From NCBI RefSeq assembly GCF_000167355.1, contig NZ_AAEW02000004.1:1-64000 (forward strand): a stretch of 64,000 bases of DNA, written 5' to 3'. The DNA comes from Desulfuromonas acetoxidans DSM 684. Its GTDB lineage: Bacteria; Desulfobacterota; Desulfuromonadia; Desulfuromonadales; Desulfuromonadaceae. The notes under the pieces were generated by a model. That model did not search any database. It saw only the letters and a program-made list of their open reading frames with translations, and was not told the DNA's origin. Every line of letters starts with the position of its first letter. The first letter of the stretch is position 1. Shown here piece after piece: positions 1 to 64,000 of this stretch. The translations under genes and the position numbers were made by a program.

Positions 1-351
1 CATTGTTTTCCCATTCGTGTGTTGTGGTTAAAAAAAGATGCTGGTGAGAGACCCGCCAGAGATCTCTTCTCATTCTTCAGGCTAATCTTGTGACCGTTGT
101 AATCAGTATGTGATAAACCGTATGCACAGAGAGCACATCATACGCTGGCCTGCTTTGTTTGGCAATCCTAATAGTCTAAAACTAATTAATCTTATACATC
201 CCTCTTGCACGGGCTTGAGCAGATAAACGAGTGAAATCATCTGGCTTTGTCCAAGACAATTAACGACATTTTTTGCCACGCACCGGCCAATAAATGTTAA
301 TCTCCATGCCATCATTTGATCTGAAAATAACCCTTTTTCAACGAGGATTTC
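1..351. other. Non-coding region upstream of mtnA
   Basis: No credible gene is seen. The long minus-strand frame crossing this stretch is a shadow of mtnA. A short palindrome AGAGATCTCT lies near 59-68, and CGTATG/CATACG arms near 119-150 could form a weak hairpin. I looked for a SAM-type riboswitch, as might precede a methionine-salvage gene, and did not find its conserved core. Confidence 0.5.
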
Positions 352-1389
<1,038 letters not shown>

Positions 1390-1399
1390 AGGGGCTGAT

Positions 1400-4300
1400 A
1401 TGGACGAGCAGATGGAACGACTGACGACACTGTTGCAGCAGACTGATGAAGGAACCAAGGAACAACTGTGTGCCTGTATCACGGCCATGGGGTTTGCTGA
1501 ACCGGAACGCAGCGTGACCAATCTGCAACTGCTGTTCGAGGTTTTGGACGATGCGCCGTTGGTGGCGCGTCAGGCTCAGGTGGCGTTGACCTGCGGTGAT
1601 CCCGATCTGGCGCTGAACAATCTGGAGCGCTGCAGTAACACTGTTGATCCGCTGCAGTTGGCGCATTGTCTGTCCGATGAGATCAACAACCGCCAATTGA
1701 TGGTGATGCTCGGAGCGTCGCCGTTTTTGACCGGTATTTTGTGCCGCGATGCCGAATATTTTATCGACCTGTTTATCCGTGGCGAAGTCGACCGTAAAAA
1801 AGACGTTGATCTCATGGTGGCCGAGCTGGGCCAGCGGCTTGATCCTGAAACGGATTTTGATGCGTTGCAACGCTGTCTGCGCCGTTACAAATATCGCGAA
1901 GTGCTGCGCATCAGTGCCCGTGATCTCAGTGAAACGGCTAATCTCGAAGAGGTGACAGCGGAACTCTCCAGCCTGGCCGCCGCCACACTACGCATTGCCT
2001 GCAATCATTGTGAACGGCTACTGCAACAGGAATTGGGGGCACCGCTCCTTGATGAACCGGATGAGCAGGGCCGCGAGCTGGCCACCTTTACTGTGCTCGG
2101 CATGGGTAAATTCGGTGGTTGGGAGCTCAATTTCTCATCTGACATCGATCTGATCTATTTCTATTCCGCCACCCAGGGCACAACCAGCGGCATCACCAAT
2201 GAAAAAGGGGAAACCGAAAACCAGGTCACCCTGCATCAGTATTTCGTCAAACTGGCCGATATGGTGACCAAAGCCATTGGCCAGGTGACCGAAGATGGTT
2301 TTGTCTTTCGCGTTGATCTTGATTTGCGCCCCGAAGGACGTAGCGGCGAGATGGCCTGTTCTTTACTCGCGGCGGAGACCTATTATGAAAGCTGGGGGCA
2401 GAACTGGGAGCGCTCAGCCATGATGAAAGCACGGCCGGTGGCCGGTGATCTTGATCTTGGCGAACGTTTGTTGTGGGCTCTTGAGCCGTTTATCTATCGG
2501 CGCTACCTCGATTACGGCATGATCGAAGACCTCAAGGAGATGAAGCAGAAGATCGACTGCCGACAAGCTCAGCAGCGTGATTGCCAGAACAACCTCAAAT
2601 TGGGGCGCGGCGGCATTCGTGAGATCGAATTCTTCATTCAGGCTTTGCAGTTGATCTTTGCCGGAAAAAATCCTCAAGTACGCCAGCGCAGCACCCTTAA
2701 GGCCATGGTGCTGTTGCGCGAAGCCGGACATTTGAGCGCTGAAGATGCGGCGACATTGCGCCAGGCGTATATCTTTTTGCGCACCGTAGAACATCGCATT
2801 CAGGTGGTGCAGGAGCGGCAGACCCATAATTTGCCCACGCACGATCATGACATGCTTTCTCTGGCACGTCGCAGTGGTTTTGACCGCCAGGATGCCTTTG
2901 AGGACCGCCTGCAACAACATCGTGACGACGTGGTGCGCATCTATCGCGAACTGTTTTACGCCGGAGAAGATCAGGCTGAAGATGTCATCAAACCGCAGGT
3001 GCGCGCGTTGCTCGATGATTCCGTTGACAGCGACTTTACCAAAGACTTGCTCGAGGAGGTCGGCTTTCAGGATGTGGAACAGGGCTTCGAAAGTTTGTGC
3101 CGGTTGCGTGAGGGCAAATACGGCTCGCCCATGACGCGGCGGGTACGGCGGTATTTTCAGCGGATTCTGCCAGTCTTGATTCAAGAGATTGTCGAATCGC
3201 CCGAACCGGATATGGCTCTGAACAATCTTGAAGAGTTTCTGATGCGGATTCGGGCTCACGGCACCTTTTATGCTCTGATGGCAGAGAACCACGCCATTGT
3301 CCGGTTGTTGATCTCACTGTTCAGCACCAGCAAATTTTTATCGCGGATTTTTATCCAGCGCCCGGAAATTCTCGATTCACTGGTGTCGAGTGGCTATGCT
3401 GTCGAATTCAAATCGCTTGAAGTGCTGCGCGATGAGCTGACCGAGCAATTGGAGCAGTCGCTGGATTATGAAGATCGCCTTGATCAGTTGCGCCGCTTCC
3501 GCAGTGAAGAGTTTTTGCGCATTGCCCTCAACGATCTGCGCGGCGACCAGTTGCAGGGGCGTACCACCATGCAGCTCAGTTGCCTGGCCGTCGTGTGCCT
3601 CGAAGCGGCGGTAGAGATGGCGCGCAATGAGCTGATCCCCCGCTTTGGTCTGCCCTATTGCCCTCTTGAACATGGCTGGAAAGAAGCCGAGTTTGCTGTG
3701 CTTGGCATGGGCAAATTGGGTGGTATGGAGATCAACTATCACTCCGATCTCGATATCATCTTTATCTACAGCGGACAGGGCAAGAATCGCCCGGCCAAAG
3801 GGACCGATCCCGATCGTTTTAAGGAGATCTCCAACCAGGAGTATTTCTCCAAGCTGGCCCAGCGGGTGATCTCCGTATTAACCCTGGCCACCCGTGAAGG
3901 GCGGGTCTATGAGATCGATACCCGGTTACGTCCTTCCGGCAATCAAGGACCGCTGGTCACCAGCTTGACCGCGTATCAGAACTACCATGAAGAATCGGCC
4001 CAATTGTGGGAGCGCCAGGCGTTGACCAAGGCACAGGTGGTGGTGGGGCCGCCGCGGATCACCGAACAGATCGAGGCGATTAACGACCAGGTGACCTGGG
4101 AAAAACCATTGCCCCAGGAGCTAAAAGCCGAAATTTACCGCCTGCGCAGTCGCATGGAGCGCGAAATCGCTAAGGAGGGGGAATCACAGTTCAATATCAA
4201 AACCGGCCGAGGCGGCATGGTTGATGTCGAGTTCCTCGTTCAGTACCTGCAGTTGGTGCATGGTAAAGATGTGCCGGAGATTCGCGTATGTAACACTTTG

Positions 4301-4594
4301 GCGGCTCTGCACGCCATTGGTGATAAGGGGTTGTTGCTCAAAGAGGTTGCTGATGAACTTGAGGACGGCTATAGATTCCTGAGGCGTTTGGAAAACAAAC
4401 TGCGCCTGGTCCATGACCAGTCGTTTAATCAGATCTCAAAGGATAAAGTCAGCCTGCGTCGCCTGGCTCGGCGTCTTGGCTATACCAAAGAAACGGATTT
4501 GCCGGAGCGGCAGTTCCTGAGAGCCTATCGCAAGATGACCGAACAGATTCGTACCCATTTTGATCATTATCTTAAACCTGAAGCGGGTCAGTAA
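1400..4594 (+). CDS. glnE: Bifunctional glutamine synthetase adenylyltransferase/deadenylase
   Basis: GlnE adenylylates and de-adenylylates glutamine synthetase in response to PII and glutamine, tuning nitrogen assimilation in the cytosol. The 1064-residue length fits the two-catalytic-domain architecture. The N-terminal nucleotidyltransferase (deadenylase) motif is GMGKFGGWELNFSSDID, with metal ligands Asp248 and Asp250. The C-terminal (adenylylase) motif is GMGKLGGMEINYHSDLD, with Asp783 and Asp785. The sequence GRGGIREIEFFIQ follows the first domain and GRGGMVDVEFLVQ the second, as expected. It starts 10 bp after mtnA with a GGGG-type ribosome site. gltBD, the other ammonium-assimilation genes here, lie 10 kb away. 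Confidence 0.96.
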   Translation: MDEQMERLTTLLQQTDEGTKEQLCACITAMGFAEPERSVTNLQLLFEVLDDAPLVARQAQVALTCGDPDLALNNLERCSNTVDPLQLAHCLSDEINNRQLMVMLGASPFLTGILCRDAEYFIDLFIRGEVDRKKDVDLMVAELGQRLDPETDFDALQRCLRRYKYREVLRISARDLSETANLEEVTAELSSLAAATLRIACNHCERLLQQELGAPLLDEPDEQGRELATFTVLGMGKFGGWELNFSSDIDLIYFYSATQGTTSGITNEKGETENQVTLHQYFVKLADMVTKAIGQVTEDGFVFRVDLDLRPEGRSGEMACSLLAAETYYESWGQNWERSAMMKARPVAGDLDLGERLLWALEPFIYRRYLDYGMIEDLKEMKQKIDCRQAQQRDCQNNLKLGRGGIREIEFFIQALQLIFAGKNPQVRQRSTLKAMVLLREAGHLSAEDAATLRQAYIFLRTVEHRIQVVQERQTHNLPTHDHDMLSLARRSGFDRQDAFEDRLQQHRDDVVRIYRELFYAGEDQAEDVIKPQVRALLDDSVDSDFTKDLLEEVGFQDVEQGFESLCRLREGKYGSPMTRRVRRYFQRILPVLIQEIVESPEPDMALNNLEEFLMRIRAHGTFYALMAENHAIVRLLISLFSTSKFLSRIFIQRPEILDSLVSSGYAVEFKSLEVLRDELTEQLEQSLDYEDRLDQLRRFRSEEFLRIALNDLRGDQLQGRTTMQLSCLAVVCLEAAVEMARNELIPRFGLPYCPLEHGWKEAEFAVLGMGKLGGMEINYHSDLDIIFIYSGQGKNRPAKGTDPDRFKEISNQEYFSKLAQRVISVLTLATREGRVYEIDTRLRPSGNQGPLVTSLTAYQNYHEESAQLWERQALTKAQVVVGPPRITEQIEAINDQVTWEKPLPQELKAEIYRLRSRMEREIAKEGESQFNIKTGRGGMVDVEFLVQYLQLVHGKDVPEIRVCNTLAALHAIGDKGLLLKEVADELEDGYRFLRRLENKLRLVHDQSFNQISKDKVSLRRLARRLGYTKETDLPERQFLRAYRKMTEQIRTHFDHYLKPEAGQ

Positions 4595-4647
4595 GCTCGG
4601 CTTGACTGACTGAAATAATAAGCCCTCTAACCGATGGAGATAACGCA

Positions 4648-4734
4648 ATGAGTCGATTGAAAATTGTCGGCCTGATGCTGTTGGTAGCCTGTGTGCTCAG
4701 CGGCTGTGGTTGCCTGGATATTCCCTGCGTATAA
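4648..4734 (+). CDS. 28-residue putative lipoprotein (entericidin-like size)
   Basis: A short gene too small for most ORF callers. It encodes a positively charged start, a hydrophobic stretch LMLLVACVLSGC and a lipobox (VLSG-C at residue 20), leaving a mature peptide of only nine residues, CGCLDIPCV, with three cysteines. A GGAG ribosome site sits about 8 nt upstream and a strong intrinsic terminator starts 13 bp after the stop, which supports real expression. The size and lipobox resemble entericidin-type small lipoproteins. No function can be assigned. Confidence 0.6.
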   Translation: MSRLKIVGLMLLVACVLSGCGCLDIPCV

Positions 4735-4746
4735 CACATGCAGATA

Positions 4747-4785
4747 AGAATGGCGCTGAAGAGGTTCAGCGCCGTTCTTGTTTTT
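4747..4785 (+). terminator. Intrinsic terminator after glnE/small lipoprotein
   Basis: Stem AAGAA-T-GGCGCTGAA pairing with TTCAGCGCC-G-TTCTT around a GAGG loop, followed by TTTTT. It closes the mtnA-glnE-lipoprotein unit. Confidence 0.9.
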
Positions 4786-4797
4786 ATTTAGCGCTGC

Positions 4798-4850
4798 GGC
4801 TTTTTCGTTCAGCAGCACTGAACGTCAGCGCGTGAACCACTGAAGAGCAA
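4798..4850 (+). repeat. Truncated copy of the ~580-bp structured repeat (tail)
   Basis: A deletion derivative of the large intergenic repeat. The hairpin-5 sequence (GTTCAGCAGCAC-GAAC) is joined directly to the unit end (GAACCACTGAAG), and a GGTCAAGATCAA tract follows. Confidence 0.7.
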
Positions 4851-5420
4851 GGTCAAGATCAAAGTCAAGGTCGCCGGGTTTCGTCCCGGCAGCCGACATA
4901 TTTTTGACTGGCCGCTCAAAAGTATGGAAAAGCCGGCTTAAACTTCTCCTGAACCTGGATCAACCGACAATGTGTCAGTTTCACTGATTCGGCTTGCCGC
5001 CCTTTAGGTCGACGAATCGTGCAACTCATCATCTTTGGCGTAAAACGTTGATAACGGTTTGATGCAACTCCATATTCCTACCGTGGCACTGATCAAACGG
5101 GTGGGCAGTGCCCACCCTTCGACAGAGTGTTATTTAGCTCCCAAGCCCTCCCGTTCAGCAGCACCGAACGTAATGAACGTCAGCGCGATGGTTGTCGGCA
5201 ACTTGTTTGAGCGCCAGCAAGTTTTGCCGACATCGCGATGTAAGTAAATGGAGTGAGGGAACCCGTAAGGGTGCAATGACGAGAGTCGATTTTGCCTCCC
5301 TTTTTTCGACGCAAAAGGGAGCCGACGGGCGGGCGCGGAAGCCCGCGTCATGTGCGTACCATCGTTGCGAACGGATGAAGTTTGCTAGAGCGATTAGTTT
5401 CGGATTGCGAACCACTTAAG
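4851..5420 (+). repeat. ~580-bp structured intergenic repeat, cluster 1, full unit
   Basis: Full copy of the repeat family. In order: a GATCAA/AAGTCAA tract, hairpin GCCGGG-TTTCGT-CCCGGC, hairpin TTTTGA..TCAAAA, an AACGTTGATAAC box, hairpin GGGTGGG/CCCACCC (5099-5117), GTTC..GAAC, hairpin TGTCGGCAA/TTGCCGACA, ACCC-GTAA-GGGT, hairpin CTCCCTTTT/AAAAGGGAG (5296-5304 with 5313-5321), and GGGC-GCGGAA-GCCC. Short ORFs on both strands lack ribosome sites and are not called. Confidence 0.85.
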
Positions 5421-5760
5421 GTCAAGATCAAAGTCAAGGTCGCCGGGTTTCGTCCCGGCAGCCGACATGCTTTTGACTGGCCGCTCAAAAGTATGCAAAA
5501 GCCGGCTTGAACTTCTCCTGAACCTGGATCAACCTATAATGGATTTGTTTCCGTTATGCCTCACTGATTCGGTTTTCCGCCCTTTAGGTCGGCAAATCGT
5601 GCGACTCATCACTATTGGCGTAAAACGTTGATAACATATTATGTCGCGTTCTATCTCTGGTGTGGCTCCGATCTAACGGGTGGGACGGAGCCCACCCTTG
5701 CAGTTGTGTGTTGTTTTGCACCTCTGCGCTCCCTTTCAGCAGCACCGACACCTACGTTGT
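5421..5760 (+). repeat. Structured intergenic repeat, cluster 1, 3'-truncated unit
   Basis: Second copy in the same orientation. It covers the unit from the AAGTCAAGG tract through hairpin GGGTGGG/CCCACCC (5678-5697) and stops in the GTTC/GAAC segment. The stretch from 5760 to the ttcA end is unique and shows no gene. Confidence 0.8.
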
Positions 5761-5840
5761 GCATACTAACACTGTGAAAGAAAGAGGTTCGCCAGTGTGG
5801 TTTGTTCCAAATTTCTAACCACATAGACGGTCAAGCGCAG

Positions 5841-6596
5841 TCAAAAGTCCTTTAGGTTCTTATCCAGCAAATGACGCGGCTGCACATTGCGCATGGCATT
5901 GAGCAGACTGTTTTTGATCTGCGGAATCTCCCCCTGCAACTCTTCAATCAATACTTTCATCCGTTGGCGTTTTTGATCGCGGCGCACCAGCATCGGGCAG
6001 CTGCAGTCGACGCGGGGAATGTTGCGTAACGCCGTCCATTGGTCAATGAGGTGTTCTTCAACATACACCAGTGGCCGGATGACGGTTTGCTCGCCGTTGT
6101 CGGCCAGAAGCTTGGGACTCATGGCACTGATGGTGCCGGAGTAGAACTGATTGAGCAGCAGGGTTTCGATATGGTCGTCGAGATGGTGGCCGAGGGCGAC
6201 CTTGTTGCAGCCGAGTTTTTGAGCCGTGGTGTAGAGTGCTCCACGACGCAACCGAGCACAGAACGCGCAGTACGACGAGCCGGGACGCAGGTGGGCGTTG
6301 ATCACTTCTTCGCCATTGGTGGTTTCAAGATGGGCTGTGAAGCCCTGTTCGGTCAGATAGTGGGTGATGGTGGCGGTGTCAAAGCCATCAAAGCCGGGAT
6401 TGATGGTTACCGGCACCAGCTCGTAGTGGATCGGCGCACGCCGACACAGCTCTTTGAGCACATGGAGCATGGTCCACGAGTCTTTACCGCCGGAGATGGC
6501 AACCAGAATGCGGTCGTTTTCCTCAATCAGGTTGAAATCGCCCACGGCCTTGCCGGCCAGGCGTTTGATTTTGTCAAAAAGTTTCTGTTCGTTCAC
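5841..6596 (-). CDS. ttcA: tRNA 2-thiocytidine biosynthesis protein TtcA
   Basis: Fe-S-dependent PP-loop enzyme that thiolates cytidine 32 of certain tRNAs. The PP-loop ISGGKDSWTML lies near residue 35, the paired cysteines are in YCAFCARLRRG, and the third conserved cysteine is in the DCSCPMLV segment. GHHLDDHIETLLLN is the other family block. At 251 residues it is a compact TtcA. The only start in frame is a GTG (6594-6596) with a weak ribosome site; a TAG closes the frame upstream. It is convergent with glnE across repeat cluster 1. Confidence 0.88.
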   Translation of the reverse strand: MNEQKLFDKIKRLAGKAVGDFNLIEENDRILVAISGGKDSWTMLHVLKELCRRAPIHYELVPVTINPGFDGFDTATITHYLTEQGFTAHLETTNGEEVINAHLRPGSSYCAFCARLRRGALYTTAQKLGCNKVALGHHLDDHIETLLLNQFYSGTISAMSPKLLADNGEQTVIRPLVYVEEHLIDQWTALRNIPRVDCSCPMLVRRDQKRQRMKVLIEELQGEIPQIKNSLLNAMRNVQPRHLLDKNLKDF

Positions 6597-6750
6597 TGGA
6601 GGATTCTTTTTGTGGAATAGGGGTCGTAGCGCTGACTATAGCGAGGTCGTGTCTCGGGATCAAGAGATGTCTTCAGGGAAATGCCTCATGAGTTAGCAAG
6701 ATGCGATGCCGCGATTAAAAACGCGTGTTGCTTTTTCGGCTTGCGTCGTT

Positions 6751-6776
6751 AAAAAGCCCCCGGATGGGACTTTTTT
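6751..6776. terminator. Bidirectional intrinsic terminator
   Basis: Inverted repeat AAAAAGCCCC..GGGACTTTTTT with a four-base loop and T-runs on both strands. It lies just downstream of the TetR remnant on the minus strand. Confidence 0.7.
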
Positions 6777-6786
6777 CAACACCCTG

Positions 6787-6984
6787 TTAAGCAGCGTTCT
6801 TTTGTTTCTCCCGTTGGATCAGAGTGGCAGACAGGTTGGCTTTGGAGGGAAAATAGCGGTACACCATCTGCTTGGTTACGGTGGCCTGGCGGGCAACGGC
6901 ATCCATGCTGGTGGCGTCGTAACCATGGGCAAGAAACAGTTGTTTCGCTGCGTTGAGGATTCCGACATTTTTTTTGTGTAGTTT
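6787..6984 (-). pseudogene. TetR-family regulator remnant (helix-turn-helix only)
   Basis: The minus strand encodes a clear TetR N-terminal DNA-binding domain: ILNAAKQLFLAHGYDATSMD, then VARQATVTKQMVYRYF and SKANLSATLIQREKQKN. It stops after about 60 codons, whereas family members have about 200, so the ligand-binding domain is missing. There is no start codon in frame: a TAA precedes the open stretch, and an ATG one frame over sits right after an A8 run, which suggests a homopolymer frameshift at the start. I call it a decayed fragment. Confidence 0.7.
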
Positions 6985-7344
6985 TTATCCGCTTTTGCTT
7001 TAGGCGGAGGTTACTTCCTTGACCAAGCGGCTGTCAGGGTTTAGCCAGTCATGCTTGCCAGTATGAAGAAATAATACTTGCGGGTCTGATTTTGTGTGAG
7101 CTGTGAAAATGGTGTCAACGATGGAGAACTGTTTACGAATTATCAGCAGGCACAACGTATGGCCGAATCTCTTGGTGAGCAGGGACACGCAGAGTGGTGG
7201 ATCGAGCCTAAGGTGCCTTTGTTAAAGGGATTCTTATCTTTCTAGCCACCAGAAAAAAGTAATTTCTCGGGTGAAAAAAAATCTACAATAGGATATTGTG
7301 ATGAGAGTCATTTGGGTGGGTTATTTTTTTACCGTCGAGTTCTT
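6985..7344. other. Intergenic region with a possible gene remnant
   Basis: A plus-strand frame open from 7090 to 7245 reads as protein-like text ending in AEWWIEPKVPLLKGFLSF, but it has no good start or ribosome site. It may be the 3' end of a decayed gene. I looked for a Moco riboswitch or a ModE-type operator ahead of the molybdenum genes and recognised neither. The upstream TTG at 7312 is a less likely start for the next gene than the ATG at 7345. Confidence 0.4.
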
Positions 7345-8364
7345 ATGGAAAAGCTGCCAGTAGAAAAAGCGATTGGTCGTTCTTTGGCCCATGATTTAAC
7401 CGAAGTCAATCCGTGCTATCGACGGAAGTGTGTGGCCTTTTGCCGTGGGCATGTCATCCGCGAACAGGACTTGGATGTGCTCAAACAGATGGGCAAGCGC
7501 CATCTTTATGTCGGGCCCGTTGACACGGGACAGATTCATGAAGACCAGGTTGCTTTGGCTCTGGCACCTTATCTGGCTGGAGAGGGAATAGGGCACGACC
7601 GGGTCACCAAAGAGGGCAAGGTGAATTTTCGTGCATTGAATGCCGGGTTGTTCCGTGTCGATATCGAGCGATTGGCAGAGCTGAACCGGATGGCGGTTCC
7701 TTCCATGCCGACGATTCATGATCGTTTTCCTGTCGTCGAAGGAAAGGTTGTGGCGGCTTTTCGTATCATCCCACTGACGTGCAGTGAACGTGTTTTTGAC
7801 CGGATGAAAGCCGTTGCCGAAACGCCGTTGATCTGGCTCGACCCGTACGTCATTCAGCGCGCGGCAATTGTTGTGACCGGGTCCGAGGTTTATTCGGGAG
7901 TTGTTGAGGATCGCTTTGTTCCACGGTTACGCTATAAGCTGCAGCAGTTGGGTGTTGAAACAACTTTTTCAGCCATTGTTCCTGATGACCGTCGCGCCAT
8001 TGCCGAAGCCGTAACGAAGGCGGAACAGGCTGCAGAACTGGTGTTGGTGACTGGAGGAACATCGGTGGACCCGGATGATGTGACGTTTCAAGCCATGGCT
8101 GATGTGGGCGTCACGTTCCAACGCCGTGGTAATCCGGTGCAGCCGGGGAACCATATGAGCCTTGGCAGTAAATCGCAGCGCGTTTTTTGTTCCGTTCCTG
8201 CGGCAGCATTGCATTTTCAGACCACCGCATTGGATCTGTTTTTGCCGAGATTGCTGACCGGCGACATGCCAACAGATGAGGAGTTGGCCAGTGCCGGTCA
8301 TGGTGGGCTGTGTCATTTTTGTGAACCCTGCGTTTATCCCGTGTGCCCCTTTGGCCGCTTTTAG
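7345..8364 (+). CDS. Molybdopterin-binding (MoeA/MoaB-like) protein with Cys-rich tail
   Basis: First gene of the molybdenum-cofactor operon. The C-terminal half is a MoaB/Mog-type molybdopterin-binding domain: VVTGSEVYSGVVEDRF, then LVTGGTSVDPDDVTFQAM and a downstream GNPVQPGNHMSLG block. The N-terminal half, with HDLTEVNPCYRRKCVAFCRG, resembles the MoeA-like proteins often found beside Moco genes. The extreme C-terminus holds a cysteine cluster, CHFCEPCVYPVCPFGRF, which could bind metal. It probably handles molybdopterin or inserts the metal; the exact reaction is not clear. It is followed at 9 bp by moeA. Start chosen at ATG 7345. Confidence 0.8.
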   Translation: MEKLPVEKAIGRSLAHDLTEVNPCYRRKCVAFCRGHVIREQDLDVLKQMGKRHLYVGPVDTGQIHEDQVALALAPYLAGEGIGHDRVTKEGKVNFRALNAGLFRVDIERLAELNRMAVPSMPTIHDRFPVVEGKVVAAFRIIPLTCSERVFDRMKAVAETPLIWLDPYVIQRAAIVVTGSEVYSGVVEDRFVPRLRYKLQQLGVETTFSAIVPDDRRAIAEAVTKAEQAAELVLVTGGTSVDPDDVTFQAMADVGVTFQRRGNPVQPGNHMSLGSKSQRVFCSVPAAALHFQTTALDLFLPRLLTGDMPTDEELASAGHGGLCHFCEPCVYPVCPFGRF

Positions 8365-8373
8365 GACCTGATC

Positions 8374-9576
8374 ATGTCACCTGTCTCCTATCCTGATGCA
8401 CTGCGTTCCCTGCTGACGGCTGTCTCACCGGTTGGTAAAGAAACGGTTTGCATTGGTGATGCGTTGCACCGCATTACGGCTGAAAGGGTGCTGGCACCAC
8501 AGCCGTTACCCAACAGTCGGCGTAGTGCTGTGGATGGTTTTGCACTCGCTGACGTGACGCGTCGTCAGTGGCGGGTGGCTGGTAGCCGTGCTGCAGGCGA
8601 GTTAGCGACGGACCCTCTGGCCGAAGAAGATGCCTTAGCGGTGATGACCGGAGGCGGCGTTCCCGACAATGCCAAGGCTGTTGTGCGGGTCGAAGAGAGT
8701 CATCAGCTTGGCGATTCCCTGTGTTTGGCGGATGGTGTGGTTGCCAACGGGAATATCAATGAACTCGGTCATGAGCTGATGCCCGGATACTCGTTGTTGG
8801 ATGCGGGGTGCCGGATGGATGCGATTCGTCATAGTACCTTGTGCTATGCCGGAGTGAGTGACCTTTGTGTCTATCGTCCACTACGGGTGGGGGTGATGTT
8901 GTCAGGGGGCGAATTGCTGACGCCCGGCACGCCACCGCGTCCTGGGAGCAGTTACGAATGTCATCGGGCCCTGTTGCAACCGACTCTGGAACAATTAGGC
9001 TGTCAGTGTACGTTTGCTGGTCCGGTCGCAGATGATCCTCAACGCATTCATGACACGGTTGAGCAATTGGCCGAGCATCATGACCTCATTGTCACCAGTG
9101 GCGGTGTATCGATGGGGAAGTATGATTTTGTTCGACCGTTGCTGAAACAGCAGGAGTTTGAGTTGGTGGTTGATCGGACAAAAATTAAACCGGGAAGCCC
9201 GTTGCTGGCGGCAAAGCGCGGTGAGCAGTTGTTTGTGGCTATGCCGGGGTATCCGGCAGCGTTCCTGATCAATTTGTTTTTATATCTGGTTCCGGTGATA
9301 AAACGACTGGCCGGTTGGCAACGTTATGCCCCCTTATGGCAACACGAAGTTTTAAATGCTCCGTTGCGTGGGCGAGTCGGGCGCAGCGATATGATTCGTA
9401 TTCAAAAACGGGCCGAAAAAGTGGCTCCTCTGGCGGATCAACTCACCTCGCATTATTGCGGTTTTGCTCAAGCCGAGGGGCTGGCCTGGCTCGATGAAAC
9501 CCGGTCACATGCCACTGCAGGTGAATCGGTGGCAGTGTGCTGGTTTGATGCGTTGGTCAATGATGGAGGGCAGTGA
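8374..9576 (+). CDS. moeA: Molybdopterin molybdenumtransferase MoeA
   Basis: Inserts molybdate into adenylylated molybdopterin to make active Moco in the cytosol. The 400-residue length is typical. The visible family blocks are PNSRRSAVDGFAL (N-terminal MoeA motif), MTGGGVPDNAKAVVRVEE, the MPT-binding segment VMLSGGELLTPGTPPRPGSS, IVTSGGVSMGKYDFV, and FVAMPGYPAAFLINL. It sits between the MoeA-like protein (9 bp) and mobB (1 bp), so it is almost certainly cotranscribed with them. Confidence 0.94.
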   Translation: MSPVSYPDALRSLLTAVSPVGKETVCIGDALHRITAERVLAPQPLPNSRRSAVDGFALADVTRRQWRVAGSRAAGELATDPLAEEDALAVMTGGGVPDNAKAVVRVEESHQLGDSLCLADGVVANGNINELGHELMPGYSLLDAGCRMDAIRHSTLCYAGVSDLCVYRPLRVGVMLSGGELLTPGTPPRPGSSYECHRALLQPTLEQLGCQCTFAGPVADDPQRIHDTVEQLAEHHDLIVTSGGVSMGKYDFVRPLLKQQEFELVVDRTKIKPGSPLLAAKRGEQLFVAMPGYPAAFLINLFLYLVPVIKRLAGWQRYAPLWQHEVLNAPLRGRVGRSDMIRIQKRAEKVAPLADQLTSHYCGFAQAEGLAWLDETRSHATAGESVAVCWFDALVNDGGQ

Positions 9577-9577
9577 T

Positions 9578-10111
9578 ATGGCTCAACCGATTTTGTGTGC
9601 CCTGAGCGGCTGGTCCGGTAGCGGCAAAACCACGTTGGTCTGTGCCATTGTCCGTTACCTGGAGCGTCACCACCGGATGCGGGTCGGTGTGATTAAACAT
9701 GATGGTCACAGGTTTCCTGCCGATGTCAGTGGTTCTGATACCTGTCGTTTGGCCGAAGCCGGAGCGGTGCGAACCGTATTGTGCGGCGAGGATGGTCTGG
9801 TGGTGCGCGAGACAGAAACCCCGCCGCCTTCCATGGAGGCGTTGATTGACCGGTTTGGCGCTGATCTGGATATCTTGCTGCTTGAGGGTTTCAAAAACGC
9901 CGATGTCGACAAAATTGAGGTCTACCGATCAAGTCAGGGGAAAACCCCTTTGTTTCTGCACCCGGATCGTTATCCCCGTGTCGTGGCTGTGGCCACCGAT
10001 ACCCCGCTTGATGATGGTACGGCACCGCAGCAATTGGATCTCAACTGTCCCGAGCAGATCGCCGAATTTATTCTTAAACGCAATAAAGCTGTTCTCAAGG
10101 TGAGCGCATGA
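9578..10111 (+). CDS. mobB: Molybdopterin-guanine dinucleotide biosynthesis protein MobB
   Basis: GTP-binding accessory protein for formation of the guanine dinucleotide form of Moco. The P-loop is GWSGSGKTTL at residues 10-19, followed by the family segments VGVIKHDGH and ILLLEGFKN, the latter the usual MobB partner of Walker B. It is 177 residues long. I chose the ATG at 9578, one base after the moeA stop, over an upstream in-frame start inside moeA. Its stop overlaps the moaA start (ATGA). Confidence 0.92.
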   Translation: MAQPILCALSGWSGSGKTTLVCAIVRYLERHHRMRVGVIKHDGHRFPADVSGSDTCRLAEAGAVRTVLCGEDGLVVRETETPPPSMEALIDRFGADLDILLLEGFKNADVDKIEVYRSSQGKTPLFLHPDRYPRVVAVATDTPLDDGTAPQQLDLNCPEQIAEFILKRNKAVLKVSA

Positions 10112-11067
10112 CTCTGATTGATCCGTACCAACGCACTATTAATTATCTGCGTCTGTCCATTACCGATCAGTGTAATTTGCGTTGCCGGTACTGCCAGCCG
10201 CATGGTCGGGCGGCAAATCGGACTCGCCGACTTTTGCGTGATCGGGAAATCATGTTTTTGGCTCAACAGGCGATTGATCTCGGGGTGGAGAAAATTCGTA
10301 TCACCGGGGGCGAGCCGTTGGTACGCTCCGGGGTGATTCGTCTGCTGTCTGAATTGCGTGCTCTGGAAGGGTTGCAGCACCTGGTTTTGACCACCAATGG
10401 TCTGTTGTTGTCGCGTTATGCGCCCGATCTGGCTGCTGCCGGGGTCAAGCGGATCAATGTCAGTATTGATTCATTACGCCACGAGCGTTTTCGCGAGATA
10501 ACCCGTGGTGGTTCGTTGGTGGAATGGTGTCGTGGCATCGATGCCGCAGAGAAAGCCGGGTTGACGGTTAAACTCAATGTGGTGGTCATGGCCGGTGTCA
10601 ATGATGATGAAGTGGTCGATTTTGTTCGCTTTGCCAGTCAGCGGGACTGGACCGTGCGCTTTATTGAATATATGCCGTTTGCCGGCGACCACTATAAGGC
10701 GATGGATGAACAGGTGTTGCACGAACGTCTTGATCGGGCAGGTTTTTCACTGGCACCGCTGCCGTCCGGGAAAGTCGCCGGACCGGCGCGTGAATATGCT
10801 GTGGCTGGGCGAGCGGGAAAAGTTGGTTTTATCTCTGCGCGTTCCTGTCCGTTTTGCCAACAGTGCAACCGCTTACGCGTTACGGCTTACGGTGAAGGGC
10901 GCGGATGTCTGTTCAGCACTGAAGGAATCAATGTGAGACCGGCGCTGGAAGCGTTTGACTGTGAACTGTTGAAAGATCAGCTGATGCAACTGGCCTCTCA
11001 GAAGCCCCAGCAGTATGTGTCGCTGGATCGGGGAGAGCAGGTGGTTATGTCGGCCATTGGCGGGTAG
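10108..11067 (+). CDS. moaA: GTP 3',8-cyclase MoaA
   Basis: Radical SAM enzyme for the first committed step of molybdopterin synthesis, GTP to 3',8-cyclo-GTP. The N-terminal cluster motif is CNLRCRYC, followed by IRITGGEPLVR. The C-terminal second 4Fe-4S site is CPFCQQCNRLRVTAYGEGRGC, and the protein ends in the Gly-Gly tail MSAIGG that MoaA needs. At 319 residues it is complete. It overlaps mobB by 4 nt and precedes mobA by 6 bp. moaC, moaD and moaE are not in this window. Confidence 0.95.
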   Translation: MTLIDPYQRTINYLRLSITDQCNLRCRYCQPHGRAANRTRRLLRDREIMFLAQQAIDLGVEKIRITGGEPLVRSGVIRLLSELRALEGLQHLVLTTNGLLLSRYAPDLAAAGVKRINVSIDSLRHERFREITRGGSLVEWCRGIDAAEKAGLTVKLNVVVMAGVNDDEVVDFVRFASQRDWTVRFIEYMPFAGDHYKAMDEQVLHERLDRAGFSLAPLPSGKVAGPAREYAVAGRAGKVGFISARSCPFCQQCNRLRVTAYGEGRGCLFSTEGINVRPALEAFDCELLKDQLMQLASQKPQQYVSLDRGEQVVMSAIGG

Positions 11068-11073
11068 GGAGCG

Positions 11074-11676
11074 ATGTCAAAATCCGATGTCACCGGTATA
11101 ATCCTTGCCGGAGGGAAAAGTCGCCGCATGGGACGGGAAAAATTGTTTCTCGATGTTGGTGGCCAGCCGTTGTTCGAGCGTGTTTTTTATCCCTTACGGA
11201 TGGTGTTTGATGACATACTGATTGTTGCCAATGATCAGAAACGTTTTGAGCGCTATCAGGTTCCGCTGGTCAGCGATATTTATCCCGGTAGTGCTCTGGG
11301 GGGGCTCTACAGCGGTTTGATGCACGCTGCGACTCCTTGGGGCTTTGTCTGTGCTGCGGATATGCCGTTTGTCAATTTGAGTCTGATCCGTTATCTTTTA
11401 ACACAGACGACGAATTACGATATTGTGGTGCCGGTCAGTGAGCAGGGTGTGGAACCACTGTTTGCCTGTTATTCGAAACGTTGCCTTCCCGCCATGGAGC
11501 AGGCGCTGGAAAACAGGCAGTATAAAATTATCGATGTTTGGGAAACACTGCGCGTATGCGAGGTCCCCATGACGAAATTTCGCCATCTTCCGGCAATAGA
11601 GACCGCGTTTATCAATCTCAACCGTGAAGAAGATGTCCATTACAGTCATCAATTGCTGACCCCGAAACGGGGATAA
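11074..11676 (+). CDS. mobA: Molybdenum cofactor guanylyltransferase MobA
   Basis: Transfers GMP from GTP to Moco to form the bis-MGD cofactor used by DMSO-reductase-family enzymes such as formate dehydrogenase and nitrate reductase. The nucleotide-binding signature [13 protein letters not shown] lies at residues 11-23. [19 protein letters not shown] and CAADMPFV are the further family motifs. At 200 residues it is full length. It ends the Moco block and is followed at 17 bp by tatA, linking bis-MGD synthesis to export of folded cofactor enzymes. Confidence 0.93.
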
Positions 11677-11693
11677 GAGGAAAGGAACTTACT

Positions 11694-11870
11694 ATGTTCG
11701 GATTGGGGACGACGGAACTGCTGGTTATTCTCGGCATCGTTGTTGTTTTGTTCGGAGCGAAACGGCTACCTCAGCTGGGTTCGGGTCTGGGCAAGGGAAT
11801 CAAAAATTTTAAACAGGGCATAAAAGAGAACGACACCGAAAGTCTTGAAGACAAACCGGATGACAAGTGA
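11694..11870 (+). CDS. tatA: Twin-arginine translocase subunit TatA
   Basis: A 58-residue membrane protein. It has a short N-terminal transmembrane helix ([16 protein letters not shown]), the hinge [20 protein letters not shown] and an acidic C-terminal tail, which is the standard TatA layout. TatA forms the channel of the twin-arginine translocase that exports folded, cofactor-loaded proteins. An AGGAAAGGA ribosome site lies upstream. It is followed by tatB and tatC. Confidence 0.9.
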
Positions 11871-11921
11871 GATTATTGCCCAAAACTCAACTAATCTGTC
11901 ATTCGTGTTAAAGGAGCTGCC

Positions 11922-12203
11922 ATGTTTGGGATAGGAATGCCGGAACTGCTGGTGATTCTGGTCATCGCCCTGATTTTTATCGGTCCGGGCAAGCTACCCG
12001 AGGTTGCCCGATCTCTGGGCCGGGGGATGCGCGAATTTCGCCGCGCCACGCATGACATCAAACAGACCTTTGATGTTGAGGCTGAAGTGATCACGGAATC
12101 CCCTACACCGGAAAAAGTGACTGCTGCTGCCAAAAATACCGCTGACGAAGAACATCCGCGCAACGATAACGCCGAGAAAAAAGGTGACGCTCACCATGGC
12201 TGA
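11922..12203 (+). CDS. tatB: Twin-arginine translocase subunit TatB
   Basis: A 93-residue protein with the TatB/TatA-type N-terminus [20 protein letters not shown]. The hinge is [20 protein letters not shown], and the amphipathic tail is longer and more charged than in the preceding TatA. The glutamate at residue 8 and the GPxKLP hinge favour TatB, the receptor-complex partner of TatC. A GGAG ribosome site is present and the 3' end overlaps tatC by 8 nt. Confidence 0.87.
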
Positions 12204-12954
12204 TCGTGAGCAATCTCTGGTCAGCCACCTCGAAGAGTTGCGCCGTCGCCTGGTTGTTGCCGTGTTGGCCTGGCTGATCGGTTTTGCTGCCTGTTATCAC
12301 AAGGCTGAATGGTTGTTTGATCAGATTGCCCAACCGGTTCAGCAGGCGTTGCCCGATGGCAGTTCTCTGGTGTTTATCCACGCCACCGAGCCGTTTTTTG
12401 CCTATCTGAAAGTCGCGGCCCTGGCGGGTTTTATTGTCGCTTTGCCAATCATTCTCTGGCAATTGTGGATGTTTGTCTCGCCGGGGATGTACAGCCATGA
12501 ACGACGGATGGCCATTCCCTTCGTGTTGCTCAGTTGTCTGTGCTTCGGCACCGGAACTTATTTCGGTTTTATCTATGTTTTCCCTGTCGTTTTTACCTTC
12601 CTGATCAACTTCGGTCTGGCCGCCGGTGATGTTAGTGCTATGCTGTCCATGGGCGCCTACCTGAGCATGGCCATCCATCTGCTGATGGCGTTCGGGGTGG
12701 TGTTTGAATTGCCCATTGTTCTCATGTTTCTCGCCCGCATCGGCTTGGTCGACTACCACTGGCTGGCTAAGCAGCGTCGTTACGCTCTGTTGCTGGGATT
12801 TATCGTCGGTGCCGTCCTCACGCCTCCTGACCTGTTTTCTCAGGTCTCCATTGCCCTGCCGTTTGTTGTGCTCTATGAACTGGGGATATGGGGGGCGCGT
12901 CTGGTGGGAAAGACACGGGACAGTGACGATGAAGATGCCGAGATTGATCAATAG
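12196..12954 (+). CDS. tatC: Twin-arginine translocase subunit TatC
   Basis: Polytopic membrane receptor for twin-arginine signal peptides, 252 residues. The N-terminal signature [14 protein letters not shown] is present, as is the conserved periplasmic-loop region [12 protein letters not shown]. Six hydrophobic segments can be traced. I prefer the ATG at 12196 to the in-frame GTG at 12184 because AAGGTG is suitably spaced from it. The full tatABC set directly downstream of Moco genes suggests coordinated production of exported molybdoenzymes. Confidence 0.93.
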
Positions 12955-13515
12955 AACGTTACGGTCGAGCTCTTATGTTTTACATCGTTCAATTTAAGCG
13001 GCACAGTCCTCACGTTCAGGCCATGTCACGTACGTACCAGGCTGTACTCACGAGAGTCAATGTGCTGATTGGTGTTGTCTCACCGGTAATGTGCGGTTGA
13101 GTGCCACTCGACTCTGATATCAGACGCAACAAAGCCGGTTCGGGGAGGCATCCGAACCGGCTTTGTTTATGTGTGTATCAAAACTAGGAAGAAAGGAGAA
13201 CAAAACCTGCCTGCCACAACAAGCTTTGATGGTTATGACTCTACCAATGGATGTCAGCTTAAAACACCGCCAGACGCGTAAAAAATTGCACCCTGAGACA
13301 CGAAACTGAACTGTGTATCTGCACAGCCTGTTTGCTGCTTTTTTCTTACATGACCGATCTTACTGCGATTTTTGAGTGGACCCTCCCTGCCTTCTTCATG
13401 CCTGATTTTTCTGCCCGCCTTGAGTAACGTTTTTTCTCTATTACGCTTTAAATAGCTTGCGTGGAAAAAGCCACGACTGCGTTCACGTTTTGATTATCAG
13501 AACAGGTGGGAAACA
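12955..13515. other. Intergenic region tatC-msrA
   Basis: No gene is seen. It holds copy 1 of a ~200-bp element (13128-13325) described separately, and a short hairpin CGTGG-AAAAAG-CCACG near 13461-13475. The msrA ribosome site GGTGGGAAACA is at the right edge. Confidence 0.6.
13128..13325 (+). repeat. ~200-bp duplicated non-coding element, copy 1 (starts with terminator hairpin)
   Basis: Begins with a perfect 16-bp stem, AACAAAGCCGGTTCGG with CCGAACCGGCTTTGTT (13128-13167), which is probably the tatC terminator. A conserved tract GGAAGAAAGGAGAA, then CTGCCTGCCACAACAAGC, and CACCGCCAGACGCGTAAA follow. The same order recurs at 14128-14325 after msrA. Confidence 0.75.
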
Positions 13516-14106
13516 ATGAAAACGACATTTTTTATTCTTGTGCTGAGCCTGATGCTGGTGCCAGCCGGCGCTTTTGCCGACAAAGCCATTTTCGCCGGCG
13601 GTTGTTTCTGGTGCATGGAATCCGATTTTGAAAAACTATCCGGTGTGACAGACGTTGTCAGCGGGTTTACCGGTGGAACCGTGGAAAACCCGACCTACAA
13701 TGGCAGTCACGAAGGGCATTATGAAGCCGTTGAAATTGAGTACGATCCACGTGTTGTCAGTTATCAGGACTTGTTGGAGTATTACTGGGTCAATATCGAC
13801 CCTTTTGACGCACGGGGCCAGTTCTGTGATAAAGGCACTAGTTACCGCAGTGCTATCTTTGTGGCAAATGACAAGCAGAGGACCTTGGCTGAGATATCCC
13901 GGCAGCGGGTTGTACAACAGTTCCCTGATCGGAAAATTGTGACGCCGGTACTTGATGCGACTACTTTTTATCCGATCCGTGGTGAGGAGAGCTATCATCA
14001 GGATTTTTACAAAAAGAGCCCGATAAAGTACAAATTTTACCGATGGAATTGTGGTCGCGACCAGCGCCTTAAAGAGATCTGGGGTGATAAAGCGACTGTA
14101 CATTAA
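13516..14106 (+). CDS. msrA: Peptide-methionine (S)-S-oxide reductase MsrA, secreted form
   Basis: Reduces methionine-S-sulfoxide in oxidised proteins. The catalytic motif GGCFWC gives Cys30 as the nucleophile. The family segments VVSGFTGGTVENPTY and GHYEAVEIEYDP follow. An N-terminal hydrophobic signal sequence (MKTTFFILVLSLMLVPAGAFA) points to the periplasm, unlike the usual cytosolic MsrA. It is 196 residues long and has no MsrB fusion. It stands alone between two copies of a duplicated non-coding element. Export fits repair of periplasmic proteins, perhaps including the many exported cytochromes expected in this group. Confidence 0.93.
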   Translation: MKTTFFILVLSLMLVPAGAFADKAIFAGGCFWCMESDFEKLSGVTDVVSGFTGGTVENPTYNGSHEGHYEAVEIEYDPRVVSYQDLLEYYWVNIDPFDARGQFCDKGTSYRSAIFVANDKQRTLAEISRQRVVQQFPDRKIVTPVLDATTFYPIRGEESYHQDFYKKSPIKYKFYRWNCGRDQRLKEIWGDKATVH

Positions 14107-14127
14107 GTGATTGTCCTGCAAAGACAC

Positions 14128-14325
14128 AATAAAGCCGGCTCGGGGAGGCATTCCGAACCGGCTTTATTGTGTGTATAACCAGGAAGAAAGGAGAACCAAA
14201 ACCTGCCTGCCACAACAAGCTTTGATGGTTGCTACTCTAGCAAGGGGTGTCAGCTGATAACACCGCCAGACGCGTAAATGTTTGCATCTGGAGCCACGAC
14301 AATAAACTGTGCAGTTGCACATGAT
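14128..14325 (+). repeat. ~200-bp duplicated non-coding element, copy 2
   Basis: Same element as at 13128. The leading stem is AATAAAGCCGG..CCGGCTTTATT (within 14123-14172), likely the msrA terminator. One outer pair has changed from C-G in copy 1 to T-A here, keeping the stem, while an inner position is now a mismatch. The GGAAGAAAGGAGAAC and CTGCCTGCCACAACAAGC tracts are kept. Confidence 0.75.
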
Positions 14326-14589
14326 TGTATGCGCATTGTTCTATGTTTTAGGTCGAATGGATGTTGCTTGTCTGCTGATTCCGATTGAGAATGCCCCATG
14401 GGCTGAAAAGTAGACACTTTGCCTGGTTGAAAAGCAAACTATTCAGTCTGTTAGCTCTCTGCGCGGTTGCCGCAACCCCGGAATGGTGATAGCATTTCAC
14501 AACGATTAATATCTGGAATCTCCGATTAAAGTGCACCCTGAACCTGTAATGAGCCCGCGACGGCGTGGCGATGGATTTGGAGCCCTTCT
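14326..14589. other. Leader region of gltBD
   Basis: No gene is seen. GCGCGGTTGCCGCAACC near 14460 forms a short inverted repeat. A GGAG ribosome site sits just before the gltB start. I found no sigma-54 -24/-12 element here. Confidence 0.4.
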
Positions 14590-17500
14590 ATGAACCTTGC
14601 CGAACAGTTCCACGAAAACTGTGGTTTTGGCTTGCTTGCCCATATTCACAATCTTCCCTCTCACACGATGCTTGAAGATGCCATCAAGGCGTTGAGCCGT
14701 ATGATGCACCGCGGCGCGATTGCTGCGGACGGCAAAACCGGTGACGGCAGTGGTCTGTTGTGCTCCATGCCGCATCGCTTTATGAACAATGTCTGCGAAG
14801 AGGCGGGTGTTTCCCTGCCGGAACAATATGCGGTGGCGACCTTGTTTCTCTCTGATGTTGAAGTGCAGAAAAATGCGTTTCGCGAACAGTGTGAAAGCAA
14901 TGACCTGCAAGTGCTGTTGTTTCGTGAGGTGCCGCTGAATACCGAAGCACTGGGCGACTATGCTCTGTCGATGCTGCCGACCATTGTTCAGGCATTTGTT
15001 GTGCCGTCGGCATTGATTGCCACGCGTCGCTTTGATGCGCTGCTTTACCTGACCCGCAAGGAAGTGGAGAAGGCGTTTCGTGGTGACGAGGATTTTTATA
15101 TTGCCTCGTTTTCACGCACGGTGGTGTCGTACAAAGGTCTGGTGATGCCGACCTATATTCGTATGCTGTTTCCTGATCTGCAGCGCGAGGATTTTGAGAT
15201 CTCCTTTGCTCTGTTCCACCAGCGTTTTTCGACAAATACGTTACCCAAGTGGAAGCTGGCCCAGCCGTTGCGCACCATTGCTCACAATGGCGAAATCAAC
15301 TCGATTCAGGGTAATCGTTTCAACGCGTCGTGCAAATTTGTAGATGCCCACAGCCCGGTATTTTCCGATGCCGAGCTGCAACGGCTGATGCCGATTCTGG
15401 AAGAAAAAGTCAGCGACAGCGGCAGCCTTGACAACATGATCGAGTTTCTGATGGTCAATGGTGTCGATTATTTCAAAGCGATCCGTTCGGTGGTGCCGCC
15501 GGCACGACACAATGTTGCTCACATGCCGGCCAAACTGCGTTCTTTCTATGAGTACACCTCAGCGGCGTTTGAGCCGTGGGACGGGCCAGCTGCGGTCAGT
15601 GTCACCAATGGTCGCTACATCGGTTGCGTGCTCGACCGGAACGGTCTGCGCCCGGCCAAGTATCAGATCACCACGGATGACCGGCTGATTATCTCCAGTG
15701 AGTACGGGGTTTTGGACCTTGATCCGCGTGAAGTGAAAGTGCGTGGTCGTTTGCAGAGTGGCCAGATGATTGCTGCCGATTTGCACCAGGGAGAGGTGTT
15801 TTTTACCGAGGACATTGATCGCTACCTGATGAATTCCCACCCCTATAACGAATGGCTGACCGAGCGTACCTTCTATCTGCAGGAATTTATCGAACGTCAG
15901 TTTGAGGATTTCTCCGATTGTGAGTGCAGCGAGCTGATTCGAAAGCAGCGTTATTTCAACGTGACCGGCGAAGTGGCTGATTTGGTGATCACGCCGATGC
16001 TTAAAGACGGCAAGGAACCGACCGGGTCCATGGGCGATGACACGCCGATGGCGGCGTTCTCCGAAAAACAGCGCAACTTTACCGATTTTTTCCGCCAGAA
16101 ATTTGCCCAGGTGACCAATCCGCCCATTGATCCGTTGCGTGAAAAAGCGGTGATGTCCACCACCATCGGCGTCGGCGATGTCGGCAACCCGCTGATCGAA
16201 ACGCCGGAGCGGGCTTTGCGCCTGAAGAGCATTTCGCCGGTGTTGTCACCGGATATCTTTCAGGCCTTGTTGTCGTTTGGAGATCCAGAGCGGCCCCGCT
16301 ATGAATCGTGTTACCGCTACCAGAGCTTCAGCACCGGGTTTAAGGACGGTTTGCAGCGCAGCCTGACCGCCTTGTGTGATGACATTGTCGCAGCGGTGCG
16401 CGGCGGGGTCCATGTGATTGTGTTGGATGACCGTTGTATCGATGAGACGACGCGCATTATCCCCATGGCCATGGCTGTCGGTGCCGTCAATCAGCGCCTG
16501 GCCAGTGAAGGGCTGCGCCATAAGACCTCCATTGTCGCCTGCAGTGGTGAGGTGTTCGACTCCCATTCGGCCTGTGTGTTGCTCGGTTACGGGGCCGTGG
16601 CTATCTATCCCTGGCTGCTTTATGCCACCGGCTATGATATTTGCCGCCAGCACAGTGGCACCCCGCGTGAAATTCGCACCGGATTGCGCAATATGTACGA
16701 TGCGGTGACCAAAGGGGTGCTGAAGATCATGTCGAAAATGGGTATCAGTACCGTGTCGAGTTATCGCAATGCCGCGCTGTTTGATGTGATCGGCCTGAGC
16801 CGCGACATGGTGGCGGATTGCTTTAACGGTTCCAGTGCCCTGTTGCCGGGGTTGAGTTACGATGACATTGAACAACGTATCGCCAAAGTCCATGACAAGG
16901 TGTTCCGCCGCAGCTACATGGAATCCGTCTACCCACTGGAGATCGGCGGGTTTTATCGCAACAACCCCGGTGGTGAATACCATGATTTTAACGCTCGGGT
17001 GATTACGACGCTGCACCAGTTTGCTGAACAGCGTACCCGGCAGGGCTATTTGGAATTCCGTGCGTTGATTGATAGCCGGGGACGCAAGTTTGTCCGTGAT
17101 TTTCTCGAGTTTACCTCGCCCAATGCGGCGATCTCGCTGGATGAGGTGGAACCGGTAGAAGCTATCACCTGCCGCTTCGATTCTGCGGCCATGTCTCTGG
17201 GGGCGTTGTCCCCCGAGGCCCACGAAGCATTGGCTGAAGCGCTGAACCAGTTGGGTGGCCGCTCTAACTGCGGTGAGGGCGGGGAGGATGCCGCGCGTTT
17301 CCGTACCAACCGCAACAGCAAGATCAAACAGATTGCGTCAGGGCGTTTCGGTGTGACTCCGGCCTACCTGCGCAGTGCCAGTGAAATTCAAATCAAGCTG
17401 GCTCAGGGTGCCAAGCCGGGGGAAGGTGGGCAGCTACCGGGGGAAAAGGTGACGCCGTTGATCGCCGCGTTGCGTTTTACCGTACCCGGCGTTACGTTGA

Positions 17501-19008
17501 TTTCACCGCCACCGCACCACGATATTTATTCTATTGAGGATCTGGCCCAGCTGATTTTTGACCTCAAGCAGATCAATCCGGAAGCCACCATCAGCGTCAA
17601 ACTGGTCTCAACCGCCGGTGTCGGCACCATTGCCGCCGGGGTGGCCAAGGCGTACGCAGATAAAATTGTTATCTCCGGCAATGACGGCGGTACCGGTGCG
17701 GCTCAGCTCAATTCCATCAAGCATGCCGGGAATCCATGGGAGTTGGGTCTTTCCGAGGCGCACAACAGCCTCAAAGGTAACGGTTTGCGCGAGTTGGTGC
17801 AGTTGCAGACTGACGGCGGCTTGAAGATCGGTCGCGATATCGTCAAGGCCGCCATGCTCGGTGCGGAAAGCTACGGGTTCGGTACGCCGCTGCTGGTACT
17901 GCTCGGCTGCAAAATGTTGCGTGTCTGCCATCTCAATCGTTGCACCGTCGGTGTTGCCACCCAGGATGATTTCCTGCGCAGCCATTACCAGGGTACCGTC
18001 GACAAGGTGGTCAGTTATCTGACCAATGTCGCCGAAGATGTCCGCGAGATTCTCGCCGAACTCGGCTTCCGCAGTCTCAACGAGGTGATCGGTCGCAGTG
18101 ATCTGCTCAAAGCTATTGACGATGAGGCTGTCGACAAATTTGATTTCTCTGCCGTGTTGCAGCACTGTAATGGTGTGGATATCAAACAGAAGGCCAACGA
18201 TCCTTTCGATGACAACGCCTTTGAAAAAGATGTCCTCAAAGAGGTCTATTCCAGCCTGAAAAATCCCAAGGAAGAGATTGTCGTTGAGCGCGATATCATC
18301 AATACCTGCCGCAGCTTCGGCACTATGATCAGTGGTGAGATTGCCCGCTATTATGGCGATGAAGGACTGTCCAAAGATACCATCACCGTCAAGCTCACCG
18401 GTGTGGCTGGCCAATCCCTCGGGGCGTTTCTTGCCAATGGTCTGACGATTCATGTCGACGGCGTGGCCAATGACTATGTCGGTAAAGGGATGCACGCCGG
18501 CTTGATCAGCGTGGTGCCGCCCGAATACAAGCCGGGCATGTCGGCAGTTGGCAACACCTGCCTTTATGGTGCCACTGGCGGTAAGTTATTTGTCGCCGGA
18601 ACTGCTGGCGAACGTTTTGGCGTGCGCAACTCCGGCGCTCTGGCCGTGGTGGAAGGCAGTGGTGACCATGCCTGTGAATACATGACCGGCGGTACCGTGG
18701 TGATTCTCGGTGAAACCGGCATCAATTTCGGTGCAGGGATGACCGGCGGCGCAGCCTTCGTCTACGATCGCAACAAGAACTTTATCGACAAGCTGAATCA
18801 GGAACTGGTTGAGGCACGGCGCATCGACGTTGATGATGACAATGAAGGCAAACTTTATCTCAAGCAGATTCTTACCAGTTACCACAATCGCACCCGTAGC
18901 CCTCTGGCGCGCTACGTGCTGGATAATTTCCGTGAAGAACTGGCGTATTTCTGGATGGTGGTGCCTAAAGATATGAAGGCACCCCTCAATCCGAAAGAGG
19001 GGGATTAG
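14590..19008 (+). CDS. gltB: Glutamate synthase, large (alpha) subunit
   Basis: The 1472-residue large subunit of the ferredoxin- or NADPH-dependent glutamine:2-oxoglutarate aminotransferase. The amidotransferase nucleophile should be the cysteine of ENCGFGLLAHI (Cys11), exposed by processing the first ten residues. The central domain and the FMN/synthase domain follow, with SAGVGTIAAGVAKAYADKI-type and GNDGGTGAA segments. The 3Fe-4S site is CKMLRVCHLNRC, and the C-terminal GXGXG-rich domain contains GAGMTGGAAFVYD. A GGAG ribosome site precedes the ATG. gltD starts 9 bp downstream. Together with GlnE-controlled glutamine synthetase it assimilates ammonium. Confidence 0.97.
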   Translation: MNLAEQFHENCGFGLLAHIHNLPSHTMLEDAIKALSRMMHRGAIAADGKTGDGSGLLCSMPHRFMNNVCEEAGVSLPEQYAVATLFLSDVEVQKNAFREQCESNDLQVLLFREVPLNTEALGDYALSMLPTIVQAFVVPSALIATRRFDALLYLTRKEVEKAFRGDEDFYIASFSRTVVSYKGLVMPTYIRMLFPDLQREDFEISFALFHQRFSTNTLPKWKLAQPLRTIAHNGEINSIQGNRFNASCKFVDAHSPVFSDAELQRLMPILEEKVSDSGSLDNMIEFLMVNGVDYFKAIRSVVPPARHNVAHMPAKLRSFYEYTSAAFEPWDGPAAVSVTNGRYIGCVLDRNGLRPAKYQITTDDRLIISSEYGVLDLDPREVKVRGRLQSGQMIAADLHQGEVFFTEDIDRYLMNSHPYNEWLTERTFYLQEFIERQFEDFSDCECSELIRKQRYFNVTGEVADLVITPMLKDGKEPTGSMGDDTPMAAFSEKQRNFTDFFRQKFAQVTNPPIDPLREKAVMSTTIGVGDVGNPLIETPERALRLKSISPVLSPDIFQALLSFGDPERPRYESCYRYQSFSTGFKDGLQRSLTALCDDIVAAVRGGVHVIVLDDRCIDETTRIIPMAMAVGAVNQRLASEGLRHKTSIVACSGEVFDSHSACVLLGYGAVAIYPWLLYATGYDICRQHSGTPREIRTGLRNMYDAVTKGVLKIMSKMGISTVSSYRNAALFDVIGLSRDMVADCFNGSSALLPGLSYDDIEQRIAKVHDKVFRRSYMESVYPLEIGGFYRNNPGGEYHDFNARVITTLHQFAEQRTRQGYLEFRALIDSRGRKFVRDFLEFTSPNAAISLDEVEPVEAITCRFDSAAMSLGALSPEAHEALAEALNQLGGRSNCGEGGEDAARFRTNRNSKIKQIASGRFGVTPAYLRSASEIQIKLAQGAKPGEGGQLPGEKVTPLIAALRFTVPGVTLISPPPHHDIYSIEDLAQLIFDLKQINPEATISVKLVSTAGVGTIAAGVAKAYADKIVISGNDGGTGAAQLNSIKHAGNPWELGLSEAHNSLKGNGLRELVQLQTDGGLKIGRDIVKAAMLGAESYGFGTPLLVLLGCKMLRVCHLNRCTVGVATQDDFLRSHYQGTVDKVVSYLTNVAEDVREILAELGFRSLNEVIGRSDLLKAIDDEAVDKFDFSAVLQHCNGVDIKQKANDPFDDNAFEKDVLKEVYSSLKNPKEEIVVERDIINTCRSFGTMISGEIARYYGDEGLSKDTITVKLTGVAGQSLGAFLANGLTIHVDGVANDYVGKGMHAGLISVVPPEYKPGMSAVGNTCLYGATGGKLFVAGTAGERFGVRNSGALAVVEGSGDHACEYMTGGTVVILGETGINFGAGMTGGAAFVYDRNKNFIDKLNQELVEARRIDVDDDNEGKLYLKQILTSYHNRTRSPLARYVLDNFREELAYFWMVVPKDMKAPLNPKEGD

Positions 19009-19017
19009 GAGCGGACT

Positions 19018-20409
19018 ATGCAGAGTTTTATTCAGACATCACGAACCGAACCGGTCAAAAGCGAAGTCAGCGAGAGGATTCTGGATTTCGGCGAAATCTA
19101 TACCCTCTATACCGCGAAAAAAGTGGCGTTGCAGGCTGAACGCTGTGTGCAATGCGGTGACCCGTTCTGCACTGTCATCGGCTGTCCGTTGAATAATGCC
19201 ATCCCCCAATGGTTGCAGGCCATTGCTGAGCATGATCTGGAAAAGGCCTTTCGTTTGTCCAACGAAACCTCCCCGTTTCCCGAGGTGCTTGGTCGGGTGT
19301 GTCCCCAGGCCAACCTGTGTGAAGGGGCCTGTACTCTGGATGACGGCTACGGGGCGATCACCATTGGTGCTATTGAGGCCTCGATTACCGATCTGGCTTT
19401 GAAGGAAGGGCTGGAAATTCCGTTTCCCGGCGTCATCCGCGATAAAAAGGTAGCCGTGGTCGGCTCCGGTCCGGCGGGAATGTCCTGCGCCCATTTCCTG
19501 CTGCGTGCCGGTATTGAAGTCGAAATGTTCGAACGAGCTTCCAAGCCCGGCGGACTGCTGACCTATGGCATTCCCGGTTTCAAACTGGAAAAAGGCATTG
19601 TTGAGCGACGTTTCAAGATGCTCAAGAGGGCTGGATTGGTGCTCCGCCTCAACTGTGCGGTTGGCGAAGATATCACGTTGCAGGAGTTGCACGATCAGTA
19701 CGATGCCGTGTTCCTCGGCACTGGTGCCACCGAAGGCAAAAGCGCCCGTCTCGACCACGAAAACAGCGATCAGGTGTTTTACGCCATGGATTACCTGACC
19801 CAGGTGCAACAGCGTCTTTACGGCCAGGAATGGGATGCGCGGTTCAATGTTGCCGAGCGCAATGTCATTGTTATCGGTGGCGGTGATACGGCCATGGACT
19901 GTGTGCGCACGGCCATTCGTGAGCAGGCCAAGAACGTCACTTGCCTCTACCGCCGTGACCAGGCCAACATGCCCGGCAGTGTCAAAGAGTATCGTAATGC
20001 CGTGGAGGAAGGGGTCGAGTTTTTATTCAATGAAACTCCTCACGCCATTGTTGTCGATGACAACGGCAAAATCATCGGCGTGGATGCCGTGCGCACTGAG
20101 TTGGGGGAACCCGGAGAAGACGGTCGCCAGCGGGTGCGGGAAATTGACGGCAGCGAGCACTGTGTGGCCGCAGATATTATCATTCTGGCTCTCGGCTTTG
20201 ACGTGGCGGAAAACGATGCGCTGGAGACGTTAGGCGTCAAAGCCAATCAATGGCATGAGATTCAGACCGATGCCGAGAGCGGACAAACCGGTAACGGTAA
20301 AATTTTTGCCGGCGGCGATTGCTGTCGCGGTGCTGATTTGGTGGTGACGGCGGCGGCCGATGGCCGTAAGGCTGCCATGGCGATCATGGAGCAGTTGCTG
20401 GGGAAATAA
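19018..20409 (+). CDS. gltD: Glutamate synthase, small (beta) subunit
   Basis: FAD/NAD(P)H-dependent electron-entry subunit of glutamate synthase, 463 residues. The N-terminal cysteine cluster is CVQCGDPFCTVIGCPLNN, continuing to CPQANLCEGACTL, and carries 4Fe-4S centres. The first dinucleotide fold is VAVVGSGPAGMSCAHFLLRAG and the second is NVIVIGGGDTAMDCVRTAIR. It lies 9 bp after gltB with an AGGAGCGG ribosome site. Repeat cluster 2 starts about 30 bp after its stop. Confidence 0.96.
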   Translation: MQSFIQTSRTEPVKSEVSERILDFGEIYTLYTAKKVALQAERCVQCGDPFCTVIGCPLNNAIPQWLQAIAEHDLEKAFRLSNETSPFPEVLGRVCPQANLCEGACTLDDGYGAITIGAIEASITDLALKEGLEIPFPGVIRDKKVAVVGSGPAGMSCAHFLLRAGIEVEMFERASKPGGLLTYGIPGFKLEKGIVERRFKMLKRAGLVLRLNCAVGEDITLQELHDQYDAVFLGTGATEGKSARLDHENSDQVFYAMDYLTQVQQRLYGQEWDARFNVAERNVIVIGGGDTAMDCVRTAIREQAKNVTCLYRRDQANMPGSVKEYRNAVEEGVEFLFNETPHAIVVDDNGKIIGVDAVRTELGEPGEDGRQRVREIDGSEHCVAADIIILALGFDVAENDALETLGVKANQWHEIQTDAESGQTGNGKIFAGGDCCRGADLVVTAAADGRKAAMAIMEQLLGK

Positions 20410-20436
20410 AAATATAGTTATTTACCGCCAAGAGTT

Positions 20437-20538
20437 TCCTGGCGCGCGGGTGCGGAAGCCCGCGTCATGTGGGTACCACCATTGCGAGCGGATGAAGTTC
20501 GCTGGTGCGATTCGTTTCAAGTTGCAAACCACTGGAGG
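20437..20538 (+). repeat. Structured intergenic repeat, cluster 2, truncated tail
   Basis: Starts in the last hairpin of the unit (GCGGAAGCCCGC) and runs to the unit end (AACCACTGGAG). It lies immediately after gltD. Confidence 0.75.
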
Positions 20539-21118
20539 TCAAGATCACAGTCAACACCGCCGGGTTTCGTCCCGGCAGCCGACATCCTTTTGACTGGCCG
20601 CTCAAAAGTATGCAAAAACCAGCTGGAACACCTCCTGAACCTGGATCAACCGACAATGGGGCTATTTCCGTTTTGCTTCACGGATTCGGCTCGCCGCCCT
20701 TTAGCTCGGCAAATCATGCAACTCATCAGCTTTGGCGTAAAACGTTGATAACAATCTTAAGTCGCGCTCTATCTCTGGTGTGGCACCGATCAAACGGGCG
20801 GGCCGGTGCCCGCCCTGCAGTCGTGTGTTATTGAGCAGCCAAGCTCTCCCGTTCAGCAGCACCGAAAGCAATGAACGTCAGCGCAATGGTTGTCGGCAAC
20901 CTGTTTGAGCGGTAGCGAGTTTTGCCGACATTGCGATGTAAGAGAATGGAGAGAGGGAACCCGATAGGGTGCAATGACGGGAGTCGATTTTGCGGTACTT
21001 TTGTCGACGCAAAAGTGCCCCGACGTGCGGGCGCGGAAGCCCGCGTCATGTGGGTACCACCTTCGCGAACGGATGAAGTTCGCCGGTACTGTCAGTTTCG
21101 AGTGACGAACCACTGAAG
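20539..21118 (+). repeat. Structured intergenic repeat, cluster 2, unit a
   Basis: Full ~580-bp unit. Its hairpins carry their own variants: GGGCGGG/CCCGCCC in place of GGGTGGG/CCCACCC, and GGTACTTTTG (20994-21003) pairing with CAAAAGTGCC (21010-21019). Compared with cluster 1 both sides of the stems have changed together. Nearly identical to unit b. Confidence 0.88.
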
Positions 21119-21699
21119 ATCAAGATTAAAGTCAAGGTCGCCGGGATTCGCCCCGGCAGGCGACATCCTTTTGACTGGCCGCTCAAAAGTATGCAAAAAC
21201 CAGCTGGAACACCTCCTGAACCTGGATCAACCGACAATGGGGCTATTTCCGTTTTGCTTCACGGATTCGGCTCGCCGCCCTTTAGCTCGGCAAATCATGC
21301 AACTCATCAGCTTTGGCGTAAAACGTTGATAACAATCTTAAGTCGCGCTCTATCTCTGGTGTGGCACCGATCAAACGGGCGGGCCGGTGCCCGCCCTGCA
21401 GTCGTGTGTTATTGAGCAGCCAAGCTCTCCCGTTCAGCAGCACCGAAAGCAATGAACGTCAGCGCAATGGTTGTCGGCAACCTGTTTGAGCGGTAGCGAG
21501 TTTTGCCGACATTGCGATGTAAGAGAATGGAGAGAGGGAACCCGATAGGGTGCAATGACGGGAGTCGATTTTGCGGTACTTTTGTCGACGCAAAAGTGCC
21601 CCGACGTGCGGGCGCGGAAGCCCGCGTCATGTGGGTACCAACATTGCGAACGGATGAAGTTCGCCGGTGCGATTCGTTTCAAATGACGAACCACTGAAG
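21119..21699 (+). repeat. Structured intergenic repeat, cluster 2, unit b
   Basis: Tandem copy of unit a at a 581-bp period. About 470 bp (from roughly 21161 to 21630) reads identically to unit a, pointing to a recent duplication or gene conversion. Confidence 0.88.
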
Positions 21700-22142
21700 A
21701 GCAAAGTCAAAACCGCCGGGTTTCGTCCCGGCAGCCGACATCCTTTTGACTGGCCGCTCAAAAGGATGCAAAAACCAGCTGGAACACCTCCTGAACCTCA
21801 GATCAACCGACACTGTGTCTGTTTCCGTGATGCTTTGTAGATCCGGCTCGCCGCCCTTTAGGTCGGCGAAACGTGCAACTCATCATCTCTGGCGTAAAAT
21901 GTTGATAACAATCTTAAGTCGCGCTCTATCTCTGGTGTGGCACCGATCAAACGGGCGGGACGGTGCTCGCCCTGCAATCGTGTGTTATTGAGCAGCCAAG
22001 CTCTCCCGTTCAGCAGCGCCGAACGGCAGTGCAATGCTCGTCGGCAACCTGTTTGAGTGATAGCCCGCGTCATGTGGGTACCACCATCGCGAATGGATGA
22101 AGTTCACTAGAGCGATCAGCTCCGAATGACGAACCACTGAAG
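21700..22142 (+). repeat. Structured intergenic repeat, cluster 2, unit c with internal deletion
   Basis: Starts as a normal unit. Hairpin 2 here is CATCCTTTTGA..TCAAAAGGATG, a compensated change from CATACTTTTGA..TCAAAAGTATG in other units. Between the TCGGCAAC arm and the last hairpin about 140 bp are missing, so it resumes at AGCCCGCGTCATGTGG. The stretch 22143-22305 is unique and shows no gene. Confidence 0.82.
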
Positions 22143-22305
22143 TTCAAGATTATATAGGCAGGATTGCCGGGCTTTACCCACCCCATGGGTATTGAAATTA
22201 ATCAGAGAGGATAACCGGTCAAGGTGTCGTTCTGTCGTATCGGACAACGGGTGACTGGCCTCTTGTTTTCTCCGTGTCTCACTGCTTCCGTTGAGATCCC
22301 TTTCC

Positions 22306-23220
22306 CTACAGCATCTCCGGCGTAAACGCCACCACCCCATCAATGGTTGTACTGTCCGTCAGCAGCATGGCCAAGCGGTCAATCCCTAAGGCAATCCCTG
22401 CCGATGGCGGCAGATGTTCCAGTTCCTGTAAAAACGGCTCTGGCAAAGGTGACGGCGCTTTGCCCATCTGCTCACGCAGCGCCTGCTCGGCAACGAATCG
22501 CTGGCGCTGTTCAGCCGGATCATTCAGTTCACTAAACGCATTGGCCAGCTCCATCCCGGCGATGTACAGCTCAAAGCGTTCGGCATGGTCGGGATCTTCG
22601 GGACACAGTCGGGCCAGGGCGGCCATGTCAGCCGGGTAATGGGTGATGAAGGTTGGCTGGTGCTTTCCGAGGTTGGGTTCGATGTGTTGAGTGTAAATTT
22701 CATCAAAGCACGTGTTGTCAATTGCTTCAGTCAGTGACATGGGGGCGTAACGGTCAAATGCGTCACTGAGTGTCAGACGTTCAAAAGGGTCTTGAAGCGT
22801 GATCGACATCCCTTGATAGCTGAGTGTCCCTTGTGGGCACAGCGCGCGCAGCAGTCCTTCACAGTCCTCCATCAGGTCGGTGTAATCGGCCTCGGCGCGA
22901 TACCATTCCAGCATGGTGAATTCGCCAAGATGGCGTTGCCCACGCTCTTCGGCGCGCCAGCAATGGCAAAGTTGAAAAATGCGTTCATAGCCGGCGGCCA
23001 GGAGTCGTTTCATGCACAGTTCTGGGGATGTGTGCAAAACCTGGCCGCTGCTGGTGACCGGATCAATATGCGCTTCAGGAGCATTGCAGGGGATGCGGTA
23101 CGGGGTGTCCACCTCAAGAAACTCCTGCGCGACGAAAAACGCCCGGATGGTTTGCATCATCCGGGCGCGTTCGTTTAAGCGGTGTTTCTTTTTCAGCAGA
23201 CCCCAGTTTGGGTCGCTCAT
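22306..23220 (-). CDS. epmA: Elongation factor P--(R)-beta-lysine ligase EpmA
   Basis: Paralogue of the lysyl-tRNA synthetase catalytic domain that attaches (R)-beta-lysine to the conserved lysine of EF-P. It is 304 residues long and lacks the anticodon-binding domain. Class II synthetase motifs are visible: motif 2 region CHCWRAEERGQRHLGEFTML and motif 3 region PPSAGIALGIDRLAMLL. It lies 3 bp downstream of efp, the gene of its substrate. The aminomutase EpmB that supplies beta-lysine is not in the window. Confidence 0.93.
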   Translation of the reverse strand: MSDPNWGLLKKKHRLNERARMMQTIRAFFVAQEFLEVDTPYRIPCNAPEAHIDPVTSSGQVLHTSPELCMKRLLAAGYERIFQLCHCWRAEERGQRHLGEFTMLEWYRAEADYTDLMEDCEGLLRALCPQGTLSYQGMSITLQDPFERLTLSDAFDRYAPMSLTEAIDNTCFDEIYTQHIEPNLGKHQPTFITHYPADMAALARLCPEDPDHAERFELYIAGMELANAFSELNDPAEQRQRFVAEQALREQMGKAPSPLPEPFLQELEHLPPSAGIALGIDRLAMLLTDSTTIDGVVAFTPEML

Positions 23221-23223
23221 GAT

Positions 23224-23787
23224 CTATTCCTTAACGCGGGTCACGTATTCACCGGTGCGTGTATCGATCTGAATCAGAATGCCTTCTTCAACAAAAGAGG
23301 GAACCTGCAGGTTGTATCCGGTTTCGACCGTGGCCGGTTTGTTGTTGCCAGCGGCTGTATCGCCTTTAACCCACGGCTCAGCCATGGTGACGCGCAGAGT
23401 AACAAAGTTGGGCAGCGTGATGCCGATGCCCAATTCGCCGAACATGAGAATTTTGACTTCCATGTTGTCGACCAGAAAGTAGCGATCGTCACCGAGAGTT
23501 TCCTCGCGAAGGGAGATCTGCTCGTAGGTTTTGTTATCCATAAACACGTAACCGGTCTCATCCTGATACAGGTACTGCATGTCGCGCTCTTCCAGGGGGG
23601 CGGGCTCAAAGTTCTCACCGCTGCGGTAGGTGCGGTCAAATAGAGCGCCGGTAATCATGTTGCGTAACTTGCATTTATACAGAGCCTGGCCTTTGCCGGG
23701 CTTGGTGAAGTCGAAACCGGCAATGACATGAGGCTCACCGTCGATCATCAATTTAAGACCTTTTTTCAGGTCAGAACAGGTATACAT
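23224..23787 (-). CDS. efp: Elongation factor P
   Basis: Ribosome-binding factor that relieves stalling at proline runs. It is 187 residues long with the three-domain EF-P layout. The modification loop is TKPGKGQAL with Lys32 as the expected site of beta-lysylation, consistent with epmA immediately downstream. The C-terminal EF-P signature region TGEYVTRVKE closes the protein. The start ATG has an AAGGAG-type site upstream (minus strand). The two genes form a modification operon. Confidence 0.96.
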   Translation of the reverse strand: MYTCSDLKKGLKLMIDGEPHVIAGFDFTKPGKGQALYKCKLRNMITGALFDRTYRSGENFEPAPLEERDMQYLYQDETGYVFMDNKTYEQISLREETLGDDRYFLVDNMEVKILMFGELGIGITLPNFVTLRVTMAEPWVKGDTAAGNNKPATVETGYNLQVPSFVEEGILIQIDTRTGEYVTRVKE

Positions 23788-23898
23788 GTCAGTTGTACTC
23801 CTTGTATGTTTTTTTCTTCAATGAAAATGGCCCACATTTAACCATACCGGCTGCAAATTGTCATGGGAAAACCGCCCATTAGCAAATATCACCAAAGC

Positions 23899-23927
23899 AA
23901 AAAGCCACCCGGGCGGGGTGGCTTTTT
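23899..23927. terminator. Bidirectional intrinsic terminator
   Basis: A 12-bp stem AAAAAGCCACCC / GGGTGGCTTTTT around GGGCG, with T-runs on both strands. Confidence 0.85.
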
Positions 23928-24300
23928 GAAAATCCGGCGTTATGTGGTTTGGTATGGGTATGGGTTGTTTTGCAATAACGCCTGACGATGCCGATTGCTT
24001 TGGTAGAGCAATTCACGTTGTTCCCGGCGCGGTTGGTGTGGGTGCGGCGGGAGTGTGGGTAACGTGGGGGTACCGTCATGTTTTAATGATATTAGAATGC
24101 AGAGGATATGCCAAGAATTTCTTTTTGCAGCAAAAAACAAACAAGGTTCTGTTTTTTAAGAAGAATTTCCTTTAGCTGTGTTCGTTTCAGAGTGTCGTCG
24201 TCCGATAAGTGATTTGCACGCCTGCAAATAACTTGGAACACATTGTTCCTTTGTGGGGAACGGTGTGAGAAAAAGGCGCAACATTGAGTGGTTAAAACAG

Positions 24301-24336
24301 TTATGCCCGTTTTGCAATTTTGCAAAACGGGCATAA
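24301..24336. terminator. Perfect 17-bp-arm palindrome downstream of satP
   Basis: TTATGCCCGTTTTGCAA, two bases, then its exact complement. It lies 63 bp after the satP stop and could end that transcript, although no U-tract follows on the minus strand. The core TTTTGCA-N4-TGCAAAA also occurs upstream of the satP promoter. Confidence 0.5.
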
Positions 24337-24399
24337 CATAGTTCAGCATAATTGCAAGAATGAAAACGCTGTTATGTCTTTCACGCTTGCGGTACAGAA

Positions 24400-24999
24400 C
24401 TACTTCTTGATGACAACGGCACCAAGAGGGGCAACTTCACGATCAAACACTTCGTTCATGACCTGAGCCAGACCGGTGTAGAAAGCAGACAGACCGCAGA
24501 AGATCCCTTCATAACCGGCAATCACTTTCAGGGCATGGTTTCCGGTGAAGTCGGCAGCGGCCAGCAGGGCAAACAGCAGAACCAGAGAACCAAAGACCAC
24601 CTGAAGTGCACGGCTGAGACGGAAGGTGCCGAGGAACAGGAATGCGCTGAACAGGCCCCACATGCTCAGGTAGCAACCCATAGCAAAGGGAGAGGATGCT
24701 TCAACAACGCCGGTTTTCGGCAGCAGAATCAGGGCAACCAATGTCAGCCAGAACAGACCGTAAGAGGTGAATGCGGTGGCACCGAAGGTGTTGTTCTTTT
24801 TCCATTCCATAATGCCGACGAGGATTTGTCCAAGGCCGCCGTAGAAAATGCCCATGCCGAGAATCATGGCATCAAGGGGAAAGAAGCCTGCGTTGTGCAG
24901 ATTCAGAAGGACAGTGGTCATGCCGAAGCCGAGCAGGCCCAGCGGTGCAGGGTTTGCAGTGGTGTCTTGCAGTGACAGATTTTGTGATTCGTTTGCCAT
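24400..24999 (-). CDS. satP: Acetate uptake transporter, SatP/YaaH (AceTr) family
   Basis: Six-helix inner-membrane permease for acetate and succinate, 199 residues from the internal start. The family signature NPAPLGLLGFGMTT lies near residue 15, followed by alternating hydrophobic helices such as AMILGMGIFYGGLGQILVG. The ATG at 24997-24999 has a strong AAGGAG site 6 nt upstream, which argues for initiation here. The reading frame is open further upstream, without a stop, into a cysteine-rich domain (separate entry). It lies downstream of a two-component system and a sigma-54 type promoter. Acetate is the main electron donor in many Desulfuromonas relatives. Confidence 0.9.
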   Translation of the reverse strand: MANESQNLSLQDTTANPAPLGLLGFGMTTVLLNLHNAGFFPLDAMILGMGIFYGGLGQILVGIMEWKKNNTFGATAFTSYGLFWLTLVALILLPKTGVVEASSPFAMGCYLSMWGLFSAFLFLGTFRLSRALQVVFGSLVLLFALLAAADFTGNHALKVIAGYEGIFCGLSAFYTGLAQVMNEVFDREVAPLGAVVIKK

Positions 25000-25224
25000 G
25001 ATCTTCTCCTTATTCATTCCATTGGTATGAGATTGAAAGGCTGCCTCTTTCGGCAGCATTCCGGGAAATCTCTCGCTTAGTTCGCCGTATTTGATGCACT
25101 GATCGTATTTGTCGGTGCAGTAAGTGATAATGGTTTTGATGTCGTGGTTCGACATGTATTCACAGCCCACATCGCAGATGTCTTCATCTTTTCTGAAAAA
25201 TGGGCAAACGGTTTTATCGCGCAT
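24400..25224 (-). CDS. Cys-rich N-terminal domain in frame with SatP (long form)
   Basis: The satP frame extends upstream without a stop to an ATG at 25224 (AGGA site about 9 nt away), giving a 274-residue product. The extra 75 residues are soluble and cysteine-rich: CPFFRKDEDICDVGCEYM, then YCTDKYDQCIKYGELSERF. The pattern suggests a small metal-binding or redox module. I do not recognise a function. Either it is a true fusion, or a separate small protein whose stop was lost, with satP also started internally at 24999. The sigma-54 type promoter lies 43 bp upstream of this start, so this segment is in the same transcript. Confidence 0.55.
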   Translation of the reverse strand: MRDKTVCPFFRKDEDICDVGCEYMSNHDIKTIITYCTDKYDQCIKYGELSERFPGMLPKEAAFQSHTNGMNKEKIMANESQNLSLQDTTANPAPLGLLGFGMTTVLLNLHNAGFFPLDAMILGMGIFYGGLGQILVGIMEWKKNNTFGATAFTSYGLFWLTLVALILLPKTGVVEASSPFAMGCYLSMWGLFSAFLFLGTFRLSRALQVVFGSLVLLFALLAAADFTGNHALKVIAGYEGIFCGLSAFYTGLAQVMNEVFDREVAPLGAVVIKK

Positions 25225-25266
25225 CACACGAATCCTGCAGAACGAGTTAACGTTGTGTATACGTTT

Positions 25267-25282
25267 AGCAAGCTGCGTGCCT
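25267..25282 (-). promoter_or_regulatory. Sigma-54 (-24/-12) promoter for satP
   Basis: Minus strand reads AGGCACGCAGCTTGCT, matching TGGCACG-N4-TTGCT with GG and GC ten bases apart. The predicted start of transcription is about 30 nt before the long-form ATG. The neighbouring gene encodes an NtrC-type activator. Confidence 0.75.
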
Positions 25283-25366
25283 TTTTTTTGATTTATTCTT
25301 TAAGTTACCGTTTTCTCAAGGATGTTTTGTTTTTCTCTGGAGGGAGCTGGTGGGCGTGGCGGTTTT

Positions 25367-25386
25367 TTTTTGCATTTTTGCAAAAA
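25367..25386. promoter_or_regulatory. Candidate enhancer site for the NtrC-type regulator
   Basis: Palindrome TTTTTGCA-N4-TGCAAAAA about 100 bp upstream of the sigma-54 promoter, a usual distance for an enhancer-binding protein site. The binding protein is an inference. Confidence 0.4.
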
Positions 25387-25387
25387 T

Positions 25388-26776
25388 CTATCGAGGTAAA
25401 TAGTCTTCTTTGCGAATCTGATATTTCTTCAGCTTGCGATAAATAGTGGCCATGTTCATGCCTGCCTGGCGGGCGGCTTCTTCGACATTGCCTCCGGTGG
25501 AGTTGAGCAGATTGATCAGATAGTTGGTTTCAAATTCCCCCAGTGCCTGGGCGTAGTCTTCCGAGGAGGTTGGGGCCGGAGTGGTCTGATTGGTGGCATC
25601 GACTGTGATGAACTGCGACAGTACCGATAAACTGATGAGGTCGGCACTCTCCAGCGTCATGCACGCTTCAACCACATTTTCCATCTGGCGGATATTGCCG
25701 GGCCAGTCGTAGGCGCACAAGAGCTGCATGGCCTCGGGGGTGAGCCCCTGGACGCTGGTGCCGAATTTCTTGTTTTGCTGGCGGATGAAATGGGCGGCCA
25801 GCAGAGGCAGATCTGCGGTGCGTTCGCGCAGCGGCGGCAAATGGATGTTGACGACATTGAGACGGTAGAACAGGTCCTCGCGATAGCGCCCTTCGTCCAT
25901 CTCTTCCTGTAGGTCGGCGTTGGTGGCGGAGATCACCCGTACATCAACCTTGATCGGTTTGGTGTCGCCGATGCGCATGAACTCCTGTTCTTGAAGAAAA
26001 CGCAGCAGGGTTTTCTGCACATTCATCGGCAGGTTGCCGATCTCATCGAGAAACAGGGTCCCGCCGTCGGCGGTTTCGAGAATGCCTTTGCGGTCACTGC
26101 CGGCACCGGTGAATGCTCCTTTTTTGTAGCCGAACAGTTCGCTTTCCAGTACCGATTCGGGTAGCGCGCCGCAGTTGATGGCCATGAAACGCTGGTTGCG
26201 GCGTGGCGAGTTATGATGGATGGCCTGGGCAATCAGCTCTTTGCCGGTCCCAGATTCGCCGGTGATCAGGACCGAGGTGTCGCGAACCGCAACCTTCTTG
26301 ACCGTTTCCAGCACCGATTTGAGGCCGGAGGAGGCCCCGATGATATTGTCGAAGGAGAACTTGTCGGACAGTTCTTTCTTCAGTTCCTGATTCTCTTCTG
26401 CCAACAGGGTGTGATTAAGGGCGTTTTTGACCCGGTACAACAGCTCTTCGGGTTCGAACGGTTTGGTAAGCATGTCGTAGGCGCCTTTACGCAACGCCTG
26501 GATTGAGGTTTCCACCGTGGCATAAGCGGTGATCATGATAACGGGAACACGCTGGTCTTTGCTGCGAATCTTTTGCAGCACTTCCAAACCGTCCATACCG
26601 GGCATCTTAATGTCGCTGATTACCAGATCATAGGTTTCGGCTTCAAAATCTTCGACGGCTTCAAAGGAGCGGGTGTAGGATTTGACCTGATAGCCACTGT
26701 CCTTGAGGACCGCTTCCATCATGCGGCATAGCCCCTCTTCGTTGTCGATCAACAGGACACGTTGTCCTCCACTCAT
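25388..26776 (-). CDS. Sigma-54-dependent response regulator, NtrC/AtoC type
   Basis: Three-domain transcriptional activator, 462 residues. The receiver domain has the phospho-acceptor Asp55 in VISDIKMPGMDG. The AAA+ domain has Walker A GESGTGKE and the sigma-54 contact loop GAFTGA. The C-terminal Fis-type helix-turn-helix is NVEEAARQAGMNMATIYRKL. Its start overlaps the kinase stop by 4 nt (ATGA), so the two are translated together. The adjacent satP transcription unit carries a sigma-54 type promoter, which makes it the obvious target. Confidence 0.93.
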   Translation of the reverse strand: MSGGQRVLLIDNEEGLCRMMEAVLKDSGYQVKSYTRSFEAVEDFEAETYDLVISDIKMPGMDGLEVLQKIRSKDQRVPVIMITAYATVETSIQALRKGAYDMLTKPFEPEELLYRVKNALNHTLLAEENQELKKELSDKFSFDNIIGASSGLKSVLETVKKVAVRDTSVLITGESGTGKELIAQAIHHNSPRRNQRFMAINCGALPESVLESELFGYKKGAFTGAGSDRKGILETADGGTLFLDEIGNLPMNVQKTLLRFLQEQEFMRIGDTKPIKVDVRVISATNADLQEEMDEGRYREDLFYRLNVVNIHLPPLRERTADLPLLAAHFIRQQNKKFGTSVQGLTPEAMQLLCAYDWPGNIRQMENVVEACMTLESADLISLSVLSQFITVDATNQTTPAPTSSEDYAQALGEFETNYLINLLNSTGGNVEEAARQAGMNMATIYRKLKKYQIRKEDYLPR

Positions 26777-28722
26777 AACAGGTACTCCTCACTGTCCTGC
26801 GGCAGGCGCACTGTGACCGTCGTGCCCACGCCAGGGGTGCTGGTCATGTGAATGCTGCCGTGATGCTGTTCAATAATCTGTTTGGAGATCGCCAGGCCCA
26901 GTCCGGTTCCCTTCTCTTTGGTGGTGAAAAAGGGCTCAAAAATCCGCTCGAGGATCTCCTGCTCAATACCAACGCCGCTGTCGCGAAAAATGATCAGAAT
27001 GTCTTCGTTGTCACGGCGTGTTTCTACCTCGAGGCGGCCATGGTCTTTGATGGCGCCACCGGCATTGAGAATCAGATTGATGGCCACCTGGCGCATCTGG
27101 TCGCCATCAATGTTCAGCTCAGGCAGGCCGGGGCTGAGATTTTTGACGATGGTGACGTGGTGCATATCAGTATGGTTGGCGGCGAAATCGACAATCTGAT
27201 CAAGCAAGGCGTTGATGTCGGTTTTTTCCAGCACCGATTGCGGGGTGCGGGCATAGCTGAGCAGATCCTGAACGATTTTGCGGCAGCGTTTGCTCTCGCG
27301 CTTGATTTCGTGAATGTAATGGTAGTTTGGATCTTTTTCGCCGATCTTGTTTTCGATATAACCGGCATAGCCGAGGATGACACCAAGTGGGTTGTTGATC
27401 TCATGGGCGACGCCGGAGGACAACACACCGAGAGAGGCCATCTTGCCGTGCTGAGCCAGACTGGCCTGCATTTCCTGGTTCTGGGTGATGATTTCGGTCA
27501 TGCGGTTGAAGGTGTGAGCCAGCTCTCCGAGTTCATCGTTGCTATCGATATCCATCTGTTCGTCAAGATGACCTTTTTTAACGCGGCGAATGACACGGAT
27601 CATCTCGCGAATCGGATCAGTGAACACTTTGGAAGCGTAGCTGACCAGCAACACACAGATCAGGCTGGTGAGCAAGGTGACGGCCAACGTCAATTTGGCG
27701 CTGTTCCAACTGATGGTGTTGGCGGCTTCGTAAAATTCATCTTCATAGCAGCCGACGGCGACGATCCAATCCCACGGTTCAAAGTATTCGTAGCGGACAA
27801 TTTTCATCCGTGCTGCGCCTTCGTCGCCCCACGGGTAGCGGATCCAACCCTGTTTTTTTTCACACATCTCGCGGATGAATTCGTGGCCGCTGCGGTCGCG
27901 GATGTCGATAAAGTTTTGCCCCTCATCCTGAGGATGAATGGTAAAGGTCCCCTTGCTGTTCATGCAGAAGATATAGCCGGTTAATCCGACTTTCTTTTGC
28001 TTGATTTTTTCTTTGAGGTCGTTGAGGGCCTGCTGCTCGAACATCATGTCGGTGTAGCTTTCCGAGATGTAACCGGCTGCGGCAATGACCCAGTCCCATT
28101 GGGGAAAATACAGATAAGCGGCGAGCTTTTCGCGGAACAATGTGTCGCCGAGAGCTTCATTGCGCCACGGATAGCGGATCAGGTTAAGTTCTCCCGGTTC
28201 CGTGGCCTTGGCGGTTTCGACCATCTGACGGATGAAAAAGCGACCGTCACCGTCCTGTTCGTTGAGAATGTTTTCCTGTTCGCGGGCTACATGTACCTGC
28301 AGAGTGCCGTCGCTGGTCAGGGCGTAAAGATAGCCTGTTTCGCCGATATTGACCTGTTTGAGTTGCTTGCGGACACGTTGTTGAGCAACTTTGAGGGTAA
28401 TCTCGCCGTTTTCCACTAACCGCTGTTCGGCGGCCACCATGTTTTCTGCGATCTTGGCCAGGGTTTTTAAGTCGGTGATGAAGTCGTCTTTACGTTCCTT
28501 CTGGTAGACCTGAAACTGCTGATGATGGGATTCGAGCAAGTGGCGGGTAAAGGCCGCCATGTGTTCGAGATCGTCCATGCTGGCCTTGTTGATGCCCTGG
28601 CGGGCCAGATCGACAGAGGTGTAGCTGACAATGCCGCCGACAACGATCAACGGAATAAGTACCAGCGGCAGAACCACCACCAGCATTTTCCATCGCAAAC
28701 GCAAACTTTTCATCAGCTTCAT
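26773..28722 (-). CDS. Sensor histidine kinase with tandem Cache domains
   Basis: Membrane sensor kinase of about 649 residues. It has an N-terminal transmembrane helix and two extracytoplasmic Cache-type modules, each with a TGY(L/I) start and a W-DW-(V/I)-A end: GETGYLYALTSDG..PQWDWVIAAAG and GLTGYIFCMNSKG..EPWDWIVAVGC. A second helix, HAMP and a dimerisation domain with the phospho-His in SSGVAHEINNPLGVI follow. The ATPase domain has the N, G1 (DSGVGIEQEILERIFEPFFT) and GTGLGL boxes. Tandem Cache modules usually bind small organic acids, which fits a partner regulator next to satP. Start chosen at ATG 28722. Confidence 0.92.
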   Translation of the reverse strand: MKLMKSLRLRWKMLVVVLPLVLIPLIVVGGIVSYTSVDLARQGINKASMDDLEHMAAFTRHLLESHHQQFQVYQKERKDDFITDLKTLAKIAENMVAAEQRLVENGEITLKVAQQRVRKQLKQVNIGETGYLYALTSDGTLQVHVAREQENILNEQDGDGRFFIRQMVETAKATEPGELNLIRYPWRNEALGDTLFREKLAAYLYFPQWDWVIAAAGYISESYTDMMFEQQALNDLKEKIKQKKVGLTGYIFCMNSKGTFTIHPQDEGQNFIDIRDRSGHEFIREMCEKKQGWIRYPWGDEGAARMKIVRYEYFEPWDWIVAVGCYEDEFYEAANTISWNSAKLTLAVTLLTSLICVLLVSYASKVFTDPIREMIRVIRRVKKGHLDEQMDIDSNDELGELAHTFNRMTEIITQNQEMQASLAQHGKMASLGVLSSGVAHEINNPLGVILGYAGYIENKIGEKDPNYHYIHEIKRESKRCRKIVQDLLSYARTPQSVLEKTDINALLDQIVDFAANHTDMHHVTIVKNLSPGLPELNIDGDQMRQVAINLILNAGGAIKDHGRLEVETRRDNEDILIIFRDSGVGIEQEILERIFEPFFTTKEKGTGLGLAISKQIIEQHHGSIHMTSTPGVGTTVTVRLPQDSEEYLL

Positions 28723-28760
28723 CACAGCCGTCCTATCCTCTTCGTGTTCTGATGCCGTCG

Positions 28761-29873
28761 CTACGGCGATGAATGGCGCTCACCGCCGGTTTCCGGCAGG
28801 GCAAAGGCGCGGCGGTAGTGACGGATCTCAATAAAGGCGATTTTAAAGGCGCTGGCAATGGGTACGCCGATGATCATACCGAGTACTCCGTAGAGCTTTC
28901 CGCCCATGACGATGGCTAGAATCACCAGCACCGGATGCAGGTTGGCCACGCGTGAGATCAAAATCGGAATCAGAATAAAGTTGTCGAGAATCACCTGGGC
29001 AATGAGGATGTAGAGGATAACGATCCACCAGAATTGTCCGCCGAGACCAAGGTCGACGGCGGCAATAAGGATGCCGGGGATCATGCCGACAATTGGGCCG
29101 ATATAGGGGATCAGATTGGTGATTCCGGCAAACAGTCCAAGTAGTGGTGCATAGCGGATATCGGTCAGGCTGAGTCCGGTAGCCACGACAATGCCGATGA
29201 TCGCTGCCTCGATAATGCGGCCACGAACAAAGTGGGCCATCTGGCGGCTGACCAGAAACGACAGGTCATGGGCCATCTCAAAATAGCGGTTGGGAGCCAG
29301 AGAGGTCAGCCCGCGCATGATGGTGGTGCCGTCGCGTAAAAAGAAAAAAGAGAAGATCGGCACTAGGATCATCAAGCTGCCCAGCTTTAAAGCGGATTTC
29401 GGCGTTTGCACCAGAATGAAGGATAGTACCTGCTCTGCCGTGGTCCGCACGGTCTGGGTCAGGTCGTATTGTTCCAAAAAGGGGAAACGACTCTGCCAGG
29501 ACGCTTGTGCCTCGCGCAGATAGGTGATCAGTTGTGACGTGTAACGGGGAAAGTCGGACAGCAGGGAGTCCCACATGTTCTGCGTATAGGGAATCAGCCA
29601 ACTGCCGAGCAATAGCAGTGTTGCCGAAATCATGAAAAATACACTGAAAATCGCCCGGGTGCGCGGGATGTGGCGTTTTTCCATGGCATTGACCAGCGGG
29701 TCGAGCAGGAAGGCGGCGATCAACGACAGCAGCAGGGGGACAAACAGTCCGGAGGCCGCAGAACGCAGCAGCACCGTGATGGTCGAAGCCGACGAAAAGA
29801 TGGCCAGACCGCTGGCAATTGCTGCCGTCATGGTCAGATAAAACAGCAGAAAATGTGCTTTGTTGAGGCTCAT
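28761..29873 (-). CDS. AI-2E family (PerM-type) permease
   Basis: Polytopic membrane protein of 371 residues from the AI-2E/PerM/UPF0118 family. Paired hydrophobic segments flank a long central loop, and the conserved C-terminal half includes YIGPIVGMIPGILIAAVD and VMGGKLYGVLGMIIGVPIAS. Known members export autoinducer-2 or exchange Na+ for H+; the substrate cannot be read here. I chose the ATG at 29873, which has a GGAG site, over a longer frame overlapping the next gene. It lies between the kinase and the cNMP-binding protein. Confidence 0.85.
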   Translation of the reverse strand: MSLNKAHFLLFYLTMTAAIASGLAIFSSASTITVLLRSAASGLFVPLLLSLIAAFLLDPLVNAMEKRHIPRTRAIFSVFFMISATLLLLGSWLIPYTQNMWDSLLSDFPRYTSQLITYLREAQASWQSRFPFLEQYDLTQTVRTTAEQVLSFILVQTPKSALKLGSLMILVPIFSFFFLRDGTTIMRGLTSLAPNRYFEMAHDLSFLVSRQMAHFVRGRIIEAAIIGIVVATGLSLTDIRYAPLLGLFAGITNLIPYIGPIVGMIPGILIAAVDLGLGGQFWWIVILYILIAQVILDNFILIPILISRVANLHPVLVILAIVMGGKLYGVLGMIIGVPIASAFKIAFIEIRHYRRAFALPETGGERHSSP

Positions 29874-29895
29874 AAACCCGACTCCGTCATGACGG

Positions 29896-30420
29896 TCATG
29901 ACTGGGGAGATTCCTTCTCTTCAAGGCGCTGTTGCAGGTTGCGCAGTTGGAACGTTGCTGTTTGCAGACGTTCGCTGATCATTTTTGTCAGTCCGAACAG
30001 GATGCGGTTGGCGATCTCTGGATGCTTGTCCGACGTTGCCAACAGGTCCGAGCGAAACAGCCCCAGCAGTTCACAGGATTCCGTGGTTCGTGCTGAGACG
30101 GTCCGTGGTGCCGGAGAGGCCAGAGTGGTTTCGCCAAAAAAATCGCCGGGGCCGAGTAGTGCCAGTTCCTCTTCGCGGTCGTAATTATCGCGGGTGAAAA
30201 TCGCCACATTCCCACTGCGGATGATATACAGACCGGAACCGGGATCGCCCTGCTCAAAAACCGTTTCGTGGGCTTTGTAGTTGCGGACGTGGACCAGGTT
30301 TTCCAGGTAGTTCAGGTCACGTTTACCCAGTTCGGTAAATACCGGGATTTTGGCTAGAAAACCGGCTAAGGTTTCCTCATCTGTCTTGGAACGGAAAATC
30401 GATTCCCACAGCCCGTTCAT
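29896..30420 (-). CDS. Stand-alone cyclic-nucleotide-binding domain protein
   Basis: A 174-residue soluble protein consisting of a Crp-type cNMP-binding beta-roll (EQGDPGSGLYIIRSGNVAIF, then LGPGDFFGETTLA and APRTVSARTTESCELLGL) plus a C-terminal helical segment. No helix-turn-helix is present, so it is not a normal Crp/Fnr regulator. The phosphate-binding cassette has GETTLASPAPRT, near the canonical GE-A----R-A. An AAGGAG site precedes the ATG at 30420. It begins the run of minus-strand genes that continues through the permease, kinase and regulator. Confidence 0.82.
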   Translation of the reverse strand: MNGLWESIFRSKTDEETLAGFLAKIPVFTELGKRDLNYLENLVHVRNYKAHETVFEQGDPGSGLYIIRSGNVAIFTRDNYDREEELALLGPGDFFGETTLASPAPRTVSARTTESCELLGLFRSDLLATSDKHPEIANRILFGLTKMISERLQTATFQLRNLQQRLEEKESPQS

Positions 30421-30683
30421 ACGGTAACTCCTTGTATCTTCATGATTAACAGAGGGACAAAAGGTCTTCACTGTCGGAAAAAACTGAGTGGTGCTATTCC
30501 AACAGGTTGCGTCCAAACATCTGTTAATACAGAATCAATGTAAAACGTGATTATACCAACATGGCAAGTCAAGACCAGAAAAAACGTTTACATGTTTCGG
30601 GCCGGGTGAGCTGATCCCGCAGGTTGACAGCTTCAGACGGGGTTGCTAACGTCAGGACACCGTTTCTTTTCCCTGGAAGGCTC

Positions 30684-32522
30684 ATGGACTCCATTCACGA
30701 TCTTGATCTGTCTCTGGTTGCCACTCGCCCCGGCGTCTATCTGATGTTTGGCGAAGATGGCCGGGTACTTTATGTCGGTAAGGCGCGTAATTTGCGTGCT
30801 CGGTTGCGTAACTATGTGCGCGGTGAAGACACGCGCGCCCATGTTCAGTTTTTATTGCGCCGGGTGGTGCGGGTCGAAACGATTGTCACCGACACGGAAA
30901 AAGAGGCACTGATTCTTGAAAACACTCTGATCAAGAAACATAAACCCCGTTACAACATCAATTTGCGCGATGATAAAACCTATGTGTCGCTACGTATTGA
31001 CATCACCGAGCCGTTTCCCGGTATTCAGATTGTCCGCCGGGTCAAGCGGGATGGAGCCCTGTATTTCGGGCCTTATTCCTCCGCCGGAGCCTTAAAGGAA
31101 ACCCTCAAGGAGTTGTATCGGATCTTTCCGTTGCGTCATCACCGCTGGCAGCAGTGCCGACGTCGTGATCGGCCCTGCCTGTTTTATCAGATCGGTCAGT
31201 GCAGTGCGCCCTGTCATGGCAAGATCAGTCAGGAGGACTATCGCAAACTGGTCGATACAGTCATTGCCTTCCTCTCCGGGCGTCATGATGATGTGATTAA
31301 CATGCTGCGCGACAAGATGGCTCAGGCCGCTCAAGAGATGAATTACGAAGAAGCCGCGCGGTTGCGTGACCAGATTCGGGCCATGGAGCAGACCATTGAG
31401 CAACAGAAAGTGGTCAGTGCCGACGGGACCGATAGCGATGTTGTCGGGCTGCATCGCGAAGGCGGCGAAGTGGAAGTGTGCCTGCTGTTTGTCCGTGCCG
31501 GTCGACTGGTGGGGCGGCGCAGTTATCTTTTAAGCTGGACCCTGGACGAAGATGAACTTCTGGCCGGATTTCTTCAGCAATACTACGGTCGCGATACGCT
31601 GATTCCGCCGAAGGTGCTGCTGCCGTTGTTGCCCAGCAGTGCCGAGACGTTACAGTTGTGGCTCAGTGAGCGGCGCGGCAGTAAAGTGCATCTGCAGGTG
31701 CCCAAGCGCGGGGCACGCAGTGAGTTGCTCGAACTGGCTAATAAAAATGCCACAGAAAGCTATCGTGAGCGAGGTGACCGCCGTGATGCCCGCACCGCAG
31801 TTCTTGAAGATATTCAGAAGTCGTTGGGGCTGTCCCGGCTGCCGCAACGGATGGAGTGTTACGATATCTCTAATGTTCAGGGTCAGTACAGTGTTGGTAG
31901 TATGGTGGTGACCACCGATGGTGAACCCGATAAAGCCGCGTACCGCCATTATCGCATTAAAACCGTGGAAGGCGCTGATGACTTTGCCTCATTGCATGAG
32001 GTCCTGACCCGCCGATTGTCGCGTGGCATCGAAGAGCAGGATCTGCCCGATATGGTGCTGATCGATGGCGGTAAAGGGCAACTGGCCATGGTGGACGATG
32101 TTTTGACCACACTCAACCTGCATTCCCGCATTGACCTGGTGTCTATTGCCAAGAGCCGTGTGAAACGCAATGTGCGTGGGCATGCCGTTGAACGCAGCGA
32201 GGAGCGATTCTTCCGCCCCGGGCGAAAAAATCCCGTTGTGTTACGCCAGGGGTCGCCAGCGCTGTTTATGCTTGAACGGCTGCGGGACGAAGCGCATCGT
32301 TTTGCTATTACTCACCATCGTAAGTTGCGCAATAAGGCGACCTTGGAATCGGAATTGGATAAAATTCCTGGGGTTGGACCGGGGCGGCGCAAAGCATTGC
32401 TCAAGCATTGCGGCAGTGTGACCAAGGTGAAAAAAGCGTCGTTGCAAGAGTTGCAACAGGTTCCAGGCGTGCCGGATAGTGTGGCACAGGCTGTGTACGA
32501 TTATTTCCATTCTGCGCAATGA
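30684..32522 (+). CDS. uvrC: Excinuclease ABC subunit C
   Basis: Makes the dual incisions in nucleotide excision repair. From the ATG at 30684 (GGAAGG site) it is 612 residues. The GIY-YIG domain is GVYLMFGEDGRVLYVGKARN. The UVR motif lies near NYEEAARLRDQIRAMEQ. The RNase-H-like endonuclease domain follows (ECYDISNVQG and DMVLIDGGKGQL), and the C-terminus has the tandem helix-hairpin-helix (IPGVGPGRRKALLKH and VPGVPDSVAQAVYDYF). The stop codon lies inside sequence matching the intergenic repeat that starts here. Confidence 0.96.
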   Translation: MDSIHDLDLSLVATRPGVYLMFGEDGRVLYVGKARNLRARLRNYVRGEDTRAHVQFLLRRVVRVETIVTDTEKEALILENTLIKKHKPRYNINLRDDKTYVSLRIDITEPFPGIQIVRRVKRDGALYFGPYSSAGALKETLKELYRIFPLRHHRWQQCRRRDRPCLFYQIGQCSAPCHGKISQEDYRKLVDTVIAFLSGRHDDVINMLRDKMAQAAQEMNYEEAARLRDQIRAMEQTIEQQKVVSADGTDSDVVGLHREGGEVEVCLLFVRAGRLVGRRSYLLSWTLDEDELLAGFLQQYYGRDTLIPPKVLLPLLPSSAETLQLWLSERRGSKVHLQVPKRGARSELLELANKNATESYRERGDRRDARTAVLEDIQKSLGLSRLPQRMECYDISNVQGQYSVGSMVVTTDGEPDKAAYRHYRIKTVEGADDFASLHEVLTRRLSRGIEEQDLPDMVLIDGGKGQLAMVDDVLTTLNLHSRIDLVSIAKSRVKRNVRGHAVERSEERFFRPGRKNPVVLRQGSPALFMLERLRDEAHRFAITHHRKLRNKATLESELDKIPGVGPGRRKALLKHCGSVTKVKKASLQELQQVPGVPDSVAQAVYDYFHSAQ

Positions 32523-32663
32523 TGGGAGTCGATTTTACGTCTCTTTTGTCGACACAAAAGGGGGCTGACGTGCGAGCGCGGCAGCCCGCGTCATGTGGGC
32601 GTCACCATCGCGGACAGATGAAGTTTGCCAGAGCTGTCCGTTTCGGATTTCGAACCACCGAAG
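32514..32663 (+). repeat. Structured intergenic repeat, cluster 3, truncated tail fused to uvrC end
   Basis: Homology to the repeat begins at GCAATGA-GGGAGTCGATTTT, which contains the uvrC TGA. Hairpin 8 reads CTCTTTTG/CAAAAGGGG and hairpin 9 GAGCGCGGCAGCCCGC. Confidence 0.78.
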
Positions 32664-33268
32664 AGCAAGATCAAAGTCAAAGTCAAAGTCAAAGTCAAAG
32701 TCAAGGTCGCCGGGTTTCGTCCCGGCAGCCGACATACTTTTGACTAGCCGCTCAAAAGTATGCAAAAGCCAGCTTGAACACCTCCTGAACCTGGACTCAC
32801 CGACAATGCATCTGTTTCCGTGATGCTTCACGGATTCGGCTCGCCGCCCTTTAGGTCGGCAAATTCTGCAACGCATCACCTTTGACGTAAAACGTTGATA
32901 ACAATATGATGTCTCGCTCCATTTCTTCCGTGGTACCGATAAAACGGGTGGGCAATGCCTACCCTGCCAGAGTTTGTTATTTAGCAGCCAAGCTCTCCCG
33001 TTCAGCAGCACCGAACGAAATGAACGTCAGCGCGATGTTTGTCGGCAACCTGTTTGAGCGCTAGCGAGTTTTGCCGACATCGCGGTGTAAGAGAATGGAG
33101 AGAGGGAACCCGTAGGGTGCAATGGTCGGGAGTCGATTTTGCGCCACTTTTGTCGACGCAAAATGTGGCCCGAGGTGTGGGCGCGGAAGCCCAAGTCACG
33201 TGGGTACCAACATTACGAGCGGATGAAGTTTGCCAGCGCGATCAGTTCCGTATAGCGAACCACTAAAG
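32664..33268 (+). repeat. Structured intergenic repeat, cluster 3, unit a (expanded hexamer tract)
   Basis: Full unit whose leading tract holds about five AAGTCA hexamers (32673-32705). Hairpin 8 is GCCACTTTTG (33143-33152) with CAAAATGTGGC (33159-33169), a third arm variant with one bulged T. Hairpin 4 reads GGGTGGG/CCTACCC, still paired through a G-T wobble. Confidence 0.86.
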
Positions 33269-33850
33269 ATCAAGATTAAAGTCAAGGTCGCCGGGTTTCG
33301 TCCCGGCAGCCGACATACTTTTGACAGGCCGCTCAAAAGTATGCAAAAGCCAGCTTGAACACCTCCTGAACCTGGATCAACCGACAATGCGTCTGTTTCC
33401 GTGATGCTTCACGGATTCGGCTCGCCGCCCTTTAGGTCGGCAAATTCTGCAACGCATCACCTTTGATGTAAAACGTTGATAACATGCTCATGTCTCTCTC
33501 TATTCCTTCCGTGGTACGTGTAAAGCGGGTGGGCAGTGCCCACCCTACTGAAGTGTGTTATTTAGCAACTAAGCTCTCCCGTTCAGCAGCACCGAACGCA
33601 ATGAACGTCAGCGCGATGTTTGTCGGCAACCTGTCTGAGCGGTAGCGAGTTTTGCCGACATCGCGATGTAAGAGAATGGAGAGAGGGAACCCGCAAGGGT
33701 GCAATGGTCGGGAGTCGATTTTGCGCCACTTTTGTCGACGCAAAATGTGGCCCGAGGTGTGGGCGCGGAAGCCCAAGTCACGTGGGTACCAACATTACGA
33801 GCGGATGAAGTTTGCCAGCGCGATCAGTTCCGTATAGCGAACCACTAAAG
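33269..33850 (+). repeat. Structured intergenic repeat, cluster 3, unit b
   Basis: Full ~580-bp unit. Hairpin 8 is GCCACTTTTG / CAAAATGTGGC (33725-33751), as in unit a. Hairpin 7 is ACCC-GCAA-GGGT. Confidence 0.86.
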
Positions 33851-34428
33851 ATCAAGATTAAAGTCAAGGTCGCCGGGTTTCGTCCCGGCAGCCGACATAC
33901 TTTTGACAGGCCGCTCAAAAGTATGCAAAAGCCAGCTTGAACACCTCCTGGACCTGGATTAACCGACAATGCATCTGTTTCCGTGATGCTTCACGGATTC
34001 GGCTCGCCGCCCTTTAGGTCGACGAATCGTGCAACGCATCATTTTTGGCGTAAAACGTTGATAACATGCTCATGTCTCTCTCTATTCCTTCCGTGGTACG
34101 TGTAAAGCGGGTGGGCAGTGCCCACCCTACAGAAGTGTGTTATTTAGCAACTAAGCTCTCCCGTTCAGCAGCACCGAACGCAATGAACGTCAGCGCGATG
34201 TTTGTCGGCAACCTGTCTGAGCGGTAGCGAGTTTTGCCGACATCGCGATGTAAGAGAATGGAGAGAGGGAACCCGCAAGGGTGCAATGGTCGGGAGTCGA
34301 TTTTGCCTCCCTTTTGTCGACGCAAAAGGGAGCCGACGTGTGGGCGCGGAAGCCCACGTCATGTGGGTACCAACATTGCGAACGGAAGATGTCTGCCAGA
34401 GCAATTCGTTCAAGAACAGGAACCACAG
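33851..34428 (+). repeat. Structured intergenic repeat, cluster 3, unit c
   Basis: Full unit. Hairpin 8 switches back to CTCCCTTTTG (34307-34316) / CAAAAGGGAG (34323-34332), and hairpin 9 reads GTGGGC-GCGGAA-GCCCAC, compensated relative to GCGGGC..GCCCGC elsewhere. It ends at AACCACAGATGG, where homology stops. Confidence 0.86.
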
Positions 34429-34474
34429 ATGGTCATAATCTCCGCCTCTGCCGCATCAAAGAGGCCCGTAAACA

Positions 34475-34511
34475 AAAAAGCCCCCGCAGAAATCTCTGCA
34501 GGGGCTTTTAA
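34475..34511. terminator. Intrinsic terminator for the cytochrome gene
   Basis: AAAAGCCCC-C-GCAGA pairs with TCTGC-A-GGGGCTTTT (a G-T wobble when read from the minus strand). T-runs lie on both sides. It begins 18 bp after the cytochrome stop. Confidence 0.85.
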
Positions 34512-34529
34512 GTGTTGCTTTAGCGCCTT

Positions 34530-35891
34530 TTAGCGCGGGCTACCAAGACCATCTGACTTGATCGTGATAGTTTCTTCCCACTCTTTCCACAATTGAGCAG
34601 AAGTCCGCTTGTTGCCGAAAGGCAGGTACCACAGCTCAACGGTGACGTCCATCTCGCGCTCGAGAGTTTCTCGTACCATTTTGCCGGCAGCATTTTTTAC
34701 GTCATCCGTGGGGAAGAAGATGTCGAAACGCTCTTCAACTTCTTTTCCTGGAGGAAGACAGGTGTCTTCGATGATGCCGCTCTTTTCGTAAGGTCCACGA
34801 CCCATGATGTCGCTGCGACCGAACTGCTGAGGCGTCGGCATGTAGATGATGTCTTTGGTGAAAATTTCCCCTTCTTCTTCAGTTGTTGCACGTACCGACA
34901 GAACCAGTCGGTTAGGGGTCGGTCAGCCATCAGGGATTGCGTGGCCGGCACGGTTGGTCATTTTCACTTTCAGGACGGTTTTCGGAGTCAGCTTGCTGCC
35001 ATCACGCCAGCGGGTGGCAAAGGCTTCGACGTCGAAGTCAACAGCCATTTCCTGCATGGTGGGATCGCTGTAGCTCAGGATCTTGTGACCCAGGCCGGAT
35101 TTCTCCATGTGGCATTCCTGGCAACGCTCGTGGCCACCTTCAGCGGTGTAAGACCACAGGTAGCTGCCGTACAGGGTGGCGCACTGGGTGGGGTTTTCCA
35201 GCTCGAAGTTGGGGCCGAGACCGTGGCACTGACCACAGAAGATCGACTCGTTCATGATCGGGCTGACCTTCATTTTGGTGAAGTGCTCGTCTTCGTGCTC
35301 ACCTTCGTTGAAGCCATAAACGGTATCGCTTTGCGGATAACCGTCGGTCCACTTGTGAGTGATGGCCATGCGGTTGTGACAGATCAGGCAGTTGATGTTG
35401 AGGGCCAGCAGAGTTTCCTCGTACTTGGCGCGCTCGTCAGCTTTGCCGGCTTTGGCGGCATCGTACCAGCTGTTGAGAGTTTCAACCAGCTCAACGGCAA
35501 CGCTGTCTTCGGCGTCAGCCAGTTGCGGCAGGTGGCACTTGGCGCAGCCCATCAGGTGCTCAACCTTAACGTCTTCCGGACCATTAACACCGGAGTACGC
35601 CCAGGACATGAAACCGTTTTTCATAGCGGTGATCATGGTGGCAGCGGTGCGGCCGGTGCCGTACATGGGACGAGCGTGGGGAGATGCCGCCCAGTCGTCG
35701 TGAATCTCTTCGTGACAGTCGATGCAGGCGGTCGAGTCATACATCTCGATCAGCTCTGCCAGGGTCTTGGCTTTGCCTTTGGTGGCTGCGATGGTGCCGT
35801 CACGACCAACGCCGGCGCCAATGGCGAAGACGCAGGTGGCGCTGAGCAGCACGATCAGCAGCGAAAGGCTGATACTTCTAAGTCGATTCAT
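34530..35891 (-). CDS. Secreted pentahaem cytochrome c with in-frame UGA (probable selenoprotein)
   Basis: One 453-codon frame from ATG 35891, broken only by TGA at 34923-34925 (codon 323), after which the same frame runs 130 codons to a TAA. A signal peptide (LLIVLLSATCVFA) leads, then five c-type haem sites: CIDCH, CAKCH, CLICH, CGQCH and CQECH. The TGA lies in GHAIPDG-(TGA)-PTPNRLVLSV, and the text after it is still protein-like (GEIFTKDIIYMPTPQQFG). A SECIS-like stem-loop starts 10 nt past the TGA. I therefore read codon 323 as selenocysteine; a nonsense mutation is the alternative. The product is a periplasmic or extracellular electron carrier or reductase. It follows a small secreted protein gene. 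Confidence 0.75.
34893..34911 (-). promoter_or_regulatory. Candidate bacterial SECIS element
   Basis: Minus-strand stem ACCGAC / GTCGGT with a seven-base loop TGGTTCT. The loop carries a G in its second position, 17 nt after the TGA, matching the loop-G and spacing rules known for bacterial SECIS elements. Confidence 0.6.
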
Positions 35892-35916
35892 TGTGATATC
35901 CTATGGATGTGCGTGT

Positions 35917-35945
35917 AAAAAAGACCCTCACTGGGGATGAGGGTC
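35917..35945 (-). terminator. Terminator/attenuator between small secreted protein and cytochrome
   Basis: Minus-strand stem GACCCTCA / TGAGGGTC around a seven-base loop, followed by T6. It lies between two codirectional genes, so it may lower transcription into the cytochrome gene. Confidence 0.75.
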
Positions 35946-35974
35946 CCTAGATGCAAGCTAAGAGTATGAAATTC

Positions 35975-36208
35975 TTAGCAACCAGTCAGCATATCGTTGC
36001 CGCCGGAAGGTGCGGCAGCAGCGCCTTTTTCGATATCCATCTCAACTTTGTCGCCTTTGGAGATTTTTTTAGCGTCAGAGCGGGAAACTTCTACTGTTAC
36101 TTTGCTACCGCGAACTTTAACAACTTCGCCATCGACGCTGGCGAAAGCAGCAGAGCACAGGCCACCGATAAATGCAGCAGTAGCCATCAGAACGATCATT
36201 TTTTTCAT
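35975..36208 (-). CDS. Small secreted protein, SH3/OB-like, unknown function
   Basis: A 77-residue protein with a clear signal peptide (MIVLMATAAFIGGLCSAAFA) and a short mature domain, VDGEVVKVRGSKVTVEVSRS, then AKKISKGDKVEMDIEKG, ending in a single cysteine (DMLTGC). The beta-rich charged pattern suggests a small barrel. An AGGAG site precedes the ATG. It lies upstream of the cytochrome with a terminator between, which suggests shared regulation at different expression levels. No known function is recognised. Confidence 0.75.
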   Translation of the reverse strand: MKKMIVLMATAAFIGGLCSAAFASVDGEVVKVRGSKVTVEVSRSDAKKISKGDKVEMDIEKGAAAAPSGGNDMLTGC

Positions 36209-38472
<2,264 letters not shown>

Positions 38473-38480
<8 letters not shown>

Positions 38481-38811
38481 TCGCAAGCCACATCAGGAGC
38501 GCTTTCACGAAACCGTTGATCGCAAAGCCCAGCGCAAGCGCACGGAGCAGATCCGCAATCAACAACCACTGTGGAGCGGCTTCAGCCTGTTCGGCATTGT
38601 CGGCTGGTCCGTGGCAATACCGACATTGGTGGCCATTGCCGTGGGCATCTGGCTGGACCGCCATGTGCAAGGCGGCCCATCGTGGACGTTGACGCTGCTG
38701 CCCATCGGCATCGGCCTTGGCTGTCTGGCGGCCTGGCGCTGGGTCTCCCACGAAGAGCAGCAGATTCACCATCAGCCGGAGACGCAAGAGGAGGACAATG
38801 ATGACCAGTGA
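38473..38811 (+). CDS. atpQ: N-ATPase accessory membrane protein AtpQ (AtpI-like)
   Basis: A 112-residue protein with a charged N-terminus (ERFHETVDRKAQRKRTEQIR) and two transmembrane helices (FSLFGIVGWSVAIPTLVAIA and LTLLPIGIGLGCLAAWRW). It matches the ATPase_gene1/AtpI type that occupies this position in N-ATPase operons and is thought to help assemble the c-ring or pass Mg2+. It overlaps both neighbours. Confidence 0.85.
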
Positions 38812-39100
38812 CTGGTTGGGTGGCGCATTAGCCGTCAGTGTCGGCTTTATCCTCGGCCTGATCTTCTTTGCCGGGTTGTGGTGGACCGTGAAACGGGCCG
38901 TCACTTCGCCGCATCCGGCACTGTGGTTTATCGGCAGCATGCTGATTCGGGTGGCTATCACCCTGGTGGGCTTTTACTGGGTCAGTGCTGATCAATGGTG
39001 GCGGTTGTTACTCTGCACCGCCGGGTTTATCGTGGCGCGGCCGGTGGTATCACGCACTGTCAACCAACCCGACACAGGCAGGAGGACACCATGCAATTAA
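38798..39100 (+). CDS. atpR: N-ATPase accessory membrane protein AtpR
   Basis: A 100-residue protein with about three transmembrane helices (LAVSVGFILGLIFFAGLWW, ALWFIGSMLIRVAITLVGFY, and a third near LLLCTAGFIV) in the AtpR slot between atpQ and atpB. AtpR is specific to N-ATPase clusters and has been proposed to work with AtpQ in rotor assembly. Two adjacent ATGs (38798, 38801) follow a GAGGA site. It overlaps atpB by 10 nt. Confidence 0.83.
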   Translation: MMTSDWLGGALAVSVGFILGLIFFAGLWWTVKRAVTSPHPALWFIGSMLIRVAITLVGFYWVSADQWWRLLLCTAGFIVARPVVSRTVNQPDTGRRTPCN

Positions 39101-39762
39101 GCTCCGATGCCGTCATTTTCTGGAGCCATGGCTGGTTTAATCTCAACCTGACCATTGTCACCACCTGGGTGCTGATGGTGGTACTGGTCGGGGGAAGCTG
39201 GCTGCTGACACGGCGTCTGGCCCAACAAGACCGTCATACCCGGCTGCAGGCATTACTGGAGATGATTATCATTGCCATGGTCGACCTGCTCAAGGACGCC
39301 GGGCTGAAACCGGCCCGCCACTATCTGCCGCTGATCGGGACCCTGTTCATCTTTATCGCCCTATCCAACCTGCTGGTGATCATTCCCGGCTATCAGGCGC
39401 CGACCGGCTCGCTGTCAACCACCACGGCTCTGGCGGTGATCGTGTTTGTCGCTGTGCCTTATTACGGCATTCGCTCCCAGGGCGTCAGGGACTATCTGGC
39501 CTCGTATCTCAAGCCGGTATGGATCATGTTGCCGTTTAACCTCATCGGTGAGCTGTCGCGCACTCTGGCTCTGGCGGTGCGCCTGTTCGGCAACATGATG
39601 AGCGGTGCCATGATCGGTGCGATTTTACTGATGATCGCACCGTTGATTTTTCCGTTATTAATGAATCTGCTCGGTCTGCTCACCGGCATGGTTCAAGCGT
39701 ACATTTTCTCGGTTTTGGCCATCGTTTATATTGCTGCGGCCATCCGAATTCATCCTCAATAG
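39091..39762 (+). CDS. atpB: N-ATPase Fo subunit a
   Basis: Ion-channel subunit a, 223 residues with five or more helices. The essential stator arginine lies in the conserved helix LIGELSRTLALAVRLFGNMM, and the C-terminal helix VQAYIFSVLAIVYIAAA is typical. It begins inside the atpR end with an AGGAGG site. The c-subunit gene follows at 21 bp. Confidence 0.93.
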   Translation: MQLSSDAVIFWSHGWFNLNLTIVTTWVLMVVLVGGSWLLTRRLAQQDRHTRLQALLEMIIIAMVDLLKDAGLKPARHYLPLIGTLFIFIALSNLLVIIPGYQAPTGSLSTTTALAVIVFVAVPYYGIRSQGVRDYLASYLKPVWIMLPFNLIGELSRTLALAVRLFGNMMSGAMIGAILLMIAPLIFPLLMNLLGLLTGMVQAYIFSVLAIVYIAAAIRIHPQ

Positions 39763-39783
39763 GTGTTTCTTTCAGGAGGAGTT

Positions 39784-40062
39784 ATGGAAGCGCAAACCTG
39801 GATCGCTATGATCTCCATTTTCACTGCCGGTATCACCATCGCCATCGGCTCCATCGGCTCGGCACTTGGCGAAGGACGCGCTGTGGCCTCGGCCTTGACA
39901 TCCCTGGCCCAGCAGCCCGATTCCGCTTCGACCATTACCCGCACCCTGTTTGTCGGTTTGGCCATGGTTGAATCAACGGCTATTTACTGTTTTGTCGTGT
40001 CGATGATCGTGCTGTTCGCCAATCCGTTCTGGAACCATTTCCTGGAGGCGGCAGGAGGGTAA
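39784..40062 (+). CDS. atpE: N-ATPase Fo subunit c (predicted Na+-binding type)
   Basis: A 92-residue rotor-ring proteolipid with two helices. The outer-helix ion site is VEST (Glu63, Ser64, Thr65) with Tyr68, and the inner helix supplies Glu30 in GSALGEGRAVA. The Glu-Ser-Thr set and the polar residue opposite are the features used to predict Na+ coordination. The second carboxylate (Glu30, where simple Na+ rings have Gln) is the N-ATPase pattern. I chose the ATG at 39784, directly after an AGGAGG site. Confidence 0.92.
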   Translation: MEAQTWIAMISIFTAGITIAIGSIGSALGEGRAVASALTSLAQQPDSASTITRTLFVGLAMVESTAIYCFVVSMIVLFANPFWNHFLEAAGG

Positions 40063-40066
40063 CGCC

Positions 40067-40858
40067 ATGCTATTGGATACCTTTACCATCATTGCCCAGC
40101 TGATCAATTTCCTGATCCTGGTCTGGCTGCTCAAGCGTTTTCTCTACAAACCGCTGCTGGACGCCATCGACAAACGTGAGCAACGGTTGCGTGACAAACA
40201 GCAGGAAGCCGAACAGCGTGAGCAACAGGCCCAAGAGCTGCAAAAACAACTCATCGCGCAGCGCGAAGAGCTGGAACAAAATCGTCAGCAGGCACTGGAT
40301 GACATCCGCACCGAAGCGGCAACACTGAAGCAACACCTCAGTGAACAAGTGCGCCGCGACGTCGACAACAAGCGGCAGGTCTGGCATGACCAGTTATGCT
40401 CCGAACAGGAAGCGGAAAGCCTGCGCATCCACCAACGCATTGAAAATGAACTGCTGTCATCGTTGCAGCACATGCTCGAACAGCTTGCTGACCGCTCTCT
40501 GGAACAACAGAGTCTGCGGGTGTTCATGGACAAACTCCACCACCTCGACGACACAGAAAAGCAGGAACTGACAACGGCGCTGGCCAGCGCATCAAAACCA
40601 CCTCGTCTGGTCACCAGCGCACCACTCGAGGATCAGGAGCAACAGTGGATCTCTGAACAACTGCACCAGGCCCTCGACTGTAAAAATGTGGTGTTTGAAA
40701 CTCAGGCTGACTTGCTATGCGGTGCCGAACTGCTGACTGACGGCCATAAAGTCAGTTGGACGCTGGCCAGCCAATTGGCCGATCTGTCGGATCACTTGCG
40801 CCAGACCCATGCCTCGTCACAGCCTTGTGACGACAACACGGAGCAGGACAATGAGTGA
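40067..40858 (+). CDS. atpF: N-ATPase Fo subunit b, long form
   Basis: A 263-residue stator subunit: an N-terminal membrane helix ([20 protein letters not shown]), a long coiled coil ([20 protein letters not shown] and onward), then a C-terminal globular part (near [20 protein letters not shown]). It is about 100 residues longer than a normal b. N-ATPase operons lack a separate delta gene, and the extra C-terminal part is thought to replace it. It overlaps atpA by 8 nt. Confidence 0.9.
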
Positions 40859-42371
40859 TCTTTTTCAGCAATGGATCGATTCGGCCTGCACCCACCTCAA
40901 ACAGGGCGTGGATGCGTTACCGGATCACGTGGCCATCCGTGAATCGGGCCGCGTCACCACGGTTTCCACCGGCATTGCCAAAATCAACGGCTTGCCCGGT
41001 GTCGGTGCCGAGGAACGGGTTGAGTTTCCCCATGGTATTGAAGGAATTGCCTTCAATGTCGATGCCGACGAAGTCGGCGTGGTGCTGCTCGGTGATTATC
41101 AATATCTGCATACCGGCGATGAAGCACGACGCTCGGGGCGGGTCATGGATGTCCCCGTGGGCGAGACGCTGATCGGCCGGGTGATCAACCCACTGGGTGC
41201 GCCCCTCGACCAACAGGGGCCGGTCAACAATCAGCACCGCCTGCCCATTGAACGTCCGGCTCCGGCCATTATGGAACGGGCTCCGGTCACCACGCCGTTG
41301 CATACCGGCATCAAGGTGGTTGATGCCCTGGTACCCATCGGTCGCGGCCAGCGTGAGCTGATCCTCGGCGACCGCCAAACCGGCAAAACCGCCATCGCCA
41401 TCGACACCATCCTCAACCAGAAGGGGAAAAATGTCCGCTGCGTCTACTGCGCCATCGGCCAGCGCTCCGCTGCCGTGGCACGGGTTATCGCCGAGCTGGA
41501 ACGACGCGGCGCCATGGACTACACCGTGGTCATGGTGGCCGAGGGCAACGACCCTCCGGGCCTGTCATACATCGCCCCCTATGCCGCCACCACCATTGCT
41601 GAAGAGTTTATGCGCCAGGGCGATGATGTGCTGATTGTTTATGACGACCTGACCCACCACGCCCGCGCCTACCGCGAACTGTCACTATTGCTGCGCCGCC
41701 CGCCCGGCCGCGAGGCATTTCCCGGCGACATCTTCTATATCCACTCGCGGCTGCTTGAACGCGCCACCCACCTGCACCCGGACCACGGCGGCGGTTCGCT
41801 TACCGCCCTGCCGATTATCGAAACCGAAGCGCAGAACATGTCGGCGTATATCCCCACCAACCTGATCTCCATCACCGACGGACAACTGTATCTATCGCCC
41901 ACCCTGTTTGAACTCGGCGCGCTGCCGGCCATTGATGTCGGCAAATCGGTGTCGCGGGTGGGCGGCAAAGCCCAACTCGAAGCGTACCGCAGGATTGCCG
42001 GTAACCTGAAACTCGCTTATGCCCAGTTTGAAGAACTGGAAACCTTTGCCCGCTTCGGCACCCGGCTCGATGAATCGACTCAGGCCACCATCAACCATGG
42101 CCGACGCATTCGCGCCTGCCTGAAACAACAGCAATACAGCCCGGTTTCGGTGATCGAACAGCTGGGCGTGCTGCAGGCTCTCAACAGTGGTCTGTTTGAT
42201 CCGATTGATGAGGAGAGCATGGCGACCGCCGAACAAACCGTGCGCGATGCCATGAAGGGACTCGATGAGAAGCAACAGCAACAACTGACAGGGGAAGCAA
42301 CCTTTGACACCGCGGTTATGGACGAGATCACAGCTCTGGCGCGCCGGGCACTGACGGAGAACGCATCATGA
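40851..42371 (+). CDS. atpA: N-ATPase F1 subunit alpha
   Basis: Non-catalytic nucleotide-binding subunit, 506 residues. The P-loop is [14 protein letters not shown], followed by [17 protein letters not shown] and [32 protein letters not shown]-type alpha signatures. I chose the ATG at 40851, which overlaps the atpF stop, rather than an upstream in-frame start inside atpF. The stop overlaps atpG (ATGA). Confidence 0.94.
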
Positions 42372-43246
42372 GCGACACCCTGCTCGGCCTGCAACGCAAA
42401 ATCAACAGCGCCACCGATCTCGCCGGAGTAGTGCGCACCATGAAAGCGCTGGCCGCTTCCAGCATCAATCAATACGAAGAAGCTGTAGAATCGTTACGCC
42501 ATTACGGCCACACGGTTGATCTGGGTCTGAGTGCTTGCCTGCGCGCCCTGCCGGCGAACTTCAAAAACAACCAACAAGACCCGCCACTGACCTTGGTGCT
42601 GATCTTCGGCTCAGATCAAGGACTGGTCGGCCAGTTCAATGAAAGTCTGGTGGCCTTTGCCCTGAAAAAACTTCCCAGAAACAAGCCCCGGCATTTGATT
42701 GCCATCGGCGAACGGATTGCCGGTCAGCTTGAGACGCACAACCATGCCGCCGATCAAGTGTATCGCATACCGACCAGCGTTGATTCAATCACTGAATTGG
42801 GCATTGATCTGCAGCTCGACAATGCCGATCTTAGCCTGACACCGCAACGTCATGGTATGCAGGTCTTTTACAATGCGCCCCATCTCGGCACCACCTATGT
42901 CCCGCGCATGCGGACCATCCTGCCGCTCGACCTCGCGTGGCAGGAGGAATTGAGTCGCCTCGACTGGCCATCTTCGGCACTGCCCGAGATCTGCGGCCGC
43001 CTTGACGATACCTTCATCGCCTTGCTCAAGGAGTATCTGTTCATCTCGTTTTTTCAGGCATGCGCCGAATCTCTGGCCAGTGAAAACATCTGCCGTTTGA
43101 CGGCCATGCAACGGGCGGAAAAGAACATTCAGGACCAGCTCGACAGCCTGCAGCGCACCTATCACCGTCGCCGCCAGGACACCATTGACGCCGAGCTGTT
43201 CGATGTGACCTTTGGCTTTGAACAGCTCAACCATGAAGGTCGTTGA
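42368..43246 (+). CDS. atpG: N-ATPase F1 subunit gamma
   Basis: Central-stalk subunit, 292 residues. The N-terminal coiled coil is [20 protein letters not shown], then [16 protein letters not shown]. The core has [17 protein letters not shown], a variant of the usual SDRGLCG-N motif, and the C-terminal helix includes [20 protein letters not shown]. The divergence is usual for N-ATPase gamma. It is the last gene of the atpDCQRBEFAG set. Confidence 0.9.
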
Positions 43247-43270
43247 CACCACCAAGGAGACTTCAGGGCT

Positions 43271-44500
43271 ATGCTCTTTGCATTGACACACCGATTGCCG
43301 TGGCACCGTTTTGTCATCGTGACCCTGCTGCTGTGTCTGACCGCCTGCACCCCGAGAATCTTCTCCCTGCTAGAACGCAATCTACACGATATGGAAACCC
43401 ATGGCGTAATTGCCGGAGTGCTTATTCGACCGAATGATAAGGCCCCAGTGTATCTGACCCTGATGGATTCAGACGGAGTCTGTGTCGACACCTTGCGTTT
43501 TGGCTCCGATCATTACGCCCTGTTTGCCCCGGTGGAACATGCTTACTGCCTGATGGCTTTTCAGGATCTCAATAACAACGGTCTCTTTGACCAGACCGAA
43601 CCAGCGGTTTCCACCTGTGACGCCACTCCTCTGGCATTGAGCCGCAATCAACGCAACCTGCGGATCGATCTGACGTTGTCAACGGACCAACAGATCCCGC
43701 CACAGATGGCCAAGGTGTGCCCGGTCAAGGAGGCAACACCATCGAAATTGCGTCTGATCGTTGGTGACATCGCGGACTTCGACCGTCCGGAGTTTGGTCC
43801 CGAGTTTGCGCACAAAGGGATGTGGGCTCCGGTTGATTTTCTCCGCGAAGCCGGTATCGGCATCTACTTCCTTGAGCCTTATGATCCCCGTAAAATTCCG
43901 GTCCTGTTTATCAATGGTGCCGTCGGCTCACCACTGGACTGGCGCCATTTTTACCAGCGCATGGACACCTCCCGCTATCAGGCGTGGTTTTATTTCTATC
44001 CATCAGGATTACCTCTGAAACGGTTGACCGAAACACTGGCCGGGATGACGCGCAACCTGCATGACCGGTACAGCTTTAACCACATGGCGGTTGTCGCCCA
44101 CAGTATGGGAGGACTGATCGGCCGGGGTATTCTGCTCGACCCGGCCATTGCCCAGCAAGATTTCGTCGATGTGTTTGTCTCTTTTTCAGCCCCCTGGGAA
44201 GGGCTCGACTCGGCAAAAATCGGCATCAAATACGCTCCGGCAGCGGTGCCCTCCTGGTACGATATAGCCACGGACAGTCCTTATCAGCAGGCCATTTTTA
44301 AGCACAAATTACCCGGCAACATTTCCTATTATCTGTTGTTCGGTTACAAAGATACCGCCATACCAATCAAAAGCCTGCTGTTTGATCCTGCCCAGCGTGA
44401 AGCGAAACGCATCTTCGGTTACGATGAAGGGCATGTTTCGATTCTTGCCAGCCCACAGGTGATTGATGATTTTTTCTCGATTTTGGATGAGGCGTGGTAG
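43271..44500 (+). CDS. Lipoprotein alpha/beta hydrolase (lipase/esterase-like)
   Basis: A 409-residue protein with an N-terminal lipoprotein signal (VTLLLCLTAC, lipid-anchor cysteine about residue 27), a beta-rich region, and a C-terminal alpha/beta hydrolase domain. The nucleophile elbow is VVAHSMGGLIG, and IPVLFINGAVGSPLDW supplies the HG-like oxyanion region. A downstream Asp and His (DEGHVSIL) complete a possible triad. It probably acts on lipids or esters in the envelope. It starts 24 bp after atpG with an AAGGAG site and may be carried on that transcript. Repeat cluster 4 follows immediately. Confidence 0.85.
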   Translation: MLFALTHRLPWHRFVIVTLLLCLTACTPRIFSLLERNLHDMETHGVIAGVLIRPNDKAPVYLTLMDSDGVCVDTLRFGSDHYALFAPVEHAYCLMAFQDLNNNGLFDQTEPAVSTCDATPLALSRNQRNLRIDLTLSTDQQIPPQMAKVCPVKEATPSKLRLIVGDIADFDRPEFGPEFAHKGMWAPVDFLREAGIGIYFLEPYDPRKIPVLFINGAVGSPLDWRHFYQRMDTSRYQAWFYFYPSGLPLKRLTETLAGMTRNLHDRYSFNHMAVVAHSMGGLIGRGILLDPAIAQQDFVDVFVSFSAPWEGLDSAKIGIKYAPAAVPSWYDIATDSPYQQAIFKHKLPGNISYYLLFGYKDTAIPIKSLLFDPAQREAKRIFGYDEGHVSILASPQVIDDFFSILDEAW

Positions 44501-44504
44501 GACA

Positions 44505-44605
44505 GGGACCGACGTGCGGGCGGCAGCCCGCGTTATATGCGCACTATGCGGTGTGAACGGATGAAGTTTTCCCGCGCGATCTGTTCTAAATGATGAACCA
44601 CTGAA
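44505..44605 (+). repeat. Structured intergenic repeat, cluster 4, truncated tail
   Basis: Starts at ACCGACGTGCGGGC in hairpins 8-9, just after the lipase stop, and ends at the GAACCACTGAAG unit boundary. Confidence 0.75.
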
Positions 44606-45195
44606 GCTGAAGCTCAAGATCAAAGTCAAGACCGCCGGGTCTCGTCCCGGCAGCCGACATACTTTTGGCTTGCCGCCCAAAAGTACGCAAAAGCCAGCTT
44701 GAACACCTCCTGAACCTGGATTCACCTACACTGAGTCTGTTTCTGTTATGCGTCACAGATTCGGCTCGCCGCCCTTTAGGTCGACGAATCGTGCAACTCA
44801 TCAGCTTTGGTGTAAAACATTGATAACAGGCTCACGCCTTGCTCTATTCTTTCCGTGGCACCGATCAAACGGGTGGGACGGTGCCCACCCTTGCGGCAAA
44901 GTTGTCATTTAGCAGCCAAGCCCTCCCGTTCAGCAGCGCCGAACGAAGAGAACGGTCAGCGCGATGGTTGTCGGCAACCTGTTTGAGCGTCAGCAAGTTT
45001 TGCCGACATCGCGGTGTTAGTGAACGTAGAGAGGTAACCCGTAAGGGCGCAATGACGGGAGTCGATTTTGTTCCCCTTTTGTCGACGCAAAAGGGGACCG
45101 ACGGGCGGGCGCGGAAGCCCGCGTCATGTGGGTACCACCATTGCGGACGGATGAAGTTCGCCGGTGCGCTTCGTTTCAAATGACAAACCACTGAA
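44606..45195 (+). repeat. Structured intergenic repeat, cluster 4, full unit
   Basis: Full unit with compensated arm changes. Hairpin 2 reads ACTTTTGG..CCAAAAGT where others have TTTTGA..TCAAAA. Hairpin 3 is CTGT..ACAG where others have CCGT..ACGG. Hairpin 8 is TCCCCTTTTG (45072-45081) / CAAAAGGGGA (45088-45097). Confidence 0.87.
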
Positions 45196-45290
45196 GATCA
45201 AGATCAAAGTCAAGGTCGCCGGGTTTCGTCCCGGCAGCCGACACTGTATCTCTACCCACCCGTTCAGAAGCATCGAACGTCACGTGAGCA
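45196..45290 (+). repeat. Structured intergenic repeat, cluster 4, truncated head
   Basis: Begins with the GATCAAGATCAAAGTCAAGG tract and hairpin 1, then jumps to the CCGTTCAGAAGCAT-CGAACGTC segment of hairpin 5. Confidence 0.7.
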
Positions 45291-45319
45291 TATAGCTCAA
45301 CGTGGAACAGAGCCTTCTG

Positions 45320-45568
45320 TTACAGCAAAGAAAGATCCGTCCCACATTGGCCATCACACAACGGCTGTCGCTCACTTTTGCCGCAACTGCACAGATAGAC
45401 CTTCTTCTTTTCCAGCACCTCAAACTGCAACGGCACACTCTTTCCACCCTGATGGTGGCCATCGCAAAACGGCAAGTTCTCGGATCTGCCACAGGTACAA
45501 CGGTAGTAGGTACCGGGTTCCAAAGTCAGGGCAATGGGCATTCCGGCATCATTATTCATTTTTGACAT
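45320..45568 (-). CDS. Tandem CDGSH iron-sulfur domain protein
   Basis: An 82-residue protein with two CDGSH-type 2Fe-2S sites, each with three Cys and, in the first, one His ligand: CTCGRSENLPFCDGHH and CSCGKSERQPLCDGQC. In the second motif the position of the ligand His is a Gln followed by Cys (CDGQC), so that cluster may be bound differently or be absent. Such proteins act in redox sensing or cluster transfer. I chose the ATG at 45568 after an AGAGAG site. It is convergent with the lipase gene. Confidence 0.85.
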   Translation of the reverse strand: MSKMNNDAGMPIALTLEPGTYYRCTCGRSENLPFCDGHHQGGKSVPLQFEVLEKKKVYLCSCGKSERQPLCDGQCGTDLSLL

Positions 45569-45642
45569 AAATTCTCTCTTTATCCATAGAGGCAACAATG
45601 GGCTTCTGATCGGGTTGAGTATAGCAGCGGTTGATTGTCACC

Positions 45643-46479
45643 TCAACAACGCGTCATGTGTGCACTGATATCCGCCGGCTTGCCAAAATACATCCAGCTG
45701 GTGACCAGCAGATCAACTCCGGTTGCGGCATAGGCAGCAACATTGTCGCCATTAATGCCTCCGGCGGCAATCACCAGCAGGTCGGGAAAATCGCGTTTCA
45801 ACACCGTCACCATTTCATTGAGCTCTTCGACACTGCATTTATCCAACTGCACACTGTCGGCACCACGGGCCGCCACTTGACGCGCCTGTTGGAGAGTGGT
45901 TACTTCCACGCCGATTTTCTTTTCCGGGGCAGCCGCTTTAAGGGCCGGTAAGCGGTCGACGAAACGCTCAAAGCCGATCAGGTCGTAGTGGTGGGCAAAA
46001 ATCAGTACGCTCTCCCCCAACCCCAAACGATGAGGGATTCCGCCCCCGGCGATCAACGCCTGTTGTGAAAGCCGTCGTGCACCGGGAAATGCCTTACGCG
46101 TACCACAAATTCGCGCCACACCTTCCTTTTGTGCTTTGGACACCAGACCGGCGGTGCGCGTGGCAATGCCTCCGGCATATTCGAGCAGATTGAGAGCCAC
46201 CCGCCAGCCCGCATGAAGGGCCTCGGCATTTCCAGACACCTCCATGAGGGTTTCCCCCGCAGCCAGAGCTTGTCCGCTCTGGGCATGCAACACCACCTCG
46301 GCCCCGAGACGACGAAAGACTCCGGCGGCTTCGGTCACGCCAGCCACAGTTGTCTCATGACGCGTGGCAAAGCACATCCGTGCATCAATGGCCGCCATCT
46401 CCAGTAAATGCGAGGTGAGGTCCAATCCCGGCACATCCTCTTCAATCCATTGATCCACCATGGTCTGGTTGATAAACAC
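45643..46479 (-). CDS. modD: ModD protein (quinolinate phosphoribosyltransferase-like)
   Basis: A 278-residue homologue of NadC of the type called ModD, usually linked to molybdenum transport. NadC-like blocks are the catalytic-region arginine in GTRKAFPGARRLSQQALIAG, VEVTTLQQARQVAARGADSV, and IAAGGINGDNVAAYAATGVD. ModD lacks a settled reaction. NadC is the alternative, but the N-terminal segment DQWIEEDVPGLDLTSHLL matches ModD better. It sits downstream of encapsulin across a terminator and may be separately expressed. Moco genes elsewhere in the window are consistent with a molybdenum link. Confidence 0.82.
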   Translation of the reverse strand: MFINQTMVDQWIEEDVPGLDLTSHLLEMAAIDARMCFATRHETTVAGVTEAAGVFRRLGAEVVLHAQSGQALAAGETLMEVSGNAEALHAGWRVALNLLEYAGGIATRTAGLVSKAQKEGVARICGTRKAFPGARRLSQQALIAGGGIPHRLGLGESVLIFAHHYDLIGFERFVDRLPALKAAAPEKKIGVEVTTLQQARQVAARGADSVQLDKCSVEELNEMVTVLKRDFPDLLVIAAGGINGDNVAAYAATGVDLLVTSWMYFGKPADISAHMTRC

Positions 46480-46493
46480 CGCGTCCTCCTCAG

Positions 46494-46525
46494 AAAAAAC
46501 GCCCCGCAGTAAACCTGCAGGGCGT
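46494..46525 (-). terminator. Intrinsic terminator after encapsulin
   Basis: Minus-strand stem ACGCCC-T-GCAG / CTGC-G-GGGCGT (one T-G pair) followed by T6. It lies 20-50 bp past the encapsulin stop. Confidence 0.85.
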
Positions 46526-46547
46526 ATGGTGGGGTTGTTAAGGCCAA

Positions 46548-47348
46548 TCAGGCCAGGGTAAAACCAACAAGGGCTTCGGGAGCCACCACCCGGAAAGTAA
46601 ATGACTCGGTAATAAACAGATGGATTTCACTGGCGGTATGGCTGTGATAGCCGACCGACAGATCCTGACCAACGGTCAACTCCACATCTCCGCCGCGGCT
46701 GGCAGCCAGCAGAGCATCTTTGACCAGTTCAGAATAGATCACCTGACCACCGATCTGTGTTTCGATGATGGAACGCAGAGTTCCGCCGGGAGTGCTGCGG
46801 GCAAGGAACTTCCAGATGGTCGGCGAAACGACCAGGTTGGCGCCGCCTTCCACCCCCTCTTTAAGCATACGGGTTTGCCCTTCGGACACAGCATCGACAA
46901 TCACATCCATATCCAGAGACAGGTCAATCTCTTCCCCTTTGACAGTATCGTGCAGACCGGCAATGGCCGCCGGTTCAAATCCCTGGTAGATGGCCCTTTC
47001 CTCAAACAGGGCAATATCGCGACACGCCTGCACCAAAGCATCGAGCTGAATATCCTTGGCACCCCGCTCAATATTATCCAGCTCCCAAGTTTCGAGACTG
47101 AAGTTAACCCGCGCTTCCATCAACGGTTGCACTTGATGGAGTCCATAGCCGACATTGCCATCGCTGCTGTCTTTACTCACAGCCAGGCGTCCTAAGGTGA
47201 CACAGGCATGGCCGATGCCGTGGGGGCCGTCCATATCAATAAATTTGCGCCCGGAAAGGTTAGCCACCAGGGTTTCTCGGGCCATGGTATCAATTTCACT
47301 CCACCCTTGCGGACTGATGGGAGCGAGTTCTCGACGTAGTAAATCCAT
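46548..47348 (-). CDS. Encapsulin shell protein (family 1)
   Basis: A 266-residue HK97-fold shell protein that self-assembles into a nanocompartment. The characteristic N-terminus is MDLLRRELAPISPQGWSEID, with LSGRKFIDMDGPHG and YQGFEPAAIAGL as further family blocks. I chose the ATG at 47348 with an AGGAG site; an earlier in-frame ATG runs into the ferritin gene region. It follows the encapsulated ferritin gene at 63 bp, forming a two-gene iron-storage unit closed by a terminator. Confidence 0.94.
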   Translation of the reverse strand: MDLLRRELAPISPQGWSEIDTMARETLVANLSGRKFIDMDGPHGIGHACVTLGRLAVSKDSSDGNVGYGLHQVQPLMEARVNFSLETWELDNIERGAKDIQLDALVQACRDIALFEERAIYQGFEPAAIAGLHDTVKGEEIDLSLDMDVIVDAVSEGQTRMLKEGVEGGANLVVSPTIWKFLARSTPGGTLRSIIETQIGGQVIYSELVKDALLAASRGGDVELTVGQDLSVGYHSHTASEIHLFITESFTFRVVAPEALVGFTLA

Positions 47349-47411
47349 GATTCTTTCTCCTGTCGCGTTAGGGCGCGTTCTCAATAGCGTGAGAACGGAC
47401 CAAGTTAATGA

Positions 47412-47783
47412 TCACTTTTTCAAACTGCCGATGCCAAGCCCCTGACCGGTAGTCGCGGCCTGTGGCGACGCTTGTTCAGCAGCAGCGCCGTTAAGGAATT
47501 CCTCCTCAACTTCCTGGGCGCCTTCCTGATAAAAACGCTCTTCATCAGGGTCCAGCTCCTTGAGCAGGCGAAGAAACTCTCCAGCATGCACTTTTTCCTC
47601 ATCGGCAACGTCGATAAGAACCTGCTGGGCCAGCACATTGTCGGTGGACTCCGCCAACTGCTGGTAGAGTTGAATGGCTTCGTATTCGGCAGCCACCATA
47701 AAACGGATAGCACGCACCAACTCAGCGTGAGTCAGCATGCGATCCTGCTTTAAAACACTGAAAGGATTTCCAAATTCAGGCAT
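47412..47783 (-). CDS. Encapsulated ferritin-like cargo protein (EncFtn)
   Basis: A 123-residue ferroxidase cargo. The half-ferritin core provides iron ligands in AAEYEAIQLYQ and the DEEKVHAGEFLRLL (ExxH) motif. The C-terminus, after a flexible Ala/Gln-rich linker, ends in the encapsulin targeting peptide GLGIGSLKK. The protein dimerises and oligomerises to form a ferroxidase centre inside the shell made by the next gene. An AAGGAGG site precedes the ATG. Confidence 0.94.
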   Translation of the reverse strand: MPEFGNPFSVLKQDRMLTHAELVRAIRFMVAAEYEAIQLYQQLAESTDNVLAQQVLIDVADEEKVHAGEFLRLLKELDPDEERFYQEGAQEVEEEFLNGAAAEQASPQAATTGQGLGIGSLKK

Positions 47784-47967
47784 CTGCTTCCTCCTTGGGG
47801 ATTGTCGTTAACAGGGCACATAACTACGATCAGTCCTACGGAATTATCAGTATAACGAACAAACAACGAAGGTAAATCATCCTCACAACGTATAAAACAA
47901 CACCATCCAGCACTCGTGATTCAGATCACACCGTACACCGTCACCACACGCTTTGTGTGAAAATGGC

Positions 47968-48750
47968 TCAGCAATCCTGCCATTTCGGCGGCCGTTTTTC
48001 GAAAAAGGCGTCCATCCCCTCCTGCTTGTCTTTGGTGGCAAAACACATGCCGAACAATTCAGCTTCGTACCGAATGGCCCTGTCCAAGTCCATCTGCATC
48101 CCGTGATAAATCGACTGTTTGATCATGCGGATGGCAGACTGCGGCTTTCCGGCGATGGTCACCGCCAGAGCATGGGCCGCTTCGAGCAATTCATCACCAG
48201 GCAGCACCTCATCTACCAGGCCAAATTCCATGGCCTGCTGTGCCGTGATCCGTTCACCGGTAAATATCAGTTTTTTCGCCCGACTGACACCAATCAGGCG
48301 CGGCAAGCGCTGGGTACCACCCCAACCGGGCAAAATCCCCAAGTTGATTTCCGGCTGCCCCAGCTGGGCCTTTTCAGCGGCCAGCCGCAGGTCGCAGGCC
48401 ATGGCCAGTTCACAGCCACCGCCCAGGGCGTAGCCGTTAACGGCAGCAATCACGACCAATGGCGAGCTTTCAATGGTATGAAACAGTTCCGCCACGCCCA
48501 GAGCGACCTTACGCGCTTCAATCGGTCCCAGGGTGCGCATTAATGCCACATCACCTCCGGCGCAAAACGCTTTCGGTCCCTGCCCGGTAATGACAACGGC
48601 TTTGGCTTCCACTGATTTTTCCAGCTCTTTGATGGTGCGCTTCAGTTCGTCAGCCGTGGCTGGATTGAGGGCGTTCATGGCATCGGGACGATTAATGGTA
48701 ATATGGGCAACCTGATCACGGCATTCCACCAGCAAATTTGATGTTGTCAT
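47968..48750 (-). CDS. Enoyl-CoA hydratase/isomerase family protein
   Basis: A 260-residue crotonase. The oxyanion-hole segments are KAFCAGGDVALM and VNGYALGGGCELAMACDLRL, and the catalytic glutamates are in the GQPEINLGILPGWGGTQRL region, as in true hydratases. It probably hydrates short enoyl-CoA such as crotonyl-CoA in beta-oxidation or butyrate metabolism. No other acyl-CoA gene is adjacent. It lies about 150 bp after trxC on the same strand. Confidence 0.88.
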   Translation of the reverse strand: MTTSNLLVECRDQVAHITINRPDAMNALNPATADELKRTIKELEKSVEAKAVVITGQGPKAFCAGGDVALMRTLGPIEARKVALGVAELFHTIESSPLVVIAAVNGYALGGGCELAMACDLRLAAEKAQLGQPEINLGILPGWGGTQRLPRLIGVSRAKKLIFTGERITAQQAMEFGLVDEVLPGDELLEAAHALAVTIAGKPQSAIRMIKQSIYHGMQMDLDRAIRYEAELFGMCFATKDKQEGMDAFFEKRPPKWQDC

Positions 48751-48897
48751 AGCGGGTCGGTTTCCTCACTCCGGGAGTCCGTCCCGGTGTCGGGCCGTGG
48801 CACATCCAGGCGCACGGCATGGCTAAAAATAACGTGCTAACGGTTCGGGTCCGCCGATCAAGGTTCCACCATTGACCGGCTTCGACATAAACGGCCG

Positions 48898-49332
48898 TTA
48901 CAGGTGCGGTTTTACCCATTGAGTGATCTGGGCCGCAGTCATGGCGCCACTGTGGCGGTTCACCTCTTTACCCTGCTTGAACAGCACCAGAGTCGGAATC
49001 GAACGGATCTGATAGCGGGCAGCCAGAGCCTGCTCCGCCTCGGTATTGACTTTGGCCAGGCGTAACGCGGGTTCAAGCTGACCGGCTGCACTGGCAAATT
49101 GCGGAGCCATGGCTTTGCACGGCCCGCACCACGGTGCCCAGAAATCCACCAACAACGGCAGATCATCCTTTTCCAGGTAGCGCTGAAAACTGCGTTCTCC
49201 CAGTGTCAGTGGCGCAGCTGAAAACAACGGTTTATGGCAGCGGCCACATTGCGGCTGCGCCGCAACGCGCTCGCCCGGAATTCGGTTGATCGCGCCACAT
49301 GCAGCGCAAATTAGATGAATCAATTGTGACAT
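48898..49332 (-). CDS. trxC: Thioredoxin 2 (TrxC)
   Basis: A 144-residue zinc-containing thioredoxin. The N-terminal zinc ligands are Cys9, Cys12 (CAAC) and Cys29, Cys32 (CGRC). The redox active site is WCGPC at 68-72, and the cis-proline segment is IRSIPTLVLFKQG. It reduces cytosolic disulfides and is typically induced by oxidative stress. A GGAG site lies upstream on the minus strand. Confidence 0.94.
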   Translation of the reverse strand: MSQLIHLICAACGAINRIPGERVAAQPQCGRCHKPLFSAAPLTLGERSFQRYLEKDDLPLLVDFWAPWCGPCKAMAPQFASAAGQLEPALRLAKVNTEAEQALAARYQIRSIPTLVLFKQGKEVNRHSGAMTAAQITQWVKPHL

Positions 49333-49517
49333 TGTTCACTCCTGTTGTTGCAGCCTGCTATCTACACAGATAAACATGCCTGAGTGGAAAATCAACGATT
49401 GTCGGAAAATTGTAATTTTTTTGACACCAGACCTGCCCCAGGCGTATAGTAAAACCCTTTAATTTGTTTCCCATCCACAATGATAGTCATTCCTAAAAGT
49501 AATTATCAGGTTCAACT

Positions 49518-51851
49518 ATGCCACTGCTGCCACTTGACGACAATCCCTTTAAAAACGTTAACCACACGGATATGGAACGTCGAAAACGGGCCGAGGTCAT
49601 CATCAACATCCGCTGGTTGCTGTTAATTTTTGCTGCGGTGGGCAGCGCCCTGATAATTGCGGCTATCCCGTTTGGTGCCGACCTCAATGCGACCCATGTC
49701 GCGGTTCTATGCCTGGGTCTCATTGTTCTCACACTCTACAACTGCGGACTGCATCTCCTCAGCCGGACAAACCGTCATCCACTCTGGATCGATCGTGGCC
49801 AACTAACCGCCGACACCGTACTGGTCAGCACCCTGATCTTTTTCAGCGGGGCTGAACACAGTTGGCTGTGGCCGCTGTATGTCGTTATTGCCCTTGAGGC
49901 CACCTTTTTGTTACGACACCCACGCGAGGTGGTGGTCATAAGCAGTCTGGGCGCAGCTCTGTTTGCAGCGATCCTGTGTGCCGGCAGCTATGGCAATGTC
50001 CCGCAATTCAATTTGCATCTGCTCGACAACATCGGACCCCAGCATACGATTGATCGCGTTCTGTTGTGGTTGTGGGCTTGCTTTCTCGGCTGTTCCGCCA
50101 CACTGATCGGCAGCTCGTTTAATTCCGCTCTGACCAATGAATCGCAGGAGACCCTGTCGCGCGAAAACCAACTTCAGCGTTTTATGGAGAGTGCTCAGGA
50201 TCTGATCTTCGCCTTTGATGCCGACAACCGTATCCATTATCTCAACGGAGCGGCCCGACAGCGCCTTGATGTTGATATTTCCGGCCCAGCTCTGCACGTC
50301 GATCAGATCCTTGACGAGTCCGAGCTGCCGCGCTGGAACAGTAAAACCTGCCTGCTCACCGTAGGCACCCCGTTTGAACCAACTTCATTTCGTCTGCGCA
50401 GTGCAGCAGGACATGAGCTACCCGTTGATTGCCGCATCAGCACTGCGGCCGATGGCGGCACAATCCTGCACTGGGTAGTCTGCCGCGACCTTTCGACTCA
50501 ACTTGAAAATGAAAAGCGCCTCTACAACTTGTCCAACTTTGATCAACTGACCGGACTGACCAACCGTCAGGAGTTTTCAGAACAAGCGACCAACGCCATG
50601 CGCCTGACCAAGCGCCTGCAACAACAGATGGCTGTGGCCTTGATCTCCATCGATCACCTCAAAGTGATCAATGAAACTCTGACCAGCGAAGTTGGCGACA
50701 GCCTGCTGCGCGAATTCAGCGTCCGCTTGAGTCAGGGCGTGCGAGAAACCGACCTGGTCGGTCGACTTTCCGGAAATCAGTTTGCTGTCGCTTTCACCAA
50801 TATCGACGACATCCAGTCCATTGAGCAGGTGATGACGAAACTGCGCAAGAAACTCAGCCAGCCGATGACCATTGGTGATCAGGAAATGTTTGTCACCTCC
50901 AGCGCCGGTCTCAGCATTTATCCCGGCGACGCCCTGAGTGTTGAAGCTCTGCTCAAAAAAGCCAATAGCGCCCGGTATTATGTGCGCGCGCACGGTGGCA
51001 ACAAGCACCAGTTTTATGCCCCGGAGATGGATGAAGACATTAAAAACCGTCTGGAAATGATCAACGGTCTGCACAACGCGCTGGTACGTGATGAACTGCA
51101 ACTCTCCTACCAGCCCAAAGTTAATCTGGCCGAGGGAGAATTTCACTCCGTGGAAGTTTTGCTACGCTGGAGCCACCCCACTCTGGGACAGGTCTCACCA
51201 AGTGACTTTATCCCCATGGCCGAGGAATCGGGCATGATCGGCGAGTTGACGCTGTGGGTTCTGCGCCAGGCCTGCCTGCAGGTTCATGCCTGGCAAAAAC
51301 AGGGGTTGCCGCCGATTCGGGTCGCGGTCAATGTGTCCGGCCATCAGTTGCAAAGCAGCGATTTCATCACCGCGCTTACGGATCTGCTCAATGAAACCGG
51401 CCTTGACCCGCAATGGCTGGAGATCGAGATCACTGAATCGGTGCTGATGCAAAGCCCGACAGCGGCTATTGCCACCCTGAACAAGCTGCGCAAACTCGGG
51501 ATTCATCTGGCCATTGATGACTTTGGCACCGGCTATTCGTCGCTGGCTTATCTCAAACGGTTCCCGGTCCACTCCCTGAAAATTGATCGCTCGTTTATCA
51601 AAGATATCGAGCAGAGCGAGCGTTACGCCACCATCACATCGTCCATTATCGAAATGGGCAAATCACTGCACCTGACTGTGATTGCCGAAGGAGTGGAAAC
51701 CCTTGGCCAAATGGCCTTTCTTAAAGAACAGAACTGCGATGAGATCCAAGGTTTTCTCTACAGCATGCCGGTCAATGCCGACGAGATCGTCCGCCTGAAA
51801 ACCAATCTGCAGGATCAAACCTGCCCGCTGAGTGCCGTTGCCACCTCCTGA
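49518..51851 (+). CDS. Membrane c-di-GMP phosphodiesterase (degenerate GGDEF + EAL)
   Basis: A 777-residue protein: an N-terminal membrane region of about six helices (MASE-like), a PAS segment (ESAQDLIFAFDADNRIHYLN), a GGDEF domain and an EAL domain. The GGDEF signature is SGNQF (RLSGNQFAVAF), so cyclase activity is very unlikely. The EAL domain keeps EVLLRWSHP, the Asp-Asp motif in IDDFGTGYSSLAYLKRFP, and the downstream Glu in VIAEGVET, so it should hydrolyse c-di-GMP. It may sense a membrane or redox cue to lower c-di-GMP. It stands alone. Confidence 0.9.
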   Translation: MPLLPLDDNPFKNVNHTDMERRKRAEVIINIRWLLLIFAAVGSALIIAAIPFGADLNATHVAVLCLGLIVLTLYNCGLHLLSRTNRHPLWIDRGQLTADTVLVSTLIFFSGAEHSWLWPLYVVIALEATFLLRHPREVVVISSLGAALFAAILCAGSYGNVPQFNLHLLDNIGPQHTIDRVLLWLWACFLGCSATLIGSSFNSALTNESQETLSRENQLQRFMESAQDLIFAFDADNRIHYLNGAARQRLDVDISGPALHVDQILDESELPRWNSKTCLLTVGTPFEPTSFRLRSAAGHELPVDCRISTAADGGTILHWVVCRDLSTQLENEKRLYNLSNFDQLTGLTNRQEFSEQATNAMRLTKRLQQQMAVALISIDHLKVINETLTSEVGDSLLREFSVRLSQGVRETDLVGRLSGNQFAVAFTNIDDIQSIEQVMTKLRKKLSQPMTIGDQEMFVTSSAGLSIYPGDALSVEALLKKANSARYYVRAHGGNKHQFYAPEMDEDIKNRLEMINGLHNALVRDELQLSYQPKVNLAEGEFHSVEVLLRWSHPTLGQVSPSDFIPMAEESGMIGELTLWVLRQACLQVHAWQKQGLPPIRVAVNVSGHQLQSSDFITALTDLLNETGLDPQWLEIEITESVLMQSPTAAIATLNKLRKLGIHLAIDDFGTGYSSLAYLKRFPVHSLKIDRSFIKDIEQSERYATITSSIIEMGKSLHLTVIAEGVETLGQMAFLKEQNCDEIQGFLYSMPVNADEIVRLKTNLQDQTCPLSAVATS

Positions 51852-51946
51852 TTTTTTCGCCACCGGCGAAGCTATTCGACAAATCAGCGCCAACGTGGCA
51901 TGCTCAACCCACCCTCTTCAACACCAACCCGGAAGCCTGACCCACC

Positions 51947-52834
51947 ATGAACGATCTTCTAAAATCCCACCTGATGGTTTTGCTCGCGACCTTTTTTATT
52001 GCCGGATCATTCCTGGCCTCAGCGCGGCTGGCCGGAGTGATCAACCCGTTTTCTCTGACCCTGATGCGCTTTGTTGCCTCGTTCGTACTCCTGTTGCCAC
52101 TGGTGCTGTCACGGCGTGACTGGCGCCGCAAAATCGTTACGGTCTTGCCGCGAGCCACCGTAATAAGTTTTTTTTATGCCATGTTTTTTGCCTGCCTGTT
52201 TGAAGCGTTGAAAACAACCACGTCGCTCAATACCGGCACCCTTTACACCCTGGTACCATTCATGACCGCCCTGCTGTGCCTGGTTTTCCTGCGCCAACCC
52301 ATTGGCGGCCAGACCTTTCTCATCTACATCCTCGGCGCTGCTTCCGCCTGCTGGGTGATTTTTGAGGGGCAATTGGATCGGCTGCTGGCCTTCAGTCTCA
52401 ATCAGGGCGATTGGCTGTTTCTCGGTGGCTCGCTGCTGATCTGCGGCTACTCCCTAAGTATGAAACTGCTTTACCGGCGCAGCGACCCAATGCCGGTTCT
52501 GGTGTTCTGCATCCTGTTTACCGGCGCCCTGTGGATGGGAACAGCCCTGCTGGTTCTGGGCTACCCTCTGGACTGGCATAACATCCATGGCGAACATCTT
52601 GCCGCCATGAGCTATCTGGTCGTAGCCTCCACATTGATGACCGTCTATCTCTACCAGCGCAGTACCGTGGTCCTCGGCCCGCGCCGGGTCATGGCCTATA
52701 TCTATCTCAACCCGGCCGCCATTGCCGTTTTACTGTGGTGGTTCGAAGGGGTCAAAATCCCCACCATTGTCCTGCCGGGAATCGTGGCATGCAGTCTGGC
52801 GACGGTCCTGTTGCAACGCGAACCCCGCTCCTGA
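51947..52834 (+). CDS. EamA/DMT-family permease
   Basis: A 295-residue inner-membrane protein with about ten hydrophobic helices in the two-EamA-repeat layout (LMVLLATFFIAGSFLASARL at the start, GIVACSLATVLLQRE at the end). Members export amino acids, nucleotides or other metabolites; the substrate cannot be told from the sequence. It follows the EAL protein by 95 bp and is convergent with wrbA. Confidence 0.85.
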   Translation: MNDLLKSHLMVLLATFFIAGSFLASARLAGVINPFSLTLMRFVASFVLLLPLVLSRRDWRRKIVTVLPRATVISFFYAMFFACLFEALKTTTSLNTGTLYTLVPFMTALLCLVFLRQPIGGQTFLIYILGAASACWVIFEGQLDRLLAFSLNQGDWLFLGGSLLICGYSLSMKLLYRRSDPMPVLVFCILFTGALWMGTALLVLGYPLDWHNIHGEHLAAMSYLVVASTLMTVYLYQRSTVVLGPRRVMAYIYLNPAAIAVLLWWFEGVKIPTIVLPGIVACSLATVLLQREPRS

Positions 52835-52872
52835 TCCAAATTTCCACCCCACGCCCTCGGCTAAAAACACGC

Positions 52873-52916
52873 GTGCCCACAATCGTCAAACCATCAGGTT
52901 ATAACGATGTGGGCAC
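52873..52916. terminator. Bidirectional terminator between eamA and wrbA
   Basis: GTGCCCACA-ATCGT pairs with ACGAT-GTGGGCAC around an inner ACC-ATCA-GGT stem. It serves two convergent genes. This is the one convergent chromosomal junction in the window without the large repeat. Confidence 0.7.
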
Positions 52917-52944
52917 AGTGCGTTCCGTTTATTTTTCTATTGTG

Positions 52945-53562
52945 TTATTGCGCCAGTTTTTTGGCAATTTCTGCCACATGTCGGCCCTGGAAGCGGGCAA
53001 TGGTCCGTTCATTTTCCGAAGGCTGCCGCGAACCGTCGGAACCGGCCAGCGTGGTGGCGCCATAGGGAGTACCGCCGGTGATCTCAGCCATGTTGGTCAA
53101 GGCCGGTTCGGTGTACGGCACCCCAACCACCACCATGCCATGGTGAAACAGCGTGGTATGGAAACTGGTGATGGTAGTTTCCTGACCACCATGCTGGGTG
53201 CCGGTGGAGGCAAAGACACTGCCCACCTTACCGACCAGCCCGCCTTTGGCCCACAACCCACCGGTTTGATCGAGAAAGTTGCGCATCTGAGCGGCCATGT
53301 TGCCAAACCGGGTCGGCGTACCAAAGATAATGGCGTCTGCATCTTCCAGCACATCCGGGGTGGCAATAGGGATATCGGCCAAAGCGGCTTGCGCCTCACC
53401 AGCACCGATTCGTTCCAATGTTGCCTCATCCATCAGTTCCGCAACACGATAGATAGCGACCTCTGTCCCATCGACCGAACGGGCACCCTCAGCCACAGCT
53501 TTGGCCATTTCATACACATGCCCATAAGTACTGTAAAAAATGATCTGAATCTTGGTTGCCAT
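52945..53562 (-). CDS. wrbA: NAD(P)H:quinone oxidoreductase WrbA
   Basis: A 205-residue flavodoxin-like FMN protein that reduces quinones by two electrons and so avoids semiquinone radicals. It starts [20 protein letters not shown] (FMN phosphate loop). Other WrbA blocks are [40 protein letters not shown], and [20 protein letters not shown]. It lies 45 bp after yceI in an operon headed by a MarR regulator, which suggests control by quinone or electrophile stress. Confidence 0.94.
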
Positions 53563-53607
53563 GATAAATCTCCTTAAAAAAACGACGCAGTTAAAAGCAT
53601 CTGCCTG

Positions 53608-54192
53608 TTATTGACGAATCAGTTCCATATCGATCTGCAACTCCACCTCATTGCCAATCATAGCATTGCCATTATCGAGAACTTCGTTCCACACCATGCC
53701 AAAGTGCCGACGATTGATGGTTGTGGTAGCTGACGCGCCGATACGGGTCATACCCCATGGATCTTTAATCGCTTCGCTCGGACCGGTCACGGCAAACACA
53801 GTGGAATGACTATAGCCATGGATGGTGAGTGTGCCGTAGAGGGCCAGCCCCTGATTCGTTTTATCAATCCGCGTTGAGACAAATGTCATAGTCGGAAAGT
53901 TATCGACATCGAAAAAATCACTGCCGAGCAAATGCGCATCGCGCTTGGCCACACCGGTATCGAGTGACGCAACCGCAACAGCCACCTCAATTGAAGAGTC
54001 GCTAACGTTATCGTCATTGAGGGTCAGCTTGCCTGTGATGGTGGGAAACATGCCGCCCACTTCACTGATCATCAGATGACGGATACGGAACTGGGCATTG
54101 GAGTGGTCCGGATCGATGCGCCACTCACTGGCAGCTCCATTGGCAATCGACACCGTCAGCATGATCAGGAGACATAATAGGGTCTTTTTCAT
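53608..54192 (-). CDS. YceI-family periplasmic lipid-binding protein
   Basis: A 194-residue protein with a cleavable signal peptide (KTLLCLLIMLTVSIANGA) and the YceI lipocalin-like fold: SEWRIDPDHSNAQFRIRHLM, FDVDNFPTMTFVSTRI, and the final RRHFGMVWNEVLDNG region. YceI proteins bind isoprenoids or amphipathic molecules. I chose the ATG at 54192, preceded by AAGGAG, over an upstream extension into marR. It is 10 bp after marR and 45 bp before wrbA. Confidence 0.92.
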   Translation of the reverse strand: MKKTLLCLLIMLTVSIANGAASEWRIDPDHSNAQFRIRHLMISEVGGMFPTITGKLTLNDDNVSDSSIEVAVAVASLDTGVAKRDAHLLGSDFFDVDNFPTMTFVSTRIDKTNQGLALYGTLTIHGYSHSTVFAVTGPSEAIKDPWGMTRIGASATTTINRRHFGMVWNEVLDNGNAMIGNEVELQIDMELIRQ

Positions 54193-54202
54193 AACGAACT
54201 CC

Positions 54203-54670
54203 TTACGGTTCGGGGTCTTTTTCAGTCGAGGCCATCCCAAACTTTTTACACAGCATGGCCAACTGCTCCTGCTCATCCGCCGACAAGACGCTGAACCGTT
54301 CGACAATACGCTCCACATGTTCGGGGAACACTTGGGCGATCAAGGTGCGTCCTTTTTCGGTCAAATGTACTTGGAAATAGCGGCGATCCGTTTCCAGTCG
54401 CCGTCGCTCAACGAGCTGTCGCTTTTCCAGATTGTCGATCACTGTGGTAATATTACCGCTGCTTTTAAGGATTTTCCGGCCAAGGTCTCTCTGGCACATG
54501 GGACCAAGATGATACAAGGTCTCCAAAACGCCAAACTGGCTGATCGACAATCCGGCACTGACCCGACCGCTCTGTAAAAAGGTAGACACAGATTCCGCAG
54601 CTCGCAACATTTTTATAAGTGTGTTCAGAGCCCGCTGTTCCTGTTCTGTCCCGTGATAGGCCGTTGGCAT
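54203..54670 (-). CDS. MarR-family transcriptional regulator
   Basis: A 155-residue winged-helix repressor. The recognition region is CQRDLGRKILKSSGNITTVI, and the wing contains RRLETDRRYFQVHLTEKGR. There is no obvious paired cysteine switch, so it is not clearly an OhrR. I chose the ATG at 54670, which has GGAG six bases upstream, over the ATG at 54682. A perfect palindrome lies 19-36 nt before it. It heads the marR-yceI-wrbA operon and may be its own repressor. Confidence 0.9.
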   Translation of the reverse strand: MPTAYHGTEQEQRALNTLIKMLRAAESVSTFLQSGRVSAGLSISQFGVLETLYHLGPMCQRDLGRKILKSSGNITTVIDNLEKRQLVERRRLETDRRYFQVHLTEKGRTLIAQVFPEHVERIVERFSVLSADEQEQLAMLCKKFGMASTEKDPEP

Positions 54671-54688
54671 AACTAACTCCATATTTAA

Positions 54689-54706
54689 TAGTTTAATATT
54701 AAACTA
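54689..54706. promoter_or_regulatory. Perfect 18-bp palindrome, probable MarR operator
   Basis: TAGTTTAATATTAAACTA lies between the divergent marR operon and the esterase gene, in the range where MarR proteins bind. It could block both promoters. Binding by the adjacent regulator is inferred from position. Confidence 0.7.
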
Positions 54707-54765
54707 TCATGCAACAGCCGCCTGTCAAGTTACGACGGGCACTTCCCTCTCAAGGAGGCAAAATC

Positions 54766-55260
54766 ATGCAACTTGTTTTTTTACATGGTCTGGAAACCGG
54801 ACCGCACGGCAGTAAGTATCAGGCCCTCAAGGCGATGTTTGGCGAGGTCATTTCGCCGGACTGCGAAGGGGTGTTTGACCCCCAGCAGCGCCTGACCATT
54901 ATCCGCGACACCTTGCGTGATCAGCCCGGACCGTTCCTCGTTGTCGGTTCCAGCGCCGGTGGTCTCATGGCCCTGCTGCTGCAGCAGGTAGAACCGCGGG
55001 TTGCCGCCTTGGTGCTGTGCGCCCCGGCATTGCATACCGAGCACGCTGACGGGCTGAGCGCCGAAGGATTGCCACCGACAATAATAATCCACGGCCGCCA
55101 GGACGATGTGGTACCCATCGCCAGTTCGCGCCGTTTCGGTGCTCCGCTGATTGAGGTGGATGATGGTCATCGATTGAATGCCAGCATTGTGCTGATGCTC
55201 AAGCAGGTGTTTGAATTGAAATGTCGGCTGCTGTATCCGGACGCCGCCCCAGCGCAGTAG
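54766..55260 (+). CDS. YqiA-like alpha/beta hydrolase (small esterase)
   Basis: A 164-residue hydrolase. The N-terminal VFLHGLETGPHGSKYQALK gives the oxyanion region, the nucleophile elbow is VVGSSAGGLMALLL, an Asp follows in IHGRQDDVVPIAS, and the triad His is in VDDGHRL. The short, lid-less fold is that of small cytosolic thioesterase-like esterases. I chose the ATG at 54766, preceded by AAGGAGG. It is divergent from marR and shares the palindrome, so it may be regulated with the marR operon. Confidence 0.87.
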   Translation: MQLVFLHGLETGPHGSKYQALKAMFGEVISPDCEGVFDPQQRLTIIRDTLRDQPGPFLVVGSSAGGLMALLLQQVEPRVAALVLCAPALHTEHADGLSAEGLPPTIIIHGRQDDVVPIASSRRFGAPLIEVDDGHRLNASIVLMLKQVFELKCRLLYPDAAPAQ

Positions 55261-55599
55261 CAACACAAAGAACGGATTCCTGTTTCAACCCGGTACGCAG
55301 AGTGCGTTGGTCCACGGCAGACTGGCAGCCCTCCATCCTGCCCCACCTTAAAAAACTCCCTGTTATGCCGAACGCCGGGCGACCTCTTTGGCTAAATCCG
55401 TCCCCACCCGGCTGCGAAGTCCCGGTTTGTCGGCTACACTGATTAATAGACAGCAGACGAAAGGCAGCGGCACCGCCTGATCGTGTGTGGGAATTAATTT
55501 TTAGACGCGCATTACTCACTGTTTCCTAACATCACTGCAATACGATGAGTCGCTCTCATGATGAGGGCATGAATCATCACATGAATTACTTACAATGAC
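55261..55599. other. Non-coding region upstream of ppk1
   Basis: No gene is seen. Repeated CATGA/TCAT-type words near 55550-55585 made me look for a Pho box ahead of ppk, but the 11-bp spaced CTGTCAT pairs are absent. The ppk1 ribosome site is weak. Confidence 0.4.
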
Positions 55600-57678
55600 A
55601 TGGGGACATCGGTGATAAATCAACCATTTATCAGTAAAGAGATCAGCTGGTTACTCTTCAATGCCCGCGTATTGCAGGAGGCGGCCGACCCTCAGGTTCC
55701 CCTGCTGGAGCGCCTCAAGTTCCTCGGCATCTTCTCCTCCAATCTCGATGAATTTTTCCGTGTGCGCGTGGCCACCCTGCACCGGTTGCTGAAAATCCGC
55801 AAAAAAGCCATTACTCTGATCGGTCAGGATCCGAAAAAAATCCTCGACGAAATCCAGACCATGGTTCTCAAACAAACCAACAGATTTGAAACGCTCTACG
55901 AGGAATTGCTTGAACTGCTGGCTGCCGAACAGATATTTATTCGCAATGAAACCGAGCTCAGCGATGCACAAAAGGCGTTTGTCATGGAATACTTTCACGA
56001 CAAGGTCCGCCCGTTTCTCGTTCCTCTGATGCTCAAACGCAAAACCGAACCGTTCGTCAAAGACCACCTGATCTATCTGGCCGTCACCTTGCACAACAGC
56101 ACCAACGACAACACCGATTACGCATTGATTCAGGTTCCGGCAGACAAGGTGTCACGTTTTCTGCAACTCCCGGCCACTAACGGCACGGTGGAGATCATCC
56201 TGCTCGATGATATTATCCGCTTGGGTCTTGCCGATATCTTCTGCTACTTCGACTATGACAGTTTTAACGCCTACACCGTCAAAATGACCCGCGATTCCGA
56301 GTTGGATGTAGACGATGAGCTATTCAAAACCTTTCCGCAGAAAATTCAGGACGGCCTGACCCGGCGCAAGTCCGGCATCCCGGTCCGTTTTCTCTACGAC
56401 CGCAACATGCCCGAAGCCTGCCTTGAGCAACTACGTAAAAATCTCGATATCACCAATAGCGACACCTGCATTCCCGGTGGCCGTTATCACAACTTTAAAG
56501 ACTTTATCGGCTTTCCTAAACTGGACCGTCCACACGCGTATTATCCGGGGAATTTTGAGCCGCAGAGCCATCCGTGGATTGAACCCAACGCCTCCATGAT
56601 GGATCAGATCAAACAACGTGAGGTACTGCTTTACTTCCCGTATCACGACTTCAGCCACATAATCGACCTGCTGCGTGAGGCGGCCATTGACCCGCGGGTC
56701 ACCACCATCCGCATGACGGTCTACCGTTTGGCCAAGAACAGCCAGATCGTCAATGCTCTGGTCAACGCCGCACAAAACGGCAAAAAAGTCTTTGTCGTTG
56801 TTGAACTGCAGGCGCGCTTTGACGAAGAGGCCAATTTGTCGTGGTCGAGCCTGCTGCGTGAAGACGGCGTGCAGGTCGTTCACGGCCTGCCCGGCCTCAA
56901 AGTGCACGCCAAGTTGTGCCTGATCACTCGTCATGAGGGCAATGAAAAAGTGCGCTATGCCTGCATCGGCACCGGCAATTTTCACGAAGGCACGGCCAAG
57001 CTCTATACCGATCACATGCTGATGACCTCCAATCCTCACCTCACTGGCGAAGTGCACAAGGTGTTTGAGTTTTTCACCAACAAATACCGCATCCCCATCT
57101 TCCGTCATCTGGTGGTGTCGCCTTTTCAGACCCGCAATAAACTGCGCCGCCTGATCAACACTGAAATCCGCCAGGCCAAGGCGGGTAAACCGGCCTGGAT
57201 CGACATCAAAATCAACAACCTGTCCGATCAGGATATCGCCAAGCTGCTCTACAAGGCCAGCAATGCCGGCGTCAAAATCCGCATCATCGCCCGCAGCATG
57301 TTTTCGCTGATGCCGGGTATTGAAAAATACAGTGAAAATATTGAGGCCATCAGCATTGTTGACCGGTTTTTAGAGCATTCGCGGTTTTTTATTTTTTGCA
57401 ACGAGGACGATCCGAAGTATTTTATCTCTTCAGGCGACTGGTTACCGCGTAACTTTGACCGGCGTGTCGAAGTTGCGGCCCCCATCTACGACCCGCAACT
57501 GCGTCAACAATTGCGCGACTGTTTTGAATTGCAATGGAAAGACAACTGCAAGGCCCGAGTATGGGATGCCAAGATGAAAAACCAGTTTCGCAAACGGACC
57601 AAAAAACAACCAATCATTCGCTCACAGATAGCACTAATCGACCACTTGCAAAACACCATCCATCCTGTTGATTCATAG
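55600..57678 (+). CDS. ppk1: Polyphosphate kinase 1
   Basis: A 692-residue kinase that makes polyphosphate reversibly from ATP. The N-terminal domain (SKEISWLLFNARVLQEA, then FLGIFSSNLDEFFRVRVA) is typical. The autophosphorylated His is in GLKVHAKLCLI and the second conserved His in DRFLEHSRFF, with IGTGNFHEG as the nucleotide-phosphate motif. The ATG at 55600 follows a weak site, and a GTG at 55612 is an alternative. A CYTH-domain phosphatase and a SixA-like phosphatase follow directly. Confidence 0.95.
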   Translation: MGTSVINQPFISKEISWLLFNARVLQEAADPQVPLLERLKFLGIFSSNLDEFFRVRVATLHRLLKIRKKAITLIGQDPKKILDEIQTMVLKQTNRFETLYEELLELLAAEQIFIRNETELSDAQKAFVMEYFHDKVRPFLVPLMLKRKTEPFVKDHLIYLAVTLHNSTNDNTDYALIQVPADKVSRFLQLPATNGTVEIILLDDIIRLGLADIFCYFDYDSFNAYTVKMTRDSELDVDDELFKTFPQKIQDGLTRRKSGIPVRFLYDRNMPEACLEQLRKNLDITNSDTCIPGGRYHNFKDFIGFPKLDRPHAYYPGNFEPQSHPWIEPNASMMDQIKQREVLLYFPYHDFSHIIDLLREAAIDPRVTTIRMTVYRLAKNSQIVNALVNAAQNGKKVFVVVELQARFDEEANLSWSSLLREDGVQVVHGLPGLKVHAKLCLITRHEGNEKVRYACIGTGNFHEGTAKLYTDHMLMTSNPHLTGEVHKVFEFFTNKYRIPIFRHLVVSPFQTRNKLRRLINTEIRQAKAGKPAWIDIKINNLSDQDIAKLLYKASNAGVKIRIIARSMFSLMPGIEKYSENIEAISIVDRFLEHSRFFIFCNEDDPKYFISSGDWLPRNFDRRVEVAAPIYDPQLRQQLRDCFELQWKDNCKARVWDAKMKNQFRKRTKKQPIIRSQIALIDHLQNTIHPVDS

Positions 57679-57694
57679 GACACTAGGAGGACAC

Positions 57695-58171
57695 GTGGCT
57701 GTCGAAATCGAACGCAAATTTCTCGTTGTTGGTGATGACTGGCGCGAACAGGCCACCTCGCGCAGTCGCTTCAGTCAAGGATACCTGTCCACCCTGCCCG
57801 GCCGGTCTGTGCGGGTACGCGTTGCCGATAACAACGCCTGGTTGACCATTAAAGGGGCAACCGTCGGCGCGACCCGCAGTGAATTTGAATATGCCATTCC
57901 TGTCAACGAGGCTCAGGAGATGCTCGACAACCTGTGTCAGCGCCCGCTCATCGAAAAATGGCGTTACCTGATCCACATTGATGGCCTGACCTGGGAAGTT
58001 GATGAGTTTCTCGGTGAAAACCAGGGATTGATCGTGGCGGAACTTGAACTCGACTCCGAAGCACAAACCTTTACCCGCCCTGATTGGCTCGGTGTCGAAG
58101 TCACAGACGACCCGCGCTACTTCAACGCCAGCCTGAGTGTCACCCCCTATTCAAGTTGGGAGAAACACTGA
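57695..58171 (+). CDS. CYTH-domain inorganic triphosphatase
   Basis: A 158-residue CYTH protein starting VEIERKFLV, the ExExK metal/substrate motif. The tunnel-forming beta strands include GYLSTLPGRSVRVRVADNNA and EFEYAIPV, with a late VEVTDDPRY. Such enzymes hydrolyse tripolyphosphate or process adenylates. It starts at GTG 57695 with AGGAGG upstream. The position 16 bp after ppk1 suggests a role in polyphosphate turnover. Its stop overlaps the next start (TGATG). Confidence 0.9.
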   Translation: MAVEIERKFLVVGDDWREQATSRSRFSQGYLSTLPGRSVRVRVADNNAWLTIKGATVGATRSEFEYAIPVNEAQEMLDNLCQRPLIEKWRYLIHIDGLTWEVDEFLGENQGLIVAELELDSEAQTFTRPDWLGVEVTDDPRYFNASLSVTPYSSWEKH

Positions 58172-58677
58172 TGTCGAACAGAACAAAAAAGCTCACCCTG
58201 ATCCGTCACGCCAAATCAAGCTGGGACGATGACGAACTCGACGACAAGCAACGCCCCCTCACCCGCCGCGGCGAAAAAGACGCCGCCTGCATCGGCAAAT
58301 GGCTAAAAGATCAACATTGGCGGCCCGACGGCCTGTGGTCGAGCAATGCCCTGCGTGCCCTGATGACCAGCAAGATCATCGCCAGTACGGCAAAACTCAG
58401 CCTCAGCAGTCTGGAGAAAAAGAAAAAACTCTATCTGGCTGAAGCGGATAACCTGATGAGCCTAATCACCAACCTCGACGACCGCATTGACCATATCGCC
58501 CTGGTCGGTCACAACCCCGGCCTGCTTGACTTCGTCAATGCCCTTACCGGCGAGATGATCGAAACCCTGCCAACCTGCGCCGTGTATATCATAGAATTCC
58601 CCTGCCGCACCTGGCAGGAAGTCACCACAGGATTCGGCACCACCCAGGCTAAGATCACCCCCAAAAAACTACGCTGA
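58171..58677 (+). CDS. sixA: SixA-type histidine phosphatase
   Basis: A 168-residue protein of the phosphoglycerate-mutase-like histidine phosphatase fold. The catalytic motif is LIRHAKSSWDD and the second His is in ALVGHNPGLLDFV. SixA in Escherichia coli removes phosphate from phospho-His proteins; here, next to ppk1 and a CYTH triphosphatase, a polyphosphate-related substrate is equally plausible. It starts on the base that ends the CYTH gene (TGATG). Confidence 0.87.
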   Translation: MSNRTKKLTLIRHAKSSWDDDELDDKQRPLTRRGEKDAACIGKWLKDQHWRPDGLWSSNALRALMTSKIIASTAKLSLSSLEKKKKLYLAEADNLMSLITNLDDRIDHIALVGHNPGLLDFVNALTGEMIETLPTCAVYIIEFPCRTWQEVTTGFGTTQAKITPKKLR

Positions 58678-58802
58678 TCCAAGGGGCGTTCTCAATCAGC
58701 GATCATGCATGTCTCCACTGTGCGAATGACGGTTTTTTCTGGTGGCAGCCGGTGCTAGGATAACCCGCATCATCAGCATACTCACATCTGTGGAGACACA
58801 TC

Positions 58803-59804
58803 ATGCAGCTTGCGCCCCAACTAACGACCGTGCGCTTCTGGCGCTTAACGGTTCAATGGGTTTTCTTCGCCTGGATTCTGTTTATCGGTGTTCAATTCGG
58901 CCGTTTTGTCTATCACTTCACCAGTGGCGGACACGGCGCACTCGTCAACCGCCCTCCCGGCGTTGAAGGCTTCCTGCCCATCGGCGCATTGGCCAGCACC
59001 AAGTTCTGGGCCATGACCGGTACAATCCATCCGGTACACCCCGCAGCCGTGGTGCTGTTTGTCACCTTCATTGCCATGAGCCTGCTGGCCAAGAAATCAT
59101 TCTGCTCCTGGCTGTGCCCAGTCGGCACCCTGTCTGAACTCACCTGGAAGCTCGGCAAAAATGTCTTCGGCGAAAACTTCCATCTGTGGCGTTGGCTCGA
59201 CCTGCTGCTACGCAGCCTCAAATACCTGTTGCTGCTTTTTTTCGCCAAACTGATCCTGCTCGACATGCCGGCAAGTGCCCTGGGTGGCTTTCTCGGCTCC
59301 CCCTACTGGGCCATGAGCGACGTCAAAATGCTGCACTTCTTCACCGACCCCAGCTTTGACACCATTGCCGTCATCATCGTGCTGATCGGCTTTTCCCTGC
59401 TGTTTAAAAACGCCTGGTGCCGCTACCTGTGCCCCTACGGTGCCCTGCTCGGTCTGGTCAGCATGCTCAGCCTGTTCAAAATCCGCCGCCGCATCGACAC
59501 CTGCACCTCCTGTGGCAAATGCGCCAAAGCCTGCCCATCACTGCTACCTGTCGATAGCAAGAAGACCATCCACAGCCCAGAATGTACCGGCTGCCTGAGC
59601 TGTGTCGAATCCTGCCCGCACCACTCCCTGCACATGGGACCACCGAAGGTCGCTGATACGCCGAAATGGGTGTTCCCAGTAGTCGCTATGGGGATTTATG
59701 TCGCAGGGGTTGGCCTAGGCATGGCGACAGGCCACTGGCACTCGGTGCTGACCTATGCCGATTACGCCCAATGGATACCGAGGTTATCGACCTTGGGGTT
59801 TTGA
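58803..59804 (+). CDS. NapH/NosR-type membrane ferredoxin
   Basis: A 333-residue polytopic protein with about five helices, two CxxxCP membrane-face motifs (FCSWLCPVG and WCRYLCPYG) and two 4Fe-4S sites (CTSCGKCAKACP, CTGCLSCVESCP). The family passes electrons between the quinone pool and periplasmic or cytosolic redox partners. No nap or nos genes are adjacent, so its partner is unknown. A strong terminator follows the gene. Confidence 0.9.
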   Translation: MQLAPQLTTVRFWRLTVQWVFFAWILFIGVQFGRFVYHFTSGGHGALVNRPPGVEGFLPIGALASTKFWAMTGTIHPVHPAAVVLFVTFIAMSLLAKKSFCSWLCPVGTLSELTWKLGKNVFGENFHLWRWLDLLLRSLKYLLLLFFAKLILLDMPASALGGFLGSPYWAMSDVKMLHFFTDPSFDTIAVIIVLIGFSLLFKNAWCRYLCPYGALLGLVSMLSLFKIRRRIDTCTSCGKCAKACPSLLPVDSKKTIHSPECTGCLSCVESCPHHSLHMGPPKVADTPKWVFPVVAMGIYVAGVGLGMATGHWHSVLTYADYAQWIPRLSTLGF

Positions 59805-59828
59805 CTCTCAGGGCTCCACCATGATCTG

Positions 59829-59866
59829 AAAAGTCCAGCGCATCATTTTTAATGCGTTGGACTTTT
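59829..59866. terminator. Intrinsic terminator after the NapH-like gene
   Basis: AAAAGTCCAGCGCAT and ATGCGTTGGACTTTTTT form a long stem around CATTTTTA, with a T-run on the plus strand. It marks the right end of the GC-rich core chromosome here. Confidence 0.9.
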
Positions 59867-59972
59867 TTATTGCAAATAGCCACAAGTCAAAATTAAAAAA
59901 ATAGATTAAACCACGAACATCGACTATCTTTACCTTGGCTAATTTAAAGTGATATCAGGGACAAAATCGAAA

Positions 59973-60187
59973 TCTGCCTAGCATGGCTAAGCGATCTCAA
60001 AAGAGCAGATATCCTTCCATAGTTTTCTGCATTTCGTAATAGCTGCAGGCCGAGGCACATGCCACAGAGAAACTGTAACAAGCGAGAATAACAACTAAAA
60101 AATAGAAACGCTCTTAAATTACTTGAATGAAATCATTTACTAGGCAGAATCTGTCAATATGGTGATAGGCAGAAACATTTCTGCCTA
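59973..60187. promoter_or_regulatory. Four TAGGCAGA/TCTGCCTA sites upstream of the AAA ATPase
   Basis: The 8-mer occurs at 59973-59980 (reverse), 60141-60148 (forward), and twice in a perfect palindrome TAGGCAGAAA-CA-TTTCTGCCTA (60166-60187), 35 bp before the start. The arrangement looks like an operator set. The regulator is unknown. Confidence 0.5.
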
Positions 60188-60221
60188 ATACACTGTTAGC
60201 CATCAAGGAAAGAATTTAAAA

Positions 60222-61505
60222 ATGAGCAGCCCTACCGTTAATCAAATAGAAAATGCATTTCTTCCCGCAAAAGAAATATCAGATGCTGAAAGGTTTGCCG
60301 GACGGGAGAGTGCTGTAAAAGATGCTTATTATTCATTAATTGCGGAAGGTTCCAATATTGCCATTGTGGGTAATAGAGGCATTGGGAAAACCTCTTTATC
60401 TCGCCAAGTTGCTAATATCGGTCGTGGAGACAGTTCTCTTTTGAGCAAAATAGGGCTCAGAAATGACGGAAGCTTAGATTTTCTAACTGTTTATATGGCA
60501 TGTGGAAATCAAGTTAGATCAACTGACGAACTGCTTGAACGAATACTTACATCCACTAGTTGCCTTGCTGAGTGGATATATGACATACCAAATGCAAAAA
60601 AAGTAATGTTGAACTATTCACCAAAGTTTGGTGCCAATTTATTTGGGGTAAGCGTTGAACTTGGTGCTAGCAAAGAAACTGAAACCACCGCAGCACCAGC
60701 AATTTCTAGCCATAGCACAGATGTAGTATTTACAAATGTCGTAGATGCTATAGCAAAAGAAGGCATAGCCAAAGATGGCGTGCTAATTGTTATAGATGAA
60801 TTTGACCAAATTCCCGACCCTAAAGGCTTCGCTTCTTTCCTCAAAGCATTAGCAACAAATAGCCCTAACGTAAAGTTTTGCATTGTTGGTGTAGCCCGTG
60901 ACATTCAAGCATTAATGAAAGAGCATGAGTCAACCGACAGGCTTTTCGCAGGCAGCATTATCCATTTGTCACCCATGGAACCTGAAGAGTTAACGGCTAT
61001 CATTTCAAATGCAGAAACACACATTGGCAACCACATCACTTTTGAACAGTCCGCACGAGACAAGCTCGTTTCCTTAGCACAAGGCCACCCGTATATGGTG
61101 CACCTAATTGGCAAATTTGCACTCAGAGGCGCGTTCCATGAAGGCAAGACCACGATATCGGCAGAAGACATTGAAAGCACCCTTGCCGACATCGCGCAAA
61201 GAAAAGCTGATCCTATATTGGAAGGTAAATACAGAAAAGCCGTCGCGTCATCTTTCCAACGTGAAATAGTATTGAAAGCAATGGCTGGCGCAATAGACGA
61301 ACAAGGCGAAATATGGACAACAAATGCATATAAAGCGGCATTAGACAAAGGGGTTGATAACTCAAGCCAATATGTTGGCCAATTGGTTACAGAAGAATAC
61401 GGTGCCGAGGTGGAGAAATTAAGAGAGAGGTACTATCGTTTCAAAGACTCGCTATTTCAATCATATGTTCTAGCAAGGCCCTCTATGTACAAAGAAAATG
61501 GCTAA
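60222..61505 (+). CDS. Orphan AAA/STAND-type ATPase, possible defence gene
   Basis: A 427-residue cytosolic ATPase. Walker A is IVGNRGIGKTSLSRQV (near residue 48), Walker B and the following acidic residues are LIVIDEFDQIPD, and a sensor segment KFCIVGVARDIQ follows. The C-terminal part (near ISAEDIESTLADIAQRKADP) looks like a winged helix. This resembles Orc1/Cdc6-like or STAND ATPases that occur as single genes in mobile regions. The gene is AT-richer than its left neighbours and sits next to an insertion sequence and attC-like repeats, indicating transfer. Its start is 27 bp after GTTAGCC and it ends in GGCTAAC, complementary words reminiscent of cassette borders. Function unknown. Confidence 0.65.
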   Translation: MSSPTVNQIENAFLPAKEISDAERFAGRESAVKDAYYSLIAEGSNIAIVGNRGIGKTSLSRQVANIGRGDSSLLSKIGLRNDGSLDFLTVYMACGNQVRSTDELLERILTSTSCLAEWIYDIPNAKKVMLNYSPKFGANLFGVSVELGASKETETTAAPAISSHSTDVVFTNVVDAIAKEGIAKDGVLIVIDEFDQIPDPKGFASFLKALATNSPNVKFCIVGVARDIQALMKEHESTDRLFAGSIIHLSPMEPEELTAIISNAETHIGNHITFEQSARDKLVSLAQGHPYMVHLIGKFALRGAFHEGKTTISAEDIESTLADIAQRKADPILEGKYRKAVASSFQREIVLKAMAGAIDEQGEIWTTNAYKAALDKGVDNSSQYVGQLVTEEYGAEVEKLRERYYRFKDSLFQSYVLARPSMYKENG

Positions 61506-61777
61506 CAAACTAATGTCTTTAGACAAATCAAGCGATCTTTCACAATAGAAGACATAGTTCTCCCTTTTTCTGAGCTATGGGTGCTTAAAACTGGCGATAA
61601 TGTCTCTTCGGCTCTTCAGTTTGAGAGCAGGTCTACCTTATTGGCCATGTTGTAAGCGGTCCTCGCATCGAGTGGCGGTAACGATCAACCAGATCATCTG
61701 CGTTTGCAGTGACAATTAGTTTGCGGCCATCTCGACGCGAAGGGTGTTCTCTTAATTGCAGAATGCAGTTGTCATAC
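61506..61777. other. Non-coding flank downstream of the IS110-family transposase
   Basis: About 270 bp with no gene. On the minus strand it lies just 3' of the transposase, where the IS1111 subgroup carries its guide (bridge) RNA. I could not define the RNA ends. Some of it may also be remnant of the preceding gene's 3' region. Confidence 0.4.
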
Positions 61778-63049
61778 TCAGGCAGCGCTCAGATATTGGC
61801 TTTCACAAGCAAAGACACGGTTGCGATCAAAGTGACCACCGGATTTGTACCAGCCGTAGAATAACTTCAGAAATTTCCTCATCACTGCTGTCATTGCCTT
61901 AGTGCCAGACATGCCGTGAGCTTTTTTATTGTGGTAATAAGCTCCGTAAAGTCCGGTTCTTTTCACCAGAGGAAGAACGATCAGGCCAAGAACCTTGCGT
62001 AGCAACCTGCGCCCTTTCTTACTTAGTTTGTTTTTGCCGCGATAGGTTCCGCTCTGTTTTTCCCGCAGGTTCAGACCAGCATAGCGCATGAATTTGCGTA
62101 GAGTCTCAAAATCTCTGACGGGACCCGTTTCAGCAACAATGCGCGCCAGATGGAAAGTGGAAATAACGCCTGGTTGCTGTTGAGGCAAATGCGGGTCAAA
62201 CTGGCAAAGCTCCTGATAAAGGTTTTCCATTTGTTGTCTGGCTTCCTCTTTGCGAGCCTGGTGCCGCTGGCAATCGTCCCATAGTTGCCGGAACCGCCAC
62301 TGTTGAATATCGACTAAACGCGAACCTCTCTGGTTTTTGACCGAACTCTGAGCTTGACTGAAAAGCTTGTCCAAGGTCCTTTGGCGCATTCGAGATACCG
62401 CCTGTTTCATCTGTTGACAAAAGCGATCCTTGCCGTCTTTAGTTATCTGTTGTGGATTGGCTCCATAAAGTTCGATTAAAGCTACTCCTGATCGCGTATA
62501 AAGAAAATCTTTCTGGAAGTCATAATCGGGAAACAGCACTTTCAGCTGGCTCGCGAGAAGACATTTGGTGCGCACAGATTCGATATCGGCCTGCTCGTAA
62601 AGAGCGTGCCACTGCCGCAACAGAGCATACGTTTCATCATAATGACGACAAATAAGGGTCTTCCCCATGCTCGCAAGCGTATGTATGACATGAGGGTCCT
62701 TGAGATCTGTTTTTCCTGAATCGTTGGTCTCGATAGCACGCATTTTAAAAACAGCCTCGCCAGAAACCCAGGCTGTCTTCAAGCCAAGGCGATGGGCCGT
62801 GGCCAGTAGGCTGATGTGATAACAGCCTGTCGGCTCACAAACGACAAGAATTTCAGAATATCCGGCCATATGTGCGCGTTGTGTCCATCTGTTGAGATGT
62901 TTCTCAATCTCCGGCGTCGAATTACGAAACTCGTGATCGGTTAGCTGACCGCTGATTCCGGTTGCCATGTTCAGATATTTTTTGCTGACATCAAAAGCCA
63001 AAATGGCAACAGGCTGATTCGTTTGTGCCGGTGATGTGATAGTCTTCAT
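61778..63049 (-). CDS. IS110-family (DEDD) transposase
   Basis: A 423-residue recombinase. The N-terminal RuvC-like DEDD domain begins LAFDVSKKYLN (Asp20), with the Glu in VVCEPTGCYHI and the paired Asp in GKTDLKDPHVIH. The C-terminal Tnp_20 domain has the presumed nucleophilic Ser in REKQSGTYRGKNKLSKKGRR. Such enzymes recombine DNA guided by a bridge RNA encoded in the element's flank. The start has an AAGGAGG site. The long non-coding flank lies downstream rather than upstream, which favours the IS1111 subgroup. Confidence 0.92.
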   Translation of the reverse strand: MKTITSPAQTNQPVAILAFDVSKKYLNMATGISGQLTDHEFRNSTPEIEKHLNRWTQRAHMAGYSEILVVCEPTGCYHISLLATAHRLGLKTAWVSGEAVFKMRAIETNDSGKTDLKDPHVIHTLASMGKTLICRHYDETYALLRQWHALYEQADIESVRTKCLLASQLKVLFPDYDFQKDFLYTRSGVALIELYGANPQQITKDGKDRFCQQMKQAVSRMRQRTLDKLFSQAQSSVKNQRGSRLVDIQQWRFRQLWDDCQRHQARKEEARQQMENLYQELCQFDPHLPQQQPGVISTFHLARIVAETGPVRDFETLRKFMRYAGLNLREKQSGTYRGKNKLSKKGRRLLRKVLGLIVLPLVKRTGLYGAYYHNKKAHGMSGTKAMTAVMRKFLKLFYGWYKSGGHFDRNRVFACESQYLSAA

Positions 63050-63135
63050 TGGGCTCCTCCTTGATCATGATAGAAATTAGCGGATCTGCCAGGATCACGC
63101 TCGTAGGTTCACTGTCCGAATTACAGTGATTATGA

Positions 63136-63228
63136 CAGGGAGGAGTCCTCTTTGTTAAAGTGATTAGAATAATAGTAGATCAACCGGACGGAAAATGCTT
63201 CTGCTTTTGGCCAAAAGGCAAAATCTAA
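63136..63228 (+). pseudogene. C-terminal remnant of a cassette-type ORF
   Basis: An open frame of 31 codons without a start, ending DQPDGKCFCFWPKGKI. Its end aligns with the C-terminus NQPDGEYVCAKLKNKI of the next ORF, and both run into the same attC-like repeat. The 5' part seems to have been removed where the insertion sequence ends. Confidence 0.6.
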
Positions 63229-63281
63229 AATTGCGGTGGTGGCCCGAGCTTCACGTCGCCGCCGGTTATCATGAACCGTTA
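63179..63281 (+). repeat. attC-like structured repeat, copy 1
   Basis: A 103-bp repeat ATCAACCGGACGG..CATGAACCGTTA. The ends AACCGG-A-CGG and CCGCCGGTT pair with one bulged base, and an inner GCGGTGGTGG/GTCGCCGCC stem is possible. Homology to copy 2 stops exactly at CCGTTA, as at an integron cassette boundary. The canonical R'' box is only a partial match (GATCAAC). Confidence 0.6.
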
Positions 63282-63305
63282 GCGCGCAAAAATTGAGGGG
63301 CATAA

Positions 63306-63769
63306 ATGATTCCAGAGTTGGAATATGCAGACTACATAGTTTTTCTCTTTTCGATCCCAGCAGCACTATGTGTGTTACTGCCCTGTCTACCGGCAATAAT
63401 AATTTCATTTTTAAAACACAAAAAAATCGAAAAAAAACTTAAATTTTCAATCACCTCCTGTGCTTTTGCATATGGCATCACCCTAATTATTCTAGGCATT
63501 TTTAGCGCCCCATTCATGCTCATAAACACCTTTTTAACGCCCAAGTGGCAAATGATTGGCGGGCAGCAATATGAAAACTTCGCTTATTTTTTATAAACTG
63601 TGAAAGATTTATTTCTGAACTATTATTTATTCCACTTGTTGTCGTTTTTTCTATCGTTGTTCCATTCAAAATGATCAAAGCTTGGCAGCAACTTGAAGAA
63701 AAAGCGTGCTACCAAACTAATCAACCGGACGGGGAATACGTCTGCGCTAAATTAAAAAACAAAATCTAA
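63306..63769 (+). pseudogene. Small membrane protein, cassette-type, frameshifted
   Basis: The first frame (63306-63596, GAGGGG site upstream) encodes hydrophobic helices (IVFLFSIPAALCVLLPCLPA, then AYGITLIILGIFSAPFMLIN) and stops at TAA after a T6 run (63587-63592). Re-reading one T opens a second frame to 63769 (ISELLFIPLVVVFSIVVPF, ending AKLKNKI), giving a natural 154-residue protein with three to four helices. A lost T (T7 to T6) or slippage at the T-run explains this. It lies between the two attC-like repeats. Function unknown. Confidence 0.65.
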
Positions 63770-63821
63770 ATTGCGGTGGTGGCCGAATCTTCGCGTCGCC
63801 GCCGGTTATCATGAACCGTTA
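63720..63821 (+). repeat. attC-like structured repeat, copy 2
   Basis: A 102-bp copy of the repeat at 63179, with the same AACCGG-A-CGG / CCGCCGGTT stem. Sequence differs mainly in the inner loop and in the coding part. It diverges right after CCGTTA. Confidence 0.6.
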
Positions 63822-64000
63822 TCTTTTTGCGGTAAATAAACTTGGAAGGTTCAGACGGACAGAGGGTCCGGCCTTGAATTGCAATATTCTTAGAGAAAAT
63901 GCTGTAATTCAACACCTGCCCCTATGGGAAACTCCTGCTGCCCATCATTATTTCAATGGCTGTTCCTGCCCATTCCGTTCTGCGCTGAGCGCGATCAGCA
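63811..64000 (+). CDS. Partial ORF running off the window
   Basis: An ATG inside the attC-like repeat (MNRYLFAVNKLGRFRRTEG) opens a frame that remains open for 63 codons to the window end. There is no good ribosome site and the same ATG in copy 1 meets a stop after three codons, so this may be chance. No family is recognised. Confidence 0.25.
   Translation, partial: MNRYLFAVNKLGRFRRTEGPALNCNILRENAVIQHLPLWETPAAHHYFNGCSCPFRSALSAIS

Follow-up and report, generated by a model that had tools for sequence, protein, structure and literature searches.

ExtKL is a multihaem c-type cytochrome of Geobacter sulfurreducens that contains an in-frame TGA and is annotated as two genes, GSU2937 and GSU2936. 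GSU2937 and GSU2936 together were predicted in 2007 to be a selenoprotein, with listed homologues that include Desulfuromonas acetoxidans, and in the passages of that paper available here neither a SECIS element nor homologues lacking selenocysteine (Sec) had been found for the family (PMC1914089). The name ExtKL is used in a 2018 study, the available parts of which describe an antibody against the protein, place its gene in the cluster extHIJKLMNOPQS, and propose, for Geobacter, a role of the protein in selenite reduction and a connection with the reduction of selenite and tellurite (PMC5877670). In the parts available of other papers, ExtKL stands in a table of prokaryotic selenoproteins (PMC13188914, 2026), a listed ‘cytochrome c family protein’ is probably the same protein (PMC9312934, 2022), extK is reported from two Desulfuromonas strains (PMC8235581), and sulfate reducers that live alongside methane-oxidising archaea express an ExtKL homologue at a high level (PMC10553843). 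A close homologue, ‘Multiheme cytochrome c selenoprotein (MccSep)’, has been deposited in the PDB as one 450-residue chain (9wt8, 9wta and 9wtb) by authors who name it a selenoprotein and have made a U325A mutant; 9wt9 and 9wtc have Ala at the Sec position and are named ‘mutant (MccSep U325A)’ and ‘MccSep’, respectively. A literature search for a paper on MccSep (9wt8–9wtc) found none, returning only a neuroscience paper on another subject. Further relatives include the pentahaem cytochrome c552 of Thermochromatium tepidum (5ze8), which has Ala where ExtKL has Sec, and the pentahaem cytochrome (PHC) family of cable bacteria, which PMC11976967 presents as structural homologues of ExtKL that have an immunoglobulin-like domain (‘seleno’ is absent from the available text).

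The locus considered here lies in a stretch of 64,000 nucleotides from D. acetoxidans DSM 684 (contig NZ_AAEW02000004.1), referred to as the window, and comprises the following features:

35975..36208, minus strand: extJ, encoding a 77-aa small protein, directly upstream of extKL (NF040942.2 hypo_ExtJ, E=1.6e-20, 73 bits, cut-off 52.5)
35923..35945, minus strand: terminator-like hairpin between extJ and extKL (8 Watson–Crick pairs, then TTTTTT; z -3.4 and -3.7)
34530..35891, minus strand: extKL, predicted five-haem c-type cytochrome selenoprotein of 453 aa with Sec323, from signal peptide to TAA (NF040886.1)
34923..34925, minus strand: in-frame TGA, codon 323, most likely read as selenocysteine (TGA in 70/75 aligned proteins, Cys in 4 fetched loci)
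34894..34912, minus strand: predicted SECIS hairpin ACCGAC-UGGUUCU-GUCGGU (-9.1 kcal/mol; SECIS rules and synonymous constraint)
34476..34509, minus strand: intrinsic terminator after the extKL TAA (15-pair stem, then a T run; z -6.1)

The initial annotation left the strand unstated; extKL lies on the minus strand (35891..34530), and translation there bears out the proposed frame from signal peptide (a hydrophobic N-terminus, judged by eye) to TAA, with a single in-phase TGA at codon 323 (34925-34923) and five CXXCH motifs (CIDCH, CAKCH, CLICH, CGQCH and CQECH). As that annotation had foreseen of gene callers, mechanical ORF calling splits the gene into a five-haem fragment of 322 aa (34923..35891) and an ORF of 103 aa (34530..34841). 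Residues 13-445 match positions 5-423 of the 423 in the NCBIfam model NF040886.1, ‘multiheme c-type cytochrome (seleno)protein ExtKL’, at 600.1 bits (E=1.7e-180), far above the curated cut-off of 250. The family was already predicted in 2007 and is covered by an NCBIfam model of its own, so the extKL of the window is not new but a member of the described ExtKL/MccSep family, and it may itself figure among the D. acetoxidans homologues of 2007.

The likeness to Geobacter ExtKL extends to the five haems, the in-frame TGA, the NF040886 match and the adjoining extJ; the Geobacter gene sits in the larger ext cluster, whereas beside the window copy extJ is the only ext gene recognised among the neighbours scanned. 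The deposited MccSep gives a phmmer E of about 1e-191 and an alignment that runs through the Sec position (residue 325 in MccSep, 323 in the window). The AlphaFold model of extKL has a mean pLDDT of 62.9, falling below 50 in the Sec loop, and is therefore too poor for a Sec–haem distance; in it, the low-confidence Sec loop connects two strands of a single C-terminal beta-sandwich, and a domain would thus be interrupted by a stop at 323. Foldseek with this model returned 4 matches at E up to 0.001, the first being 5ze8 (E 4.2e-07, TM-score only 0.25-0.29), which is likewise pentahaem and has a similar C-terminal loop, HAMPTGAPFRN, and whose sequence match to extKL is weak (phmmer E 3e-4, profile E 3e-9).

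The TGA recurs across the family. Among 75 distinct aligned proteins, including the window extKL and its second copy, the codon at this column is TGA in 70, TGT in 3, GTT in 1 and ATC in 1; TGA is retained down to 30% identity, and its recurrence in the same column of so many distinct proteins is more than chance would give. Matches covering fewer than 300 query residues (pieces from genomes G001 and G053, and a cut second copy in locus L105), the loci L076 and L093, which repeat others, and identical proteins are outside the 75. The initial annotation had proposed looking for homologues with Cys aligned to the TGA, and four fetched loci have it, each as TGT (L103, the second copy in L104, L106 and L107), the last being excluded from the alignment because of a further internal TAA. 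Val or Ile occupies the column in L105 and in the first copy of L104, each of which opens a tandem pair; the partner has Cys in L104, and in L105 it is truncated ahead of the column. These tandem ExtKL paralogues without Sec (L104 4008-6762, G084:C12; L105, G258:C132) have the loop PDS instead of PDG in the first paralogue, next to the Ile or Val. A family match was found in 22 of the 58 genomes searched, the organism's own included, and in a sample of the phylum 40 of 395 genomes exceeded the NF040886 cut-off; 44 of the 51 full rows above it carry one TGA, the remaining 7 are the non-TGA copies just described, and one further row, the 52nd, merely holds the tail of a protein counted among the 51. 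Selection on the frame was measured as omega against 10 partners chosen out of 74 possible: 3' of the SECIS region it is 0.00-0.34 for nine of them, the tenth, the second extKL copy, being identical there and giving no defined value; the 5' part gives 0.07-0.29. The values past the SECIS region indicate purifying selection on the frame beyond the TGA.

The machinery for decoding UGA as Sec, another check suggested by the initial annotation, is complete in the genome assembly (3,820,511 bases in 51 contigs), which contains selA, selD, two selB genes and two tRNA-Sec genes. selA, selB and selD are clustered on contig C16, which also bears one tRNA-Sec, and the second selB (114388-116253) lies on contig C10 with its own tRNA-Sec (116462-116553); a third Rfam match above the tRNA-Sec cut-off was rejected as a tRNA-Trp by ARAGORN. 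A selB match is present in 39 of the 40 genomes with extKL against a background of 353/395, a weak association because selB is common anyway, and the single extKL genome without a match (G170) is 76% complete. As side observations, selD (G000:C16:39498-40415) has an in-frame TGA of its own, as in Sec-containing SelD proteins, and the C10 SelB (L109, G000:C10:108000-122000) is 58% identical to the C16 SelB. The C10 selB and tRNA-Sec adjoin grdH/grdG-like betaine reductase genes (below the NCBIfam cut-offs), a betaine BCCT transporter gene and an acetate kinase gene, and this region is possibly a travelling Sec-decoding and betaine-reductase module; genome G001 has two selB genes as well, one with an adjoining tRNA-Sec.

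The signal that would recode the TGA is a hairpin directly downstream. A stem ACCGAC/GUCGGU with loop UGGUUCU and a loop G 17 nt after the UGA had been pointed out from the raw sequence, and is found as described at 34912-34894, with 16 nt from UGA to loop and 17 nt between UGA and loop G. The rules of the bSECISearch model for bacterial SECIS elements, as quoted in the available part of PMC13188914, are a loop of 3-9 nt, a stem of 4-16 bp, a G in the first two loop positions, a distance of 16-37 nt from the UGA and an MFE of at most -7.5; applied by hand, they accommodate the window hairpin, which has a 7 nt loop, 6 bp, G at the second position, 16 nt and -9.1 kcal/mol. A search of Rfam over 34700-35000 gave no match at E up to 1. 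The most synonymously constrained stretch of extKL runs from codon +4 to codon +10 after the TGA. When the isolated window sequence is folded, an alternative at -9.3 kcal/mol beats the hairpin (-9.1) by 0.2, and this alternative pairs the 5 nt directly after the UGA. With a UGA in the ribosomal A site, the next five nucleotides should sit in the mRNA channel. Folding from nucleotide +10, +11 or +12 onwards yields the hairpin (at +12 minus its first pair), and the competing fold is likely answered by the ribosome holding the first five nucleotides after the UGA.

The same region was compared across the family after splitting the Sec sequences by the motif CTGGTTCTGTCGGT, which 29 possess, the window extKL among them, and 41 lack. 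In the first group, scored on 26 of the 29 sequences after removal of near-duplicates, codons +4 to +9 are synonymously invariant, a state reached by only 9 of 285 scored columns (mean 0.53); in the second group (n=41), codons +4 to +11 score 0.81 vs a gene mean of 0.43. The best 7-codon window of synonymous identity falls at +4 to +10 in the first group and +4 to +11 in the second. Folding of the 39 nt after the TGA, tested against synonymous recoding on distinct sequences, gave a mean z of -1.51 in the first group (n=21, 17 below -1), -1.28 in the second (n=39, 26 below -1) and -0.04 in non-Sec homologues (n=5, 1 below -1); despite these group means, many or most of the single tests are not significant. 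In the second group, most of the 41 sequences can be drawn as a bulged hairpin like GUGGUCC-UGGAA-G(U)GACCGC, whose loop lies about 22 nt past the UGA and in which 91.2% of cells are paired vs 20-66% in slid controls; L083 and sequences with GGCAC (e.g. L079, L086 and L087) have the same apical loop with other pairings. Two-sided pair changes occur in one sequence each, L058 (C-G to G-C) and L091 (G-C to A-U). Covariation in this group is thin, since slid controls match or exceed it (2 and 4 two-sided-change cells at slides -3 and +1; a covariation score of 0.071 at slide +3 vs 0.067 for the hairpin), and the stem of the first group, to which the window belongs, has none. The split does not simply follow taxon, as L037 (genome G022), a distant copy from the window's own order, falls in the second group. 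Judged from these alignments, it is an evenly balanced proposition that the family carries two SECIS designs on one conserved protein loop; with loops at 16 and about 22 nt, this would mean a shift of the recoding signal by about 6 nt that left most of the surrounding amino acids in place. Cys and Val/Ile paralogues exist as well. Both the SECIS-like hairpin and the Cys/non-Cys homologues contrast with the statement in the available passages of PMC1914089 that neither had been found. The two designs and the Cys/non-Cys homologues are likewise absent from the prior-art passages at hand, in a literature search targeted at neither.

Other readings of the TGA can be set against this evidence. Two separate genes, extK ending at the TGA and extL starting at its own ATG at 34841, which opens the 103-aa ORF, would agree with the annotation of Geobacter as GSU2937 and GSU2936 and with ‘a highly conserved operon’, left as a possibility in the part of PMC1914089 available. 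That arrangement is nevertheless very improbable: residues 324-328, which lie between the TGA and this ATG (residue 351), are invariant in 26/26 rows of alignment A1, open-frame homologues have Cys at the TGA column, the TGA falls in a loop inside one beta-sandwich (in a model of moderate confidence, low in the loop), and a homologue was deposited as one 450-residue chain. Lone in-frame stops are often sequencing errors or pseudogene mutations, yet the same codon at the same position in the genome's second copy and in 70 of the 75 proteins, together with an omega well below 1 downstream, leaves such an origin scarcely credible. Equally far-fetched is the reading of UGA as another amino acid, such as Trp, or its general suppression without SelB; the decoded residue itself is not visible to sequence analysis, but the fetched loci otherwise have Cys (4) or, in tandem paralogues, Val/Ile (2), never Trp, the RNA is constrained at the SECIS position, where the 5 non-Sec homologues are on average without excess folding, and the genome has the full sel gene set.

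Reading UGA323 as selenocysteine is thus the most likely account on the sequence evidence, and the initial proposal of selenocysteine in a pentahaem cytochrome is upheld by the conserved TGA, the sel genes, the exchange with Cys, the constraint on the hairpin at the RNA level and membership in the family. It is almost certain that extKL encodes an exported five-haem cytochrome whose C-terminal beta-sandwich bears one Sec in GHAIPDG-U-PTPNRL. A complex of SelB, GTP and Sec-tRNASec would bind the hairpin, starting about 11 nt past UGA323, and insert Sec; translation would then continue past UGA323 to the TAA, and the terminator beyond would end the transcript. We infer that SelB uses the window hairpin in this way.

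The surroundings of the gene add a second copy. An extJ–extKL pair on contig C21 shares 94% DNA identity with that of the window over a 1.9-kb stretch, and its ExtKL is 98% identical in protein with the TGA at the same position; it is preceded by glutamate-synthase-like, NAD(P) oxidoreductase and DUF3373 genes, and no other ext genes were recognised beside either copy among the neighbours scanned. Neither the second copy nor extJ was mentioned in the initial annotation. The hairpin between extJ and extKL (35945-35923), seen in one terminator scan and missed by another, has a counterpart of different sequence, also followed by a T run, in the same gap of the C21 copy (L108 6355-6440), so that these intergenic hairpins are perhaps conserved as structures for attenuation. 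Because a terminator-like hairpin lies between them, extJ and extKL may be uncoupled or attenuated at this point rather than sharing one transcript. Two scans found no minus-strand terminator-like site between the TGA and the TAA. Repeats of up to about 0.9 kb, dispersed and with no evident genes, occur in the window (4834-5748, 20448-22148, 32516-34435 and 44506-45243) and in L108 (7870-8871); at 32689-34151 the inner spacing is about 582 bp. As each extKL gene has one of these repeats at its border, they may have been the vehicle of the duplication. Further along the window, 36653-42371 holds genes of an F-type ATP synthase, unusually ordered with beta first and including an ATPase_gene1 subunit; they probably encode an N-type ATPase.

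Inspection of the raw sequence has picked out a protein that very probably is a genuine selenoprotein. A multihaem cytochrome with selenocysteine is chemically unusual, and the case is already in print, with structures of a homologue deposited. The selenol of extKL would act as a redox group or as a ligand close to the haem chain, and by analogy with the proposal for Geobacter ExtKL it may serve extracellular or oxyanion (selenite-type) electron transfer. For a family in which the available passages of PMC1914089 had neither, a candidate SECIS element and Cys homologues would be a modest possible gain, and the Cys and non-Cys homologues would allow naturally occurring variants with Sec, Cys or other residues to be compared.
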